64,000 nt of DNA. It comes from Phaeodactylum tricornutum CCAP 1055/1 (Eukaryota; Bacillariophyta; Bacillariophyceae; Surirellales; Neidiaceae). The number at the start of each line of letters is the position of its first letter. Positions within the stretch are counted from its first letter, which is position 1. The notes beneath the pieces are model-generated. The model did not search any database. It was not told the origin of the DNA and worked only from the letters and a program-made list of their open reading frames with translations. The DNA is taken from assembly GCF_000150955.2 (NCBI RefSeq), contig NC_011682.1, positions 592,897-656,896 of the forward strand, given 5' to 3'. The translations under genes and the position numbers were made by a program. Positions 1 to 64,000 of the stretch are shown one piece after another.

Positions 1-1
1 A

Positions 2-1117
2 GTCGTGCAGGGATTGGGACAAGCAATGGGAGCAACGGCGGTCTGTGTTGTGGGTGGAGTGGATCGGACGTCGCAGGCGATTGCTTTGGGACGAAATCCA
101 CACGTGGTGATTGCGACGCCCGGACGGCTGTTGGATCATTTGAAAGATACAAAGGGATTTAATCTGAACAAAGTACGCTACTTGGTTTTGGACGAAGCGG
201 ATCGCATGTTGTCGATGGATTTTGAAGAAGAGTTGCATCAGATCCTGGACAACATGCCGGAACAACGACAAACACTTTTGTTTAGTGCCACCATGACTAC
301 GCAAGTGGCCAAGCTCGAGCGGGCTTCGCTGAAAGATCCTGTCAAGGTCCAAGTTAGCACCAAATTCCAGACACCAAAGCAGCTATTACAATCGTACTTG
401 TTTATTCCCGCTAAATACAAGGACTGCTACTTGACCTATCTGATCAACGAACACGCCGGACAGTCCATTCTCGTATTTGGTGCAACCTGCAATAACGTGC
501 AGCGGCTCGCACTCATGCTGCGCAACTTGGGTTTCCCCGCCGTATGCTTGCACGGCCAAATGGATCAGTCCAAGCGGTTGGGCGCCCTGCAGAAGTTTTC
601 CAGTGGCGATCGGACCATTTTGCTCTGTACCGACGTTGCCAGTCGCGGTCTCGATTTGCCCCAGGTCGATTTGGTCATTAACTTTGATCTACCTGGACAC
701 GGGAAGGAGTACATTCATCGTGTGGGGCGGACTGCGCGTGCCGGAAAGTCAGGTAGGGCGATTGCTATGGTGACGCAGTACGACGTGGAAGTGTACCAAC
801 GATTGGAAGCCTTGCTGGGTAAAAAGCTGGACGAATGGAAGACGGACGAAAAGACGGTCTTGGTATTGTTGGAGCGTGTCAGTGACGCACAGCGGATGGC
901 CACGCGAGAACTCAAGGAGCAGTTGGCGTCGCGGGGGGGCAAGGGTCAGGGTAGGAGGAAAGCACGCGGAGGTGGCGATGAGAATGGAGTGGAAGGGATG
1001 ATCCGGAGCGAACTGAAAAGGGGCTACGGCGGTGGAAGTGGTGGTCGTGGTGGTGCGTTGCACAATCAACGTGGGGCAAGTGGCAAGGCGGGACACAAAA
1101 AGCAGAGAAGAAAATAA
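2..1117 (+). CDS. DEAD-box RNA helicase, DDX47/Rrp3-like (5' end outside window)
   Basis: ATP-dependent RNA helicase. The DDX47/Rrp3 branch acts in the nucleolus on pre-18S rRNA processing in the small-subunit processome. The frame is open from base 2, so the start and the Walker A (motif I) region lie upstream of the window. Counting from base 5, ATPGR (motif Ib) is at residues 37-41, DEAD at 63-66, SAT (motif III) at 94-96, TDVASRGLD (motif V) at 209-217 and HRVGRTARAG (motif VI) at 238-247. The stretches FETNMDF-like (here SMDFEEEL), TCNNVQR and LHGQMDQSKRLG are typical of DDX47 rather than DDX27 or DDX10. The C-terminal ~60 residues are rich in Gly, Arg and Lys, an RNA-binding or nucleolar tail. 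No intron is seen in the part present. DDX47 assignment rests on remembered family sequence. Confidence 0.9.
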   Translation, partial: VVQGLGQAMGATAVCVVGGVDRTSQAIALGRNPHVVIATPGRLLDHLKDTKGFNLNKVRYLVLDEADRMLSMDFEEELHQILDNMPEQRQTLLFSATMTTQVAKLERASLKDPVKVQVSTKFQTPKQLLQSYLFIPAKYKDCYLTYLINEHAGQSILVFGATCNNVQRLALMLRNLGFPAVCLHGQMDQSKRLGALQKFSSGDRTILLCTDVASRGLDLPQVDLVINFDLPGHGKEYIHRVGRTARAGKSGRAIAMVTQYDVEVYQRLEALLGKKLDEWKTDEKTVLVLLERVSDAQRMATRELKEQLASRGGKGQGRRKARGGGDENGVEGMIRSELKRGYGGGSGGRGGALHNQRGASGKAGHKKQRRK

Positions 1118-1188
1118 AACCTTTTTTCTGGTTGTGTAGTGACTTGTCAGACCAGCTGCAACGTAGGCATGGATCTATAATTTCTTAT

Positions 1189-2160
1189 CTAAGTGTCTTC
1201 GTCTTCGTTAAAGAACGCTCCGGCGACTGACCCAATCATGAGAATCCCCAAAGCAGGCTGCGCAATTTGTTGAAAGTTACTGTTAAAGGCAATCTGGATA
1301 GTATCATTTTTGAGAATGTAGGATCCAAAAATACCCGTCAGGAACCACAGCAGCAAAAAGCAGACAAAGAAAAAGTCCACTGTGACGATAGTTGAAATGG
1401 CACTGCGGACGGTGGCCACGAGGTTGGACGTTGGCCCCTTGCCACCTTCGGCCGCCGATTCTGCTTGTTTTGCTTCCAGGGCTTCCATTTGCTTGGCGTC
1501 GGCCAAAAGGCGTTCCAAGGAATCCATCGTGTTCGATTCACGATCGTCGTCTCTAGAATTGTCGTTCGCCACACTGGGAAACGGGGCAGTCGGCGCTGTA
1601 CCGGATACCGAACTACTTCTGGACGACGCAGGGGAAGACATGGCTGCGGGTTTCTTCTGACCCGTCAACTCGCGAATATCAGTCACCTTGACCGCAACAG
1701 CCGAGTCTTGTCGCGGTCGAAGTTCAGGCCTTCGCTCGGAGACGCTAGAGCGAGGAACCGATGTGCTACCGTTTGTCGCAAAGTTCATCGCGTCGGTCGA
1801 CTCCTCTTCCTCCGTCGCATCCTTTCGTCGCGTAACCCGTCGCTTGCGTCTGGGAACTGCGGAAGAAGCCGTGACGGGTTCCGAACCATTCTGTTCTCCC
1901 TCGCTGAGAAGTAATGCGGTCGTGGAGGAAATTGCGGTCCTACTAGAGGGAAAGGACCGACGAGGGTCGAATGTGCGGGCTGTGGAACGAGCAATTGCGG
2001 ATAGCTCCGGCGATGTGCCGGACGCAATCGATAAGACTCTAGCGCTCTGACGTGAGTAAATTTGGAACGCCCCAACCGTAGTCGGCCAAGTGATCAAGAC
2101 GCTTATCACGCGGAACGGCAAGGTCATCATCATCGTCGTTGTAAAACGGTGAAAAATCAT
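1189..2160 (-). CDS. Conserved plastid membrane protein of unknown function
   Basis: A 323-residue protein of unrecognised function. The N-terminus has a hydrophobic signal peptide ending VGA, followed directly by Phe (VGAF). This matches the ASAFAP-type junction of bipartite plastid presequences in diatoms, so import through the ER into the plastid is likely. A second cluster of Met at residues 10-12 could be the real start and gives a tighter signal peptide. Residues about 40-230 are low-complexity, Ser/Arg/Glu rich and probably disordered, with an acidic Ala-rich helix at about 210-235. The C-terminal 65 residues hold two membrane segments (about 259-281 and 297-315) and are the most conserved-looking part. 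Topology and plastid location are inferred; no enzyme motif is visible. Confidence 0.7.
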   Translation of the reverse strand: MIFHRFTTTMMMTLPFRVISVLITWPTTVGAFQIYSRQSARVLSIASGTSPELSAIARSTARTFDPRRSFPSSRTAISSTTALLLSEGEQNGSEPVTASSAVPRRKRRVTRRKDATEEEESTDAMNFATNGSTSVPRSSVSERRPELRPRQDSAVAVKVTDIRELTGQKKPAAMSSPASSRSSSVSGTAPTAPFPSVANDNSRDDDRESNTMDSLERLLADAKQMEALEAKQAESAAEGGKGPTSNLVATVRSAISTIVTVDFFFVCFLLLWFLTGIFGSYILKNDTIQIAFNSNFQQIAQPALGILMIGSVAGAFFNEDEDT

Positions 2161-2492
2161 GTCGAACGGTGGTCGAAGTTACGGAATGAGATTTGCACAT
2201 CAACCACAACGATCTTGTGCAACTCTCCGGGTATTCAAATTTTGAGACCCCGAAAACGAACAGACCAAATTTGGAACAACAATGGGAGGGAGGAGCAGAA
2301 CCAACGAATCCTACTCTTACTCTTAGATATGACGAGGATAAATGTCGGATGTCTGAAGACCATCAATTAATAGGCGGTACGTGTAAAATACGGCTTTCAG
2401 TCACGATTATGTTATGGGTCAAAACCCAAGTCAGGCGACGACGAAAAATCTAACAATGTTAGAGAGAGCCACTGGTCCCGTCCTCTTGCAAT
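2161..2492. other. Intergenic, 332 bp
   Basis: Lies between the start of the plastid membrane protein gene and the stop of the cyclase-PDE gene, both on the minus strand. It should hold the promoter of the former and the 3' end of the latter. No further feature is recognised; short frames here lack support. Confidence 0.5.
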
Positions 2493-5400
2493 TCATTTCA
2501 TAGTTTCAGAATCCATTGAACCAAATCCGATTTTTTCCATCATTTCACGAACCACTTCCTGACCGCGATCTTCCCATTCCTTGCGGTTGCGCGTAGCGTA
2601 ATTCAGGTACTCGTCACTCGACACTCCGAACACACCGCAATCCTTCAACTTCATAGCCAGCGGAATGATATAGAAATCGAAAAATCCGAGCTCGCCTTTG
2701 TACCAAAACGTTTCTGGGCTCTTTTCAGCTCGACCGCTTTTAAAGGCCTGGTACATCTCCATGAAAAGACGCTCGTTCCATTTGCGGTAAATGTGCCAGT
2801 GCTGCATCGTGTGCGCGACATCGGAGGCCTGAATCATGTGCTCGATCACAATCGTCGCCTTGCGGTTCGTCGCTTGTTTCGCATCTTCCTCCAGGTTGGG
2901 ACACTTTGTAAAGGCCTTCTCCCAGCGAGCGTTTCGGATGGCCTTGAAATCCGGGTCCATGATGTCAGTAGCCATGACGGAGTTGACCACCAGCTGTCGG
3001 AACCGGGCTTTTTCCCCGTCGGTGGCGAAGATAGCGGCTCGCAGGTCATCAAAACTCTCGTCCAGTAGTAGTTCCCAGGCCAGATCTACAGAATTCTGCT
3101 CGGCGACACTCCTCCCCTGATAGAATTTGGCGATTTTGCTGTGCTCTTTTACCAGCTGCACATTGGGAACTCCACTGTGGTCGACGTCGTGGATGAGTGC
3201 CGAAAAGACGCACGCAAACTGGGTCAATGGATCCGATGTGATGCCATACGTATGGTCATGCAGCTTGGAAGCGATGGAGCGCTTTTGGTTCTTCCCGTCC
3301 GACACAACCACGTCCACTGGTGCCACAATTCGGGACAGTAGCTTCACTACCGACATTGTCACGTGCGATGCGTGCTCAAAGTTATGAAAGGGGTTGTTTT
3401 GGTACATGGCAGAAACGTTGGACACATACTGCTGGAGTTGCGTGGTAATGTTCGCGTTCAGCTCAATATTCTGTGGATCCTGCTGACGCCTGGCAGCCTC
3501 CGCGTCGAACTCTGGAAGGGCCAAAATCTCTGTCACTTCGTCCAGCACCGTGGTCGCGGCTCCTCTGTTGTCGCCGGGACAGAAGTGCTTTTTGGTCGAG
3601 TCCTTCGTCGGCGAGCTGGAAGCCTTGCGTTGCGCAATTATTTGCTTGATCAACCGTGACAGGACATCCACATTCCAGTCGATCAGACGCGAAGTCTTGT
3701 TGGACATGAGGGTGTTGACTTGCTGATCGCTTTCGGCGCTCGTCACCATCAGCCCATCCAGAATCATGGAACTATTGTGATTGGGCGAGGAAACATCATC
3801 ACTGCTGTGCGTTGTATCTGTCGTCGATTTTGTCTTTCCCCCATCTCCGAGTGCAAGCCAAAACGTCTTGAGCTCACCTTTACCTTTAGCTACGATTGTA
3901 TCCTCGCGCGCAACGAACCAATGCGCCTTACCAGCAGCTACGATTAGATCGGCCGTCTCTTGTGAGATTTGAATGCGACCGCGAATGCCATTGCTTTCCA
4001 TTCTTGCGGCCGTATTCATAGTGTCCCCAAAGAGCTGGAAGCGGGACCGCTCCCCTCGTAACACGCCGGCAGTCACGGGTCCACTGTGCAATCCGATGCG
4101 AAGAGACAAATCTGTCGTGTCTGGGCCCAGAGAGACTTCCAGCTTTCTCGTCATTGAGTGCATTCGGTGCATGCAGTCTTTGGCAAAGCGCGCCATTACT
4201 ACTGCATGGTCTTTGCGGGGGTCAGGTAGTCCAGCAACCGCAACATAGCAGTCGCCGACCGTCTCTACCTTGAAGACGCGGCGTTTCTTGGCAATCTCGT
4301 CAAAGGAGTGGTACAAAGTCTCGAGGAGCTGGAAAACCTGTGTGGGCTCTCGCGAGGAGCTCCATGCCGTGAAACCACTGATGTCACCAAACATGATAGT
4401 TGTTTGCGGGAAGAGCTCCGCAATAGGCTTGCTCTTGAAAAAATTCCCGTTAATCTCGTTCGCATCACTAATGGCGGTTTCAGGAATGTCGCCGCCGTGC
4501 AGAAATGTTTTGAGACGTGAGTGAGCAGCCTGGTTGACATCGCTTCTTGCCTTTGCGTCTTCGAACAAACGCTCACGGACGTTGGAGGGAAATAATGATG
4601 ACACTATGGCATTAGATCGAGCAGCAGCATCTACCACTTTGATGTTCCGGCGGTAGACAAAGCGGTCGTAAACCAGAAATGTCAAGGCCATAAGAAAAAA
4701 GGTGGCTGCTACGAGCGACGTGAAAACAATGGGAAGGTTGGACTCGTATCCCTGAGCGAATTGCTGGCTGGGATACATGTGTAGGGAATACCGACAATGC
4801 TTCTCCGTGATGGCGGCAAGATCGGGATCGCGATAGGCATCGAAGGGAATCACAACTTCGTATTTGTTGAAGGCGGTTTCATGCTGATCACCATTGCCAA
4901 GATATATTGCGCGATTACCCGTCAGCTCGTACGAGAATCTGTCATACGCACTGTGTAAGCACACAAACAATTGCGGACAAATGATAAATGCAGCAAATAT
5001 TGTACTTTCGGCACTCACTGTTGTCCACATGTATTTTTCATGACTGAGTATATACCCCTCACTTTATCGGGTAGCAGGTCAGCCATGAATGCATCAAAAG
5101 CGATTACGCTGGAAATGACCCCAACAATTTTTGAATCACGGTTCCCTAGTTCCTCGTATACTGGAGTGAACATGGATGCGTGGGGTTGTACTTGAAGGCT
5201 GCCATCGCCTTTACTAGTAACAAACTGTTCGTGGAAAGCAGTGTGGTCCTTTTCGGTCAACACCAATCTCGAGTTTTGTGAATTGTTCGCTACCACGCTT
5301 AGAACAGAATCTATGGCGCGGGTTCGGGTGGGGAGGTGTGAGACGATCACAAAAAAATCGACGAAAGCTGCTGTTTGAGTCTCAACGTACCTTTCAAGAT

Positions 5401-6271
5401 TTCCACAGCGTCCATCACGAGCTTGGCGGGAGCAAATGTTTGTAGGTTAAAATTCAAGGACACGGTTGAGAATGGGACAGGAGACATCTGCCAAACGGGC
5501 GAATAGGAATCACGTCCTGGAGGAGCTAGCCCTACGTCTCCAGATGCTGTAAACTCGACTATATTGGTAGGAATAGACCCTTCAACGAACGACGTTACCT
5601 GAGCATTTTGATCGCTCTCCAGCCTAATCTCACGGCCCTGTTCAATCCATCCCTGGTTCTCCAATGCATATCGCTCCCATGCTTCTTTTTCGTCTCCCCC
5701 GACAAAAGGCGCAAAGGAAAGAAGCTCATTCCGCGACTGAGTTCGCGCGTGTTGTCCGGCGACTTCGAACATGGGTAAAGTGACAAACGGAAATGTCAAG
5801 TTCCGATTGACGGCATGCGCTGTGAGTGTTTCTCCTAATCCTTGGATAGCATCAAACATATTTACTACTCGAAATTGGGTGATGTCACGAACAGAGTTCA
5901 CAAAGAGGTAGTACTTTGATTGACAGCAATAGGAAAGCATGGTGAGACCAACAGGAAGTTTGAGTGGACTGTCAACAGCTGCTACCGATAGATCTTACCG
6001 CATCTCCATAATCGTCTTTCTCTTGACCCTTTAAGAAAATGTATGTGAACGTAGAAAGCACTGTTCCTGATATGAGCAGTAGAGCCACAACCACAAGTCG
6101 CCAGAAACGAATATGAGCCGTCTCTGAAGAAGCCAACCTTTGCACTTCCTTGGTTTCGTCGCGTTCGTCAGACTTGGCATGACGGTCGCTTTCGGTGTTA
6201 GTTCCTGTCGAAGAGTAGTCTACAGAAATCGAATCGTCGTCGAGGGGGTCACTAAAGCTACTGGTGTCCAT
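2493..6271 (-). CDS. Transmembrane class III nucleotide cyclase fused to cyclic-nucleotide phosphodiesterase
   Basis: A four-exon gene: exons 6271-5999, 5913-5391, 5310-5019 and 4950-2493, joined by GT-AG introns of 85, 80 and 68 bp with all frames matching, giving 1181 residues. One membrane helix lies at about 56-80, then a ~350-residue extracellular sensor region, then a second helix at about 436-457. The cytosolic class III cyclase domain (about 540-700) has both metal-binding Asp: FGDISGFT (D552) and KVETVGDC (D596). A 3',5'-cyclic nucleotide phosphodiesterase HD domain follows, with HNFEHA at about 885 and HDVDHSG at about 950. One protein could therefore make and break the cyclic nucleotide in response to an outside signal. 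KVET is guanylate-cyclase-like, but the usual Cys before LFGD is Gln, so the substrate (cGMP or cAMP) is open. This architecture is common in diatoms. Confidence 0.88.
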
Positions 6272-7265
6272 CTTTGTTGGCTCTGTCTCGAATTGTCCGA
6301 CGAAGAGTTGTTACTTTGTGGGACCCGCAGGATTTTTTTGTTGGGGTCATCCTGGTACGAACACCTTTGGCTATGAAATTCAGTAGTTCGTAAGCAGCTG
6401 GTTTCTTGATTGATTGCCTATGAAGGAAATGACCCTATTTATAGGTAGTCATCTGGAAGTCATTGTATTCTCTTTTGGAATAATGGTTCCGATTTGGAAG
6501 TACCAAGAACCTTTTACTGCAACCCGCCGGATCTTGACTTCATTTCAAGAAATTCGATAGGGGTAATGTTTTTGGTTCCTTCCTTTTATTCACAGCAAAT
6601 AGTTTGGATTATAAACGAATAACCCAATGATGACCTCACCAGCTAGAGAGCTGCTCCGTATACTCTTCACTGCAAAAATTCTGCCTCTTTTTTGCCTTTC
6701 CAGATTTAATAAAACGCTCGTTTGAAACCGCGAGCGGGCATTGCGCACACAAACCAGATCCAACTAGCACTCGCATCCTTTTTCCCACTCTCCTCGAATA
6801 CATTGGCCGAGCGGTAAAAAATTGGTAAACAACCATTGATCTCTATTTTACAGTTAGAAAGGTGCAAAAGACGTGCGACACGGACGCACTCATTCACGTG
6901 TCAATGTAAATTGATGAGTATCGGAATTTTATATTCCTTGCCTGGCCATGCTATACAACCATTCTAACTCTGTCTCTGGCTCTGCGTGGCCGGGCGGATT
7001 TGCGTGGTTCGTTTTCGGTTTTACAGAACTCCAGATTCTTCATCACATATCCTCAACCTTAGGGAAAATGACTCTTCGAATTCAACGTGACCTTGTCGGC
7101 TCACATTTTGGCGGTCCTTTCGAAAGACAACAATCACAAGCCCTTTTTCCAATCCTTACGCCCGAATTCCGTTTACGTCTTTGTCTTCCCACGGAGTACA
7201 ACCAAAGTTGCCCTCCGCCGTATAGCAAAAAAGTCGGCGAAAACAACTGAAGCGCGCAGATCAAC
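6272..7265. promoter_or_regulatory. Intergenic between divergent genes; probable shared promoter region
   Basis: A 994-bp stretch between the divergent cyclase-PDE (minus) and Cys-rich protein (plus) genes. Both 5' ends face this space, so both promoters should be here. It is AT-richer than its neighbours, with several poly-T runs. No coding frame with sensible composition was found and no specific motif is claimed. Confidence 0.45.
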
Positions 7266-8261
7266 ATGAGTGGGGTAATGGAAGCCGGTCAAAAGTGCGT
7301 GAGCGGCGTCTGCTGCGATTGCTGGACCAACGGATGTGGTTGCAATGGTGCCTTCGGGGCGATTGCCGATGGCCTGGAAGCCGTAAATCCAGCTATGGAG
7401 TACTGCGCCGACTGTATTTGGCTCATGGGTTCGCCGCTGGCATTTCCACTCGTGTTCTGCTTTCCTGCCGGACCGGAAACGGATCCCCCTGGTGGTGGTT
7501 GGCAAATTTCCATGCTGTCCGCTCCGCTGAAACGACCGCTGAAGTGCTTGCTGTATACGGCATGTACACCGTGTGGGCAATGGCACATGCGTCGGAAAGC
7601 TTTGAAGGGAGACATGACCAAGTACAAGTTGTGGCAAGGGATGCACGATGGTCCACAGTGCTGTGCTCGGCGTTGTCCGGGAGCGCCGATCACGATTGAA
7701 GCCGGCACGTACGGTGAACAGGACTGCCCTAATCTCTTTCTCTGTGCTGAAGTTACATGTCTCGCTGGAATTTGGTCAACCTGCTGCGCCTTTCAAGTGA
7801 CTCGCCGATTGATTAAGGACGAATACAATCTGGGAACAGATCCAACCGAGCATCGGGTCAATTCGTGTATCAGATTCTTTTCGCGATTGGCCGCACAGTT
7901 GTGTGGTTGCGCCATTTGTTTACGCTGTTCATCTTGCCTCGTTGGTTGCTGTGCCCCGGATTCTGAAGGAGCGCAGGAATGCAGTGGCGAGGCTGGACGG
8001 GCTAGTCGCGCATGCTTTCAGTGTGTACGAATTTGCTGGCGTGGGATTTGGTCAGTTAAGATTCTCGCGATGGGGTGCATGTCGGCTCAGCAGGACTATG
8101 AGCTCGTGTATGACCAACCACTCACTGTCAAACCGGTGGTAGTATCCAATAAAATGGAACGTGGTCAAGATGAGCAAATGGAGAGAGGAGCAGTAAGTGG
8201 GGAAGAGGACGACTCGTGGTGGAAGAAGCCACCACCAGCTCAGGGACCTTCAAGAAACTAA
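7266..8261 (+). CDS. Cysteine-rich conserved protein (PLAC8-like)
   Basis: A 331-residue, very Cys-rich protein with about 40 Cys, many paired (CC, CCDC, CXXC). The central block CTPCGQWHMRRKALKGDM, then GPQCCARRC and CPNLFLCAEVTC, resembles a widely conserved eukaryotic family close to PLAC8/Cys-rich domain proteins. Members with that fold sit at membranes and have been tied to ion transport or cell size, but no function is established for this subgroup. Short hydrophobic stretches (about 55-65 and 155-175) could associate with membrane. There is no signal peptide. The last 60 residues are polar and lack Cys. The start ATG at 7266 is the first in frame. The family call is from remembered motifs. 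Confidence 0.7.
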   Translation: MSGVMEAGQKCVSGVCCDCWTNGCGCNGAFGAIADGLEAVNPAMEYCADCIWLMGSPLAFPLVFCFPAGPETDPPGGGWQISMLSAPLKRPLKCLLYTACTPCGQWHMRRKALKGDMTKYKLWQGMHDGPQCCARRCPGAPITIEAGTYGEQDCPNLFLCAEVTCLAGIWSTCCAFQVTRRLIKDEYNLGTDPTEHRVNSCIRFFSRLAAQLCGCAICLRCSSCLVGCCAPDSEGAQECSGEAGRASRACFQCVRICWRGIWSVKILAMGCMSAQQDYELVYDQPLTVKPVVVSNKMERGQDEQMERGAVSGEEDDSWWKKPPPAQGPSRN

Positions 8262-8421
8262 TCTCGATGTTGCAATCACACAACGCCAATACCAAAGGCT
8301 GACATTTATGACAATCTGTACGATGGGCGATAGACTGATTGTTGATGTTGACAATGGAAAGCGCTATCAATACCCAAGCAAGGGCGGATCATATTTTACA
8401 AAATTTAAGCCCTTCTCAATT

Positions 8422-11400
8422 TCAATGAAATCCTCTCGTAGCTCGTCGTATCCTGTTGGAACGTCTCCGTCGTTCTTCCGCGTATTCGCTCACCGTGCTG
8501 AACGCGTCTGTATCATCAACAGAAGACATATCTCGGCTTGAAGCGGAGTGCATGCCGTCATGTCGCCGTTGAAAGCGCCCTCCGAGACGCTTTTGTACGT
8601 GACCGCCGTTCACTTCATCATACTGGCTGCGTTGAACCAGCGGCTCTTGTTGCATTTCAAATGCGATCCTTGAATGAAAAGCCACAGCATTCTTCTCAGT
8701 CTTAACTTTCCTATTAGTGCCTTGGACTTGGGAAATATGCTTCGCTACCGCGTCCCAGTCGTTCAGCGCAATAAAGCCATCTAACTGTGCTTGAGTCCAT
8801 CGATGTGCTGGGGAGCCCGTTACAGGTTGCTTGGAGTGAAGAGTTCCGCCGGACTGCGCTGCCACCAAATGTGATTCTTTACGTGCAAACACATCATCAA
8901 CCGGGCGGCGACGGGCTCCGTGAGTGTCACAGATTCTGTGTCCTGGGTAGTCGATATCAGCCATGCTCAATGCGGAAATGTCGTCATTCAAACCCATGGA
9001 ATCGAAGTCTTTGATTTCATCCGTCTGTTTTAAATCATCCTTTGAGCCTGTATTTTCATTTCCTTCCGGGGGAGAAAGGGACTTTACTCTCCTGGAAATT
9101 GTGGGCTGAGAATTGTGGGCAACGCTTATCTTTTGGCTAATGCGGAAGCCCTTTGGCGAGGAGAGATCTTCCGCCACGAGTTCACGTACGCGCGGAACAG
9201 GAATTCGGCTCGGAATGCGATCCATACGTAATGGCTTTCCCGAGTATGGAATACGTGCACCGGGTCTCCAAATGTCATCATGTTGACTCGAGATGCTCGT
9301 GACAGAACTGTCGCTTTCCATCTTGTTCGAACCGCGGCGACGTCCATTTGCGGTGTTCCGTATCACGTCAGTCTGTTCGGAGACTCTCGTAGAGACGCTG
9401 GTCCCACTTTTTAAACTAGACAATGTCACAGTGCGAGACTTCATACTCGTCGGCCTCGAAAGTGCTATATCAGTATCCAATGCGTTGTCGAAACTAGCAG
9501 ATTCTCCAGCATTGACCGAGGACTCATCGAAAGGCTGGGACTGGGCCAAATTACGTAGCTGCGCTAGCAACTCGTCCTCGTTCCCACTATACCGCACCAT
9601 TAATCGTCTCGCATTCTCGTAGTCAGAAGGAGTCAACGTTTCGAGCAATGCAGAAATTTCTTCCTTTTTCTGCCATACGACATTATCGAAATCTGGTTTT
9701 GCCACATCCTTGCAACTTTCGTTTTTACTTTGGGTTTCAACTTCAATACCCACTTCACCGTCAGGTGGCTTTGTCCAGGAAGTCACACGTGAAATTCGAT
9801 GGTAGTAATATGTACGACCAGATTCAGCGTCGACGGCAATTTTCCACTGTGGTTTTCCACCCGATATTGACTTGGACTTTTGTGACGTTACAGGATCGTC
9901 CTGTTTCGTTTCTCCAATCTTGCTCGCAACAAATGAGTTGGTCTTGAACAGCCCGCTAGTACTCCTCCAAGGCTTAGTCTTCCAAGGTCTATTTTTGCGA
10001 AGCAGTCTTGTCGGTAGATCCGAATTGGAATCTACTTGCTGTACTCTGGAGCGAAACGTGGACGATGCACTCGCTGTGTTTGATGAATATCGATCGCCTA
10101 TCTCGTCTCCACCAGATGCAATTTCGGCCATCGAAGAAGGTGTTGCTTCACTCGTGAGATTGTTTTGCACCGAATCAATCGGGTAGGCTTTGTCTTCTTC
10201 TACCTCATCGATCATTTCCACTTCGATCAAACCGCTGTCGCCCCAAACGTTCGCTGTTTCGCCCGATACGTGAACCTTGAACTCTGCCGACTCCCGAGAC
10301 ATGATTTCTTCCTCCGAAATACTGCTCAATGGTCCCTTGGCTGCTCCTTTAAAAGCCACCAAGACTTGCTTGACATGGGCTTCCGTCTCTTCGTTGGTCT
10401 GTTTCACCATCGTTCCTGAGGGAGATCGCAGTGTTTCCACACTGTTATCCAAAGCCATCACTACCGCTGAAATGGTGGTCTCGTCCGCAGCGGTGGCTCG
10501 GGCATGTGCAGCACTTCCATTGCTGGTAGACGATGTATGTTTGGTGTGGGCAGCTTCCTGGTACGCAATTGCCTTCTTGGTGTTCAATGCCTTGACAGCC
10601 AAAGCGGCTTTGGCTGCTGATTTGATTTTGCGCATGGGAAGATTGTTATTCGTCTTAAGTGGTGATCTCGGTGGGGATGACGAGCCTTGGTAAAACGCTA
10701 GGGCAGCAGAAAATGATTGCGCCAGAGTTGCTGTGGCATTGGTATTTGGTCCACTTTTGTTGCCACGGCGCGTTGCTTTCAGCGTGCGCTGGCGCTGCCT
10801 TCCAACATCCTTCTCTCTCGTATCGCTGAAAGGCTGCGAGTTGCTTTCGTCGAGTAGGAGATCAAAGCCTTGGTCGTCAGCGTCGGCGATCGTAGTCCCC
10901 GCCGTCCCCCCCGTAAGGTAGTCTAAAAAACTGGTTGTGCGCGATCGCCCAGCAGAGTCATCTCCGTCGTCCACCGGCGACGTCCCGCATTCTCTTTCGA
11001 ACGTGAGCCGTTGGCGCACCTCTTCGGTTCTTTCCGGCGTGGTGTAGTCGACAATTGCCGTCGGGGAAGAGGTGCGCGGCGCGCATACTTGGTCGACCGC
11101 TTCGTAAAGTCGTCCCAGGACGGTGTCCGAAGCAGTGTTCGGGCTCCTCACCGTCGCATCCAATTTCTCGCTTCGCTGCTGCTGCCCTTTTACTATAATT
11201 GGTTCCTTCCTCATCTCTTTCGGAGAAAAGGCGTTGGCGTGCGAGGGACTGGCGCTTCCGGGCGACCCGACAAACGGTCCCGTTGCTCTACTATAGGCTG
11301 CCTTGGACTGTCTCCTTTCTCGATTCATTGTCGAGCTCGTTAAGTTTTGAGGCGGTGAACCCCCGGCAGAACTCTCCGGGGTAACGGGCGGCGTGGGAAA

Positions 11401-11547
11401 GTCGTCCTGGATCCTGTCGTCCACATCGGCACGCGGTTCCTTCCGCCATTCTTTCCCACCGTTTCGCTGAGTCGATCGGGACAAGGTTGAACTAGACGTC
11501 GGTGGAAGACGTCTCGAATCGTCGAACATACCGCGTCGCGGATGCAT
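8422..11547 (-). CDS. Large WW-domain protein, mostly disordered
   Basis: A 1041-residue protein of low complexity, rich in Ser, Thr, Arg and Asp. The only clear domain is a WW domain at about 565-596: Trp567 and Trp591 are 24 apart, with the YYYH centre and Pro594 in place, so it should bind proline-rich ligands. The N-terminus carries PTPP and SSPPRSP-type proline motifs that could be phosphorylated or act as WW ligands. An Ala/Lys-rich helical stretch lies at about 305-345. The C-terminus ends in many Arg. It is probably a scaffold; no enzyme motif is seen. It is a single open frame with no visible intron. Confidence 0.75.
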   Translation of the reverse strand: MHPRRGMFDDSRRLPPTSSSTLSRSTQRNGGKEWRKEPRADVDDRIQDDFPTPPVTPESSAGGSPPQNLTSSTMNRERRQSKAAYSRATGPFVGSPGSASPSHANAFSPKEMRKEPIIVKGQQQRSEKLDATVRSPNTASDTVLGRLYEAVDQVCAPRTSSPTAIVDYTTPERTEEVRQRLTFERECGTSPVDDGDDSAGRSRTTSFLDYLTGGTAGTTIADADDQGFDLLLDESNSQPFSDTREKDVGRQRQRTLKATRRGNKSGPNTNATATLAQSFSAALAFYQGSSSPPRSPLKTNNNLPMRKIKSAAKAALAVKALNTKKAIAYQEAAHTKHTSSTSNGSAAHARATAADETTISAVVMALDNSVETLRSPSGTMVKQTNEETEAHVKQVLVAFKGAAKGPLSSISEEEIMSRESAEFKVHVSGETANVWGDSGLIEVEMIDEVEEDKAYPIDSVQNNLTSEATPSSMAEIASGGDEIGDRYSSNTASASSTFRSRVQQVDSNSDLPTRLLRKNRPWKTKPWRSTSGLFKTNSFVASKIGETKQDDPVTSQKSKSISGGKPQWKIAVDAESGRTYYYHRISRVTSWTKPPDGEVGIEVETQSKNESCKDVAKPDFDNVVWQKKEEISALLETLTPSDYENARRLMVRYSGNEDELLAQLRNLAQSQPFDESSVNAGESASFDNALDTDIALSRPTSMKSRTVTLSSLKSGTSVSTRVSEQTDVIRNTANGRRRGSNKMESDSSVTSISSQHDDIWRPGARIPYSGKPLRMDRIPSRIPVPRVRELVAEDLSSPKGFRISQKISVAHNSQPTISRRVKSLSPPEGNENTGSKDDLKQTDEIKDFDSMGLNDDISALSMADIDYPGHRICDTHGARRRPVDDVFARKESHLVAAQSGGTLHSKQPVTGSPAHRWTQAQLDGFIALNDWDAVAKHISQVQGTNRKVKTEKNAVAFHSRIAFEMQQEPLVQRSQYDEVNGGHVQKRLGGRFQRRHDGMHSASSRDMSSVDDTDAFSTVSEYAEERRRRSNRIRRATRGFH

Positions 11548-12480
11548 TGTGCCGTTAGCCGAACGCGCCTTTTCGGTTTGACACTAGATCCTTCCCTCAC
11601 TCGTTCACTCACTCACCCCAATACTCCCACGGTACCCGTCACTATTGGGATGCGTTTGGCCCGTCGCTATTTCCACTCACGCCCAAAGTAATCCAGGCAC
11701 GATTCCTTATGAACGATCAAGATCGGAGAAAGGATACGGAGGTCCTTCGCTGTCCAAAGAGGGGAACTAGTCTTGCCAGTGTGTGCACGTGTTCCTCCCA
11801 GTAAGGCGGGGACGACCTTCCGCAGAAATTTCGACGATTCCCTGGCGCGCGGATCGCAAGCGAACCGTAAGTGACACTAAGATGTGGGCGGCTGGAAGGT
11901 TCCCACATCTATGCGAGTATAGCGCTGAGAACCCTCGGGCTGAGATTTTCCGATATAAGTGAACGTGTAGGCGCGTGACACTTAAACAAGAGAACACAAA
12001 TCGATTATAATAGTATCGACTGCGAACCTCACTCCCACAGAGTCACATACAACGCCATATTCCGGTGTACCCCAGCGTATCTATGTCCCAAAGTAGGTAG
12101 GTAGTTGCAATTTAAATTCAGACAACTTCGAAGTATACCTAAGTACCCTTGCTCAGACAAATTGTATCGTCAACTTCACCCGTGACATCCTGGTCAGAGT
12201 CGCTCTTTGGGCATGAAAATCCGTGCCGCGAACCGTTCGAGGGGCTGGAAACGATCGTAACTGTGTCATTACTCCAACTCCGCGAGCACAATATATAAAA
12301 ACAGACACACCAAGCAACGATATTGCAACAAAATTCAAACTTACAATTTAAGCTGCGTTAGCTGACTAACTGTAAAGCCGACTAAGACGATAGACAGAAT
12401 AACGCAACTCTGCACCATACAACACGGCACGAAAACATTAACTTTCCGAAAACAAGATCACGGTTTAAGATCCACCCTCC
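11548..12480. other. Intergenic, 933 bp
   Basis: Lies upstream of the WW-domain gene and downstream of the diacylglycerol kinase gene. It should contain the promoter of the first and the 3' UTR of the second. Small frames on both strands have no coding character. The stretch 12280-12480 is AT-rich. Nothing else is recognised. Confidence 0.45.
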
Positions 12481-15400
12481 CTAAAACCCAGTGCCATCTC
12501 CATGGCTACTCCAATGATTCCCGGACAAGGCTGGGATATGCTTGGTCGACCCGATCGCGCGTTTCAAATTATGAAACAGCAAATTATCCTGCGACCGCGA
12601 TCGCCGCTGCCGCGTGTGCGACTCGATCCGCCGGCTGAACTCCTTCATCAAAATTGTGTGGACCTGACGATCGACGAGCTGCCGCTCCTCGGCCCAGTCG
12701 AGCAATTTCGACATTTCCGTTTCGACACCGCCGTCGTCGGCGGAACGGTGCAGCATACTCGCGTGATCACGTTTGCGCTTTACACGAAGCGTACACGCAC
12801 TCTGCCGCCAGGGTTCGCCATCAACTTGGACTGCCATTTTCTGCCTAATCTGAATCGTGGCTTCGCGGCATTGACAAAGCCGCTGGGCATTGCTTAAACC
12901 AACCTTGATTTGACCCAAATGAAATGCGCCACGAATAGAAACAATTTCCAAGATTCCGTCCTGACAGGAACTGGGCATGTTGCAAGCGGTTACGTGGGCA
13001 AAGCGGTCTTCTTCCGACAATTGATGCAAATCGTCCATACTGTCGACTCGTTCCATACCCACAGCATTTTCTCGTTGACGCTGATGTGCCGGGAAGAGCG
13101 AGGACACGTGTGTTCGACGATTGCGGAACTCGTCCATACTTTGGGTTCGTCGAAATGATAGAGAGGGCACCGTCGGCCCGCTCGACTCCGCTTTGAAGCC
13201 GTGAGACCACAGCGGCACTCCTCCGGCGTACGAATCAATGTTCATGACAATGATTCCTTGCGAGTCGGGCGGTAACAGCACCTCCACACCGTCGGCAATC
13301 AGTGTAATATCTTTCCGAACGTTGACGGACGTGGCTTTCAGAATGTCCTCGGCCCCAAAAACTCCGTACCAAGCTTTGTTGACAAGACGAGAAAAAAACC
13401 ACTCCGGGCGGGACTCTCGTAAATAATGTACTTGCAACGCCGCCTGTGCGTCTGCGCCAACGCCCAAGTAATTGAAAAACGATTTCGTCTCCTTTTTCTT
13501 TTTTGAAACGTCTTCGATCGTCACTTCCCAGCGATCCAACAAGGAAACGTATGATTCAGAAATCTGCTCCAGGATCGTGATGAGCGATTCGTTGTTGTAG
13601 CCACCACCCCACCCGTGAATACGTGCCAAGTCATTGCCCGTCCCCAAGGGAAGAATGGCAATGGGTGGCCACTTGCGTTGGAGATTCAAACCCTCGAGTG
13701 CACTAATAATCCATGCGACGGTACCGTCACCACCACACACCAGAATTCTCAGACGTGTAAAGGCGCAAAAGCTGTCCAACACAGGATCCGGCCCACCATT
13801 GGCTAGATCCCAAATTTGGATTGGATTCAAGAGTCTTCGAAGTTGCGTAATTAGCAAGTGCCCTTGCTGCGGACCAGCACGAGAGTTGACAAATACCAGC
13901 AGCGGAGTCCATTTGGAAAAATCAGGCAAAAGGTCATCGCCCAGGACGTAGCCGTTTTTGTCTGGCAGGGTGGCTTCTGCGGACATACGTTTGAGAGAAT
14001 CGCGCGAATTCGCCGTTTCGAAAAAGAAACGTTCCGAGCATCCTTTTTGCGAGTGTGAGGGTGATCCTTTTTGACGTAGAATTGATTCCCTATGATTTTC
14101 CGACTGCATTGGCGGTGTCAACATGATATCGTCTGATCTTGTCCGTTGAGGCGTTGACGGTGGCTGTCCCTTTTCGTGTTCAGGCTCATCCCCGATGCTG
14201 GCACTACGCGCTTTCATCGGCAACCTGTACGCTTCCAGTGCATCTCGGCGTTTACCAGAAGACGTACTGTGCTGTCTCAGTGGTGAATACGATAACGGAA
14301 GTTGCGGCGGTACACTGGAATGATCCCTGCTTGACGAATATGACTCCCCGCCAACACTGAAGTCACTGCTCGAACCATCGAGATCACTGTTTACACTCGA
14401 TAAGTCGCTCGGTCGTTTTTCAATGTGTGCTCTGTGAAATTTCTCTGGAAAAATTGAAACCTCCGATGACGATGATGCGGTTAGAGAATCCTTCGTTTCC
14501 TCTGCTAAAGGCGAAAGCTTTGTCGACACGATAACGTTGCGTTCTTCCGGAGTACCCGACAGACTGCCAGTTTTTAAACCCTGGGATGAGTTCGACACAT
14601 GCGGATCTGTAACAATACTTGCCGGGACTGCCGTGCGCTGTGTACGTGGATGATCCTTCATATGCACGATGCAACTGTCCACGCTGGCAAGGTCAGCCTC
14701 CCGAACGGCTTCAAGCTGTTCGGACTCACCGGCAAAACCGCCATGAATATTGGTTTCCCGATATTTCTGAATCCCCTGCATCCAAAATATCAACGAGTAT
14801 CCTGCTCCCGCATAGTCATAGGTAAAAACAGACCGTAAAAAGTGAAGAAGGTGTCTCCAATAGGTTTGCAACCGCTCTGCCGGATTGTCATCATCGTCGC
14901 CATCATCACCGCTATACTTATTAGCAGTTGTGCTTCGTCCGTCGACCAGATTCTCCGTTGATGGATGCTGTTGTTTGTGTTCTGCGATACTCGTTTTTGA
15001 CCGCACAGCTGATCGTTTGGGCTTTTCAAGCAGCTTGCAAGCGGGTGGCAAAACCAGAGCCGAGTAACGACTCGTTGCGACAATCGATGGCCACAAACCC
15101 TGAAACCGCTGTTCATCAGTCTCGGGTTCGTAGCCGTCAAACCCGAATCCTTCCTCGTTTTTCTTGACATGGTCGCGCTCAGAACTGTCTGATTGACTTC
15201 CGCTTCTGTTGTGGTCTTTGGAGGATCCACAAGGAGAGGAGTGGAACGAACCAAGCGATTTACTGTCACTCCGCAATAGCAAGGAATTCCACCAGGACGT
15301 CCCGTCTTTTCGCCATTTTTGCTGTTGCAGTTTAAGCAGCAAAGGCTGCTGATTGGGATTCCGCCGCGAGGGTCCCAGAAAAAGAAAGCACATTAGAAAC

Positions 15401-15651
15401 AAAAAGGCCACTAATGCGAATTTCTCCAAGTCTTCCCACATGCGATCGTGATTTTCGCGATATTCCAAAACGACGGGGAATAAGTAAACCATCCAGGCCT
15501 CCAAGGTAGCGAAAAGCTCGCGCACGTCGGAAGCAATCTCGCGCTGGACCGAAACGGCCGCCGTTTCCACCAGCGCTTCCACCGCCTCGATCAGCGCCTC
15601 GTCTTCCTTCAGGGCTTCTGCTGAACGCTCCACGTCCACGTAAATCGTCAT
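12481..15651 (-). CDS. Diacylglycerol kinase with long N-terminal extension
   Basis: Phosphorylates diacylglycerol to phosphatidic acid at membranes, shifting lipid signalling and glycerolipid synthesis. The protein has 1056 residues. The catalytic domain is at about 583-700 with GGDGT at 640-644 and the PLGTGNDLAR signature at about 668-677. The accessory domain follows (about 725-930), containing FNYLGVGADA. The N-terminal ~570 residues are unusual: an acidic helix, one membrane segment at about 77-93, then a long Ser-rich disordered region. I see no C1 domain, EF-hand or PH domain, so membrane attachment probably comes from the N-terminal helix instead. An acidic run (DDGDDDD) lies near 250. 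No intron is needed. The kinase assignment is firm; substrate preference is not visible. Confidence 0.9.
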   Translation of the reverse strand: MTIYVDVERSAEALKEDEALIEAVEALVETAAVSVQREIASDVRELFATLEAWMVYLFPVVLEYRENHDRMWEDLEKFALVAFLFLMCFLFLGPSRRNPNQQPLLLKLQQQKWRKDGTSWWNSLLLRSDSKSLGSFHSSPCGSSKDHNRSGSQSDSSERDHVKKNEEGFGFDGYEPETDEQRFQGLWPSIVATSRYSALVLPPACKLLEKPKRSAVRSKTSIAEHKQQHPSTENLVDGRSTTANKYSGDDGDDDDNPAERLQTYWRHLLHFLRSVFTYDYAGAGYSLIFWMQGIQKYRETNIHGGFAGESEQLEAVREADLASVDSCIVHMKDHPRTQRTAVPASIVTDPHVSNSSQGLKTGSLSGTPEERNVIVSTKLSPLAEETKDSLTASSSSEVSIFPEKFHRAHIEKRPSDLSSVNSDLDGSSSDFSVGGESYSSSRDHSSVPPQLPLSYSPLRQHSTSSGKRRDALEAYRLPMKARSASIGDEPEHEKGQPPSTPQRTRSDDIMLTPPMQSENHRESILRQKGSPSHSQKGCSERFFFETANSRDSLKRMSAEATLPDKNGYVLGDDLLPDFSKWTPLLVFVNSRAGPQQGHLLITQLRRLLNPIQIWDLANGGPDPVLDSFCAFTRLRILVCGGDGTVAWIISALEGLNLQRKWPPIAILPLGTGNDLARIHGWGGGYNNESLITILEQISESYVSLLDRWEVTIEDVSKKKKETKSFFNYLGVGADAQAALQVHYLRESRPEWFFSRLVNKAWYGVFGAEDILKATSVNVRKDITLIADGVEVLLPPDSQGIIVMNIDSYAGGVPLWSHGFKAESSGPTVPSLSFRRTQSMDEFRNRRTHVSSLFPAHQRQRENAVGMERVDSMDDLHQLSEEDRFAHVTACNMPSSCQDGILEIVSIRGAFHLGQIKVGLSNAQRLCQCREATIQIRQKMAVQVDGEPWRQSACTLRVKRKRDHASMLHRSADDGGVETEMSKLLDWAEERQLVDRQVHTILMKEFSRRIESHTRQRRSRSQDNLLFHNLKRAIGSTKHIPALSGNHWSSHGDGTGF

Positions 15652-16159
15652 GGCTATACGACACGAGCGAGGACGACGCGATGTCCTCGCTCGTATCTAA
15701 ACCCGTCTTTGTCGATACCAATTTGTAGAAGTCAACGGAAAGAAACACAACGAGAGAAAAGAGAAGTGTACGAAAGCGGTTTAGAAATGAATGACTTTCA
15801 CCGTTCCATTTTTGAATGCTTTTTATCAGTCTTGTCTCTCTCCTACAATTTGGTCTGCTTTCGCTTCGTAGGGTACACGCGGGTTCAATCCAGAGGCTTA
15901 GGTAACAGCGGGAAAATACCAGCGTGCATATACAGTGAATCTAGCTGTAAATTGCTGGTGGCAATTTTTTTACCACGATTCCGGTCGTTGTGCTCCTAAA
16001 GCTAGCTAATCAACGTCACGAGACATAATTTTCGAGTCGTTCGACGACTGGATGCTTTTTGAACCAGCTGGTCACAATCGCGTGTCGGCTAGTTCATTAG
16101 TTTTAGTTACTGTTAGTACAATTCACCTCCCAGCTGTGGGATTTTGCCATTTACAGCGC
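15652..16159. other. Intergenic, 508 bp
   Basis: Lies between the diacylglycerol kinase start and the stop of the TTL-like gene, both on the minus strand. Presumed promoter of the kinase gene. No coding or RNA feature recognised. Confidence 0.45.
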
Positions 16160-18127
16160 CTACGATCCGTCAATGGGATGCGTTGGCGACAGACATTCAT
16201 GATATGGTTTATCATCGCACTTCATTGCGTGCTCCCATTTGGTGAGGCCGGGCTTGACTGGTATACCATCAAACACTATGGATACGGCATCGCGAATCAT
16301 GTCGTGATCATTGATCGGCGCCGTATCCCCCATTTCTAGGTGCTCTGCGTGATATCGCTTTAAACCATCCGTAGTCAAACGGGAAGGGTCGTGACTGTGG
16401 TACAAAGGATCGAACAAGACGGGGGTGAAGTTGAATTCAATCAACCAGACGCTTCCTTCGGTATCGAGCATGAAGTCGGCCGAGAAGATTTCAAATTGAG
16501 ACCGACCAGGCGGTCGGTTCATCAGCTTACCCTCGTCAATGGCGACTCGTACCATGCTCCTAACGGCATCTCGGCATCGCCCGTACAAAATAGGCCAGCT
16601 TCCAGCCGCCGTCCAGTTTTCCATTGGAGCAGCAGAAACCGCACCTTCCTGGTTGTTCTCACTGTCCGGCGAAAATTGCAGACGCACGTTACGTTTCACC
16701 GTTATCTGAGTTTCGGCCGAAAGGTCTCCGGCACTCCATAAATTCGGGGACACCGACAAAAAACCATCCTTATATGTGTACAAATTCCAACCATTGGTGT
16801 GGTCGGACGTCACGAGACTGTAAAATTTCACGTGGCATTTCCGCCCATTATCCGTTAACAGGGGGCTCGGAATGTGTGCTTGTACAACGTAATTATTACG
16901 TGCCTCTGCCAATGCTAAAGCGTCCTCCGCGCTGGGGCACACCTGCACGGCACGACCTCCATTCTTGATGACTTCCTTGAGAAACCAGCAAATTTCTGAC
17001 GCTGCAGAGCTGGTGGGAGGAGCAGCATCTACCCATTGGCCCTGGCGAATCACAAAGGTTGGTGGTATCTGCAGGATGGTATTGTCATACCGTAGAGTTA
17101 TCAATTTTTCCTTCTCGTCTAGCCATTCCCTTCCTTTCAAAAACATTGCTATACCACTAAATTGTGGTTCATCGCAAAAATCCACCACACGCTTACCCAC
17201 GGGACAACGGTAGGTTTGGCCTCGAAGGTGATCGGCATACCATTCTTGGACGGGCCACGGCCTCCAGCAAACGTTTGTACAAGGTCGATACTGTTGCATT
17301 AAGTGTTGTCGGTAAATGGGTCCGTGCCCACCCCGTCCACAGTCGGCAAAATACCGAACGGCTCCTGCAGTCCAGGATCTCTTCGTATACTCGTCGCTAC
17401 TCGTAGAAAGCAATGGTTTTTGCCCGCGGTGTAGCTGCGGTGGTACTTGATACGAATCCATATCCACCGTGTTGCTGAGAAAAGTGGATAAATCCATACA
17501 TTCGGCATATATCGGTAACAAGTGTTTTATGACGGCTTGCCGTCGGGCCGAATTATCATCCTCAACAGCGTCGATAACCACTTGTACAGGTATACTGGCA
17601 TCGCACAAAACTTGACATGTTGCCTGGACGGCGTAGCTGGCTTTGTAGCCCACCACAGTGCACTCGACGATGCCTTGAGATTTAACGATCTCGGCAAGTT
17701 CCAATGGAAGGTGCTGCGAACGCCAGGAAATTATATCCTGATCGTTGTCCTCGTGCGGTCGGTCTTGTTCGTCAAGTGGCAATAAGGCTGGATCTATAGC
17801 GGTTCCGTAGGTGCCCGCTACGAACCATTGCACCGTTCCCTTGGGCGCACTGTCGTACAATCGTCGCAAGGCCCCGTATAGACGGTGTGTGTAGGACACT
17901 TCGCTAGCGAACGTCGGATCCAAAAAGCGAACTCCGGTCCAGATGATTTTGGACGGCGGGGCTTTCCGGACGGCGTCCACGGTCACGATCACAGTATCAA
18001 GCAAGGCTTGGCGACGTGCGGGTGGTAAAGATTTCAGCAGATCCGGCTGCATGTCGCAGACGATCAACGCTTTTGTCTGGGCCGTAGTTGGCCCGGTGGC
18101 GATGGTTGTTGCTACATCTGCTATCAT
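16160..18127 (-). CDS. Isochorismatase-like domain (degenerate) fused to TTL-like ATP-grasp ligase
   Basis: From the first in-frame ATG at 18127 the protein has 655 residues; the frame stays open upstream to 18253 but without ATG. Residues ~20-220 have the isochorismatase/cysteine-hydrolase pattern: ALIVCDMQPDLL (D25) and a late VVGYKASYAVQATCQ strand-helix. Where the family has its catalytic Cys (usually ...YCV.AT), this protein has Ala166, and the expected catalytic Lys is not evident, so hydrolase activity is unlikely. Residues ~355-600 resemble tubulin-tyrosine-ligase-like enzymes, ending in FEIFSADFML and WLIEFNFTP, the ATP/Mg-binding end of the ATP-grasp fold. It may ligate an amino acid to a protein, perhaps tubulin. 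The substrate is unknown. The isochorismatase part may be a binding or dimerising module. Confidence 0.7.
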   Translation of the reverse strand: MIADVATTIATGPTTAQTKALIVCDMQPDLLKSLPPARRQALLDTVIVTVDAVRKAPPSKIIWTGVRFLDPTFASEVSYTHRLYGALRRLYDSAPKGTVQWFVAGTYGTAIDPALLPLDEQDRPHEDNDQDIISWRSQHLPLELAEIVKSQGIVECTVVGYKASYAVQATCQVLCDASIPVQVVIDAVEDDNSARRQAVIKHLLPIYAECMDLSTFLSNTVDMDSYQVPPQLHRGQKPLLSTSSDEYTKRSWTAGAVRYFADCGRGGHGPIYRQHLMQQYRPCTNVCWRPWPVQEWYADHLRGQTYRCPVGKRVVDFCDEPQFSGIAMFLKGREWLDEKEKLITLRYDNTILQIPPTFVIRQGQWVDAAPPTSSAASEICWFLKEVIKNGGRAVQVCPSAEDALALAEARNNYVVQAHIPSPLLTDNGRKCHVKFYSLVTSDHTNGWNLYTYKDGFLSVSPNLWSAGDLSAETQITVKRNVRLQFSPDSENNQEGAVSAAPMENWTAAGSWPILYGRCRDAVRSMVRVAIDEGKLMNRPPGRSQFEIFSADFMLDTEGSVWLIEFNFTPVLFDPLYHSHDPSRLTTDGLKRYHAEHLEMGDTAPINDHDMIRDAVSIVFDGIPVKPGLTKWEHAMKCDDKPYHECLSPTHPIDGS

Positions 18128-19400
18128 TCTTTGTAGAACAGGAGTAATAGCTTCAACATCAATAAATGCGTTTAGATGGTGTATTACCGCCCATTGGCTT
18201 CTATAGTACACAGAAGCTTGCTTGATCTCACTCCTCCACTGACCAACGCTCAATCTCGGACTGTTTGAAAATTGGAAAACGAAGGGAGACAGTACCCGGC
18301 TATAACAAAACCCTAGCCCTCCCTAAGCTACGACTTGGCAACAAATTCTAAGAAAAAATTTTCTTACTTCCTCGTCAACGTTTAAAAGAACAATTGGATA
18401 AAGTAATAAAGCAGCACCAGCATATTCCGTTTTTCACCTTTAAATGTTGTTCAAAACATACTTGCGGCGTCATTTTTCAATTTTGCGGCGGGTTCCAATC
18501 ATGTTAGTCGAAGCAAACTGGAAAAGTCAGCGCCTGCCGGCTTCACCATTCTAATACGAAGCGTAGCCGTCACTCTTTCCTCTTGACTCTCCTGTAAAAT
18601 GCACATTATGAGGTAGACCACACTTTCAATTGTTTTCCTTGCCCGCTCTTTATTAGTATTGTTCGATCATCTCGTACAATCTCTGACGGCCCACATGAAC
18701 GCTGCGGTGGATTTGTATGGCCGTAGCAACGCTGTTACTGTACTGCAACGAAGATAGCCCAATGAAACGCCGAAGCGTGTGGGAAGACATCCGAAAATTC
18801 TATCATAGTATTTTTCGAGACGGTTTTGTTCCGTATTCTTTTTCAAAATATTGTCGCACTCTATTTCTTTCCAGAATTCAAATTTCCCATGTTTATCATC
18901 TATGTGAAGACAGACAAGGCTCATCCTTGTTTAATGAAAAGGTGGGCGTATTCTTTGTCTATTGGATTTTTGGGAGCTAATTACGATAGATAAGTATCGA
19001 CAGTACCATACTCAAAATCATAGGAGCAACATTACTATGAATTTGAACGAAAAAAATTGATCATGCTATGTTTGTCCGTTATTCAACGCCTACCTGTCGC
19101 GCAAAAAGACGTTATATTACATAAATAGAACCAGTCTTCTAGTAGGAGAACGAACTTGGATTCGCTAAACATGTCGAGGCATACGCTCTAGGGAGCGAGG
19201 CCTTCCATGAGGTAAATGTCGTACCCCAATCGGAAAAAGCAGTGAACTGATATGTTGGAGCTTTTTGACTGTGAATTTCGCAGTAGGAATCACAATTACA
19301 CATCTGTGACAAATATTTTACAGCTAGTGGAGGGTAGAAGCTGGCAAACGAATGCAGTAGACTCTGGCTCTCGGTATCTGATCAATAATTTCATACTAGC
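18128..19400. other. Intergenic between divergent genes, 1.27 kb
   Basis: Separates the TTL-like gene (minus) from the sulfotransferase-like gene (plus), so it should hold both promoters. Bases 18128-18253 remain open in the TTL-like frame and could be part of an upstream exon. The rest is AT-rich with no credible coding frame. Confidence 0.45.
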
Positions 19401-20555
19401 ATGAGGTCCCCGAGAGTACAATCATTAATCGTGCCTACCCTGTTAGGAATGTCGGTTGCAGTGTTGCTGGCGCTGTTATGGGTTCCGCAACTTTTCCTAA
19501 TTAGAAGTACAAACGGGAAGGAATCTGCAGTCCGCACAAATATCAGAAATGGCGGAATCCAGCCTTTGTTGCTGACGACATCAGCTACCTCAAAGGACCA
19601 GAGCAATAGTAAAGCAGCAACGTTGAATCCTTCGCCGTATGGATGCACAGAAGTTCATCAGCAAGATCTTTCCGCTATTCCTTTGAGCAATGCTCTAAGG
19701 GAGGAACAGCACTTTGAGCCCAAGCTCTGCAATCTTCAGCACTTGAACGGTCCTCTACCTGTGGTCTTGATGAGCTCGGGACGTTCCGGATCAAGCTCCA
19801 CCTGGCAGATTCTCAGTACGCTTACCGGTCAAGAAACAGCGTCTTTGGAGTATTCCGGCAGCAATGAAAAGGCCAACCGAGAATTCTTTGCCACTCACCA
19901 AGACGCTGCCTGGCTGGAGGGGCTCTTTTGCGAGCAAAAGAAGAGTAGTCCACAGGCCGGCATGGTAGCTAAGTGGAAGCCCGGCTCCATAGATGTCCTC
20001 TTCGGGATGCAAGGAGCATTGGAAACGCTTCTCTGGATGCGGCACAATTCCGAGTCGGTGAAACTCGTTCGGTCCGTCCGCAATGCGCTCGACGTCCATA
20101 TTTCAGGAGTCAAGCACAAAAGTGATGGGACAAAGCCGAAGGTTCAATCTCATTGCCGGTCATTTATTGCCACAGTACAGAAAGAAGCATGCCTAAAACA
20201 TCATCTGGTGGCGGGCACCAACATAACCTTGGAAACACAGGGATTGGTCAATGGACTCAGAAAATTCATTCAAATGGAAGAAGGTGTCAACCGGCTGTTG
20301 GCGGCATTGAAAATACCATTTGTTTCCGTGACGTATGAGGGACTCTACTACCCACAGGATGGTTCCGCTTCGTCTTGGATGCGGATCTTTGACTTTCTGG
20401 GCATTGGACCTCGGACAAACTTAACGATGCAGGATGTCAAAGGGGCAATGACGCATATGCCAACCCACAACGATTTTCATAACGTAACACTTGCCAATTA
20501 CGAAGAGGTGAGAAGTGTTCTCGAAAATGCCAATCTTGGGCATTTACTGCATTGA
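19401..20555 (+). CDS. Type II membrane sulfotransferase-like protein
   Basis: A 384-residue protein with a short cytosolic tail and one signal-anchor helix at about 10-34, the layout of a Golgi type II enzyme. SSGRSGSSSTWQIL at about 117-130 fits the 5'-phosphosulfate loop for PAPS, and VRSVRNALDVHIS at about 222-234 fits the 3'-phosphate-binding segment with its Arg and Ser. It probably transfers sulfate to a glycan or protein in the Golgi lumen, which suits a marine alga that makes sulfated polysaccharides. NIT, NLT and NVT sequons fit luminal glycosylation. The acceptor cannot be predicted. The converging CCCH-Smr gene ends 159 bp downstream. Confidence 0.75.
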   Translation: MRSPRVQSLIVPTLLGMSVAVLLALLWVPQLFLIRSTNGKESAVRTNIRNGGIQPLLLTTSATSKDQSNSKAATLNPSPYGCTEVHQQDLSAIPLSNALREEQHFEPKLCNLQHLNGPLPVVLMSSGRSGSSSTWQILSTLTGQETASLEYSGSNEKANREFFATHQDAAWLEGLFCEQKKSSPQAGMVAKWKPGSIDVLFGMQGALETLLWMRHNSESVKLVRSVRNALDVHISGVKHKSDGTKPKVQSHCRSFIATVQKEACLKHHLVAGTNITLETQGLVNGLRKFIQMEEGVNRLLAALKIPFVSVTYEGLYYPQDGSASSWMRIFDFLGIGPRTNLTMQDVKGAMTHMPTHNDFHNVTLANYEEVRSVLENANLGHLLH

Positions 20556-20714
20556 ATTGTGGGCCGTAACCGCCGAACTAGCTCAATGACGCCCCTACAA
20601 GCGGGGGAATAAACAACATACAACTAGGTAACAGCAGCCTAAACTTGTTCTCCTTTATGCTCGTCCCTTTTTGTCCGTATAAATGATTTTGCGTCATTAG
20701 AGGTCAACAGTTCT

Positions 20715-22562
20715 CTATTGTTTTACAAGTACAGCTCCTCCTTCTCCGTTCCGATCTTTTCCACGTGCTATCTTATAGCCCTCTTCCACGAGCCAGTCTG
20801 TGACAGCCTTCTCCAATGCACCGCCGCCTCTCTGATGCGTTTTCATCCCTACATGGTGTCCGGTGCCCGTCACGACCCATACTTCGCCGTAACGCTGAAG
20901 CGTATTCGGTAGCACTGTTTCCAAAACAATCGGAAATGTTTTCGTGGATTGGAAATGCAAATCTATTACATCTTCACGGCGAGTCGTGGCGGACACTTTC
21001 CGATATCGCTCCATCGGATCGGGAAGGAAAAAGACGGCAGAATCACGGTTTTCGTGCGGATTCCACAAGTCTTGCGGAATTCGAACCGTCGCTAGCTGCT
21101 GGTACTGTACGGGTGAAAGCTCGGCTATCCCACTGGTCAGGGCACCACCTGTTGTCTGTTGTGCGAATGCCGAAGGTCGGTACCCCTGGGAGGCGATGTT
21201 GGCAAACGAAGAAGCTGTTGATTGCTCAGGAGTCGCGCGTTCTTGCCATCCGGAGGAGGACATCTCCGGGTATTCTTCCGCGACAGAGAAGTTTTGGTGG
21301 TACGCACTGTCGTACTGAGTGTGCGACCATTCTGCCAAACGATCGAGTACTTTCTCGTCAAAACCGTGCTTGAAGCGACACGAATCGCCTTTGCCGCATC
21401 GACCGCGTAACCAAAATACACACGTGTGCCCTTCAATGTCGTGCGAAAACGTACAGTCGGCTCGATAACAGCCGTCCTGTAGCAAATGTCGACACACCGG
21501 CGGTGCAGTGAGGGCCTGTTCAACTACGTACTGCGCCACGTTGACGTCGGCATGGGCCAAGGTCGCTGCGGCGCCCGCTGCTTCTTCGTCCACTTCGGGG
21601 TTCATGGATAAGAGAATCTCCGTTGCGGACAGCCACTGCTGGTGTGTGTAATATTGCGCAGATTCGTTTCCATGAATTGCTATTGTCGACGACAGCGGTG
21701 GTGACGATGCCGAGAGTGTGGGAGAATAGTGATGCTGCTGCGGATACATGGGAGGGGTCGTGGTGTGGTGTGACGCAGTCTCATCAATGCTGCTCTGTCT
21801 GGAACGTGAGGTCGCTCGAAAAAAGTCCGCTGTTAGATTCGAGGATTTGTGTTTTCCTTTTTTCGTACCTTGCTTCCCCTTCTTGTGCGACGGTGGTGGT
21901 TCTGTGGGGGCCAGGGGAGGAAAGTTTTCCTGGCGGATTCTATCGGATTCGGAAGCATCCGGTACGTTTCCATCATCGGGGTCGTCAAGCTCCCCCAAAA
22001 GATCGATTGGAATCAAATTATCTGCATGAATCGGCGATGCAACGGTTGCTGTTTTCCCTAGAGGAGGGAATTCGTCGAAATCCGTCGTCGATTCCGGACC
22101 GTCGGCGCCGGCTACGTCGGGCAACGCCGATCCCATGGTGTGCATCGAATGGAACCCGCCACTAGCGTACAAGCCACCCGGGGACAGGAACCCTCGTTTC
22201 TTGGGAACAGATCCTGATCGTACCGCCCGTGCAATCTCCTCCAAAGCGTCCCGCGCCTGTGGTGTATCCATACTGCAGTGCTCCTGCAACAACTCGACGA
22301 GTCCTTCGTACTCGTCCATTCTCGTAATGTCCGTCAAGTCAGTTTCCGACGCGCAACGGAGCAGCGAGGTGACGTACGATCCCAAACTGCTATCTACAGA
22401 CACATCGCCCGCTGCTCGTCGAGTCAGAACATGCTGAGCAAAGTCGTCGATCGCTTCGGTCGGAGATTGCTGCTGTTGCTGATAGGAACGTCGTTGATCC
22501 GCAGGATTGGGATATGTAGTCGACGCAGAAGCAGTAGCCGAAATGATATGCATTGCTTTCAT
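20715..22562 (-). CDS. CCCH zinc-finger and Smr-domain RNA-binding protein
   Basis: A 615-residue protein with two adjacent CCCH fingers: C357-C365-C370-H374 and C381-C389-C395-H399. An Smr domain fills the last ~85 residues, with DLHFQS and the VVTGTGHH loop. Smr domains in eukaryotes are often RNA endonucleases that act on stalled-ribosome mRNA, so a role in mRNA quality control or decay is plausible. The region at about 305-353 forms an Ala-rich helix pair that could be a CUE-like element. Two FPPL motifs (about 165 and 214) may be partner-binding sites. The N-terminal Gln-rich stretch is disordered. MKAM offers two ATG choices; the first is used. The combination CCCH plus Smr is known in other eukaryotes; the function here is inferred. 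Confidence 0.85.
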   Translation of the reverse strand: MKAMHIISATASASTTYPNPADQRRSYQQQQQSPTEAIDDFAQHVLTRRAAGDVSVDSSLGSYVTSLLRCASETDLTDITRMDEYEGLVELLQEHCSMDTPQARDALEEIARAVRSGSVPKKRGFLSPGGLYASGGFHSMHTMGSALPDVAGADGPESTTDFDEFPPLGKTATVASPIHADNLIPIDLLGELDDPDDGNVPDASESDRIRQENFPPLAPTEPPPSHKKGKQGTKKGKHKSSNLTADFFRATSRSRQSSIDETASHHTTTPPMYPQQHHYSPTLSASSPPLSSTIAIHGNESAQYYTHQQWLSATEILLSMNPEVDEEAAGAAATLAHADVNVAQYVVEQALTAPPVCRHLLQDGCYRADCTFSHDIEGHTCVFWLRGRCGKGDSCRFKHGFDEKVLDRLAEWSHTQYDSAYHQNFSVAEEYPEMSSSGWQERATPEQSTASSFANIASQGYRPSAFAQQTTGGALTSGIAELSPVQYQQLATVRIPQDLWNPHENRDSAVFFLPDPMERYRKVSATTRREDVIDLHFQSTKTFPIVLETVLPNTLQRYGEVWVVTGTGHHVGMKTHQRGGGALEKAVTDWLVEEGYKIARGKDRNGEGGAVLVKQ

Positions 22563-23530
22563 GCTGCGGTGGCAAAGGACTGCAGAAAAGGTTTGATACT
22601 ACGATAAGATGTGGCTCTTTCGAGCTTTCTCATTGCTGGACTGCGCCGGAATCAGTAGAACTGGAAGCCGCACCGGTCTTCTACAGTCAATGCCGAAGAC
22701 TATATTGCCAACGAACGCTTGGCCGCCTCGTCGAGTTGGATTGGTAGTTCGAGTCAATGACCCACCGTCCTCTCGGATAACTTTGAATTCGTTGGGGACG
22801 ATTCCCGTGTTCCCGGTCGCCGCAGGCAACGAACAATTTCCTGGTCGTATTCCTGTCTCCCTATAGCACTGCCAGTTGGCTTCGCATAGCGTGTGGGTTT
22901 CGCTCTGTGGGAGCCGGACGCGGTAACAGAAAACCTAACGGCAGTACCATACCATACGGCTTACTCCGGGCCAACGTTCGAGAGGGAATCTTGCCGTCGG
23001 GCGCCATTCAACAAGACCAAGTCGGGGAATGGTGACTTTACGACTGGGATGTCATAGAGAAGTCACATTATTAAGTATTGTGCACTGTTTTTGGTAATCT
23101 ACATAGAGGAGGCTACATATTAGACAACGCCAATTAGACTGCGCCAAAGTTCCCGGGTGCCTACGTCACTTTGAACATTCACAGTCAGTCAACCACGGCC
23201 TGGCTGCCCCCTCGTTCGGACATGGACACAATTGTCGATACTGCCGTAGGAACCTGGTAAGACAACCGAAAAAACATTTTGGCAATTTCGATTGCGGTCT
23301 CTACCGCAAAGAGAGGATGTTCCTATATTCACCCATCCATACTGTCCCGCTACTATCGTTTGTGCTAGGGCTCATCAGCTTCTGCAGCTTTTTCCCGGTC
23401 GCTGCTTAGCAAAATTGGAACGGCAGAGGGTCGGCATTGCTGGACGGCCAAACGGTCAACCCTCCCTCCAATGAACCAAGATTAACCTTTCGTTCCCAAG
23501 CATTGACGCCACTTGTGGTGACGAGATGGT
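22563..23530. other. Intergenic, 968 bp
   Basis: Lies upstream of the CCCH-Smr gene and downstream of the tRNA thiouridylase gene. A plus-strand frame at 22609-22866 (85 residues) has no recognisable domain and is not called. No RNA gene or repeat seen. Confidence 0.45.
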
Positions 23531-25075
23531 TCAGCATGCTTGCGGTACGGAAAGATCGTTCTGGCCCGCCGGATGCAACACGTCGTTATGCAGCTCGCGG
23601 CCTTGCTCCCAGTAGGAAGCCCTACGCCGCTCGATCGGGCCACCACCAAGGCAGAGAAGTCCGTCCAAGGCGTAGAAAGCGGCCGTTTGACCCGGAGTGA
23701 TCCCACGTACAGCCTTGTCGAAATAAACCGTCAATGATCCGTCCAATTCCACCCGCAATTCGCAATCTATCAGTGGCTGCAAGTGTCGAATGCGACATTG
23801 TAAGCGCAATCGACCGCGTTTCTGCAACGGTCCCGGCATTTCTCCCGCCGTCCAGTACACGGTTTCTAGCACCAATGAATCGGCGTACAGTGCGGGATGA
23901 TGCGTACCGGCACATACCAAGACGCGATTCTGTGCGACATCCGAGTCCACGACAAAGTACTTCTCCGACGCGCCGGAAATCTTGGCCCCTTGACCTATGG
24001 TGTAGAGTACAGCGTGGGCGTTTTTCGGTGTCGGCGCGGGGAGTACCGCACCCGTATCGACGTCCACGAATTGCAACGGACGTAACGGATGTGGCAAGTA
24101 TTCGTGTAGAAAGTCTCCGAAACCCGATTGGCGTTTGCCGACGAAACAAATACCCATACTTTCACGTTTGTTAGCGTTGGGTAAATTATAGTCCTTCGCA
24201 AGCTGTCGCACGGTGGGTTTCCCGTCGTTCGAAGGGTTCTCCTTTTTGTAATACTCCCCCAGAGGAAAGAGCACGTTTGATAGCTGGTATCCGGCACAGG
24301 CTGACAAAAAGTAGGATTGATCTTTGCTGGGATCCGCGGCGGCTAATAGCAAGGGAGGAGGCGTCTGGTACTGATGATTGTGGTGCGAGTAGTGCGGCGA
24401 TGGAGGCTGGTCCCATCCCCAACGCAATACCCAGTCGGCCTCGTCATGATGTGTGGCTAGTGCTTCTTCCACGTACAACGGCATGGCAGAATCAGCCCGA
24501 TTCCGATGCCAGAGGCGAGCGTAGTGTCCCGTCGCCAACAGTGGCTCGGTTCCTCCTGGAGTATGAGCTCCGGATTGTGGTCGGTGCCTTCCGTACCTTC
24601 GCCGGACAAACTCGCGCAAGGCACCAAATTTGACGTGCACGTTACAGCCAATGTCGGGATTGCCCATAGTTCCCCGTAAAATATCGTTCACGTACGGTTC
24701 AAAGACTTGATTCCAGTACTCACGTTCAAAGTGCTGTCGTGTCAGGTTGAGTCGCAAGTGCTCCGCGACCGCCGTCGCATCCTTCCAATCCTGTTCCGAC
24801 GTACACGACGCGATGGAATCGTCGTCTTGTGTATTGGAATTCCAGTTGGACATGTGCACGGTTTGTAGTACCGCGCTACCAATGTCGGAATTGTTGCTGC
24901 TGCCGTAGGTTTCCTGTAAAAGAGCCGCCGCCACGGCCGAGTCGACCCCACCCGACAAGGCCAAGACAACCCGGGGAGTCGAAAGCTGCACAACCGTCGT
25001 AGCGCAACGCCGCGTGACATTACAGCCGTTGGCAGCGGACACGAGTCGTTGGGAAAGGCTGGCAGATAAAGGCAT
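23531..25075 (-). CDS. MTU1: tRNA-specific 2-thiouridylase, MnmA/MTU1 family
   Basis: Adds sulfur to the wobble uridine (s2U34) of Lys, Glu and Gln tRNAs, using ATP to activate C2. The ATG at 25075 is preferred over one 19 codons upstream (25132) because it begins an Arg/Ser-rich, acid-poor leader of ~33 residues that looks like a mitochondrial presequence. The protein then has 514 residues. The PP-loop SGGVDS is at 41-46. The two catalytic Cys are present: IGCNVHVKFG (C144) and ESMGICFVG (C310). KDQSYFL, diagnostic for the family, and the C-terminal beta-barrel domain with IGQG follow. It is longer than bacterial MnmA (~370) through polar inserts at about 75-90 and 205-245. Mitochondrial rather than plastid location is inferred. 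Confidence 0.93.
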   Translation of the reverse strand: MPLSASLSQRLVSAANGCNVTRRCATTVVQLSTPRVVLALSGGVDSAVAAALLQETYGSSNNSDIGSAVLQTVHMSNWNSNTQDDDSIASCTSEQDWKDATAVAEHLRLNLTRQHFEREYWNQVFEPYVNDILRGTMGNPDIGCNVHVKFGALREFVRRRYGRHRPQSGAHTPGGTEPLLATGHYARLWHRNRADSAMPLYVEEALATHHDEADWVLRWGWDQPPSPHYSHHNHQYQTPPPLLLAAADPSKDQSYFLSACAGYQLSNVLFPLGEYYKKENPSNDGKPTVRQLAKDYNLPNANKRESMGICFVGKRQSGFGDFLHEYLPHPLRPLQFVDVDTGAVLPAPTPKNAHAVLYTIGQGAKISGASEKYFVVDSDVAQNRVLVCAGTHHPALYADSLVLETVYWTAGEMPGPLQKRGRLRLQCRIRHLQPLIDCELRVELDGSLTVYFDKAVRGITPGQTAAFYALDGLLCLGGGPIERRRASYWEQGRELHNDVLHPAGQNDLSVPQAC

Positions 25076-25643
25076 TCTCTCGTGGGTAGGGTGAATGTGA
25101 TACTCCTCATGGTAAGGACACCGGGCAATCACGAAGAAATGCCGGACCGAATTAGTGGAGGGATCGTCGGATAGCGATGGTCTGTCCTTGTTTCAGTTTC
25201 GGAGAGTGAATTACACGATATCCGGGTGACTCCGGTGGAGGCTACTCTTTGTCTGATGCGGTGGATACGATTTCTACTAGAGCTAATAGAATTTTTTTCC
25301 CATCTGAACGACAGAAAAAGCTCCCGATGTGACTGCGTTCCTCACATAAATTGTAAGAACTACGTGAGCAGTTTGGAGCAGTTATGGCCGCTCTCTCAAC
25401 ATAACAACGAGCAAGTGTAGAGTAATGTACCGAAAGACACACGGATGATCCACACTGCGATCGCTGCGCCGTTTGTCTACTACACTAGAGGCTCGTTTTC
25501 TTCGGTCCATATAAGCATTCCATGTTAATCGGTTAAAGGCCAAGTACAAAGAGAATATAGAAACTATTTGGCGTTTTCTGTGTCGTCTTGAGTATACCGG
25601 CACCATAGTTGTAACGAATGTATGAATTTGGATTTCGAATGCT
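25076..25643. other. Intergenic, 568 bp
   Basis: Upstream of the thiouridylase gene, whose alternative start at 25132 lies inside, and downstream of the small spliced gene. AT-rich, without credible coding frames. Confidence 0.4.
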
Positions 25644-26144
25644 CTATTCGAAGCTAATGAGGGCATTCTGTATAAAGCGATGCGAAGGCTGCTCTTTCCC
25701 CGGCCCTTTGTTTTTTCGGAACCATCCACGTTTTTTCATGGGGACAGACTCATTTGCTTTTTCCACTACAGCGTTTGGAGATTAAGAAACGGTTAAACGA
25801 GTTGAATCATCATGCGAGCGAATAAAACGTGCCCCGTGTGATTGCACAGCATACTATCGTCTATTTCAAGACAATCAGTATGCCTTTCAACCGCGTTTTC
25901 ACGCTAGGGTGTGTCCATTCGGATACGTACCTCTCTTGACAGCCTTCACTTCGTCCTCGGGTCGACTCAATCTGTCGTCAGTTGAGGGCGGGACCGTCAG
26001 ACCCCATCCGTACGGATAGCCCCATTGCATGAAGATTTGCTTAGTTTGGGGAGACCCGACGCCATGTGCTTGCTTGCCGGGCTGTCCACGTCGAGCAATG
26101 ACGGAGAGAATCAAACATGAGAAAATTGCGAGAAAGAGGCGCAT
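25644..26144 (-). CDS. Small secreted or membrane-anchored protein, two exons, unknown function
   Basis: Proposed from the sequence: exon 1 at 26144-25931 and exon 2 at 25765-25644, separated by a 165-bp intron with a GTACGT donor and a pyrimidine-rich tract before CTGTAG. The frames join exactly to give 111 residues. The N-terminus (MRLFLAIFSCLILSVIA) is a signal peptide or anchor. The middle contains QWGYPYGWGL, aromatic and Gly rich. The second exon is strongly basic (KKRGWFRKNKGPGKEQ). I do not recognise a family. If unspliced, exon 1 reads on to a stop at 25899 and gives 81 residues. An in-frame upstream ATG (26315) would hide the signal peptide, so it is not preferred. Confidence 0.4.
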
Positions 26145-26705
26145 ACTATTGGATTCGTTTGCTGATGATTTTGATCGTTTGCAGGATCCCTTGATGGGTG
26201 TCTTGTGAGAAAATTTTCGGACAGATCCGTGGAGGTGGATAACTGATTCTCTGGGAGGGATCCACGGGCTTGCATAGGTTGATGCGGGAGTTCTGTTCGT
26301 TTTGGTCATTTCCAAGACGCGAACTTTTGGGTCCCGTTCGCAAAAACGTAGGAATCCTAGCGAGATGTCACGAGCTCACTGTCGAGAGTAAACATTTTCA
26401 TATACAATGATTTTCTCGTTTGACACGGTATGTCAAACGAGTTCGCATGCGGCACTCAAGGTCTCAATGAGAAGATCTGGGAACGGGTGACGATGATGCT
26501 CGTGTTGCCACACAACAGGCGTTACTCTAGCTAGTAGAGTGGTTTTACACAGTAAGCGCAAATGGTTCATTATCAGCATCGGGACTACGAAAAAAGTCCG
26601 GGTTCTTTCTATCATAATCTATCTTTCGTCAAGTCATTTTCGAGTAAATCGATAGTATGGGCGATTCGCAGCAAAAGTTGCTCGCATGAACTCGATTCCG
26701 AATAG
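26145..26705. other. Intergenic, 561 bp
   Basis: Between the start of the small secreted-protein gene and the stop of the PDZ-ferredoxin gene, both on the minus strand. Presumed promoter of the former. The bases 26410-26445 contain a short inverted repeat (gtttgacacggtatgtcaaa). Nothing else recognised. Confidence 0.4.
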
Positions 26706-27620
26706 CTACCGCGTCCACTGTGACGCTTGGACCGGCGGGAACGTTTCGATCGTTACATCACCGTAGGCAAAGGTCACGCAGGAAAGCCGATAGGAGTCGG
26801 GGTTTTCCCGTAAAGTGGAATCTTCGTCCATGCTTTTGCGGTTTGTTTGGATAGCTCCGTCCGAGACGTTAACGATGCAAGTACCACAAAGCTGCTTGCC
26901 TTTGCAGTTGGTCCAGCGCGTGACACTCTGGTAGACGTTGATGCCGTTGTCTACACAGAGTTCACGGACGTTGACGCCGACCGGCGCCGTGAGAGTACGT
27001 TTCCTTTCGTTATTCGCTCCCTTATTTTCAATCACCGTGACCGTAATCGTTTCCGGCTCTTTCGTGACTGCCGTTCCCGCGCAGAGGGCCTTGAGCTCCT
27101 CCTTGGCCCCTCGGAAAAAGACGAGATCCACCGTCGTTACGGTCTTGTCGAGTGTCGCAAAGGCCTCCATGACGTAGTCGAAAGGCGCGCCAATCAATGG
27201 TACCGGCGACGACCCCTCTTGTACCGCCTGGAGTTCACACAGTTGGTCCCGCACTTCCACGCCGGCAATGTCGGCGGGCTGTGCTGGTTCGAGGCCACGG
27301 ACGTAGACAAAGGCGAAGGAAAGGTCCGTGCCCCACTCGATCCCCGCAGCCCGCGGTAAACGAATTCGGTAGAGTCGATCATCCTGATCGACGTCGATTG
27401 GTGTAGCTTCACCACTTTTGTCTGGAGACTCTGCACTTTGGTCGTCGTCGTCGGTAGCGGAGAGCGATATACGAGAAAAGTGTTGCACCGGGATCGGCGC
27501 GGTCGTCCGAAACTTGAAAGCAGACCTCCTCGTTCTCGCTGGCAGCAGGGTCGGATGCAGCGAAAACGACACGCCTGCGTAGGTCAGAAGGAGCAGAGGC
27601 GAAAGACTTAACTGTCTCAT
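26706..27620 (-). CDS. Plastid-targeted PDZ plus [2Fe-2S] ferredoxin-domain protein (PNSB3/NDF4-like)
   Basis: The ATG at 27620 begins a clear signal peptide with Phe just after the likely cleavage site (VSFSLHP), then an Arg/Ser-rich transit region: a diatom plastid presequence. The longer frame to 27833 would bury this. The protein has 304 residues. A PDZ-like domain spans about 82-170. The ferredoxin-type domain spans about 190-296, with cluster ligands C239, C245, C248 and C281. The spacing Cys-x5-Cys-x2-Cys with CGTC differs from photosynthetic ferredoxin (x4) and resembles plant PNSB3/NDF4, a subunit of the plastid NDH complex, which diatoms are thought to lack. It may therefore be an electron-transfer or assembly factor elsewhere in the thylakoid. 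Redox role and partners are inferred. Confidence 0.8.
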   Translation of the reverse strand: MRQLSLSPLLLLTYAGVSFSLHPTLLPARTRRSAFKFRTTAPIPVQHFSRISLSATDDDDQSAESPDKSGEATPIDVDQDDRLYRIRLPRAAGIEWGTDLSFAFVYVRGLEPAQPADIAGVEVRDQLCELQAVQEGSSPVPLIGAPFDYVMEAFATLDKTVTTVDLVFFRGAKEELKALCAGTAVTKEPETITVTVIENKGANNERKRTLTAPVGVNVRELCVDNGINVYQSVTRWTNCKGKQLCGTCIVNVSDGAIQTNRKSMDEDSTLRENPDSYRLSCVTFAYGDVTIETFPPVQASQWTR

Positions 27621-28147
27621 ACTAAAGTCGGAACAAGGGCGGATCTTGTGTGGCGCCGTCAATTCCGTCGAGAGCGAAAGTGGAGGTGACAAAAGCGAAG
27701 CAACATCCGAGATCCATTCCAAAACGCGGATCCCCAAGGTTGATGGCGTCTGTACGGCTGCCGAGACGGACGCTACCTCTACTCTAGTAAGAGTCGTGAG
27801 TCGCGTACGACGAATGATGTACATATCGACCAATCGTCGACTGTGCTTATGAGCGAGGGCATATTCTCGCGCAACTTGATGGAAATCAACCAGAAAACGG
27901 TCACATCTATGTCTAGCCTTACCATGGGGAACGGAACATGTGCATGGTGTGCTGGTAGAGTATGAGCATCGACATAGATTCTGCGGCTTGACACTGTATC
28001 TGCTAATACCGGTCGCTCGCCATGACGGATCGCTCGGAGGGTGTGCATTCGAAAAGTCTTTTGGCTCATATTCCCAGACCCACTTGCCAAGCGTAGCTGC
28101 ACAAACGCGACGTTTGTCTTCCTAAGGAATTACGGGATAGATTGTGT
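27621..28147. promoter_or_regulatory. Intergenic between divergent genes, 527 bp
   Basis: Separates the PDZ-ferredoxin gene (minus) and the first HD-domain gene (plus). Both promoters should lie here. No motif is claimed. Confidence 0.4.
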
Positions 28148-29463
28148 ATGCTTTACAAATCAGCATTCGAAACCTTGCAACTTGGATCCGAGGAGTTTCG
28201 CAACCTTCCAGGTCCGGAAGTGCTTTCTGCGTGGGCTCGGCTGGTGGACGAGTCCATGAGTTCCGAGGCGCGATCATATCACACGACGTCGCATGTTTTG
28301 GATGTGCTGGCAGCCCTTCCAAAGCACAATAACGATCCCATTCTCCTACTCGCGGCACTATTTCACGACGTCGTCTATCTGACGGTGGATCGACATTTGT
28401 CGACTGATCAACAGGCGCTAGTGGGCACAATAATCAGAGATCCATCTGGTGAGAAGGAGAATTTGGAATTTGTGGAACATCGGGAGGATGGCTTATTGCT
28501 ACTTGTTCGTGATATCTTTGAAGTCGGCAATACGAATGATTCTGTGGGCCTCAACGAATACTTGTCGGCCGTAGTTGCGGTGCAAATGCTAGGAGAATAC
28601 GTCACCAGCGCCGAGATTTTTCAAATCGGTGCCTGCATCGAAGCAAGCATTCCGGTTCGGCCCAATACGTGTAATGGGTATGTTGTACGTTCGCCGATGC
28701 AAGTCTTACACGATAGACTATTGCTCGTCAATCGAAAATGGGGTCTGGGCTTTTCCTCCCACGAATTGACCAAGACGACGCAACGAGCTGTAAAGTTTGC
28801 TCTTGCCGACTTGAGCTCCTTCCACTAGAACCTTTCTGTGTTTCTAGACAATTCCTGGAAATTGCTATCGGAATGAAACGTACCACTCCGGAACGAGTTG
28901 GTGACCTTGCCGCATCTGCGGGATGCACTCGTAATCCCGCAATCACGCTATGCAGCTCTCCGGTTAGATCGATTATTTCCTTCTTCCCAAGGCGTACCGA
29001 CAGATCTAGAAATGGAAAATATGCTGCAAAAGACGAGTATGAATCTCGAATTGGTGTGGCAGTATGTTTCGGCCAGGCTCTTGGCTATACGACTGGTGCT
29101 CGACTGCCTACGGCTTGGTCTTGGTAGAGCGGCGTGCGACTTGTACCTATCGTCGACGCCTGGTACGGTCGTTTTGAAAGCAGTGGATGATGCTATTGAT
29201 CCAGCTTGGCTCTCGATGTAAGTTGTGGTCGTGGAAGGCATTGGAATCCGCGAGTACACGAGCTTTTGGTGGCTGGGCGACTCCGAGCCTATTCCTGGGA
29301 TGCTGCCACGGCACCGTTGGCAGCCTTGGTGTATCGCTCTATGGATCTATCGGATCCCAACGTGGCTTCCTTTGTGAGAAAGAGCCCAACCGAAGACAGC
29401 AACACTCTTTTCATGGTGTTCCGACAAGCTTTTCCGCAGCTTGGCGCCGACTTTGCCGTATAG
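28148..29463 (+). pseudogene. HD-domain protein, paralogue of the gene at 37448; 3' half decayed
   Basis: Bases 28148-28828 form an intact 226-residue frame with an HD metal-phosphohydrolase pattern (YHTTSHVLDV, then FHDVVY), like the COG4339 group. The same frame continues to match the 529-residue paralogue at 37448-39037 well past its stop: FLDNSWKLLSE here against FLDNTWSILPE there. It is interrupted by TAG at 28826 and TGA at 28874, then stays open to a TAA at 29219. Similarity resumes in another frame to 29463 (HELLVAGRL against YTLLAQGRR). A GT-AG pair at 28790 and 28897 would skip both stops in frame, but would discard conserved sequence, and no reasonable intron fixes the later shift. 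Either a truncated HD protein is still made or the locus is dying. The substrate is unknown. Confidence 0.65.
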
Positions 29464-29552
29464 CAATAGATTCCGCTCTCCCGCATTGATTCCTATGTAC
29501 AACATCTATTCATAAAAGTATATTTTTGCGTATGCCTTATCGTTTTTGCTCT

Positions 29553-30347
29553 TCAACACATGGTAACACCATTCCCTTGAATGATGGAAAAGAACTCGGC
29601 TCGTGTCTTGGAATTGCTTTCGAAGCATCCCCGGACCGACGACGTCGTTGTCAAAGCTCCCGTCTTTTGGACTCCCCGCATGACCATGCAAAAGTGCGTG
29701 CACTCCACGACTACGGCGACACCGAGGGGTTCGACCGTTTCCACAATAGCGTCGGCAATTTGGCGTGTCAATCGTTCCTGCACCTGCAAGCGTCGGGCGT
29801 ACAATTCGGCAATCCGGGCGAGCTTGGACAAACCGAGAATCTTGCCGTTGGGAATGTATCCAATATGGACGCGACCGGTAAAAGGGACCATGTGGTGTTC
29901 GCACAAACTATGAATGTCAATGTTGCGGACCACTACCATTTCGGAGTGATTTTCGTGAAAGACTGCGCCGTTGGTGACGTCTTCCGGGCGTTTGTCGTAG
30001 CCTTGGCACATGTAGAGTAGAGCCTTGGCCCATCGTAGGGGAGTCTTCAGGAGACCTTCGCGGTGCGGGTCTTCCCCTATGCATTCCAGGATCGTTTTGC
30101 AGGCGGCGGACATTGTTTGTAGCTTGTCGTCGCCGCTATTGTTGACATCCAAGGCAGCGGCCTTTTCGGGAGCCTTGGACTTCTTCGGCGGCGAGTGGCT
30201 GTCGAAAGCCGCGGCCGTGACGGCTTCTTCCCGCGTACGCTTGTTGCTACGGAGCAGGTGTTTGCGAGTCCTGGTGACTTCACAGGTATCGCAGATGCAG
30301 ACTTCTCCTGTAGCTCGTTGGCATTGTGCGTCAATGTTGGTGGGCAC
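29553..30347 (-). CDS. GTP cyclohydrolase I (5' end unresolved)
   Basis: Converts GTP to 7,8-dihydroneopterin triphosphate, the first step of folate and tetrahydrobiopterin synthesis. The catalytic domain is complete: [13 protein letters not shown], the zinc site [10 protein letters not shown] and [10 protein letters not shown], and [12 protein letters not shown]. Expected Cys-His-Cys zinc ligands are all present. The N-terminal ~75 residues include CICDTCEVT, a CXXC pair, and a polar linker. The frame is open to a stop at about 30450 but contains no ATG there: the coordinate 30347 is a GTG codon. The first in-frame ATG is 30113, which keeps only the catalytic domain (186 residues). An upstream exon with an acceptor near CAATCAG (about 30438) is likely. 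The decayed HD gene ends 90 bp away on the other strand. Confidence 0.85.
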
Positions 30348-31149
30348 AGCGCCGGAAGTCGTGATGGAGCTGGAAGAGGAAACCGTAAGCAGTTCCTGGG
30401 GATCGGCTTCCGGAGCCTGTGCGGATAGCGACTCGGACTGATTGGTGTGACTTTATTTCCTCCGTCATATTACGAATAGTAACGTCGAAGTGTACAATGT
30501 GATGGCAGAGTTCGAAGGGTACAGGTTTTTCGGAATACTACGGCGTCAAATGTAGACACCGAGATTCTTGACGCTAGCTAACTAAGAAATGAATGGAGGC
30601 CATCGTGGCCGACACGGCAAACGCATGACTCGACATTTTCCAACCTTCCAAACCAATTTTGGTTGGAATCACGTGCTTCCCAAAATCCGATAATTTGAAT
30701 GTTGTAGTTTGAATATTCACGTTTGAGCTACTTATTTTACATGAATGTTGGAAAGGAGGAAACATTTAACAGTAAATTGTAAGCTATTTTGGATCCTTCT
30801 CACGCCCTAGTTTGCGTACCACTTCTCACTGTCAAGCTATGGACTGTGACTGGGAATAGCAAATTCCCGACATGATCTATATCACTCTAGATCAAGGTCG
30901 TCGCAATAGCTCCATTTGCTATTCAAACTAATGTAATACCAAACATAAAGTCGTGAGGCACGGTTGATGTGGTGCGTCCCATGGAGTGGTCTCGCTTTAC
31001 TCGCGCCGTGTATGCACTAGCCTTTCCTTGCATCAACAACGCAAGCCGTGCGCGAATCGGGAGCTCGGTAGCCAGTCTTCCACCGACGACGTTGTGGTTG
31101 AAACGCAACGGCCCTTCACGCGTAGCTTGGCCATTTTTTGCCGAGACTT
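30348..31149. other. Intergenic, 802 bp, may contain a first exon of the GTP cyclohydrolase gene
   Basis: The cyclohydrolase frame stays open to about 30450 and an unseen 5' exon may lie beyond. The frames at 30923-31223 on both strands have no recognisable content. No RNA gene found. Confidence 0.4.
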
Positions 31150-31545
31150 GTATCCACAGAAAATTGATTCCGCTGATACGGTCGCACGTCCGCAAGCTCA
31201 TTCAATCCGAGCAGGATCGCTAGGATCGTTCCGGAACGTCGACACCAAGTTACAATCATCCAGAAAAGAGTCAGGATTGTTGTCCAATATCAATCACATG
31301 AGACGCGGTTTCGACAAGCCAACGTGGCTAGACTCTTGAAGGAGTTTTTCCGACTGCTCGTCGCATGAATTGCGCCAAACACCATCCAGTCAAACGCTTG
31401 TACGGGTCAATGCGTTCCAGAATCGGATGTGTAGGAAAAGTGCCAACAGCAAAGACGTGGGTCTCGAAACGAGCCGTCGTCTTGTACAAAAACTCGCGCT
31501 CCATCCTTGCGTGGAACAAAACAGAAGAACCGCATCGAATTACGT
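31150..31545 (-). pseudogene. Decayed copy of the adjacent FCP/SCP-type phosphatase gene
   Basis: Several minus-strand pieces match the intact phosphatase just downstream on the same strand, in the right order but in different frames. TARFETHVFAVGTFPTHPIL (about 31480-31420) matches TEKYETHIFTAAMPIYAKPV. LILDNNPDSFLDDCNLVSTF (about 31295-31230) matches VLVDNNPLSFLANPDNGILVSSF, and FRNDPSD matches FYDDPHD. LADVRPYQRNQF (about 31200-31165) matches VPDVRPTLRSRF. An in-frame stop precedes LILDNN, another follows ARIE at about 31222, and at least two frame changes occur; the DxDx nucleophile region is not recognisable. A tandem duplicate that has lost function is the simplest reading. Confidence 0.7.
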
Positions 31546-31986
31546 TTAGTCTCGTCCTTACGGACCTTTGAGACGACTCGTGTGGTTCGTAGGTTGGCGA
31601 TACGATACTCCGGGCGACCCTTATAGTGGGAATTCTCGTCCGTCACTGTTGTCACGACTCAATAGCGAGAGTAGCTCGAACGCGACCGAAAACATACGTT
31701 TAAATTCTACGAGCTCTTTCCCTAGCCTATTCCTGCTCTGATCACGAGGAGTCATGAAAAAGATGGAATTAGTGCAGGAATTAACTGTGAGCAATGTGCA
31801 GAATAGTTTACTAAAATCGCTGGTAGTGTTGGGATCGGTATATCGATATGCGCGTTTCTACATATCGTGCCAAAAAAAGTATACAAAATGGGCCCTGGGC
31901 GTGAGTGAGTGTGGCAGGCAGGTAGAAGAAAACAGCCAAAGGTAGCGTTCGCGGTGGTTCCTAGCGGGAACGGCTTGACCACTGGC
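31546..31986. other. Intergenic, 441 bp
   Basis: Between the dead phosphatase copy and the intact gene. It may hold further decayed sequence of the duplicate's 5' part, but none was recognised. Confidence 0.35.
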
Positions 31987-32976
31987 CTACTGTGAAGCAG
32001 CTCGAGCCGCCGTTACATCCGAATCGTCTTCACCGGCGTTGCTGGCGCTCTGCTCCAAGGCTTTCTGGAGTCCAAAACGCGAACGCAGCGTGGGCCGGAC
32101 ATCCGGCACGTCCTCGAGCTCTTGCAAAAGTTTCCAAACCGCTTCGAGCGTATCATCGTGAGGATCGTCATAAAAACTCGACACGAGAATACCGTTGTCC
32201 GGGTTGGCCAAGAAGGACAACGGATTATTGTCCACCAGGACGACGCGAGATAAATCGTTCGTGGCCAGGGGCGGCAGGACTTCGAGCTGTTTCACGTACG
32301 CGTTGGTGGTCGGATGAAAGGTACAAGAGTCCCGGTACCAGTGCGCGGTCAGATTCTGGTGGGGATCCAAGCGCTTCAAGACGGGCTTGGCGTAGATGGG
32401 CATGGCAGCGGTAAAGATGTGTGTTTCGTACTTTTCCGTCACCCGCGCTAAAAACTCGGGCAATCCCGGGCGCATGTGCACGTGAACTAAATCGCCTTCC
32501 GGGAGCGATACCTGAAAGGTCTCTACGGAGCCGTTGCGGTGACGATTTTGTCGTTGTTGTTGGAGTTGATGCGCATAGGCAGCGGAAGTCGAAGACAAGA
32601 ATTGCGAATGAATGAGGCATTCATCCATATCCAGAACGACAATTATGTCGGACTCGTATTGCTTGTTTTTGTTGTCATTCTGGACGTGTTGCTGAGAGGC
32701 AGAGTTGCTGTACGGGTTATTCGGTCGTAGATTTACAAGATCCTTAACATGGAAAGCAACGGGTTCTCCATTAACGTGAGGGCGGCGTCGTGCGAGACTG
32801 GGATGCACCTTGGTTCGAGAGGCTGCCGGGGCCGCTTTCGCAATTTGATGCTGGGTCACCGTGCCGGATCGACTGACCAGGTATCGGACGGCTATCTGGG
32901 AAGCAAATTGCAGCTGTCGTTGATGCTGTTGCTGTACTAGCAGCTTGGTAAAAGTAGCAGAGGCTTGTCGCAGCAT
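31987..32976 (-). CDS. FCP/SCP (NIF) family HAD phosphatase, probably mitochondrial
   Basis: The ATG at 32976 is the first in frame; a TTG-led frame extends four codons further. The protein has 329 residues. The N-terminal ~45 residues are rich in Arg, Gln, Ser and Leu with no acidic residues, a good mitochondrial presequence. The phosphatase core begins with VVLDMDECLIHS (DxDx nucleophile motif, with Cys where the family usually has Thr or Val), followed by MRPGLPEFL, YETHIFTAA, LDPHQNLTAHWYRDSC and VVLVDNNPLSF (motif with the acidic pair replaced by VDNN, as in SCP/TIM50). This is the arrangement of the CTD-phosphatase/NLI-interacting/TIM50 group. No transmembrane helix is evident, so it is not an obvious TIM50. 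The substrate is a phosphoprotein by family, otherwise unknown. Confidence 0.8.
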   Translation of the reverse strand: MLRQASATFTKLLVQQQHQRQLQFASQIAVRYLVSRSGTVTQHQIAKAAPAASRTKVHPSLARRRPHVNGEPVAFHVKDLVNLRPNNPYSNSASQQHVQNDNKNKQYESDIIVVLDMDECLIHSQFLSSTSAAYAHQLQQQRQNRHRNGSVETFQVSLPEGDLVHVHMRPGLPEFLARVTEKYETHIFTAAMPIYAKPVLKRLDPHQNLTAHWYRDSCTFHPTTNAYVKQLEVLPPLATNDLSRVVLVDNNPLSFLANPDNGILVSSFYDDPHDDTLEAVWKLLQELEDVPDVRPTLRSRFGLQKALEQSASNAGEDDSDVTAARAASQ

Positions 32977-33960
32977 GATTGTGGACAAAATTATTTGTGC
33001 TTGGATGTTGAAGAAGGATATCGAAAATCTACGGTGTTGGAACTAAATTTTGTGCGAAACCGACACTGCCTCACAAATAAAGCACGTGTCACTTTCCCTT
33101 GCCTTTGTAAAGACAATCTCCCAATTTTCGACAAAAGGATAGAGTGTTTGAGGGACAAGCGCGTTTCCAAAAGTGTGAACTGCTGGATACGGATGGATTC
33201 GCAAAAAAAGCTTTTCGAGCGCTTCGACGATTTTATTGTTTTTGTGGGCAGATGCAACCGACCACAATTCACAGTCATCAAACCACGCAAGTGTCGAATG
33301 CGATCTCTCTTTTGAGAAAGCACAACGCCCAACCCGCGAGGTTTTAGTGGTGCGCAGAGCACCTCCGGAAGTAGGTGGTGGTCTTCCAGAAAGTGCGATT
33401 GGTCGACGATATCGTATCTTTAAGTGCTGGTGTCAGAAGCATATCTGAATCATATGCATGGGACGTCATTTGATTGCCGCTTCATCCAGAAATTGCAATT
33501 GCATCGGCTCAGCCGAAATTCTGATTGCATTCAATCCCACGACACCTTTTCGAGTGACTGAACTACGTCAGCAACAATTTGGAAGAACCTTTGATGGAAT
33601 CATCCGAACTCAGGAATCCGGAAAGTCACAGTCAATTACGGTTGCGGCGCGCCGGACGAGTACCAAACGCAGAGTGATCAACTTATGCCCAGCCGGCGTG
33701 TCCGCTCGAATTGGCGATTCTGTATTTAACCAACAAATGGTTTAGGAAACACAAGAAGGCCGTCGTTCACGTTGGCACCGTGTCTAATTAATGTAAACGG
33801 CCCTCTCCAAAATGGCTCTCACCCAAGTCGCATCGCACTCGCCAGTTCTCGGTGTACAGCGCTCTCTCGCGTGAGCGACAAAGACATACCCGAATTTCAC
33901 ACGCATAAGCCTCGCTCACATTTTATTCATACACCCCACTACCGATCGATCGTATCAAAC
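32977..33960. promoter_or_regulatory. Intergenic between divergent genes, 984 bp
   Basis: Separates the phosphatase gene (minus) from the glycine-rich protein gene (plus); both promoters should lie here. Short frames on both strands look non-coding. No repeat or RNA gene recognised. Confidence 0.4.
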
Positions 33961-34976
33961 ATGCAAGCAGAAGGCGAGAATTCAAGCAGTAGTCGGGTAT
34001 CAAAAGCCACCAAGCTCTTTGCGGTGGCCTTGGTCGGATCGGCTTTGTTGGTCGCCAGCGTTCTGCAACTAGAAGAGGTGCGTAGCTTCGATGGAACCAA
34101 ATTGCCTGCGAGTTTCAATAAGCTGTGATGCGCTCGTCGGATGGTGTACTGCAGATGGTACCGATAGTATTGACTCATGCTTGAATTGCGTAATCTTCTT
34201 CACCGCAGAATCAACATGCCGCCGAAACTCGTCAATTGCGCCAAAAGCCAAAGTCAGGCTTTCGCGTCGGCGGTCTAAAAGGCGTCAAGAACTCTCGATC
34301 CCTGCAAACGAATACCGGAACTATCGATTTAGATGCAGGAGGCAGCGGAACCGGCGAGGTAGGCATCAATGCCCAGGCGCCCGTAGGAGGCAACGGTGGG
34401 GCGAAAGGAACTTCCAAGAGCGGCGGAACTCTCGTTGCCAACGGCTCGGCCGCTGCCATTGATGGCCGGGCCAAAGGAATGTTTGCGGGTGGTGCCGATC
34501 TCCTAGCCGAAACCGAAAATACGGGCACTGTCGAAGGTTCCACGAAAGGTTACGGAAGTGGTGTGGGTGAATTTGCTGGACAGTTTGGTGATTCAACTCC
34601 CGCTCCGAATGCTGCGACGGCGGTACCCGAACCATATGCTTCTATTGAAGGAGGTGGTAACGTAAAAACAAACATTGCCGGAGTTGGTGCTGGTAGCCCG
34701 GATTCCACAGGCAATAGCACGATCCAAGGTAACGGTTCAGGTTCCGGTTTCGCAGCCGGTGTCGGAACGATCAACAACAGCACAGAACCCACCGGAACCG
34801 TGCTCGCGTATGGATACATGACTTCAGCAGGAAGTATGGGAGGAGAAGCGACAGTCTACGGCCCCGATGCGAACGGTACTAGCTTTAATACTACCTTTGC
34901 TGGAGCAACAGACAATGAGTTTAGCGGTGGAGCTGGAAACGGCTACGTGCCAGAGGCGGAAGAAGCGGCACCGTAG
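33961..34976 (+). CDS. Glycine-rich, membrane-anchored or secreted protein (two exons)
   Basis: Exon 1 is 33961-34077 and exon 2 is 34209-34976; the 131-bp intron has a GTGCGT donor and a CACCGCAG acceptor, and the frames join in phase 0 (EE/NQHAAE). The protein has 294 residues. A hydrophobic helix at about 19-37 is a signal anchor or uncleaved signal peptide. From about 60 onward the protein is almost all Gly, Ser, Thr, Ala, Asn and Pro in loose repeats (GGNGGAKG, GSGSGFAAGVG, STGNST), with acidic residues and many N-x-S/T sequons, and almost no Lys after residue 150. This suits an extracellular, cell-wall or mucilage protein. It is not a known silaffin and has no catalytic motif. Function unknown. 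Confidence 0.75.
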
Positions 34977-35496
34977 TTTTCTTCTATGTGTATCTTTGTA
35001 CCAAAGGTGGTGATCATCGCGGAAAGGAAAAGTAGTCGATTTGTCTCGGAGACGATTTCTTTCATACCAAACAAATAGATGTTGTCGCTACCGTCTCATA
35101 AAAAATGCTGTAGTAAGGTTAGATGAGAGACAAAAGTCAAATCTTCTGGAGTTAGTTATACGGAGCTCATCTAGAGTAAAAGTTCGCGATTTGCAACAAC
35201 GATTAGTGTAGGTTTTTATGGGGAAGGGATGTCTGTATGGGCAAGGCCCGCTCAGAGTCTGGTAGAATCTTGTCGCCGTCCGACTCCGCGATCAATGACT
35301 GCTTGCCAATAATTTTTGTCTCCTCGTGTCGGTCAGCTTTCCAAAAGCAAACAGCAAACCCTAGACCTACAAGGATTTCGAAGGAAACGGATGACTGTGA
35401 ACCTTTTACACAGCGCACAAAGAAAAAATTGACGACCAAGCCTACCGTGCCACTCCAGAGAGAAACAGATAGGGCATTGCATGTGAATGAGAAAGC
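34977..35496. other. Intergenic, 520 bp
   Basis: Between two plus-strand genes. It should hold the 3' UTR of the glycine-rich gene and the promoter of the next gene. No other feature seen; minus-strand frames here overlap the next gene and look non-coding. Confidence 0.4.
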
Positions 35497-36645
35497 ATGA
35501 AAGAAAAGGAGCTCCTGTTGATACCGGAGCCTGGACAAAAGCCCGCGTTCCTCGCGACAATACGCGTAGTCGATCCGAGCCCAGCCGTCGTAAACCTATG
35601 GAACGCCATTGCCTCCGACAAGATTGTGCTCGAAGGATACACCCGAGACGGCTGGGCCTGGAAGCCGTCACCCACTCTTACCAATTTGACCGTCGAGTCG
35701 ACAGATGGCCGGAAGAAGGTACGAGGATTCGCGGAGCATCTCAAAGAGCGTCAAAAGTCGGCGTACGGTCGCTTCGGCACCACGGGGGTCTGGGTGGTTT
35801 CGTATATTCAGAAAAAGACTGACAATGATTCAAGGATGGATTGTCGTGTATCGCTAGATTTTACCAAAGTTCCACATTGCTCTCTGAAATTACGGAGCTT
35901 GGCTGTCCCACCTTCCAAAAATGAACCACCAGCAAAACCTATCGAAGCCCGTCCGGCTGGGAAAAAAAGTGGTTTCCTGGGGAAGCTCGTTGGTGCCCAG
36001 CAGCGAACTAATCATCACGTAGCGATGGCTTCCACGGCACGCAAATCGGCATCTCCTTCTCTATCGTCCAATAGTGCGCACGCTGGGTCTATCGGAGAGT
36101 CAGCAGCCACTAAGACGGCTCAGAAAGTTTTGGCCGAATTTCGACAAGCTTGTCAAGACAAAATGTTGGATTTTGATCTTGCTGCCGAAGAGAAGCTCGA
36201 AGTCCCCGTCACGCTAGCCACGTATACTGCAGGCTTGTCCTTCGAAGACAAAGCCAAAGTCACCATGGAAATACTTAAATACATGGTTTACGAAGCCGCC
36301 GAAGAAGTCAACGAAGAATGGATTGCGTACAAAGAACCTGGTGGTTTCATGGACGAGGCTACATTTGCAATCTACAAGGAAGGTGCAGCACCTCCTGAAG
36401 TGTTAGAAGAACTGAACAAAGGGGAGCTTCCCGACGAGGTTATTGGCCAGCAACGCGCTATGCAGGATGAACGTGTAAGGCAAGCCAACCAGGCCGAACA
36501 GCGACACAAAACTCAACTGGAGTTAGCGGCGCACCGACAAACGGACGAAGAAGAAAACGATGATTTCGCCGCCCTAAATTCGAATAAACGCGATCGAAGA
36601 ACTATCGAAGACTACGAACGTGAAAAGCGGCAAAGAATGAAGTAG
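35497..36645 (+). CDS. Conserved protein of unknown function with basic coiled-coil tail
   Basis: A 382-residue soluble protein without signal peptide or membrane helix. The first ~140 residues look folded: an opening with FLATIRVVDPSPAVVNLW, then several aromatic strands (GRFGTTGVWVVSYIQ). A Ser/Ala/Lys-rich linker follows (about 145-205). Residues about 205-300 are helical and acidic (LEVPVTLATYTAGLSFEDKAKV). The final ~70 residues form a charged helix rich in Gln, Arg and Glu that ends KRQRMK, a possible nuclear or RNA-binding tail. No family is recognised. The ATG at 35497 is the first in frame and no intron is needed. Confidence 0.65.
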   Translation: MKEKELLLIPEPGQKPAFLATIRVVDPSPAVVNLWNAIASDKIVLEGYTRDGWAWKPSPTLTNLTVESTDGRKKVRGFAEHLKERQKSAYGRFGTTGVWVVSYIQKKTDNDSRMDCRVSLDFTKVPHCSLKLRSLAVPPSKNEPPAKPIEARPAGKKSGFLGKLVGAQQRTNHHVAMASTARKSASPSLSSNSAHAGSIGESAATKTAQKVLAEFRQACQDKMLDFDLAAEEKLEVPVTLATYTAGLSFEDKAKVTMEILKYMVYEAAEEVNEEWIAYKEPGGFMDEATFAIYKEGAAPPEVLEELNKGELPDEVIGQQRAMQDERVRQANQAEQRHKTQLELAAHRQTDEEENDDFAALNSNKRDRRTIEDYEREKRQRMK

Positions 36646-37447
36646 TCCGCTGTGCATCCTACAATGGGGTGTGGCTAAAGCGGTTTATGTCTTTTTTTCT
36701 AAGGCAGGCTAGCTTTTGTCTTCAGTGGAATTGTTCCTGTTTGCCCATCAAGGCTGCTTTGATTGGGATGTCAGCCGTGAGTAGGATAATTGGTAAGAGC
36801 ATACAGCTGAAGTTTAAAATCATCTACGCGCTTTTTTGCAGGGGAAAGCGGAGTAACCGCCCCACCGATCTCATGGCTTCAGATGTGTCGGGCGCATTGT
36901 CATATGGATTCTGGGCAACAGTGCTTTGTCACATCGCTTCCTAGCCTAATATAAAGCAATCATTTTTTGTAGACAGCTGAATCCTGGCGACTCTACTAGC
37001 TAGTTACCATGAATCTAAAACTACTTATGGTATTGACTCGTAGATATTATTTTTCGATTTCCAAAGTGGCCTTCATAGCGACTGAAAATATGAATCGCCC
37101 TAAGGGCGGATTTTGATTGGCTACACAGAAAAATGTTGATGCTCGCCAATCTTGAGCAGAACAATACATTAAACGCTAATTTGATGTGATCATATGTAAT
37201 TACATCCCAACGTGCAGCTACGCTCCTAATATTTAAAGAAATAAGATCGAATTTCGACATTATGCCACAAAATGTGGGTACAATAAATGTTTCGGCGGCT
37301 GTTCACTCTGCCTCAATTGGTGGCCAGAGCCGTAAACGAAGAAAATCTGAAGACCCAGGCTACTCCCTTTACTGTCAATAGCTGGCACGAGGGAATTGCT
37401 TCGCTGACATTGTTTCGGCAATTTGCTTGTCTTCTCCATTGCAGAAC
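36646..37447. other. Intergenic, 802 bp, may include a 5' exon
   Basis: A good splice acceptor (pyrimidine tract then CATTGCAG) sits at 37431-37444, four bases before the ATG of the next gene. A small plus-strand frame from ATG 37262 ends at 37380. A first exon is possible, but I could not find a donor that joins in frame. The rest is AT-rich and empty. Confidence 0.4.
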
Positions 37448-39037
37448 ATGGTATTGACAGCTCCGTATTCTCCTTCTCCTCGTTCCGGTGATGCTGCAAC
37501 CGGATCCATGCCAAATGGCGGTAGCATTATAGCCAGCAGGCCTTCAAACTTCGCCACCGGTTCAAACGTTGTGGAAAATACATACATTGCCCGTCTCATC
37601 ATAAAAATGAACGAATGCCTATTGAAGCTCGGACAGGACATCGAGGATGATTCAGTTATCGAGCAAGTAGAGAGAATGAGCACTTTGATATACGAAAGCA
37701 TGTCCACTAGCGGTCGCAATTATCATTCCGTCCAGCACGTCTTTGACGTTTCCAGAAATTTGGAAGATCCTATTGCAACTTTAGCTGCTCTCTTTCACGA
37801 TTGCATTTACCATCAGGTAGATGGTGGTCTTTCGAAATTGCAAGTCCAGAAGCTTGAAGGAGTAGTCCATTGGCACGAATCTGTGCATGCAGTCAGAACA
37901 GACAAGACTCCAGGTTCAATTTACTATACCTCAGAGAGCGTGAAGCAGTCCATATTTCACCCACACACATCAGATCCCTTGCTTGGCATGGTGGAAGTGA
38001 TTTTTGGTTACCATGAAATTCAAGAAATGAACAATCTGAATGGTGTGAACGAATTTCTCTCGACCGTCCTGGCACTTCGCGAACTTACCAATCTTCTAAA
38101 CACTGTCCAACTTGCCCAAATTGCTGTTTGTATTGAAGCCACGATACCCTTTCGACCATTGCACAGCGAAACGGGGCAATCCCCGATGGAACTACTCTAC
38201 GAGAGACTTACTCAGGTGAACGACACGTATCAACTTGGTCTTAGTAAAGTCGAACTGGTAGAGTCTATCCAACGAGCCGTTCGGGTAGCAAACCGAGACT
38301 GTGAGAACTTCGGCAGCCCTGATTGCCAATGGTTTCTCGACAACACCTGGAGTATCTTGCCTGAATGCAACAAATCCCTGCGTAGTCACTCCCTATATAC
38401 GGTGGGCGAGTTTCAATGTGCACTCTACAGTATGTACGGATTTTTTTCGTTCTTGCAGCCCTCACTTATATTTCAACAATTCCGTGGCGTACCGTCACCG
38501 GAGGAGTACCAGCTTTTAGTCGATCAAGCTACGCGTAATCTGCAAGTCGGGCGCCAGTATGTGGGTGCCAAGCTTGTCTCGCTTTCAGTCGTGGCGGCTT
38601 TTGCCGAGTTGACGGGTGGTGATGCGCCCATTAGCCTCTTCATTGGGGATTTGCCATCGCGTCACTCAGATCCAGTCGACGGCTCATGGATCGAAATTGT
38701 ATCATCAGAATTCATTGACGACGAGCGGAAAGCGTCCGACTGCGACCCCGACGTCTACACACTACTCGCTCAGGGTCGACGGACGGAGGCTTCCTTCGAC
38801 GTTCGCCAGTCGCCATTGGCGGCGGGCTTTTATGGTAGACTGGGCGACCGAGGGCTGGTCGAAATTCTTCAGGCCTTCGATTTATTTCCCATGACAGTCG
38901 ATACGGCGCGTGCGTTGCTCTCACGGCTTCCTCGTGGGCTAATTATGAAATTGGCCAACAAAATGGCCAAAGTAGCTGTGCCGCGGGCGACACGCATTCA
39001 ACAAGTCATCGATGAACTGTCCACGGAAAGCAGTTGA
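37448..39037 (+). CDS. HD-domain metal-dependent phosphohydrolase-like protein, full-length paralogue
   Basis: From ATG 37448 the protein has 529 residues. The HD region (about 85-140) has NYHSVQHVFDV, then LFHDCIY, resembling the predicted HD phosphohydrolases of COG4339. It continues with NGVNEFLSTVLA and CIEATIPFRP, which match NEYLSAVVA and CIEASIPVRP in the copy at 28148. The C-terminal half (about 290-520) is helical without a known domain, and ends with ALLSRLPRGLI. It is preceded by a strong splice acceptor, so the true N-terminus may include an upstream exon. Comparison with the first copy shows this one is the functional form. No second domain gives a substrate; nucleotides are a guess based on the HD superfamily. 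Confidence 0.75.
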   Translation: MVLTAPYSPSPRSGDAATGSMPNGGSIIASRPSNFATGSNVVENTYIARLIIKMNECLLKLGQDIEDDSVIEQVERMSTLIYESMSTSGRNYHSVQHVFDVSRNLEDPIATLAALFHDCIYHQVDGGLSKLQVQKLEGVVHWHESVHAVRTDKTPGSIYYTSESVKQSIFHPHTSDPLLGMVEVIFGYHEIQEMNNLNGVNEFLSTVLALRELTNLLNTVQLAQIAVCIEATIPFRPLHSETGQSPMELLYERLTQVNDTYQLGLSKVELVESIQRAVRVANRDCENFGSPDCQWFLDNTWSILPECNKSLRSHSLYTVGEFQCALYSMYGFFSFLQPSLIFQQFRGVPSPEEYQLLVDQATRNLQVGRQYVGAKLVSLSVVAAFAELTGGDAPISLFIGDLPSRHSDPVDGSWIEIVSSEFIDDERKASDCDPDVYTLLAQGRRTEASFDVRQSPLAAGFYGRLGDRGLVEILQAFDLFPMTVDTARALLSRLPRGLIMKLANKMAKVAVPRATRIQQVIDELSTESS

Positions 39038-39808
39038 GATCTTGGCGGCGCGTTTTGTATGCAATAATACTGTACTAACATATTTCACTTTGGGAATAGT
39101 CCTTCCATCTTGCTAGCTGGAGGACAGGAACTACAAAAAGTGTTCATTGACTACCCTCTGGTTGAGACTCTGAGGTGCCTATTTTACGCCGATCCCACTC
39201 TAGTTATATTAGCTAACAGTAAAGATGCTGGGAACTGTTTTCTACCGAATCCAGTATGCTCAGTTCTAAGGCAAGCGACTGTGCCGCAGATCCATCATTA
39301 GTACCTCTAGCTAGATTTGGACAATTGCCGAAGCAAGGGTGCGTATTCAGAGGATGCCGCCTATGAGGGGGTCTTTTCGTAGAAACTGCTCGACTGTCTA
39401 CTACTCCTACTGGAAGCTCTCTACTCTAGCTTACAAAAGGTCCTAGCACCAAAATTCGAGTTGCCTCATTCAATTGCTTACAATAAATATGAGCGTAAGG
39501 GTCCCGGCGGCGTCTGGTAGGCGACCGTTAAACTCGTCCGAAAAACACAGGGTTGTACGGAAACTCGGTTTTTACATGCGATACCGCGAATGGAATCTTT
39601 CTGCCAATGGAACGGAGCGTTTGGCGAGATGACCAACAAACGCGACAGTGAAAGCACCGCGAACGAATACTCTCGCTGCGGTAGTCTTCCCCGTTCTAGT
39701 CTTTACTGGGCAAGCACCCTTGAGCCAGTAATTCGAATCCGTCAATCACTGCCTAGGCTGAGGGCGAACTTCTTTCACGCCTCGTTTACAGTGGGATAGC
39801 AAACGAAG
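39038..39808. other. Intergenic, 771 bp
   Basis: Between two plus-strand genes; presumed promoter of the UGGT gene. A plus-strand frame at 39590-39799 just before the UGGT start has no recognisable content. Nothing else seen. Confidence 0.4.
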
Positions 39809-42800
39809 ATGTGGCCTCCGTGTGCACAAAAACATGTGGCTACAAACAGCCTCGGCTCGGCACGATATAACTGTCGTTGGTTGCTAATCAGCCTGTGTAT
39901 TATGTGGATGACCACGGACATCGGCGCTCAACAAGATAACGACGAGATGATTCAGGTTGTTTCTCCAATTGTCAATCGAAAGCTCGAGACTTCGGTGGTC
40001 GCTGACGGATGGCCTTCGACACCACAAAATGTGCTGTGCGAAGCGTACGCCTACCACGAACGCAATCCTCTTTCCGCCAGATCGTTCTTGTCGAATCTAG
40101 TACAGCTTATCGGAAGTACAGAAACTTCTGCTGTCCCGTCCTTCGTGGGCATTGCCTTGGAGTCGTCGCCGTTGGAGGGGTCCGCTCGAGCTTTGCTCTC
40201 CTACGCATTGAGTCTCCGAGCCTACAGTCCGCAGTGTGAACTACACCGCAGCTTGGCTCGTCAAGCTCTATTGGAGCGTGTTGGCGAAGATCCGATTCTC
40301 GACGAAACGAAATCCAACGTGGATGTCTTTGCTGTAGTGTATCCATCCAATGCTCTCCTCTTCGAAGACGAGCTGCTAGCGACGGACTTTTCGAAACTGC
40401 CAAAGCCGACTTCTGGAGAAACCATTGATTCATTTTTGTTGCCGGATGAAATCATACTTGGTCACCAGGGAACATCAAGTGCGGACGAACCGTTGGTCAC
40501 GCTCTACGCCAACTTGGGGTCAATGGCCTTTGTACATGCGTACCGGCACCTCATCGATAGTGCCTCCGTGCGATTCGTGGTACGCTATCTGGGCGACGCT
40601 CAGATCGACAAACTTAACACCACTGGCGCAGCGTCCGACAACGGCTCGATCCCGACCGTATTACAAGGGTACGGAGTCCGTCTCGACATTCGCAACGTGG
40701 AGTACAAGGTGTTTGACGACCGTACGGATCAGTCGGAAGGTAACCATGACGAAGGGCTGGTGGATTTGCGTGCGGACCTGGATCCTGCACGTGTACCGCA
40801 AGAGTTTTTGGCGGGCGTGAATACAACATCCTTAGGATTGAATGTTTCCTCCGTGGCATCCCTTTGGAGAATTCATGCCCGTCAACAAGGATACGCCCAA
40901 CTGGTGCCCCCTGTATGGCAGCGCCGCCAGTTGCCCTTGCAGGCGGCCACCGTCCTGTCCCAAGCTCGCGAGGATGAGGACGTTCTGGAAACGCTTCAGC
41001 AGATTGCCCAAGATCTGCCGTCCATCGCCTCCACTCTGGTTCACGTGAAGATTGACGAGACGGTACAAACAGTGGCAAAGGCCTTGGAAAAGGACCGACT
41101 CTTGCGACGTGGTGCATTGTACGTCAATGGACGGGTAGTTGCCATGGATCGTACTACCTTTAACGTGTTTGAATTTCTCAACGTACTTCAGGAAGAATAT
41201 GATCGAGTAGAGACCTTGCAGAGTTTGTTAGGAAAGCATTTAAGCATCGAGGGGTTGCAAGCGGTGCAGAAAGCCTGGATGCAGGGAGAAACGTTCCTTG
41301 CCGATGCTACTGGGCAGGATTCCTCGTCCCCGAAGAATCCTCGTAGTGATGTCTTTCGTGTGGACGTTGCCCGCGGCGGAAAAGATGCTATCTTCTATCT
41401 TAACAATATCGAAAAGGATCGACAGTACCGGCAGTGGCCGCGATCAGTTCAGCAAATGCTCATGAGTATGCAGTTCGGCATGCCACCGATGGTCCGACGG
41501 AATTTGTTTACGATGCTAGCTGTGATTGACCCGATTGAAAATCACTCCAATCTTGGGCTGGAACTGGGCTTTCAACTCATGCAGAATTCGTTTCCAGCAC
41601 GAGTCGGTACGCTGTTGGTGAGTGCCAAGGATGTACAAGCGTGTAGAGACTGGGTTTTGAATCTGGATGAAAACGACAATGATCTTCCTTGCCCTACTGA
41701 ACCAATTCTCGCGCGGAAACCTAGTGCTAAAGATCTGGAGAAGATGCCAGCCACAACGCATGCATTGCATCGTCTCGTATCAGTTCTGTCAGCCGAATTT
41801 GTTGATCAACCCGAGGCAGTTATGGCGTATGTAGAATACATCCTATCGGCAATTGGAGAACACCAAGAAACACAAGGTTTCCTTTCCTTATCAGATTTGT
41901 TGTCTTTACACGGTAATCTAATGGACGGAATGCAAGTTATGTCCACCCAGAAAGCCCAGGCCAAAGCTCTGGATGATCTGGTAGGATTGGAAAGAAGTGA
42001 ATTCCAATACGGAAAAGCGCTGCGGTTTGCCGTCGAAAAACGTATTCTTCCGGGAATGAGTTTTCTGAACGGACGTCCACTTCCCACCGCCTCGGATGAC
42101 CTGAGCAAGGCTATCAGTGACACATTTGCGGAGGAGCAAAATCATGTGTTCAACATGGTTGTTGAGGGAGCAATTACGGACGATAGTCCGCGGTCCGTAT
42201 ACGCCAAAATTTTGACTGGAGATCGTGTTTTTCCATTCGCCCATCCGTTGCTGATGGGTGGGGATAAGGACCAAGTGAAGTATCTGCTGATCGAGCACTC
42301 GTTTGCGGCCGAATCTCTGCTGGCCCCGAGAAATACTGCCACCAAGCCAGATGCTCGTTTTATACTGGAAATGTTTTTGGATTTCGCGTCTCCACAAGGG
42401 GTTGATCTGGCGACACGAATTATTACTATTTTGGAAGAATTATCGCCCAGCCTTAAAGTCAGCGATGAAGAATCGCAGATTATGGTGGGATATCGACTCC
42501 TCCCGAGCACGCAAAATGCTGCAGATAGCGTGCTCTGTCCGGTGATGGAGCATGCCTCGCTATTTGGAGTGCACCTACTGAAGAAAGTTCTGTCCAAACA
42601 TTCACCAGCCGACGAAGCAAGATCATTGGATTCGTTTCTACAATCCGTTTCTGGAGTGCCCAAAGATCTTCGCAAGCAGATCTTACAGTCTGCCTCCCAG
42701 CAGAATGCTTGTAACAGCTCAAAGTATCTTTTGAGTAACCTCTCATTACCGGCGAAAAACTTTGTTGTGGGCAATGGACGTGTTTTTTCCTTGGAAAACA

Positions 42801-44949
42801 GCTCGATAGGAAAGGAAAACAGCGAGCTTCTTTTCAATTTGAAGCTTCTCCTACAAATTGAGCTTGCTCGGGCCAAGGCTGTTTCTAGCCTGCTGCGCGA
42901 ACACTTGGTGGACGAACGCGTTTGGGACTGCGATGCTGTTGCTTTGGCCGCTTGCTTCTTGGCTGTGGAACAAGACTTGAATTCGCGGGCGCGATTTGAC
43001 ATAGCCGAGCATATTGAGAAAGCTCTTTCGTCACTTGACGATGATCTTTTTGACGAAGTCAATCCCTTAAGATTTTCGTGGAACAAGAACTCGAAAGCAA
43101 AGCTACGGGTGAGATATATTCGGATGAAATTTGTAGTACCTCTAGTGCAGTACACGTGGAACTCAACTTATTTTCAATTTCTTGTGTACCGAAGGTCGAC
43201 GTTGTAGCAGTCCTTGATCCGGCTACAGAGGCTGCGCAACGGATCAGTCCCTTACTAAAGGTAATCCGAGACCAATTGGAATTGCCGGTGGCAGTTTTTG
43301 TTTGCCCTGAGACTATCATTGACAGTGACTCCAAGGTTCCGATCACGAGCTATTACCGATTCGTAGCCGATCCAGCAAGCTTGAGTCTTGCAAATCCCCC
43401 TTCGGCTCATTTTTCACACTTACCAGCAAACCATGTTCTCACTTTACGAATGGATATTCCAGAGCCATGGGACGTGCAACAGACTGCTGGTGTACAGGAT
43501 ACCGACAACCTGCGTTGTGATTTGCAATCCGGATGTGGGGACAGATCCAATGGGGATGGTCAGGAAAGAGTTGACCTTACGTCGGTCCAGTACGGATTGA
43601 AGTCGCTGCTTGTGTTCGGCCAATGCTTTGAGTCAAATGGAAAAGCTCCGAACGGATTGCAGCTGACTCTGACGGCTGCTCTTTCTTTGGGTCCCAACTC
43701 TAAGGATGAAACCTTAGTTGGTGCCGATGTGGAAATGGATGGGTCCTTGTCAAACACCGAGACAAAAGGCAGCACTCCACGGGCCTACTCGGACACTCTT
43801 GTTATGAAGAATGCAGGATATTGGCAGCTTCGGGCAAATCCGGGTGTTTGGTATCTAAGCATTGCTAATGAATCGAAGGGAGCAGATTTGTTCGACTTTG
43901 TAGATGGCGAAGCTCCTTTGGGGAAGAGTTTTGGCAATAGAGCAATGCGAACTTTGGCGACTTCGAAGCGAATTGTCATGAATGACTTCGTCAATCGCGG
44001 CGAGCTTCTTGTTGTAAAGCGCCGAGCGGGGTACGAGGACGCGAGCCTTTTTGATGAAAATGAAAGATTGCTTTCATCAACCGATACTGACGAGGTCATC
44101 AATGTCTTCTCTCTTGCCACCGGTCACTTGTACGAGAGGTTTCTCAAAATTATGATGCTTTCGGTCACAAAAAGGACCTCGACAAAGGTCAAATTCTGGC
44201 TCTTTGAAAACTTCCTCTCTCCCACATTCAAGATTACGGCTAGAGCGATGGCAGAGAGAATAGGATGTGAAGTAGAATTCGTCACTTACAAGTGGCCCGA
44301 ATGGCTCCGCAATCAGAGTGAAAAGCAGCGCATTATTTGGGGTTACAAAATTCTCTTTTTGGATGTGCTGTTCCCATTAAATGTCAAGAAAATTATTTAT
44401 GTTGATGCCGACCAAGTGGTTCGTGGGGATCTGAAGGAGCTGTGGGATATGGATTTGCAGGGTGCTCCGTATGGTTACACACCCTTTTGTACCTCGCGAG
44501 AGAGTACGCTCGGATACCAATTTTGGCGAGATGGATTTTGGAAGTCCCACCTTCAAGGCAAACCCTACCACATATCGGCACTTTATGTCGTTGATTTGGA
44601 GAACTTTCGTCGTACGTTAGTCGGGGACCAGCTGCGATCCATTTATCAACAGCTCTCCGGAAATCCGGATAGTCTGGCGAATCTCGATCAAGATCTCCCA
44701 AACTACGCTCAGCACCAAGTGCCCATCTTTAGTTTACCGCAAGAGTGGCTCTGGTGCGAGTCTTGGTGTTCAGATGAGACAAAGGGTACAGCAAAGACAA
44801 TCGATTTGTGCAACAACCCAGAACATAAAGAACCAAAAGTTTCGATGGCGAAGCGGATCGTTAGCGGGCCACTTTTCAACGAAAGCTGGGTTGAACTTGA
44901 CGCCGAAGTAGAAATGTACGAGCAAGCCTACTTCAAGGGGCAGCTGTAG
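39809..44949 (+). CDS. UGGT: UDP-glucose:glycoprotein glucosyltransferase (two exons)
   Basis: The ER folding sensor that re-glucosylates misfolded N-glycoproteins so that calreticulin-type lectins rebind them. Exon 1 is 39809-43108, exon 2 is 43195-44949. The 86-bp intron (GTGAGA donor, CCGAAG acceptor) joins in phase 0 as KLR/VDVVAVLDPAT, a conserved UGGT block. The protein has 1684 residues against ~1550 in animals. A signal peptide covers about the first 45 residues. The long N-terminal sensor region (thioredoxin-like modules) has little sequence conservation. The C-terminal GT24 catalytic domain (about 1410-1680) has NVFSLATGHLYERFL, IIYVDADQVVRGDL (DAD metal site), GYQFWRDGFW and NLDQDLPNY. 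It ends in KGQL rather than a canonical KDEL/HDEL signal. Confidence 0.93.
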
Positions 44950-45019
44950 ACTTCACTTTACAAAGCTTATCGCCATACATTTACAGTTAATACACTTGGA
45001 GTGAAATCAAAAAATTTCG

Positions 45020-48000
45020 TCATGCTAAATCATAATCAAAAGCAATCGCAATTTCGGAGCCGTTCTCTAGGGCGTCATAAGCTTCTTGAGCGTCTTCTAG
45101 CTTCGTCCTTTTTGTTACGAGTCGCGACGGACGATATTCTCGCACTAGCTCCCACGCTAGCGCAAATCTTCTCTCCTTGGTCCATGTCGATCCAAGCTCG
45201 GCAGGGATTTTGCTCACTTGTGAAGTTTTTAAAATCTTGTGGCTGCGGTGGAACTCAATACCAAGGTTAAGATCTACAGCAGTGCTTCCGTACCATGACG
45301 CGATGACAATACGCCCCCCTTCTTTCACGTTGTCGATCGCTGCTTGGAGAGCGCGGCCGTTACCGCTGACTTCAATTGCCACGTCAAAAGGGCCCGCCGT
45401 CTTCACTTCAGATGGCAAAAGCGCCTGGGTCGCTCCCATCAGTGCTGACATCGCAAGACGATCGGGAAGCATGTCAAAGACCGTTAACGCTCGCAATCGT
45501 CCCGAAGTATCAAAGCCTTGCTTAGAAAACAGCGCCGTCACCAAGAGACCAATAAGACCTTGGCCGAAAACAGCCACGTTTTCTCCCATACGAATATGAG
45601 CGTCGTGGACAATCGACAAGGCTGTTTCTACCGACGGCATAAATATTGCGTCAAGAGCGCCGATGCCGTCAGGTACTATCTGTATGGCATCTCTATCCGT
45701 TACTACCTCCGAGGCGTGAGACGAAAAAGTAAATACCAGCTTGCCCAAAATGTCCCCTGGATTGGAAATATCCATGCCGCACTCCACAACACGACCGACG
45801 GAGCAATAGCCATATGAAAGGGGATAAGACATGCGCTCCTCTGTCATTCCCTCTATGTTAAGGTCCAGAGCAGCATCTTCAAATAGCCCCTTGAATATCT
45901 TCAATTCCGTCCCAGAACTAATTAGTGAGTGTATGGCTCGAATGCGGACTTGATTGGGTCCAAGGGCGACGAGCTTTCTTGATATTGCTTTCACTTTGAA
46001 GGGAGCCGTAAATTGGATTTCCTGGAACGTGTGTGTCTGATTTCGCGATGTATCACTCGACTGCTCAGATTTTACCTGCCAACTTCCCACATGCGGAAAG
46101 CGAAAGAGCAAGTCCGTGTTGGAAACTTGAATCGAAGGTCTGAGGCCCCGTGTCCGTTCCAACCAACCCAAAGCATTCCATGCCGCCTTCTCGAGTACAC
46201 TCGAGGTGACGGTTCCGAAAAAATACAGCATAGTTTCCCACAAGTATTCGTCACGAGAAGGATCGATTTGCCAGTCAGATTGACCTCTTGCCAAACATGT
46301 CGCGCCGTAGTCCCCCAATGCCTGTTCCAAACTATACGGATCCAAGCTGTGTCCGTGAATCTCCCGGAGCGCTTTGGCGTAGAGTGCGAATGCAGTTGTA
46401 TCCGACGGTATGTTTGCAATCCATTCCATTGGTTGGGGTGGCAAGAACTGAGTGACACCGCAAAAGGTTATGGGGAAGTAGACTAGGGTATGGTCAAAAT
46501 GACTCAAAGATGGCGGTGCTAGAAATCGTCGAAGGAGGGATCTGGACAATTCGTACGGATCCATGAGATCGGCAAAGCAGCAACCAACTATGACGTGTGG
46601 CGTCGGTTGCGGTCGGTGCATTTCGCGTTGATAGTCCCAAAAACGAAGATAAACAGTGACCTTTGGCTGATCGTCGGTCGTGTTCGCGGGTTTGACCATG
46701 ATAAATTCTTGACAAGACTGTGGCGTCGGACTACTCGAATCTTCCCATTGCAACGTTTGTTGCAAACCAAAACCCAGACGCTCCAACTCTACGGTAGCTG
46801 CATATCCTAACTCACGGTTTGGTTCGTAGGCGTAGTATTCCAGAGAGGAGACGCCAGGATGTTGATTTTCTCGTAAAAGGTGTACCAACGAAGGTAACCG
46901 GGCTCCGTGTCCGTGCAGTATCAGTCGCAACATGGAGAGAAGCCCGGCCCCTACGTCAACTACACATAGCGGAGAGCCTGTACTTAGAGTACCTTTCGCG
47001 TTGTTGAATTCCTCCTTGCGTTGTGCTCGCAGCTCCATTCCAAGTCGTTGCCAGGTTCCTTCGTGAATCGATTCCATATCGACGACGTTTTTGGCCCGCA
47101 AATACTCCATTTGGGAAAATTCGAAGGCCGGATCTGTCCAACCAATTGCCTGCCCTAGTCCCTGCAGCAACGAAGATTTTTCCGACACGAGAATCCCCTG
47201 TAAATTCTTCTGCAAAGCCTCCACAGACCGCAGGATGGTTGGTGAATCGTCCAGCAATACTTCACAGATACCCCGCACGTTCGGGAAAAAGTTTGGTGAC
47301 AACTTTGTGGGAAAATCCTCTTTGCAGCCAGTGTCACTACGGAAAGGAATATTCGCTCCCAGAGACGGGGCGTCGGCGCAGTCGGGTGTGCAGACGGCGT
47401 GCCATGGAATACGGGTCAGTCCAAGAGCTTGGATGACTTTAGAAATATGGCGCTTGGGCGAATTAGAGGCCAAGCCAACGGGTACGGGGGAGTATCGCAA
47501 CGCATCGCGTAACAAGGTTTGTTGCTGGGCCACAGCGTTGTGTGAGTAACCCGTGGAAGATGCTCCTCCGTGAGAGTGACGGGAACGGTCGGTGTCGAGT
47601 AGTGCGGTTACGTCCACGTCTTGGTAGACACGTTCGTAAAAGTTCCGCATCTTTGCCGATAACTCGTTTGGCAAAAGATTCTTCCACCGTGTTTGTCGCA
47701 AGCCTTCAATTGTGGACCCGTACTGCTGATGAAGGGCGTCGGCTCGTTCTTGTGGTGATGCTGAAGCAGCGACCTTGTCGGTATCGTCCGATTCGAAACG
47801 CTCATAAAATTCGTGAACGCCGCGTACGATTTGCGCTTCGATGCCTCTTCCGATGCCCGATAGGATGGATTCACTGTACAACGTGTTGTCCACGTCCAAC
47901 CAAAGGCGATCAGGAGGAACATACCCCGGTGTCGTCGTCGACGACGAGGGGCCGGAGACGGCGACCACGTATACCACCGACACCAGGAAACAAAGCCCTC

Positions 48001-48037
48001 GCATTGGCCGCAAGAGTAGTCTCACTTCACGCCTCAT
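45020..48037 (-). CDS. Three-part fusion: HAD hydrolase, methyltransferase-like, zinc-free MDR reductase
   Basis: From ATG 48037 (first in frame) the protein has 1005 residues and begins with a hydrophobic signal sequence (about 12-28). The HAD domain (about 43-300) has all four motifs: DVDNTLYSE (D48, D50), VGLASNS, the Lys in CKEDFPTK, and VLLDDSP. It resembles pyrimidine 5'-nucleotidases of the SDT1 type. A middle region (about 355-560) looks like a SAM methyltransferase: VVDVGAGLLSML, the acidic AYEPNREL strand and VIVGCCFADLMDPYEL. The C-terminal ~320 residues form a medium-chain dehydrogenase: IRAIHSLISSGTELKI, SYGYCSVGRV in place of the zinc GHE motif, and GQGLIGLL for NAD(P)H (about 825-832). 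It resembles BchC-like zinc-free members. Substrate unknown; the parts probably act on one metabolite. Confidence 0.8.
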   Translation of the reverse strand: MRREVRLLLRPMRGLCFLVSVVYVVAVSGPSSSTTTPGYVPPDRLWLDVDNTLYSESILSGIGRGIEAQIVRGVHEFYERFESDDTDKVAASASPQERADALHQQYGSTIEGLRQTRWKNLLPNELSAKMRNFYERVYQDVDVTALLDTDRSRHSHGGASSTGYSHNAVAQQQTLLRDALRYSPVPVGLASNSPKRHISKVIQALGLTRIPWHAVCTPDCADAPSLGANIPFRSDTGCKEDFPTKLSPNFFPNVRGICEVLLDDSPTILRSVEALQKNLQGILVSEKSSLLQGLGQAIGWTDPAFEFSQMEYLRAKNVVDMESIHEGTWQRLGMELRAQRKEEFNNAKGTLSTGSPLCVVDVGAGLLSMLRLILHGHGARLPSLVHLLRENQHPGVSSLEYYAYEPNRELGYAATVELERLGFGLQQTLQWEDSSSPTPQSCQEFIMVKPANTTDDQPKVTVYLRFWDYQREMHRPQPTPHVIVGCCFADLMDPYELSRSLLRRFLAPPSLSHFDHTLVYFPITFCGVTQFLPPQPMEWIANIPSDTTAFALYAKALREIHGHSLDPYSLEQALGDYGATCLARGQSDWQIDPSRDEYLWETMLYFFGTVTSSVLEKAAWNALGWLERTRGLRPSIQVSNTDLLFRFPHVGSWQVKSEQSSDTSRNQTHTFQEIQFTAPFKVKAISRKLVALGPNQVRIRAIHSLISSGTELKIFKGLFEDAALDLNIEGMTEERMSYPLSYGYCSVGRVVECGMDISNPGDILGKLVFTFSSHASEVVTDRDAIQIVPDGIGALDAIFMPSVETALSIVHDAHIRMGENVAVFGQGLIGLLVTALFSKQGFDTSGRLRALTVFDMLPDRLAMSALMGATQALLPSEVKTAGPFDVAIEVSGNGRALQAAIDNVKEGGRIVIASWYGSTAVDLNLGIEFHRSHKILKTSQVSKIPAELGSTWTKERRFALAWELVREYRPSRLVTKRTKLEDAQEAYDALENGSEIAIAFDYDLA

Positions 48038-48515
48038 GGATACTGAAACTGGGCACAGAGAACGAGGGAATGGAAACAAAGGAATCCTGGCTTGAGTTTT
48101 TGCACCCTGTTACGAAATGTTGTTAGGAGTCTTACGGTTGATAGTGCTGTTTCCGAAATTGGGCCGAGTGACAGAGTGAGGTTTTGGGGTTGGGAAATCT
48201 CGATCCGACACTCGTTTGCCAATCCTGTGAATTGTGTGATTCACGAGCTTTTGAAACACGTGGTGGTCTCGGCGCGACTGGAATCGGCGAGCGTTTTCTT
48301 TCCGTGAAATCTCTTCTAGAACCTGACCATGAGTCCCTGTTGAGTAGAGAGCGTCTCCTTCATAGTATGGCTTCCAAAGAGACACCTTCACCCAATCAAC
48401 GGTACCCTGGCGGTCCAAGTCGTACTTTTCGTTTCAATCGCTCGTTGAATTGTTCCATTTCCGACATTCTAGAGGGCGTTGAACGAGTCCCTACCGAACA
48501 CTCTACCCGATCGTA
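48038..48515. promoter_or_regulatory. Intergenic between divergent genes, 478 bp
   Basis: Head-to-head space between the HAD-methyltransferase-MDR gene (minus) and the RelA-like/TPR gene (plus). Both promoters should lie within it. The TTG-led extension of the minus gene reaches 48079. Confidence 0.45.
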
Positions 48516-50456
48516 ATGGGAACGGCTCTGGGAAAGGAAGACGAGGGTCAAATCCCACGTCAACTGGATGCCGTTACCGAGTCGGAGCAGACCGATCAAC
48601 GAAAGAGCAATGCGGTCGCGGCAGAAAGCGAGGAGTTTCATCGAGCACCGCAACGCCAGACGCTACATATGCGGAAGGAATCCAAAGAGTTTCTGAACAC
48701 TATGCATTCCTACTTGGATTGCAAACGAAAATTGGAAGCCTTGGCAGGCAAAGTGGACCCCTGCCGAACACTGCACGGCATGACGCTATATACGCACTCG
48801 GGCGGAATACGCGAGGCGGACGGAACCTACAAAGCGACTTATCGGCAGCAAAACCAATCTGGAAACCCGGTTCGAGACTCGGAGGAACTCCTGCAAGCCG
48901 CCACGGTGACACGACCTCTCTTTTTGGCGCTCATGCAACAACTAGCATCCCAAATAATGCAAAAACGACAAGATCTGCGCCGGGACGGTGCGCAATTCAA
49001 GGCACTGGTCGAACTTCCCCTCAAAGCCTGGTCGAGGATTGTGGAAAAGTCACGGGACGACTACGCGAAACGGACACCGGGTCCACCGGAAGCATGGCTC
49101 TACGATCTCAACCGCGCTTCCGTTCTTTGCCCTGACGTTGCCACCATGGACGCCGTCGTTACGTGGCTTTACAAAAATACATATATTGTTACGGCCAAGA
49201 ATCGCTTTCATCGGCCCACTATCAGCGGATACCGTGACTTGCTCTTTGTTTTACGGATACCCGTGAGACCCACGGATCAACAAGGCGGTACCGGTTCACC
49301 CGCCAATCCTGTTCTATTTTTTCACATGTGCGAACTGCAAGTGCATCACGAACAAATTTGGCAACTTAGCAAAACACTGGAGACGCACAGGCTATATCGA
49401 TACTTTCGCTCCTACTTTTGCGGCAACGACGAAGCCAGTGTCGGGAAGCTGATGACAGAACTGGTTGAAATTGAAGATTCTGGCAAACTCGATACGATGG
49501 TTGTACAGCGAGTGCTGGAATCGGACGACGTCCCGCGGATACGCAAGCTCACCGAGCTCTTTCAACATCTGCCAGAGCACGATTTTGCCCTACTCTTGTC
49601 CCAACGCGCTCTCGACATTCACGTGGCGGCCGAACCGGATGCTCCTAGCCATAGCAAGCATGAAACCCACCACAGTCATCGTATCAACGTTGCCGAATCG
49701 TACAACCATATTGGCGACATACTTTTGGCTAAGGGAGAGTATCTTAGTGCCTTGACGCACTATCGACAGGCACTCGATATTTACCTACAGACGCTTGGCC
49801 CACAGCACGTCCAGACGGCAGCGACACACAACGCGATTGGTCTAGTGCTATCCAATCAAGCATCGTACGACGAGGCCTTGATTCATTTCGAAAAAGCACT
49901 CGCAATTTTTTCAGCGCCCGGGGGAGACAGCAGCAGCAACAATACCGACCAGAGTATCGCCAAAAATGCCCATCCCCAGGCCGCCACCGCTTGGATTTAC
50001 ATTGGTCACATTGCCCAGGCTCGTGGAAATCTGGAGCAAGCTCGGGAGAATTACGAAAAAGCGCGTGCAATCGCTTCGGCGCTGGAGGAACAGCTATACG
50101 GAACGAAACAGACTCTACTCGCCACGACAGAAACGAATTTGGGAATTGTAAGCTACCATCAGGGGGACCTGGACGATGCCTTGGTGCACATGCAACAGGC
50201 ATTGGCTACCCGTCAAGCTGTTCTGGGACGTAAGCATCGTCAAACTGGTCTAGTCCACGAGGCATTGGGAACAATTTGGCGTGATCTGGGAAATTTGGAA
50301 ACCGCCGCTGAACACTTCTGTCAAGCGAACAGCATTGATCAAGGAACAACATGTGACTGGGAACGCTCGCTATTGAAGAAACGGTTGCATTGGAGCACAG
50401 GGGGACTCTCTATCGATGAGAAAGTGAGCCGGACTTCTACAGAGGAGTTACCGTAG
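48516..50456 (+). CDS. RelA/SpoT-like fold joined to tetratricopeptide repeats
   Basis: A 646-residue protein. Residues about 160-310 carry the order of motifs seen in RelA/SpoT-like nucleotidyltransferase folds: KSRDDYAKR, a Leu-rich DLNRASVLCPD strand, TAKNRF, ISGYRDLLFVLR and CELQVHHEQI, with HRLYRYFRSYF after it. Catalytic status as a (p)ppGpp synthetase is uncertain; the family also includes inactive members. From about 390 to 620 lie at least five TPRs of the kinesin-light-chain type, with AxxYNxxG and YxxALxxYxxAL patterns. An N-terminal MGTALGKE could be N-myristoylated, placing it at a membrane. The basic, polar first 100 residues look disordered. No signal peptide or intron. It may bind partners through TPRs while the fold binds nucleotide; this is inferred. 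Confidence 0.75.
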   Translation: MGTALGKEDEGQIPRQLDAVTESEQTDQRKSNAVAAESEEFHRAPQRQTLHMRKESKEFLNTMHSYLDCKRKLEALAGKVDPCRTLHGMTLYTHSGGIREADGTYKATYRQQNQSGNPVRDSEELLQAATVTRPLFLALMQQLASQIMQKRQDLRRDGAQFKALVELPLKAWSRIVEKSRDDYAKRTPGPPEAWLYDLNRASVLCPDVATMDAVVTWLYKNTYIVTAKNRFHRPTISGYRDLLFVLRIPVRPTDQQGGTGSPANPVLFFHMCELQVHHEQIWQLSKTLETHRLYRYFRSYFCGNDEASVGKLMTELVEIEDSGKLDTMVVQRVLESDDVPRIRKLTELFQHLPEHDFALLLSQRALDIHVAAEPDAPSHSKHETHHSHRINVAESYNHIGDILLAKGEYLSALTHYRQALDIYLQTLGPQHVQTAATHNAIGLVLSNQASYDEALIHFEKALAIFSAPGGDSSSNNTDQSIAKNAHPQAATAWIYIGHIAQARGNLEQARENYEKARAIASALEEQLYGTKQTLLATTETNLGIVSYHQGDLDDALVHMQQALATRQAVLGRKHRQTGLVHEALGTIWRDLGNLETAAEHFCQANSIDQGTTCDWERSLLKKRLHWSTGGLSIDEKVSRTSTEELP

Positions 50457-51599
50457 CTCTCAGGGATAGGTGCACGACTGATCCACTCAACCACAAAGGA
50501 AAGTTTTGACGCTTCTTTGTTTTAGATTTCGGCTGCCTTTGTATTCATGTACCTGCCAATCGGTCATCCCTGTTTGCTCTTCATCTACTCTTTGTTGGGA
50601 GTTGCAACACTTAATACCCTTACCCACACTCCTTCAATGAGTAGCCCTGATATGGTTTGTAAAGTATCGACGAATTAAGACAACCCCCTCAGTAAAACAA
50701 GCAGGACATCGCTCTAAAGAGCCATCCCTTTTGTTTACACAACGGAAGCTGGCCAACTGTCAAATGCTACGCCAATAAAGTTTACATTTGATGGCCTTCG
50801 ATGACAAACTTTGCTTTCAAATACAAATGACAGACTGATGCGACGCAAAACCTCGTCTCACGGGGAGTGCTTTTCGGCCTTTTTTCTTTAACGTTCGCAC
50901 CGAACGGGCCTGCCTTCGGGGCAACCATTACAACAAATACTGGCACTACCTGATCTTTGTGCTCAAAGACGTTGAGCTAATACTGAGAGACATGTATGTC
51001 AACCCTCTTATTCTTAGTCAGAATCAGCTGTAGATTTTACTGTATCGGCATTCCCTGGATTTGCGCCAAGTCAGACGAGTTGCGAACTTTTCATCTTGAA
51101 CCTGCTCCGCTAGCAAAGACAGGCTTCTTTTGGCTGTTATACTTTTTGCGAAACATGTCAGCCTTGAAGTTGTTGCGGAGGGTTAGCCGCCATTTTGATG
51201 GCCTACATGACCATAACTTTCCAAACTTTTCCCACTTGCATTAGAGAAAAGGCTCTCTCCGTAGAGCGGAGAATTTCCTGTCAACGTGTTGATACTGACA
51301 TTTGATTTCGTAGGAATTCTCAACTAATGGAATGTTAAATTTGCATTTCAAAAGAATTCAAACAAACATGCCCTCTCTATTGACAAGGTAATACCGCTAT
51401 ATTGTTTCACGCGAGAAAAAAAATTAGCGCTGTCTCACAATCTACAAACCGAGCAACCCTCAAATAGCCAGTACTACAGTAGTTAAGAAGCGAACGATTT
51501 CAAGACTTCATAGTATAGACGACCAATAAAGCCAAAGCTTTTGGTCACATTCGAACATCGTACAATCGAGAAGGATTTTCTCGTGCTCCCGGCGCACAA
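50457..51599. other. Intergenic, 1.14 kb
   Basis: Between two plus-strand genes. AT-rich and without a supportable frame; the one at 50996-51244 (82 residues) has no coding character. Poly-A/T runs occur around 51415-51425. Confidence 0.45.
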
Positions 51600-52361
51600 A
51601 TGAGCGCAAGTCCTGTAACCGAACCGAAGAAGTACGACGGTGGATTCTCTCATCTACCAACGATCGGTCTTGACATTTTACTAGTGGGACAAGGGCGTCA
51701 CACACAGCCGATAGCGAAAGCTTTGCTGGAGCTATCAAACAATGAGTTTTGGCGAGAAGAGAATCGGCGAGAACAAGGGGATGCGCCTCTTCCCGCCGAA
51801 TCGATGGAAGCGAGTATTGATCAGTTAACGATCGAGATCCTGCAGCGAACATTAATGGGGAAGAAAAACCACCTCGACGTTTTGCATAATCGAAATGTGC
51901 ATTTGATCGAGTCCTTGTTAGACCCCGAGGGATTCTTAAAGAGAAAGCTACCACAAGATCGTATGGATCATGTTGTACTTGTTGCCCCCGTTTCGCCGCT
52001 CCTCTACTCGGCCAACGCGATCGAACAACTATACCGAAACAAGAATGTTCTACGCACTTTACAAATTTTGGATCTACCGGAAACATGCCGTCAGCGCGTT
52101 TCCATTGTGGCTGCTATGATACCGGATGGCGACGGAGAGGCCTTATTCAACGAAGACACCTCATCGTCCATAGGTCAAGGAAACACACAATCTCAACGAC
52201 GGCGTTTGTTCGCGAACATTCCAATATTCGTTTGCCACCCGGACAGTCGGATCAGTCGTCAAATCGTCGCACACATGTTGTGGAAACGCACAGCTCTTGG
52301 ATCCCGGGCGGATCCCTACCCGGCAGCAAGTCCACTCGTTTTCCGTACGGGAAAAGCGTAG
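51600..52361 (+). CDS. Protein of unknown function, possibly CENP-M-like
   Basis: A 253-residue soluble protein with no signal peptide. The predicted pattern is a Rossmann-like alternation of strands and helices: IGLDILLVG, then an Ile/Leu-rich helix, then DHVVLVAPVSPLLY, a helix (AIEQLYRNKNVLRTLQIL), VSIVAAMIP, IPIFVCHPD and a last helix (RQIVAHMLWK). The GKT loop of a real GTPase is absent (LVGQGRHTQPIA). This order, with a first LLVG strand and a LIVFVV-like third strand followed by a SLQN-like helix, recalls CENP-M, a GTPase-fold kinetochore protein that cannot bind GTP. Sequence similarity is low and I cannot test it here. The gene converges on the LRR gene with only 36 bp between stops. 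Confidence 0.5.
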   Translation: MSASPVTEPKKYDGGFSHLPTIGLDILLVGQGRHTQPIAKALLELSNNEFWREENRREQGDAPLPAESMEASIDQLTIEILQRTLMGKKNHLDVLHNRNVHLIESLLDPEGFLKRKLPQDRMDHVVLVAPVSPLLYSANAIEQLYRNKNVLRTLQILDLPETCRQRVSIVAAMIPDGDGEALFNEDTSSSIGQGNTQSQRRRLFANIPIFVCHPDSRISRQIVAHMLWKRTALGSRADPYPAASPLVFRTGKA

Positions 52362-52397
52362 GCAGCAAGTATGTCCTTGTGCAAAACATCGATTTCC

Positions 52398-55300
52398 TTA
52401 TACGTCCGTACATCTACTATTCTTAGCGAGAATCTTGAACAAGCGCTGTTTGTGCGTTTCCTCTCGCAACTGAATATCAAATGTTTCGAAGTTAGATTTC
52501 CGCTCCATAACGAGTAGCAACTCTTCGGCGTGCTCGTTGATTAACTTGAAGCGAGGATTCCGAATGGATAGCTGGCGAACGTTCCTTCGTTTGGCGGCCG
52601 CCAAGGCAATCGTCAAAATGCCGGCCGACGTAAATTCATTATCGTTCAGTACGATGGTCCTGATGGTTTCGTTCACTGACAGGATGATTGCCAATTCGTC
52701 GGCAAAGGTATTATCGAGTTGCAAATTGCAAAGGCTCAAGGACTTGACCGTTTTGTTCTCACGCAAGGATTCGTAAAAGTTTTGTCTCGAACGTTTTTCC
52801 ATTTGTAAGAACTCGGCACTGTTATTGAGCTCAATTTCCGTAATTGATGGATTTCCGTCCTTGACGGAATCAAAAAGTTTCTGAACCTCAACTGACTTGA
52901 TCTTGCTGATACTACTGGTCATTTTGCTGTCTTGCTTATCCGTAGTACGGGCTTTGCGCTGAATTGCATTGTTGTTGGCGAGTTTGCGTTCCAATTTAGT
53001 GCGGGCGCTGTGGCTGCGAAAGTCTATACCCATTTTGACTAAAGATTCGTTGCTATCAAGTAAGTCAGCAATGACTTCTTCATCTGCGGCGGCCATATTC
53101 TTCGTTTGGTGACGAATTTGGAGCTCGACAACGGATCGATTTTTAGCGAGACTGGCAACAATGGCTTTGATTCCATTCCCCCCGATGGCATTACTGTCCA
53201 AACATAAGTACTCGATCCGTGATTGCTCAAGCGACTTTGCCAGTTCCTCAGCGTATTTGTCATCGAGCTTTAAGTTACAAAGCTTCACTCTCATAACGAA
53301 AGTGTTGCTTGCAAAGCATTTGGCTGCATTCAAGACCTCATTCCGATTGAGTCCAAGGAACAAGGGATCACCAACAATTTCAACGTGGTCAATTGCGGAG
53401 TCGTTAGCCGCAATACTGTCAATGAAACGTTCCATCGTGTTTCTGGATCGCTTTATAATCTTACCCGTCTTCGCTGCGTGTTCTCGCCTGGCCCGACGCA
53501 GATAGTCCATGTTTCGTTGAAGATATCTACCAATTCGGTCGCGCTCCAGCAGATTCCGCAGCCGAAGGCCCAAACGAATAACGCTGCAATTTACAAACAT
53601 TGCCTTGGCCAGCGCAGCTTCAGCTTCTGTTTTCATCAAGGAACTTTGGTTTTCGAGCTTTATTGCTTGCAAGAATCTCCAAGTCTTTGAAGTCTTCAAA
53701 GTCTCGGCAAGGGCGACAACTCCCGACCCGGAAATGTTGTTCGTCTCTAGGTTGAGCATGTGGAGCTTTGGCAAAAGTGTCGCTTCCGTTTTGCATCTCT
53801 TGGAAAGCCACTCCAATAAATCGTCGCTACAATTGATGTTGGCCATATTCAAATGAGTGATCTCCTTGGTACGCGGGTGAGCCAACAGCACGTCCACAAA
53901 TCTCTTGGTAATAAAGCCACGCGCTTTGTCTCCAATTTGAAACCTCTTAAACATCTGGAATTGATTCGTGAACTCAAATACAAGCCCACCCGTTTCCTTG
54001 TTTTCAACCATGTATTTCGAGATGAATGCCTCTGTTAGAAAGGAACCGTCGGCGGACATGGATTCCATTGAACCTATCACGTCGACTAAGGATATCTTCC
54101 CACTCTTCTTTTTGGTTGTCGTCGGTTGTTCTGTAGTTTCGCCGCATTCTTCATACGCGTTGTCGAACGAATTGAAGATGTCTGCCATTTTCGAAAGCTC
54201 GTAAAGATGAGCCCAATCCTCGACCAACTGCTCACTTCCATCCGTTTCTGTCTGTTGTCGCTCCGAAAGAATCGTTTCAGCCTGCTCAGCTTCAGCCTTC
54301 AGATATGCTAGTAGCTTGGTATCAAAAGAAGTAACTGCTGGTGTGCACTTTGCTGATTTGTTTCTGGCGAGGATTTTTTCAAGAGCAATTTTGCTGTACC
54401 CGTTTCGGAACTTGATCTGAAATTGTCGCACCGATTCATTCTTTTTGAGCGCCTTTAAGACAACTCCTTCATCATCCGACAAGATTGGAGTGTGCATTCT
54501 GCTCAAGTCGACTCTGATAAGTGTGGTATTCAGAGGCATGGCTTGGCAAAAGGCTACCACAGCTTCGCTCGTTATCGCATTCCCGGAGAGGTCGATTTCT
54601 TCTAAAGTAAAATTTGTTGTTATACTCGTAGCCAAAGCCGACAGAAATGCATTGCCAAGCTCTACGTTTGTGACGCGCAAGGTCTTGAGACAATAGTTTG
54701 ACCGGAGCGATTCTGCCAGGTCCAGTATCATCGAACTGCCAAGATGCTGGAACCTGACGTCGCCGTCAACCACAAACTCAGTAATGGATGGGTCATTTCC
54801 GATGATCTTGACAATATTGACCACGAGTTCGTTGTCACGCGGAGTTATGGCACGACTTTGTACCATTCCGCCAGCTTGACGGATGGTCTTCACGTAGGAC
54901 TCAATTTTGCGATTGCGTTTCAGCCGCGACTCCAATTTCGAGGGCAGCTTTGCTAGTGGAACAGAAAATGTCGTCAACGTTCGATTCGCTTTGAAGATAT
55001 TGCCAATGCAATCACAGTTTTTTTCAGAAATCTCGATGCCGTCCAAAACCAGAGTCGCGATCGTGTTCGCATCAATAACTGCCGTAATCAGTTTCATTTG
55101 CGCCTTTTCTGAAAGGTTGTTGTTCAACAAAGTTATGTGTCTGATATTCTTTAAATTTGTGCACAACTGATCAACTAAAGTTTCGTTGACGCCTTTGCCT
55201 GACAACTCCAGGCTTCCATCATTTTCACCATGGCCAAATCGAATATTCTGCAGAACGTCGGAGGTTTCCGATCCCTTTTTGATAGTTGGAGTAAATTTTC

Positions 55301-55691
55301 TGGCATTTTCAAACTTGTCAGGTTTTCGAAGAGACTGTTTGATCCACGATGCAGAGTTGCTTGTTTTGTCGAAATTCGAGACGTTCTTGTCAGAATTCGT
55401 TTCGATTTTGAGCAAGGTCGGCTTTATTAGATTGCCGTCTATCGTCGGAGCTTTCCCACTTCTCACGGGATGACTACCATTCGCTGCTCTACCAAAAACA
55501 CATCTTTTTCTGTCTGCGTTAGGTAGATTGGAGGCTGTGGATGAAGAAGTCGGTGTTGGGTCTTCATCGCGCCGAGTTACTTTTCTAAGCTTTGGGTATG
55601 TCTCTGACTTGGACGACGGCACATCTGCATGTTTCTGCTGACGGCGTGAAACTGGTTTCAATGCGGAAGACTGAACTCGCAGGCGCTCCAT
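52398..55691 (-). CDS. Tropomodulin-like leucine-rich repeat protein
   Basis: From ATG 55691 (first in frame; a TTG-led frame reaches 55733) the protein has 1097 residues. The first ~140 are basic and disordered. The rest is helical LRR of the RNI/tropomodulin type, in about five modules of ~100-120 residues at bases ~55240-54890, 54800-54380, 53950-53490, 53400-53000 and 52840-52410. Each module runs through L.L.NN.L......L...L..N.t...L.L..N...G...., then a stretch with RNxxxRRxR. It is probably a scaffold or an actin-regulating protein; the family is known for capping actin pointed ends, but this cannot be assumed. No membrane helix or signal is present. A fully coding frame of this length without stops makes the call firm. 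Confidence 0.85.
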   Translation of the reverse strand: MERLRVQSSALKPVSRRQQKHADVPSSKSETYPKLRKVTRRDEDPTPTSSSTASNLPNADRKRCVFGRAANGSHPVRSGKAPTIDGNLIKPTLLKIETNSDKNVSNFDKTSNSASWIKQSLRKPDKFENARKFTPTIKKGSETSDVLQNIRFGHGENDGSLELSGKGVNETLVDQLCTNLKNIRHITLLNNNLSEKAQMKLITAVIDANTIATLVLDGIEISEKNCDCIGNIFKANRTLTTFSVPLAKLPSKLESRLKRNRKIESYVKTIRQAGGMVQSRAITPRDNELVVNIVKIIGNDPSITEFVVDGDVRFQHLGSSMILDLAESLRSNYCLKTLRVTNVELGNAFLSALATSITTNFTLEEIDLSGNAITSEAVVAFCQAMPLNTTLIRVDLSRMHTPILSDDEGVVLKALKKNESVRQFQIKFRNGYSKIALEKILARNKSAKCTPAVTSFDTKLLAYLKAEAEQAETILSERQQTETDGSEQLVEDWAHLYELSKMADIFNSFDNAYEECGETTEQPTTTKKKSGKISLVDVIGSMESMSADGSFLTEAFISKYMVENKETGGLVFEFTNQFQMFKRFQIGDKARGFITKRFVDVLLAHPRTKEITHLNMANINCSDDLLEWLSKRCKTEATLLPKLHMLNLETNNISGSGVVALAETLKTSKTWRFLQAIKLENQSSLMKTEAEAALAKAMFVNCSVIRLGLRLRNLLERDRIGRYLQRNMDYLRRARREHAAKTGKIIKRSRNTMERFIDSIAANDSAIDHVEIVGDPLFLGLNRNEVLNAAKCFASNTFVMRVKLCNLKLDDKYAEELAKSLEQSRIEYLCLDSNAIGGNGIKAIVASLAKNRSVVELQIRHQTKNMAAADEEVIADLLDSNESLVKMGIDFRSHSARTKLERKLANNNAIQRKARTTDKQDSKMTSSISKIKSVEVQKLFDSVKDGNPSITEIELNNSAEFLQMEKRSRQNFYESLRENKTVKSLSLCNLQLDNTFADELAIILSVNETIRTIVLNDNEFTSAGILTIALAAAKRRNVRQLSIRNPRFKLINEHAEELLLVMERKSNFETFDIQLREETHKQRLFKILAKNSRCTDV

Positions 55692-56434
55692 TGATGAAAT
55701 TCCTGACGGAGTCGTTAAGGATGGTCGAGACAACTGTTTTTCGAAGATATGATCTGGTACCTAGATCAAGGAAACAATTTGATGAGATAGAAAAGCTCTT
55801 TGTCCGTGCTCAAATTGTGAAGGAGGTTGGCACAACTGTTCAGCAGTCCGGCAAGAATCAATAATAGCCAAATATATTTAACATATTTTAATGACTCTGA
55901 TAAAAAGGATGGAAAACTGGTCACAATGGTAGACAGCTGGTCATTTCACCGTTTTTTAGATCGATGCCATGGAAGTGCGCAAAATCACACAATGGTACAC
56001 ACGCTTGACTGTGAGGCGGCGGACCAAGGAATGGAGGCACAGGCTTGCTAATGGGCAACAGTCACCTGCACAGAAAGATCTTTGGGGTCAGCCGCTTTGC
56101 AAAAGCTATGATCCATAAGCTTGCCATTCGTGCAAACAAAACGGACTATCATCGTTTGCTATTAAGGTGGTAAATGTGCCTCCTTACGCGACGAAGGATG
56201 CATGATGGTACGCTGTCGTCTGGACGCCGCGATCTCTCCTTGCAGACCACCGTTTTCGATTTTACCTCCTGTAGTTTCGAGACAATTCTGTTTTACGTGA
56301 AATTCAAATGTACCTAATGTAAAATATGTAACCTACCCTGTCGTCCGAACGATGAGCGTTGACAGAATCAAGAGACTTACACTCCACGGTCCCCAACAAC
56401 ATATGGTTGTTGTGCCACTCACGATCGGCGGGGA
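55692..56434. other. Intergenic, 743 bp
   Basis: Upstream of the LRR gene and downstream of the spondin-domain gene. A further 3' exon of the spondin gene may be hidden here, since a possible GTAACA donor overlaps its current end. No other feature recognised. Confidence 0.4.
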
Positions 56435-57135
56435 TCAAATTGTTACTCCATGGACGCCGCGATGTACCTGGACAACACTTTCGCCGTTTCCAGCAGCTTT
56501 CTTATTGCTATCAATTATCAAGCAGAAAGGACCTGGAATGAATCCACTAAGTTCGTTGTTTTGTTCCGTTCCAGAATTATATCGGGGGATAGTGAGTGAC
56601 ATATCCGGGTAGAGCTCACAGGCATTGACATCGACGAAACAATCGTTGGTGCTGTTGGGCATGCTGGTAAACGATACGTACGGAAAGCGTCGAGAAACCT
56701 CCACATCAAACGACAGCGAATAGAAGCGCGTTAAAGGACCCTCGTTGCTTAATACCCCAATGGAAGACTGGTCGACGCCTCTGCTTTTCACGTTGCCGTA
56801 CTGCTCAACGAGGGCGCTCGCGTCGCCATCTTCCGCAAGAGTCCCGAGAGCAGTGGACGCCGACTCGCGAAGCTGAAAGAGGGGATGTGCTTTTTTGTTG
56901 TGAACTATGACAACAAATTCGGATATGGGGCTACTCGAATATTGCGCACACTGATCTTGAGGGTCTGGCGACGATTGTCCCCTCGACCCGTTTTCAAAAC
57001 CCTCTCGCCGTCGCTGGCTTTCCGGTTGCCGATTATCTACGGAATGGCGTTCTCAAGCTTGAATTCATTTTGGATGGATGCAGTGGTTCCTTGGAGCGCG
57101 AGGAAGAAGACCACGAGCTTAATGTAAAAGAACAT
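56435..57135 (-). CDS. Secreted spondin-domain protein (two exons)
   Basis: Not visible as one frame. Exon 1 (57135-57041) encodes a clear signal peptide (MFFYIKLVVFFLALQGTTA). Exon 2 (56930-56435) encodes a Spondin_N-type domain. The 110-bp intron has a GTAGAT donor and CGAGTAG acceptor, and the frames match, giving 196 residues. Spondin features are FVVIVHNKKAHPLFQLRE, ALGTLAEDGD, YVSFTSMPNSTNDCFVDV (family pattern: SMI.PS.DWFVGV), YNSGTEQNNE, IPGP and VVQVHRGVHG. The conserved Trp of the DWFVG motif is Cys here, so it may be divergent. The family is secreted and binds matrix or lectin ligands. The end may not be complete: similar proteins carry ~30 more residues after HRGxHG, so a third exon is possible. 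Confidence 0.6.
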
Positions 57136-57943
57136 TGCAGATCCTTGCTTTTCTCGACTACTGCTGCTGATCGAAATCGTGAGAAGACATGCACAGATTC
57201 GAAGTCATTCTTTCGTGGCAATCGAAATGGAAAGTGATTCGGGCCGTTAGCTTTTAAAGCTACGAATTTGTGGGACATCGGTTCTCCTGCCAATCCGACT
57301 TTTTCCAAAGACCTTTGTGGAACAGTGTGCGGTCTAGAAATATAGCCTTGCGGCGCGGACAGCAGTCGAAATTTGAAGCCGAGCTTGTTTCCTTACCCTC
57401 CTTATAGGTGCAACTATCGTAAAAAATTGCGACGTAGACAGCCAGTGACGAATCTTTTTCAGTATGTCTTGCCGGAATAACAGTAGAACCTCTCGAAAAC
57501 TTTTACGAGCATGCACGAACCCCCACCCAAGGAATCCCTGGAGTCTTGCCGTCGATTGATACCATGGCGTACATTTGACACGATGCCAGCGTCGATTGAT
57601 ACCATGGCGTGCATTTGACACGATGCCAGGCATTGTAAAGCTGGCCCGGGCTCCAACCAAGGTGCTGTGGTGAGTGTATCGAGCACATGAGACTGTACCG
57701 TATGCAGGCGCATGTACGCGATAGAGAGAGCGAGATCAAAGCGCAGGTAGTAGTACCAAATTTGGAAAGGATTAGTCGTAAAGGTTCGTGTTACACAAAC
57801 GCAACGAATGAACTCTATGCTCCCAATCGCCTGGGCAGCTTCATTCCATCATACTCCGGAGATACTGTTCTACCATCTATAAATATTAACAACTGGAGTT
57901 ACCAAGGCTTAGCGTCCGCAAAATATTGGAGGCTGTCGTCGTT
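57136..57943. other. Intergenic, 808 bp, with a tandem repeat
   Basis: Between the spondin gene start and the lipoyl-domain gene stop, both on the minus strand. It contains the 40-bp tandem repeat at 57550-57629. Otherwise no coding frame was found. Confidence 0.45.
57550..57629. repeat. 40-bp direct tandem repeat, two copies
   Basis: Two adjacent 40-bp units, 57550-57589 and 57590-57629, each beginning CGTCGATTGATACCATGGCG, with one mismatch (A in copy one, G in copy two, at unit position 22). A recent local duplication, of unknown meaning. Confidence 0.9.
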
Positions 57944-58636
57944 TTACAACAACGGTCGTTGTCCGGTGGTCCCAAACATCTCCAGGTAAGCCTTTTGTTG
58001 GGCCGCCAAGGACTTGGCGAGGGGGGATGCGGTGGCCGCGGCAAAGCCCCAGGCCGGAGTGACGGTATCTGCGGACGACGTCGGTGTGGCGACGGGGGGC
58101 GGATGCGGTGGCGTCGACGTCGGTGCGGGAGTCGGAGGTGCCACGACCGCTTCTCGCTGGGCTTGGACGATGGGTTCCGGAGTGGGGGCGGCCGCCGGCG
58201 TCGGGGCGGAAACGACTTCGGGTTCGGCCGCAGCCGGTGTCGGAGCGGCTTCCGGGGCGACGTAGTCTTGAAAGGCGGCCACGTCGCCTTCTTCTTCGAC
58301 GGTGATCATAATGGGGGTATTGACGGATATATCGGTCCCGTCGCCCGCCGGTTGCAGGAGTTTCGCGACGTATCCGTCATCCTGTGCTTCAAAGTCGATG
58401 GACGCCTTGTCGGTTTCAATCTTGGCGACCGAGTCACCGGCAATGAAGAAATCGCCTTCCGCGACGTACCATTCGGCGAGAGCACCGGTCTCCATGGTGG
58501 GAGATAAGGCGGGCATGCCTACGACAATGTGGTAGGGAAGATCGGCCATTCCGCGTACACTCGGGGTTGTGCGTACGCCGTGCGACGCACGGAACGTTGC
58601 TCGGGACAGAGAACGACGGACACTGGCAGAAAACAT
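57944..58636 (-). CDS. Lipoyl-domain protein, E2/E3BP-like, without catalytic domain
   Basis: A 230-residue protein. The first ~30 residues are Arg/Ser rich (MFSASVRRSLSRATFRASHG), a mitochondrial presequence. The lipoyl domain (about 33-112) has MPALSPTMETG and the lipoylation site ETDKAS, matching dihydrolipoamide acetyltransferase (E2) or E3-binding protein of pyruvate dehydrogenase. A long Ala/Pro linker follows (about 125-205). The end starts like a peripheral subunit-binding domain (ATASPLAKSLAAQ) but departs from the consensus and stops without a catalytic domain. A GTAAAA sequence overlaps the stop and could be a donor to further exons, but none was found. It may be a truncated E2, an E3BP-like protein, or a 5' part of a longer gene. 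Confidence 0.75.
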   Translation of the reverse strand: MFSASVRRSLSRATFRASHGVRTTPSVRGMADLPYHIVVGMPALSPTMETGALAEWYVAEGDFFIAGDSVAKIETDKASIDFEAQDDGYVAKLLQPAGDGTDISVNTPIMITVEEEGDVAAFQDYVAPEAAPTPAAAEPEVVSAPTPAAAPTPEPIVQAQREAVVAPPTPAPTSTPPHPPPVATPTSSADTVTPAWGFAAATASPLAKSLAAQQKAYLEMFGTTGQRPLL

Positions 58637-59457
58637 GATTTGTTGGATGGCGGACAGTATTGGGTAGATCGTGAACGGTCGAATGCGGGATGGATCGCAT
58701 CAACGACTTACGGTGAGGTATATGCTATTCTGTAATGTGTATGTGTGATAAAGATCGTAGGCATCCAGCCAGGACTCTCGCGTTGGAAATCTTGATCGAT
58801 CTCGGCATTTCGTCGACTCGTCAGTTCTCCGTCGGGAATACGAGGGCTTTCGAACTTGCATTGTCTTGTCTGTGCCATCGATCGTTTCAGCAGACAGACG
58901 CAAGGGACCCGTCAACGAGTGTTGCCCCCCGTTCCGATACTTTGATAAAACTATAATAGGTTCCTGTACTACTCCTTTCGGGTTGTGGTTCTGAGCTTCC
59001 GTGGGTCCGTGACCAATCGCTCTCACATTTTCGATATTCGCCAGTAGGGAGAGAGTGGGACGGTCGCCACGGACAAATTTCTTACTCCCTCGCATGCCTC
59101 TTTTCTGCCGGTCGCCATATTCCGTACGGGAATACAAACATACCTACGTACATAATTATCCCATACATCCATAAAATCCATCTTTCCTTTGAGCGACTGT
59201 GACGACCTGTGGAGGGAGAGTGATTTTTGTCACTGTGAAGTTGTCGGTACTCCGGCACTCGGCAGGTAAAATACTCGCGGTGGGTGCTTTGGTGCGTTCG
59301 GTGTAGGACGCATCCTTCACTGTCACTGGGGGTATCGGCAAGAACCATACACCGTAGAGAGAGCGAGACGAAAAGGACACACCGTAGCGTAGAACAGTCG
59401 GACGAAACGTAACTCAGAAGAGTCGGTATTGGTACACACTCACCATTGTTGGGAATT
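58637..59457. promoter_or_regulatory. Intergenic between divergent genes, 821 bp
   Basis: Separates the lipoyl-domain gene (minus) from the zuotin gene (plus). Both promoters should lie here. No motif or RNA gene is claimed. Confidence 0.45.
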
Positions 59458-61309
59458 ATGAGTGCGACGACTCCGCCAGTCGCTTCTTCGAAAGTGGACC
59501 TGTTCGAGTACACAGAAGAGCAACTATTGGAAGAAAAGGTACTCACACACTACGAGATTCTCGGTATATCGACCTTTTGTTCGCAAGATGGTACGTTTTA
59601 CCGAATCACACTTTGGATTGGCGTCACGCTCGGCGTACCTCTGAAGGATTTACTGGTCGTTCGCCTCGTCTCACCTCTTCCGTACCAACCCCGTGCTAAC
59701 CTTCTTGATTCCAATCGCCGCGACAGATGTCAAAAAGGCCTTTCGGCGCTCTTCACTCAAGTACCATCCCGACAAGCACGGCCACGATAAGGACTACGCA
59801 TTCCTGGCGCTCAAGCAGGCCCACGATACGCTCTACGATCACGAAAAACGCCAAGCCTACGACTCCACAACCTTACCCTTTGACGACGCCATCCCCCCAC
59901 CGCGGGATAAGCTCCTGCAGGACGATCTACTCCTCTACAAGGACAACGACTTTTACGAGCTCTATCGACCCGTCTTTGAACGCAATCTGCGGTTCGACGC
60001 AAACTTGCGACCGGACGCCGTCGGCAACGCCAAGAACGGGAATCACAACGGCAAGAAGAAAAAAGCCGGCAAGGCCAAGGCGCCCCCGACTTTGGGCGAC
60101 GCCGACACCCCCATTGCCCAAGTACACGCCTTTTACGAATACTGGATTCATTTCGAATCGTGGCGCGATTTTTCGGCCCAAGCCACGGACGAACTTCAGG
60201 TGGAGAACGAACTGGAAAATGCCGAATCGCGCTTTGAAAAACGCTGGATCCAGAAAGAAATCGATAAGCGCGCCAAGCAGCTGAAAAAGACAGAAATGAG
60301 TCGGATTCAATTGCTGGTGGAACGGGCGATGGAAGCCGATCCGCGATTGCGGAAGTTTCGACAGGAACAGTTGGCCGCCAAGGAACAGGCCAAGCGCGAG
60401 CGACAGGAAAAGGCGGAACAACAAAAGATACAAGCGCAATTAGAGCATGAACGGCAACAACAACAAGAAGTAGTGGACCGGCAGCGGCGAGCGGAAGAAA
60501 AGGTGACGCGCGAACAACAAAAGAAACATATACGGAAAGCGCGACAGAGTCTGCGAAAAATGGCGTCGGCCTCTTTTGAATCTCTCGAATCGGAACAGAA
60601 ATCGTCCATTGTATGGGCGGATACTTACGACATGAATCTGGATGTCGAAGTGCTGTGTACAAATTTGGATTTGACGGGGTTGCAATCGTTGGCTCAAGAA
60701 TTGGAAAATATCACTTGTCCGAAAGAATCGTTGACGATGATTCACCAAGAAGTACTAGTGGCTAAGCAGCGGGAGACAGACGGGGACTTTAGCAATGGCG
60801 AACAATCGTCTCCATCTCACAACGGAACTTTTTCGACGAAAGAAACGACAACGTCGCCTGTTGTAACACCGGCGTTGAAGCCGAACCTCTGGACCAAGGA
60901 GGAATTGTCAGCCCTGGCTAAGGCAGTCAAGAAGTATCCACCCGGTGGTTCCTCACGATGGGAACAGATTGCGTTGTTTGTGAATAATTTGTGCAAACAG
61001 GACGAACCCCGATCCAAGGAGGAATGTATCGAGAAATACAACAACGTGGCGAAGACGCACAGCAAACCAACCGAAAGCACGAACGGCGTCGCGGCAGCAT
61101 CAGAACCCGAAAACTCTTCGCAATCCAACGAAGACGTGTGGACGGCCGAACAGGATCAGCAGCTGCAAGATGGACTAGCTGCGAATCCAGCGAGCATGGA
61201 CAAAAATGAACGGTGGACCGCAATTACAGAGTGTGTCCCGGGAAAATCCAAGAAGCAGTGCGTACAACGGTTCAAAGTGATTCGGGATGCCTTGAAAAAG
61301 AAGAAATAG
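59458..61309 (+). CDS. DNAJC2: Zuotin/DNAJC2 ribosome-associated J-domain protein with two SANT domains (two exons)
   Basis: Co-chaperone that recruits Hsp70 to nascent chains at the ribosome exit (RAC complex). Exon 1 is 59458-59590, exon 2 is 59727-61309. The 136-bp intron (GTACGT donor, CGACAG acceptor) joins in frame as SQD/DVKKAF. The protein has 571 residues. The J domain at about 30-95 has YEILGI, KKAFRRSSLKYHPDK (HPD at ~64-66) and AYDS. The ZHD region (about 140-330) includes FYEYWIHFESWRDF and a long charged helix with RQEQLAAKEQAKRERQ, which contacts the ribosome. Two SANT/Myb domains lie at about 420-470 and 500-550 (LWTKEELSAL and VWTAEQDQQL), as in animal and plant DNAJC2 but not yeast zuotin. 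Confidence 0.93.
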
Positions 61310-64000
61310 CTCCACAATTGCTCCGTGTGCGTCACTCCATGTCCTTGTGGTCTTTCCTAAAATAGAATCAGCTACCAATTTTTTTACCAATCACGTGCAA
61401 TTGCGCGGATGTAAGCAATTACATCTCACTTTGTAGTTACTGGTTCTTTGGCTCCGCTCCTGAGCACATTACCTGCAAATTCGACGGCAAATGCTTGATG
61501 CGTACCGCGAGTTCACATTCTGTCCACGCTTGCCCCCGGCGCGCATGGCAGTAATTTCCAACTCTGATTCGAAGACATCAATTGTATTCCAGTAAGCATC
61601 ATCATCTTATTTTAACATATTCGACGCCACATCAACTCCGGCAAAGGTCGTTTGCCGCTTATTGTTGGCGTTGAAGGGGCTGAGGCGGACCATGCGGTGC
61701 GCCCCCTTTTCACCCTGCAGCCAACCGTAGGCGTTGTCACCGGATACAAGCCGTTGAATATGACCTTAATCGCATTCTCGTACTGAACGGGCTGAGGCAG
61801 ATCATGGGGTGCTCACACCAATATTTCCAAAGTCGCAGTGGCGCTTTCCTCATTTGGCCGGTCGCATAGTTATTGTCAGAACCACACCGAATCAAGCTAT
61901 TGAATGTGAAACGACGAACGAAGAATCAGGCAGGACCTTGCCCTACCTGACCAACGTAGCGGTTGAAGGCATACACAGCCACGGCAATCCCTTCGTCAAA
62001 ACCAATCTCGAAAGTTGTCTTTCATGTGCAAGATCTGCGTGAAGACGATCTGGGGGCATCACGCTGCACACTGTTGCCCGGAGCGAACCTTGACCAAGAC
62101 AACGAGCCGGAAGAGAACACACCATAGATATTGTCCCCTTGACATGGGTAGAGCGGCATCCCTAACAGCGAATGCAATAGAGACAAGAAGCTGGCAGAGT
62201 GAGGAGCAGATCACCGGATTCTCGTTGAGGACAGCGCAATTGCTCGGACTCTTCCGAGCGTGAAAATCCCACGGGACTTCTGGTCGATCTCGAAGACTAT
62301 CATCCCAAGCCTGCCGATAGTTCAATGGAGGCTTCCTCTTCCTTTTGTTTCTGCAATTTCATTTCCAACTGTACCTTGATTGCGGCTTTAAGGCCTTTGA
62401 GTCGAAAATTGATGCCTACCCATGTTTCTGACATTTTGCTGTAAGCTATGGACACACGCGGGCCACTTACCATCCACTCATCCAAACCTCGCTTCTTCTT
62501 GTTGATCGACAAGTGCCTATCCAACGCAACCGGTAGCTCGTTTTGTTCCAGGAGCAAGAGTTGATTGGCCACTCAATTAATGAACATGCCACCGTCCAAG
62601 AAAATAGGATTAGTCTGCTTTGGCCGTGACGTGTCCTACAAGATTCCATCTCGTAATTCCGAGATCTATTCCGTCCGTTGCAACGAAGTCTTATGTATTT
62701 TTTTGCCTGCTGCAAAAGAGATGGTTCAGCAAGGCAGAATCCGACCGAGTCAGGTGTTCACCCTGACATCCCATTTTGGGCGAGCGAGACGGGGAGCGTC
62801 AAATAGTGCAATAGCCGTGAAGCCAATCAAGTGATAGAACCGCACGGGCTGTTAATTTCGCACCAATAGGTAAAGTAAAGTACGTGTAATAAGCAGGACT
62901 CCATGACGTTTCCAGGGCGAGTACATGGAGGGAGTTGGCCAGAACAACAATAGCGACCGCCGCGGGTATGGTGGCGGGAAGGATTGCCAAAACGACGATG
63001 GGAACAAACGAATTTGCCTCCGCATGCGTGGTGGTGCTATTTTGTCTTTTATGAGAGATCTAGGGTTTGCCCAAGTTGTCCTGATAGTCCAACACCTCAT
63101 GACGCGTTCGAGAGCCTGTGGCGTTGTCGATTCCAACAAAGCTTCGAGTTCCGTGGCGAGTCCGGTAGGCGCCCCCGATTCCGACCACAGCCAGTCTTGG
63201 CAGAAAGTGGCCAAGACGCCCAACTGCTTCTTAGCGAGCATCATACTCATGCAAAAGTAGAAGTCGGGCCACAAATCGGAGTGGAATGATTGGATGGGTG
63301 GCGTTTAACCGACACAGTTGACCAGCACTTGCCCGGGAGACTAGCTGAGGCTGCCCGAAGCACCACAAAGACGGATGGCGAGGCTACGACTGTTGGTTCC
63401 GGGGATTCTACTGGAGTCTCAGTCAGGGTGAGTCTTTGGACAGTCTGTTGAATAAGAATGTTTGTTTGTCAGTTACGTTTCTGTCGGAGGAGATACATTA
63501 TGGACTGAACTACTGTGGGTTTGCTTGCATAGGTATTCTGTTATTGTTGTTGGCGTCATCGACGTTGTTGGGGAGAGAGCAGTGACCTTTTCCTCATTGA
63601 CAGTGAGCGAGTCATATTTCTTGGGTTGCCGAATGGTATTCTCCCGATTCCAATTCACGGTTCCCAGAGAGCCAGTCGTCGTTGCATTGTTTGTCCTTCC
63701 ATGGTAATGCAAAGAAGTGTGAGGAAGGAATCACTAGATGCCTTGCGTGAATCTTCGATGTCTCTTGGCGTGGACATTTTGGCAGTGCCGTTGGCAACGT
63801 CGAATGAAATAATAAGGAAAAGAAATCCGTCATGACGTTCGTGTACCGGCTTGCTGCCGCATCATCACTGTGGGTAGGTGCTTATTCTTCGCCCTTGTCC
63901 GCCAACCTCGATTCTGATGCCCCATGGATTACTTTTTTCATTTTTTGAGCTCGTAGGTCATTGTGAGGAAAGGCAATGATGCCACCCTGCGATTCCTTGA
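61310..64000. other. Gene-poor 3' end of window, 2.7 kb
   Basis: No gene can be supported. Weak candidates on the minus strand are 62300-62572 (Lys/Glu-rich, opens without ATG just after a stop, contains KKRGLDEWM) and 62799-63274, where a coding-like stretch from ATG about 63250 (LATELEALLE, STTPQALERV) and a hydrophobic stretch (VLAILPATIPAAVAIVVLAN, about 63000-62930) lie in different frames. These may be exons of an unresolved gene or remnants of one. The plus-strand frame 61809-62042 has no recognisable content. The part from 63300 on appears empty. Confidence 0.4.

Follow-up and report, generated by a model that had tools for sequence, protein, structure and literature searches.

Phaeodactylum tricornutum encodes, in a stretch of 64,000 nucleotides of its genome (C14:592897-656896, here called the window), a single predicted protein that joins a HAD hydrolase part, a methyltransferase-like part and a zinc-free dehydrogenase (MDR) part behind a signal-like N-terminus, which raises the question of what metabolic pathway the three parts may serve together. 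An earlier note on this DNA described the arrangement and proposed three sequential steps on one metabolite in the plastid or secretory path. The arrangement is confirmed from the sequence: 1005 residues and a stop codon form one uninterrupted frame that begins with the ATG at 48037. The features of the gene are as follows:

45020..48037, minus strand: whole gene, single open frame of 1005 codons
47951..48001, minus strand: hydrophobic signal-like segment, residues 13-29 (hydropathy)
47138..47911, minus strand: HAD part, pyrimidine 5'-nucleotidase-like, about residues 43-300 (TIGR01993, hhalign, motifs)
47876..47905, minus strand: HAD motif I, LWLDVDNTLY (sequence motif)
47240..47263, minus strand: HAD motif IV, EVLLDDSP (sequence motif)
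46052..47140, minus strand: class I SAM methyltransferase part, about residues 300-662 (profile at 59.9 bits, AlphaFold and VIA-align, alignment A7)
46916..46969, minus strand: SAM-binding-like motif block, LCVVDVGAGLLSMLRLIL, with the third glycine of GxGxG replaced by Leu
45023..46051, minus strand: zinc-free MDR of the PTPS-cluster MDR family, about residues 663-1005 (profile, tree, relatives)
45887..45925, minus strand: SSGTE block, with Ser707 at the position of the zinc-ligand Cys (alignment, motif)
45539..45577, minus strand: putative NAD(P)-binding motif, VAVFGQGLIGLLV (alignment, motif)

Judged by hydropathy, the N-terminus resembles a signal peptide or a membrane anchor; inspection by eye for an ASAFAP-type motif, the plastid-targeting motif sought at this end of the protein, found none, and the plastid half of the proposed location is not supported. 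The gene lies head to head with that of a 646-residue TPR-repeat protein (48516-50456, plus strand). A UDP-glucose:glycoprotein glucosyltransferase is encoded at 39809-44949 (plus strand) by two overlapping frames, one with thioredoxin-like domains (39809-43207) and one with Glyco_transf_24 (43078-44949), which are probably one gene with an intron. Homology searches covered prokaryotes, plasmids, viral contigs and this diatom genome (27,450,724 bases in 88 contigs). Apart from the gene itself, the diatom genome matches the protein in a single 53-residue stretch (E 0.02), the viral contigs held no relative of the whole protein or of the HAD part alone, and PADLOC reported nothing.

The C-terminal part scores 326 bits against a profile of MDR proteins encoded in prokaryotic gene clusters with PTPS. 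Its zinc-ligand positions are occupied by Ser707 and Tyr744 and a candidate NAD(P) motif is present, so that its earlier description as an NAD(P)H-binding MDR without zinc ligands holds. Ser and Tyr are found at these positions in 74 of 77 relatives each (the diatom row left out); Cys and His occupy them in 2 of the 77, both of which are a different MDR, and 1 has a gap. At two loci (L010 and L090) the wrong MDR was taken, and both are kept in the counts out of 77 and in the tree. A zinc-binding alcohol dehydrogenase was rejected as an identity for the diatom MDR, from which the catalytic Cys and His ligands are absent. In an 81-row tree the diatom MDR nests within the cluster MDR family on a long branch (2.08 changes per column), with no firm sister. 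Plasmid tblastn (356 matching records, 30 listed) found near relatives in haloarchaea and rhizobia, the best of them 34-38% identical among the matches listed and annotated as 'zinc-binding alcohol dehydrogenase'; among these same listed matches, the closest adjoin genes for GTP cyclohydrolase and PTPS. PHROGs gave a clear match to the MDR part, and the MDR alignment found one relative in the viral contigs (L020), incomplete at the contig end. Pfam returned three dehydrogenase matches to the C-terminal part, all under their cut-offs. The best NCBIfam match is BchC (TIGR01202; E 2e-13, 50.1 bits versus a cut-off of 291.25), and L-threonine dehydrogenase (NF003808) also matches, far under its cut-off. 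The diatom part shares with these best named profiles the MDR fold and the NAD(P) motif, but differs from BchC and threonine dehydrogenase-like MDRs in its low scores, in the replacement of the zinc ligands by Ser and Tyr and in its PTPS-cluster context.

This context emerged when the diatom MDR part, aligned with three plasmid relatives, was used to scan 84,980 prokaryote genomes, which yielded at least 596 stretches and at least 560 relatives; the 88 loci examined are the best 80 of the at least 560, picked by MDR similarity alone, together with 7 plasmid loci and 1 viral locus. The best 80 of the at least 560 come from Chloroflexota, Deltaproteobacteria, haloarchaea, Methanosarcinales, Spirochaetota, Actinomycetota and others. 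Profiles of recurrent neighbours match PTPS in 75 of the 88 loci, a GT4 glycosyltransferase in 71, a methyltransferase in 51, RibA or RibD in 45 and GTP cyclohydrolase IIa in 18; the 'RIBA_D' profile mixes the first two of these last enzymes, and splitting it by the better match gives RibA in 24 and RibD in 39 of the 88. The common gene order is cyclohydrolase/RibD - MDR - PTPS - GT4 - methyltransferase, and variants exist. Within 5 kb of the MDR gene, with PTPS, GT4 and methyltransferase counted on the strand of the MDR and other genes on either strand, the best 80 of the at least 560 loci hold PTPS in 69, GT4 in 58, methyltransferase in 43 and RibA/RibD or cyclohydrolase IIa in 58; for the 51 of them with at least 2 kb of flank upstream and at least 4 kb downstream, the corresponding counts are 49, 39, 33 and 36. 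PTPS is absent from this interval in 11 of the best 80 of the at least 560, and two less related MDR loci (L016, L018), the sole comparison for the rate of MDR-PTPS linkage (n=2), have no PTPS. At five plasmid loci (L007-L010 and L017) a 6-carboxytetrahydropterin synthase gene lies closely behind the MDR gene, in L017 with one short gene between. Neighbouring genes in bacteria, which the earlier note had suggested looking for, do exist: genes homologous to the methyltransferase and MDR parts are clustered in many bacteria and archaea, and at least 3 of the 88 loci have a HAD gene behind the methyltransferase gene.

The cyclohydrolase of the cluster is a RibA-type GTP cyclohydrolase II in bacteria and cyclohydrolase IIa in haloarchaea. 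These are unrelated enzymes that both lead to riboflavin-type pyrimidines, and it is mainly for this reason that the start of the pathway is placed at such a pyrimidine; the product of the cluster is probably a small molecule derived from GTP. For two Chloroflexota genomes (G002, G003) the cluster copy is the only GTP cyclohydrolase II found, so that the cluster may also feed riboflavin there; in the genome of L022 the only GTP cyclohydrolase II found sits off the cluster contig. Among the other genes near the cluster, CDP-alcohol phosphatidyltransferases match in 26 of the 88 loci (for example L007, L008, L026, L029, L041, L071 and L096), and smaller recurrent groups are flippase-, acyltransferase- and sulfatase-like, names given partly by eye.

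The middle part of the diatom protein resembles another member of this cluster. A profile of the cluster methyltransferases scores 59.9 bits against it, versus at most 4.4 bits in 500 shuffles, and scores 17.2, 8.4 and -2.8 bits against three generic methyltransferases; the first such profile was built from 4 rows and a later one from 33. Blocks YLxAKxxVD and SDW are common to the diatom middle part and the cluster methyltransferases, and the two are homologous. A class I methyltransferase fold, the lack of which the earlier note had named as a sign against its proposal, is predicted for the middle part (AlphaFold, VIA-align). The methyltransferase rows are about 19-26% identical in alignment A7, versus 9-15% in the full-length alignment A8, which was therefore not folded. 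The SAM-binding-like block of the earlier note is present in modified form, the putative motif reading DVGAGLL and keeping two of the three glycines of GxGxG, and the nearly invariant C-terminal Q and D of HQxD are both changed. Because of the altered third glycine and the changed Q and D, methyltransferase activity of the diatom part is not certain. Nor is its substrate given by the fold that it has in common with GtmA, OxaG and TmtA, class I SAM methyltransferases of secondary metabolism that are 10-11% identical to it in sequence.

The HAD part is tied to the pathway more weakly than the methyltransferase and MDR parts. All four HAD motifs had been claimed for it; motifs I, II and IV are clear, and motif III is a candidate lysine. 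TIGR01993 matches at E 4.2e-5 with 23.4 bits, short of the curated cut-off of 142.9, and hhalign against three TIGR01993-like proteins gives 91% probability, with an E-value that is rough, coming from comparison with one small profile. Motifs I and II and the YGxxxxGL block of the cap align with members of the TIGR01993 family from this genome and from a Chloroflexota genome; the diatom part differs from the family in scoring far under the cut-off, in having insertions and in being fused to two other parts. Its likeness to pyrimidine nucleotidases fits a pyrimidine ribotide as substrate. Pfam gave no match to the HAD part, and the sole match in the plasmid search had an E-value of 0.9. The predicted structure of this part (pLDDT 36, pTM 0.20, from an input of 4 rows whose copies of motif IV did not line up) is excluded from the evidence, fragment alignments having been no better. 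A HAD_2 gene stands immediately behind the methyltransferase gene in L022, L023 and L042 (at least 3 of the 88 loci) and a second HAD group matches in 8 of the 88, all archaeal. Pfam was run on 107 of 275 leftover neighbour frames, and the HAD count among these is biased upwards since four minus-strand frames of a recurrent HAD group were deliberately included. The HAD_2 proteins of these three loci show no close kinship to the diatom HAD part. The idea of three steps on one metabolite is substantially supported by the two parts homologous to cluster neighbours and by the HAD genes behind the methyltransferase in at least 3 of the 88 loci, and the steps may be sequential. A second nucleotidase-type fusion occurs elsewhere in the diatom genome: a 484-residue frame (L101 733-2187; C2, around 462282) has a C-terminal part that matches TIGR01993 and an N-terminal part that is Nudix-like by eye.

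The diatom genome holds two PTPS genes, on contigs C7 and C2, and the C7 protein is of the cluster type. It has a hydrophobic N-terminus of its own (hydropathy maximum 1.75), is 50% identical to the cluster PTPS of the purple sulfur bacterium Thiodictyon and 44% to that of Streptomyces, and has in common with six proteobacterial and actinobacterial cluster PTPS, including that of Thiodictyon, the motif variant Ala...HGA. A plasmid search with the C7 protein returned 20 records, and in 6 of the 7 opened an MDR gene lies directly upstream, the seventh having no MDR beside PTPS. At the CxxxHGH position, the 71 of 76 cluster PTPS matches that were motif-parsed carry Glu (59), Ala (10), Gln (1, probably a misparse) and Cys (1), the last being a second, canonical PTPS copy in L042; Cys is absent in 70 of the 71 frames. 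Those cluster PTPS that are annotated as 6-carboxytetrahydropterin synthase mostly carry Glu, or Ala, where QueD has cysteine. From these residues, the annotation is probably wrong for the Glu/Ala type. In the viral contigs, 24 stretches fit a DNA pattern written for the PTPS motif of the C7 type, and at E<=1e-4 the profiles of PTPS, MDR, methyltransferase and RibA/RibD matched none of them. The search of the diatom genome found no close relative of the cluster GT4, only partial matches to other glycosyltransferases. It also has a divergent second RibA-like frame of 427 residues (L014 799-2079; C1:610024), which we take to resemble the uracil-catabolism type URC1. The C2 PTPS has an ExxHGH motif, which PMC5041015 gives for the folate enzyme PTPS-III, and PMC7859220 names one P. 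tricornutum 6-pyruvoyl tetrahydropterin synthase gene.

Part of the prokaryotic neighbourhood is already on record. PMC5445326 reports PTPS-IV, a subfamily of COG0720, with the signature FGPAQ and the neighbours PF00925 (there called FolE2; the Pfam name is GTP cyclohydrolase II) and PF01872 (RibD C-terminal), and the cluster found here has both neighbours. FGPAQ occurs in alphaproteobacterial cluster PTPS, and the diatom C7 PTPS has FGPAG. In contrast to the present cluster, the passages of PMC5445326 and PMC5041015 on PTPS-IV mention neither the MDR, GT4 and methyltransferase, nor any eukaryote or fusion, nor the Glu-type PTPS of haloarchaea and deltaproteobacteria; the published neighbourhood, as given in PMC5445326, is a partial view of the cluster. 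Haloarchaeal riboflavin and folate genes are discussed in PMC3403918, whose passages on them do not mention the cluster. A search of the open literature found no paper that describes the diatom fusion or places MDR, GT4 and methyltransferase genes together in the cluster, and no enzymatic function for PTPS-IV except an unpublished remark on a role in F420, quoted in PMC5041015.

We consider it probable, on balance, that the diatom gene encodes a multifunctional enzyme of the pathway that is clustered around PTPS-IV-type proteins in bacteria and archaea. An alternative, which we hold to be somewhat unlikely, is that the parts descend from the cluster families but now catalyse a different reaction in the diatom, with the C7 PTPS unconnected to the fusion protein. 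The long branch of the diatom MDR, the altered glycine of the SAM motif and the missing GT4 are consistent with recruitment, as is the different bacterial affinity of the diatom PTPS, which is of the proteobacterial/actinobacterial type, whereas the diatom methyltransferase part scores better against the other type. PTPS, methyltransferase and MDR (the last with no firm sister) point to different prokaryotic groups and so may not share one history. Against recruitment, the two families, which elsewhere are largely confined to one cluster, occur together in the diatom genome.

Synthesis of the chromophore FO also starts from the riboflavin-type pyrimidine, and the cluster and the diatom protein could instead serve FO or cofactor F420, as the remark on PTPS-IV would have it. 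We hold this role to be improbable. Of 18 cluster genomes, several of them MAGs of unknown completeness, 9 have some CofH match, which passes the cut-off in 2, and the other 9 have none; matches under the cut-off are unspecific and also present in control genomes such as E. coli. The diatom genome has no CofH match, and no F420 genes were seen named in the annotated clusters. Very improbable is a BchC-like dehydrogenase of the bacteriochlorophyll/chlorophyll type that is fused to a methyltransferase and works on plastid pigments: although no NCBIfam family matches the C-terminal part better than BchC, the score lies far under the cut-off, the fusion protein has no plastid motif visible by eye, and haloarchaea, deltaproteobacteria and other lineages account for the nearest MDR relatives (best 80 of at least 560), most of which adjoin PTPS genes.

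For an enzyme of the PTPS-IV-type pathway, we infer the substrates, order of steps, product and location as follows. A GTP cyclohydrolase (II in bacteria, IIa in haloarchaea), in many loci accompanied by a RibD-type reductase, would make and reduce a riboflavin-type pyrimidine ribotide, and the PTPS-like protein, which lacks the usual catalytic cysteine, would rearrange an intermediate. Before this rearrangement the HAD part may take the 5'-phosphate off the intermediate; in riboflavin synthesis the phosphate step is likewise carried out by HAD phosphatases, and a nucleotidase-type HAD suits such a step. The zinc-free, NAD(P)-dependent MDR would oxidize or reduce a side-chain carbon, the SAM methyltransferase would act near the end, and in prokaryotes GT4 would glycosylate, giving a decorated pyrimidine- or pteridine-type small molecule that may be lipid-linked there. 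In the diatom, methyltransferase and MDR follow a signal-like N-terminus and a HAD phosphatase of the nucleotidase type on one polypeptide, the matching PTPS is encoded separately on C7, and all steps may take place in one compartment. More tentatively, as a possibility that we would not yet call likely, the diatom and many bacteria and archaea may have in common an undescribed pathway that leaves riboflavin synthesis at its first steps and leads through PTPS-IV to a new methylated (in prokaryotes also glycosylated) pyrimidine- or pteridine-type cofactor, pigment or signal, three steps of which would be carried out by one polypeptide on the secretory route of the diatom.

Database names are affected, since the 'zinc-binding' dehydrogenase of the cluster is without zinc ligands and its '6-carboxytetrahydropterin synthase' is without the cysteine in nearly all parsed frames. 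The fusion would tie a generically named methyltransferase and a zinc-free dehydrogenase to one pathway, and would extend that pathway from bacteria and archaea to an alga that is probably genetically tractable.
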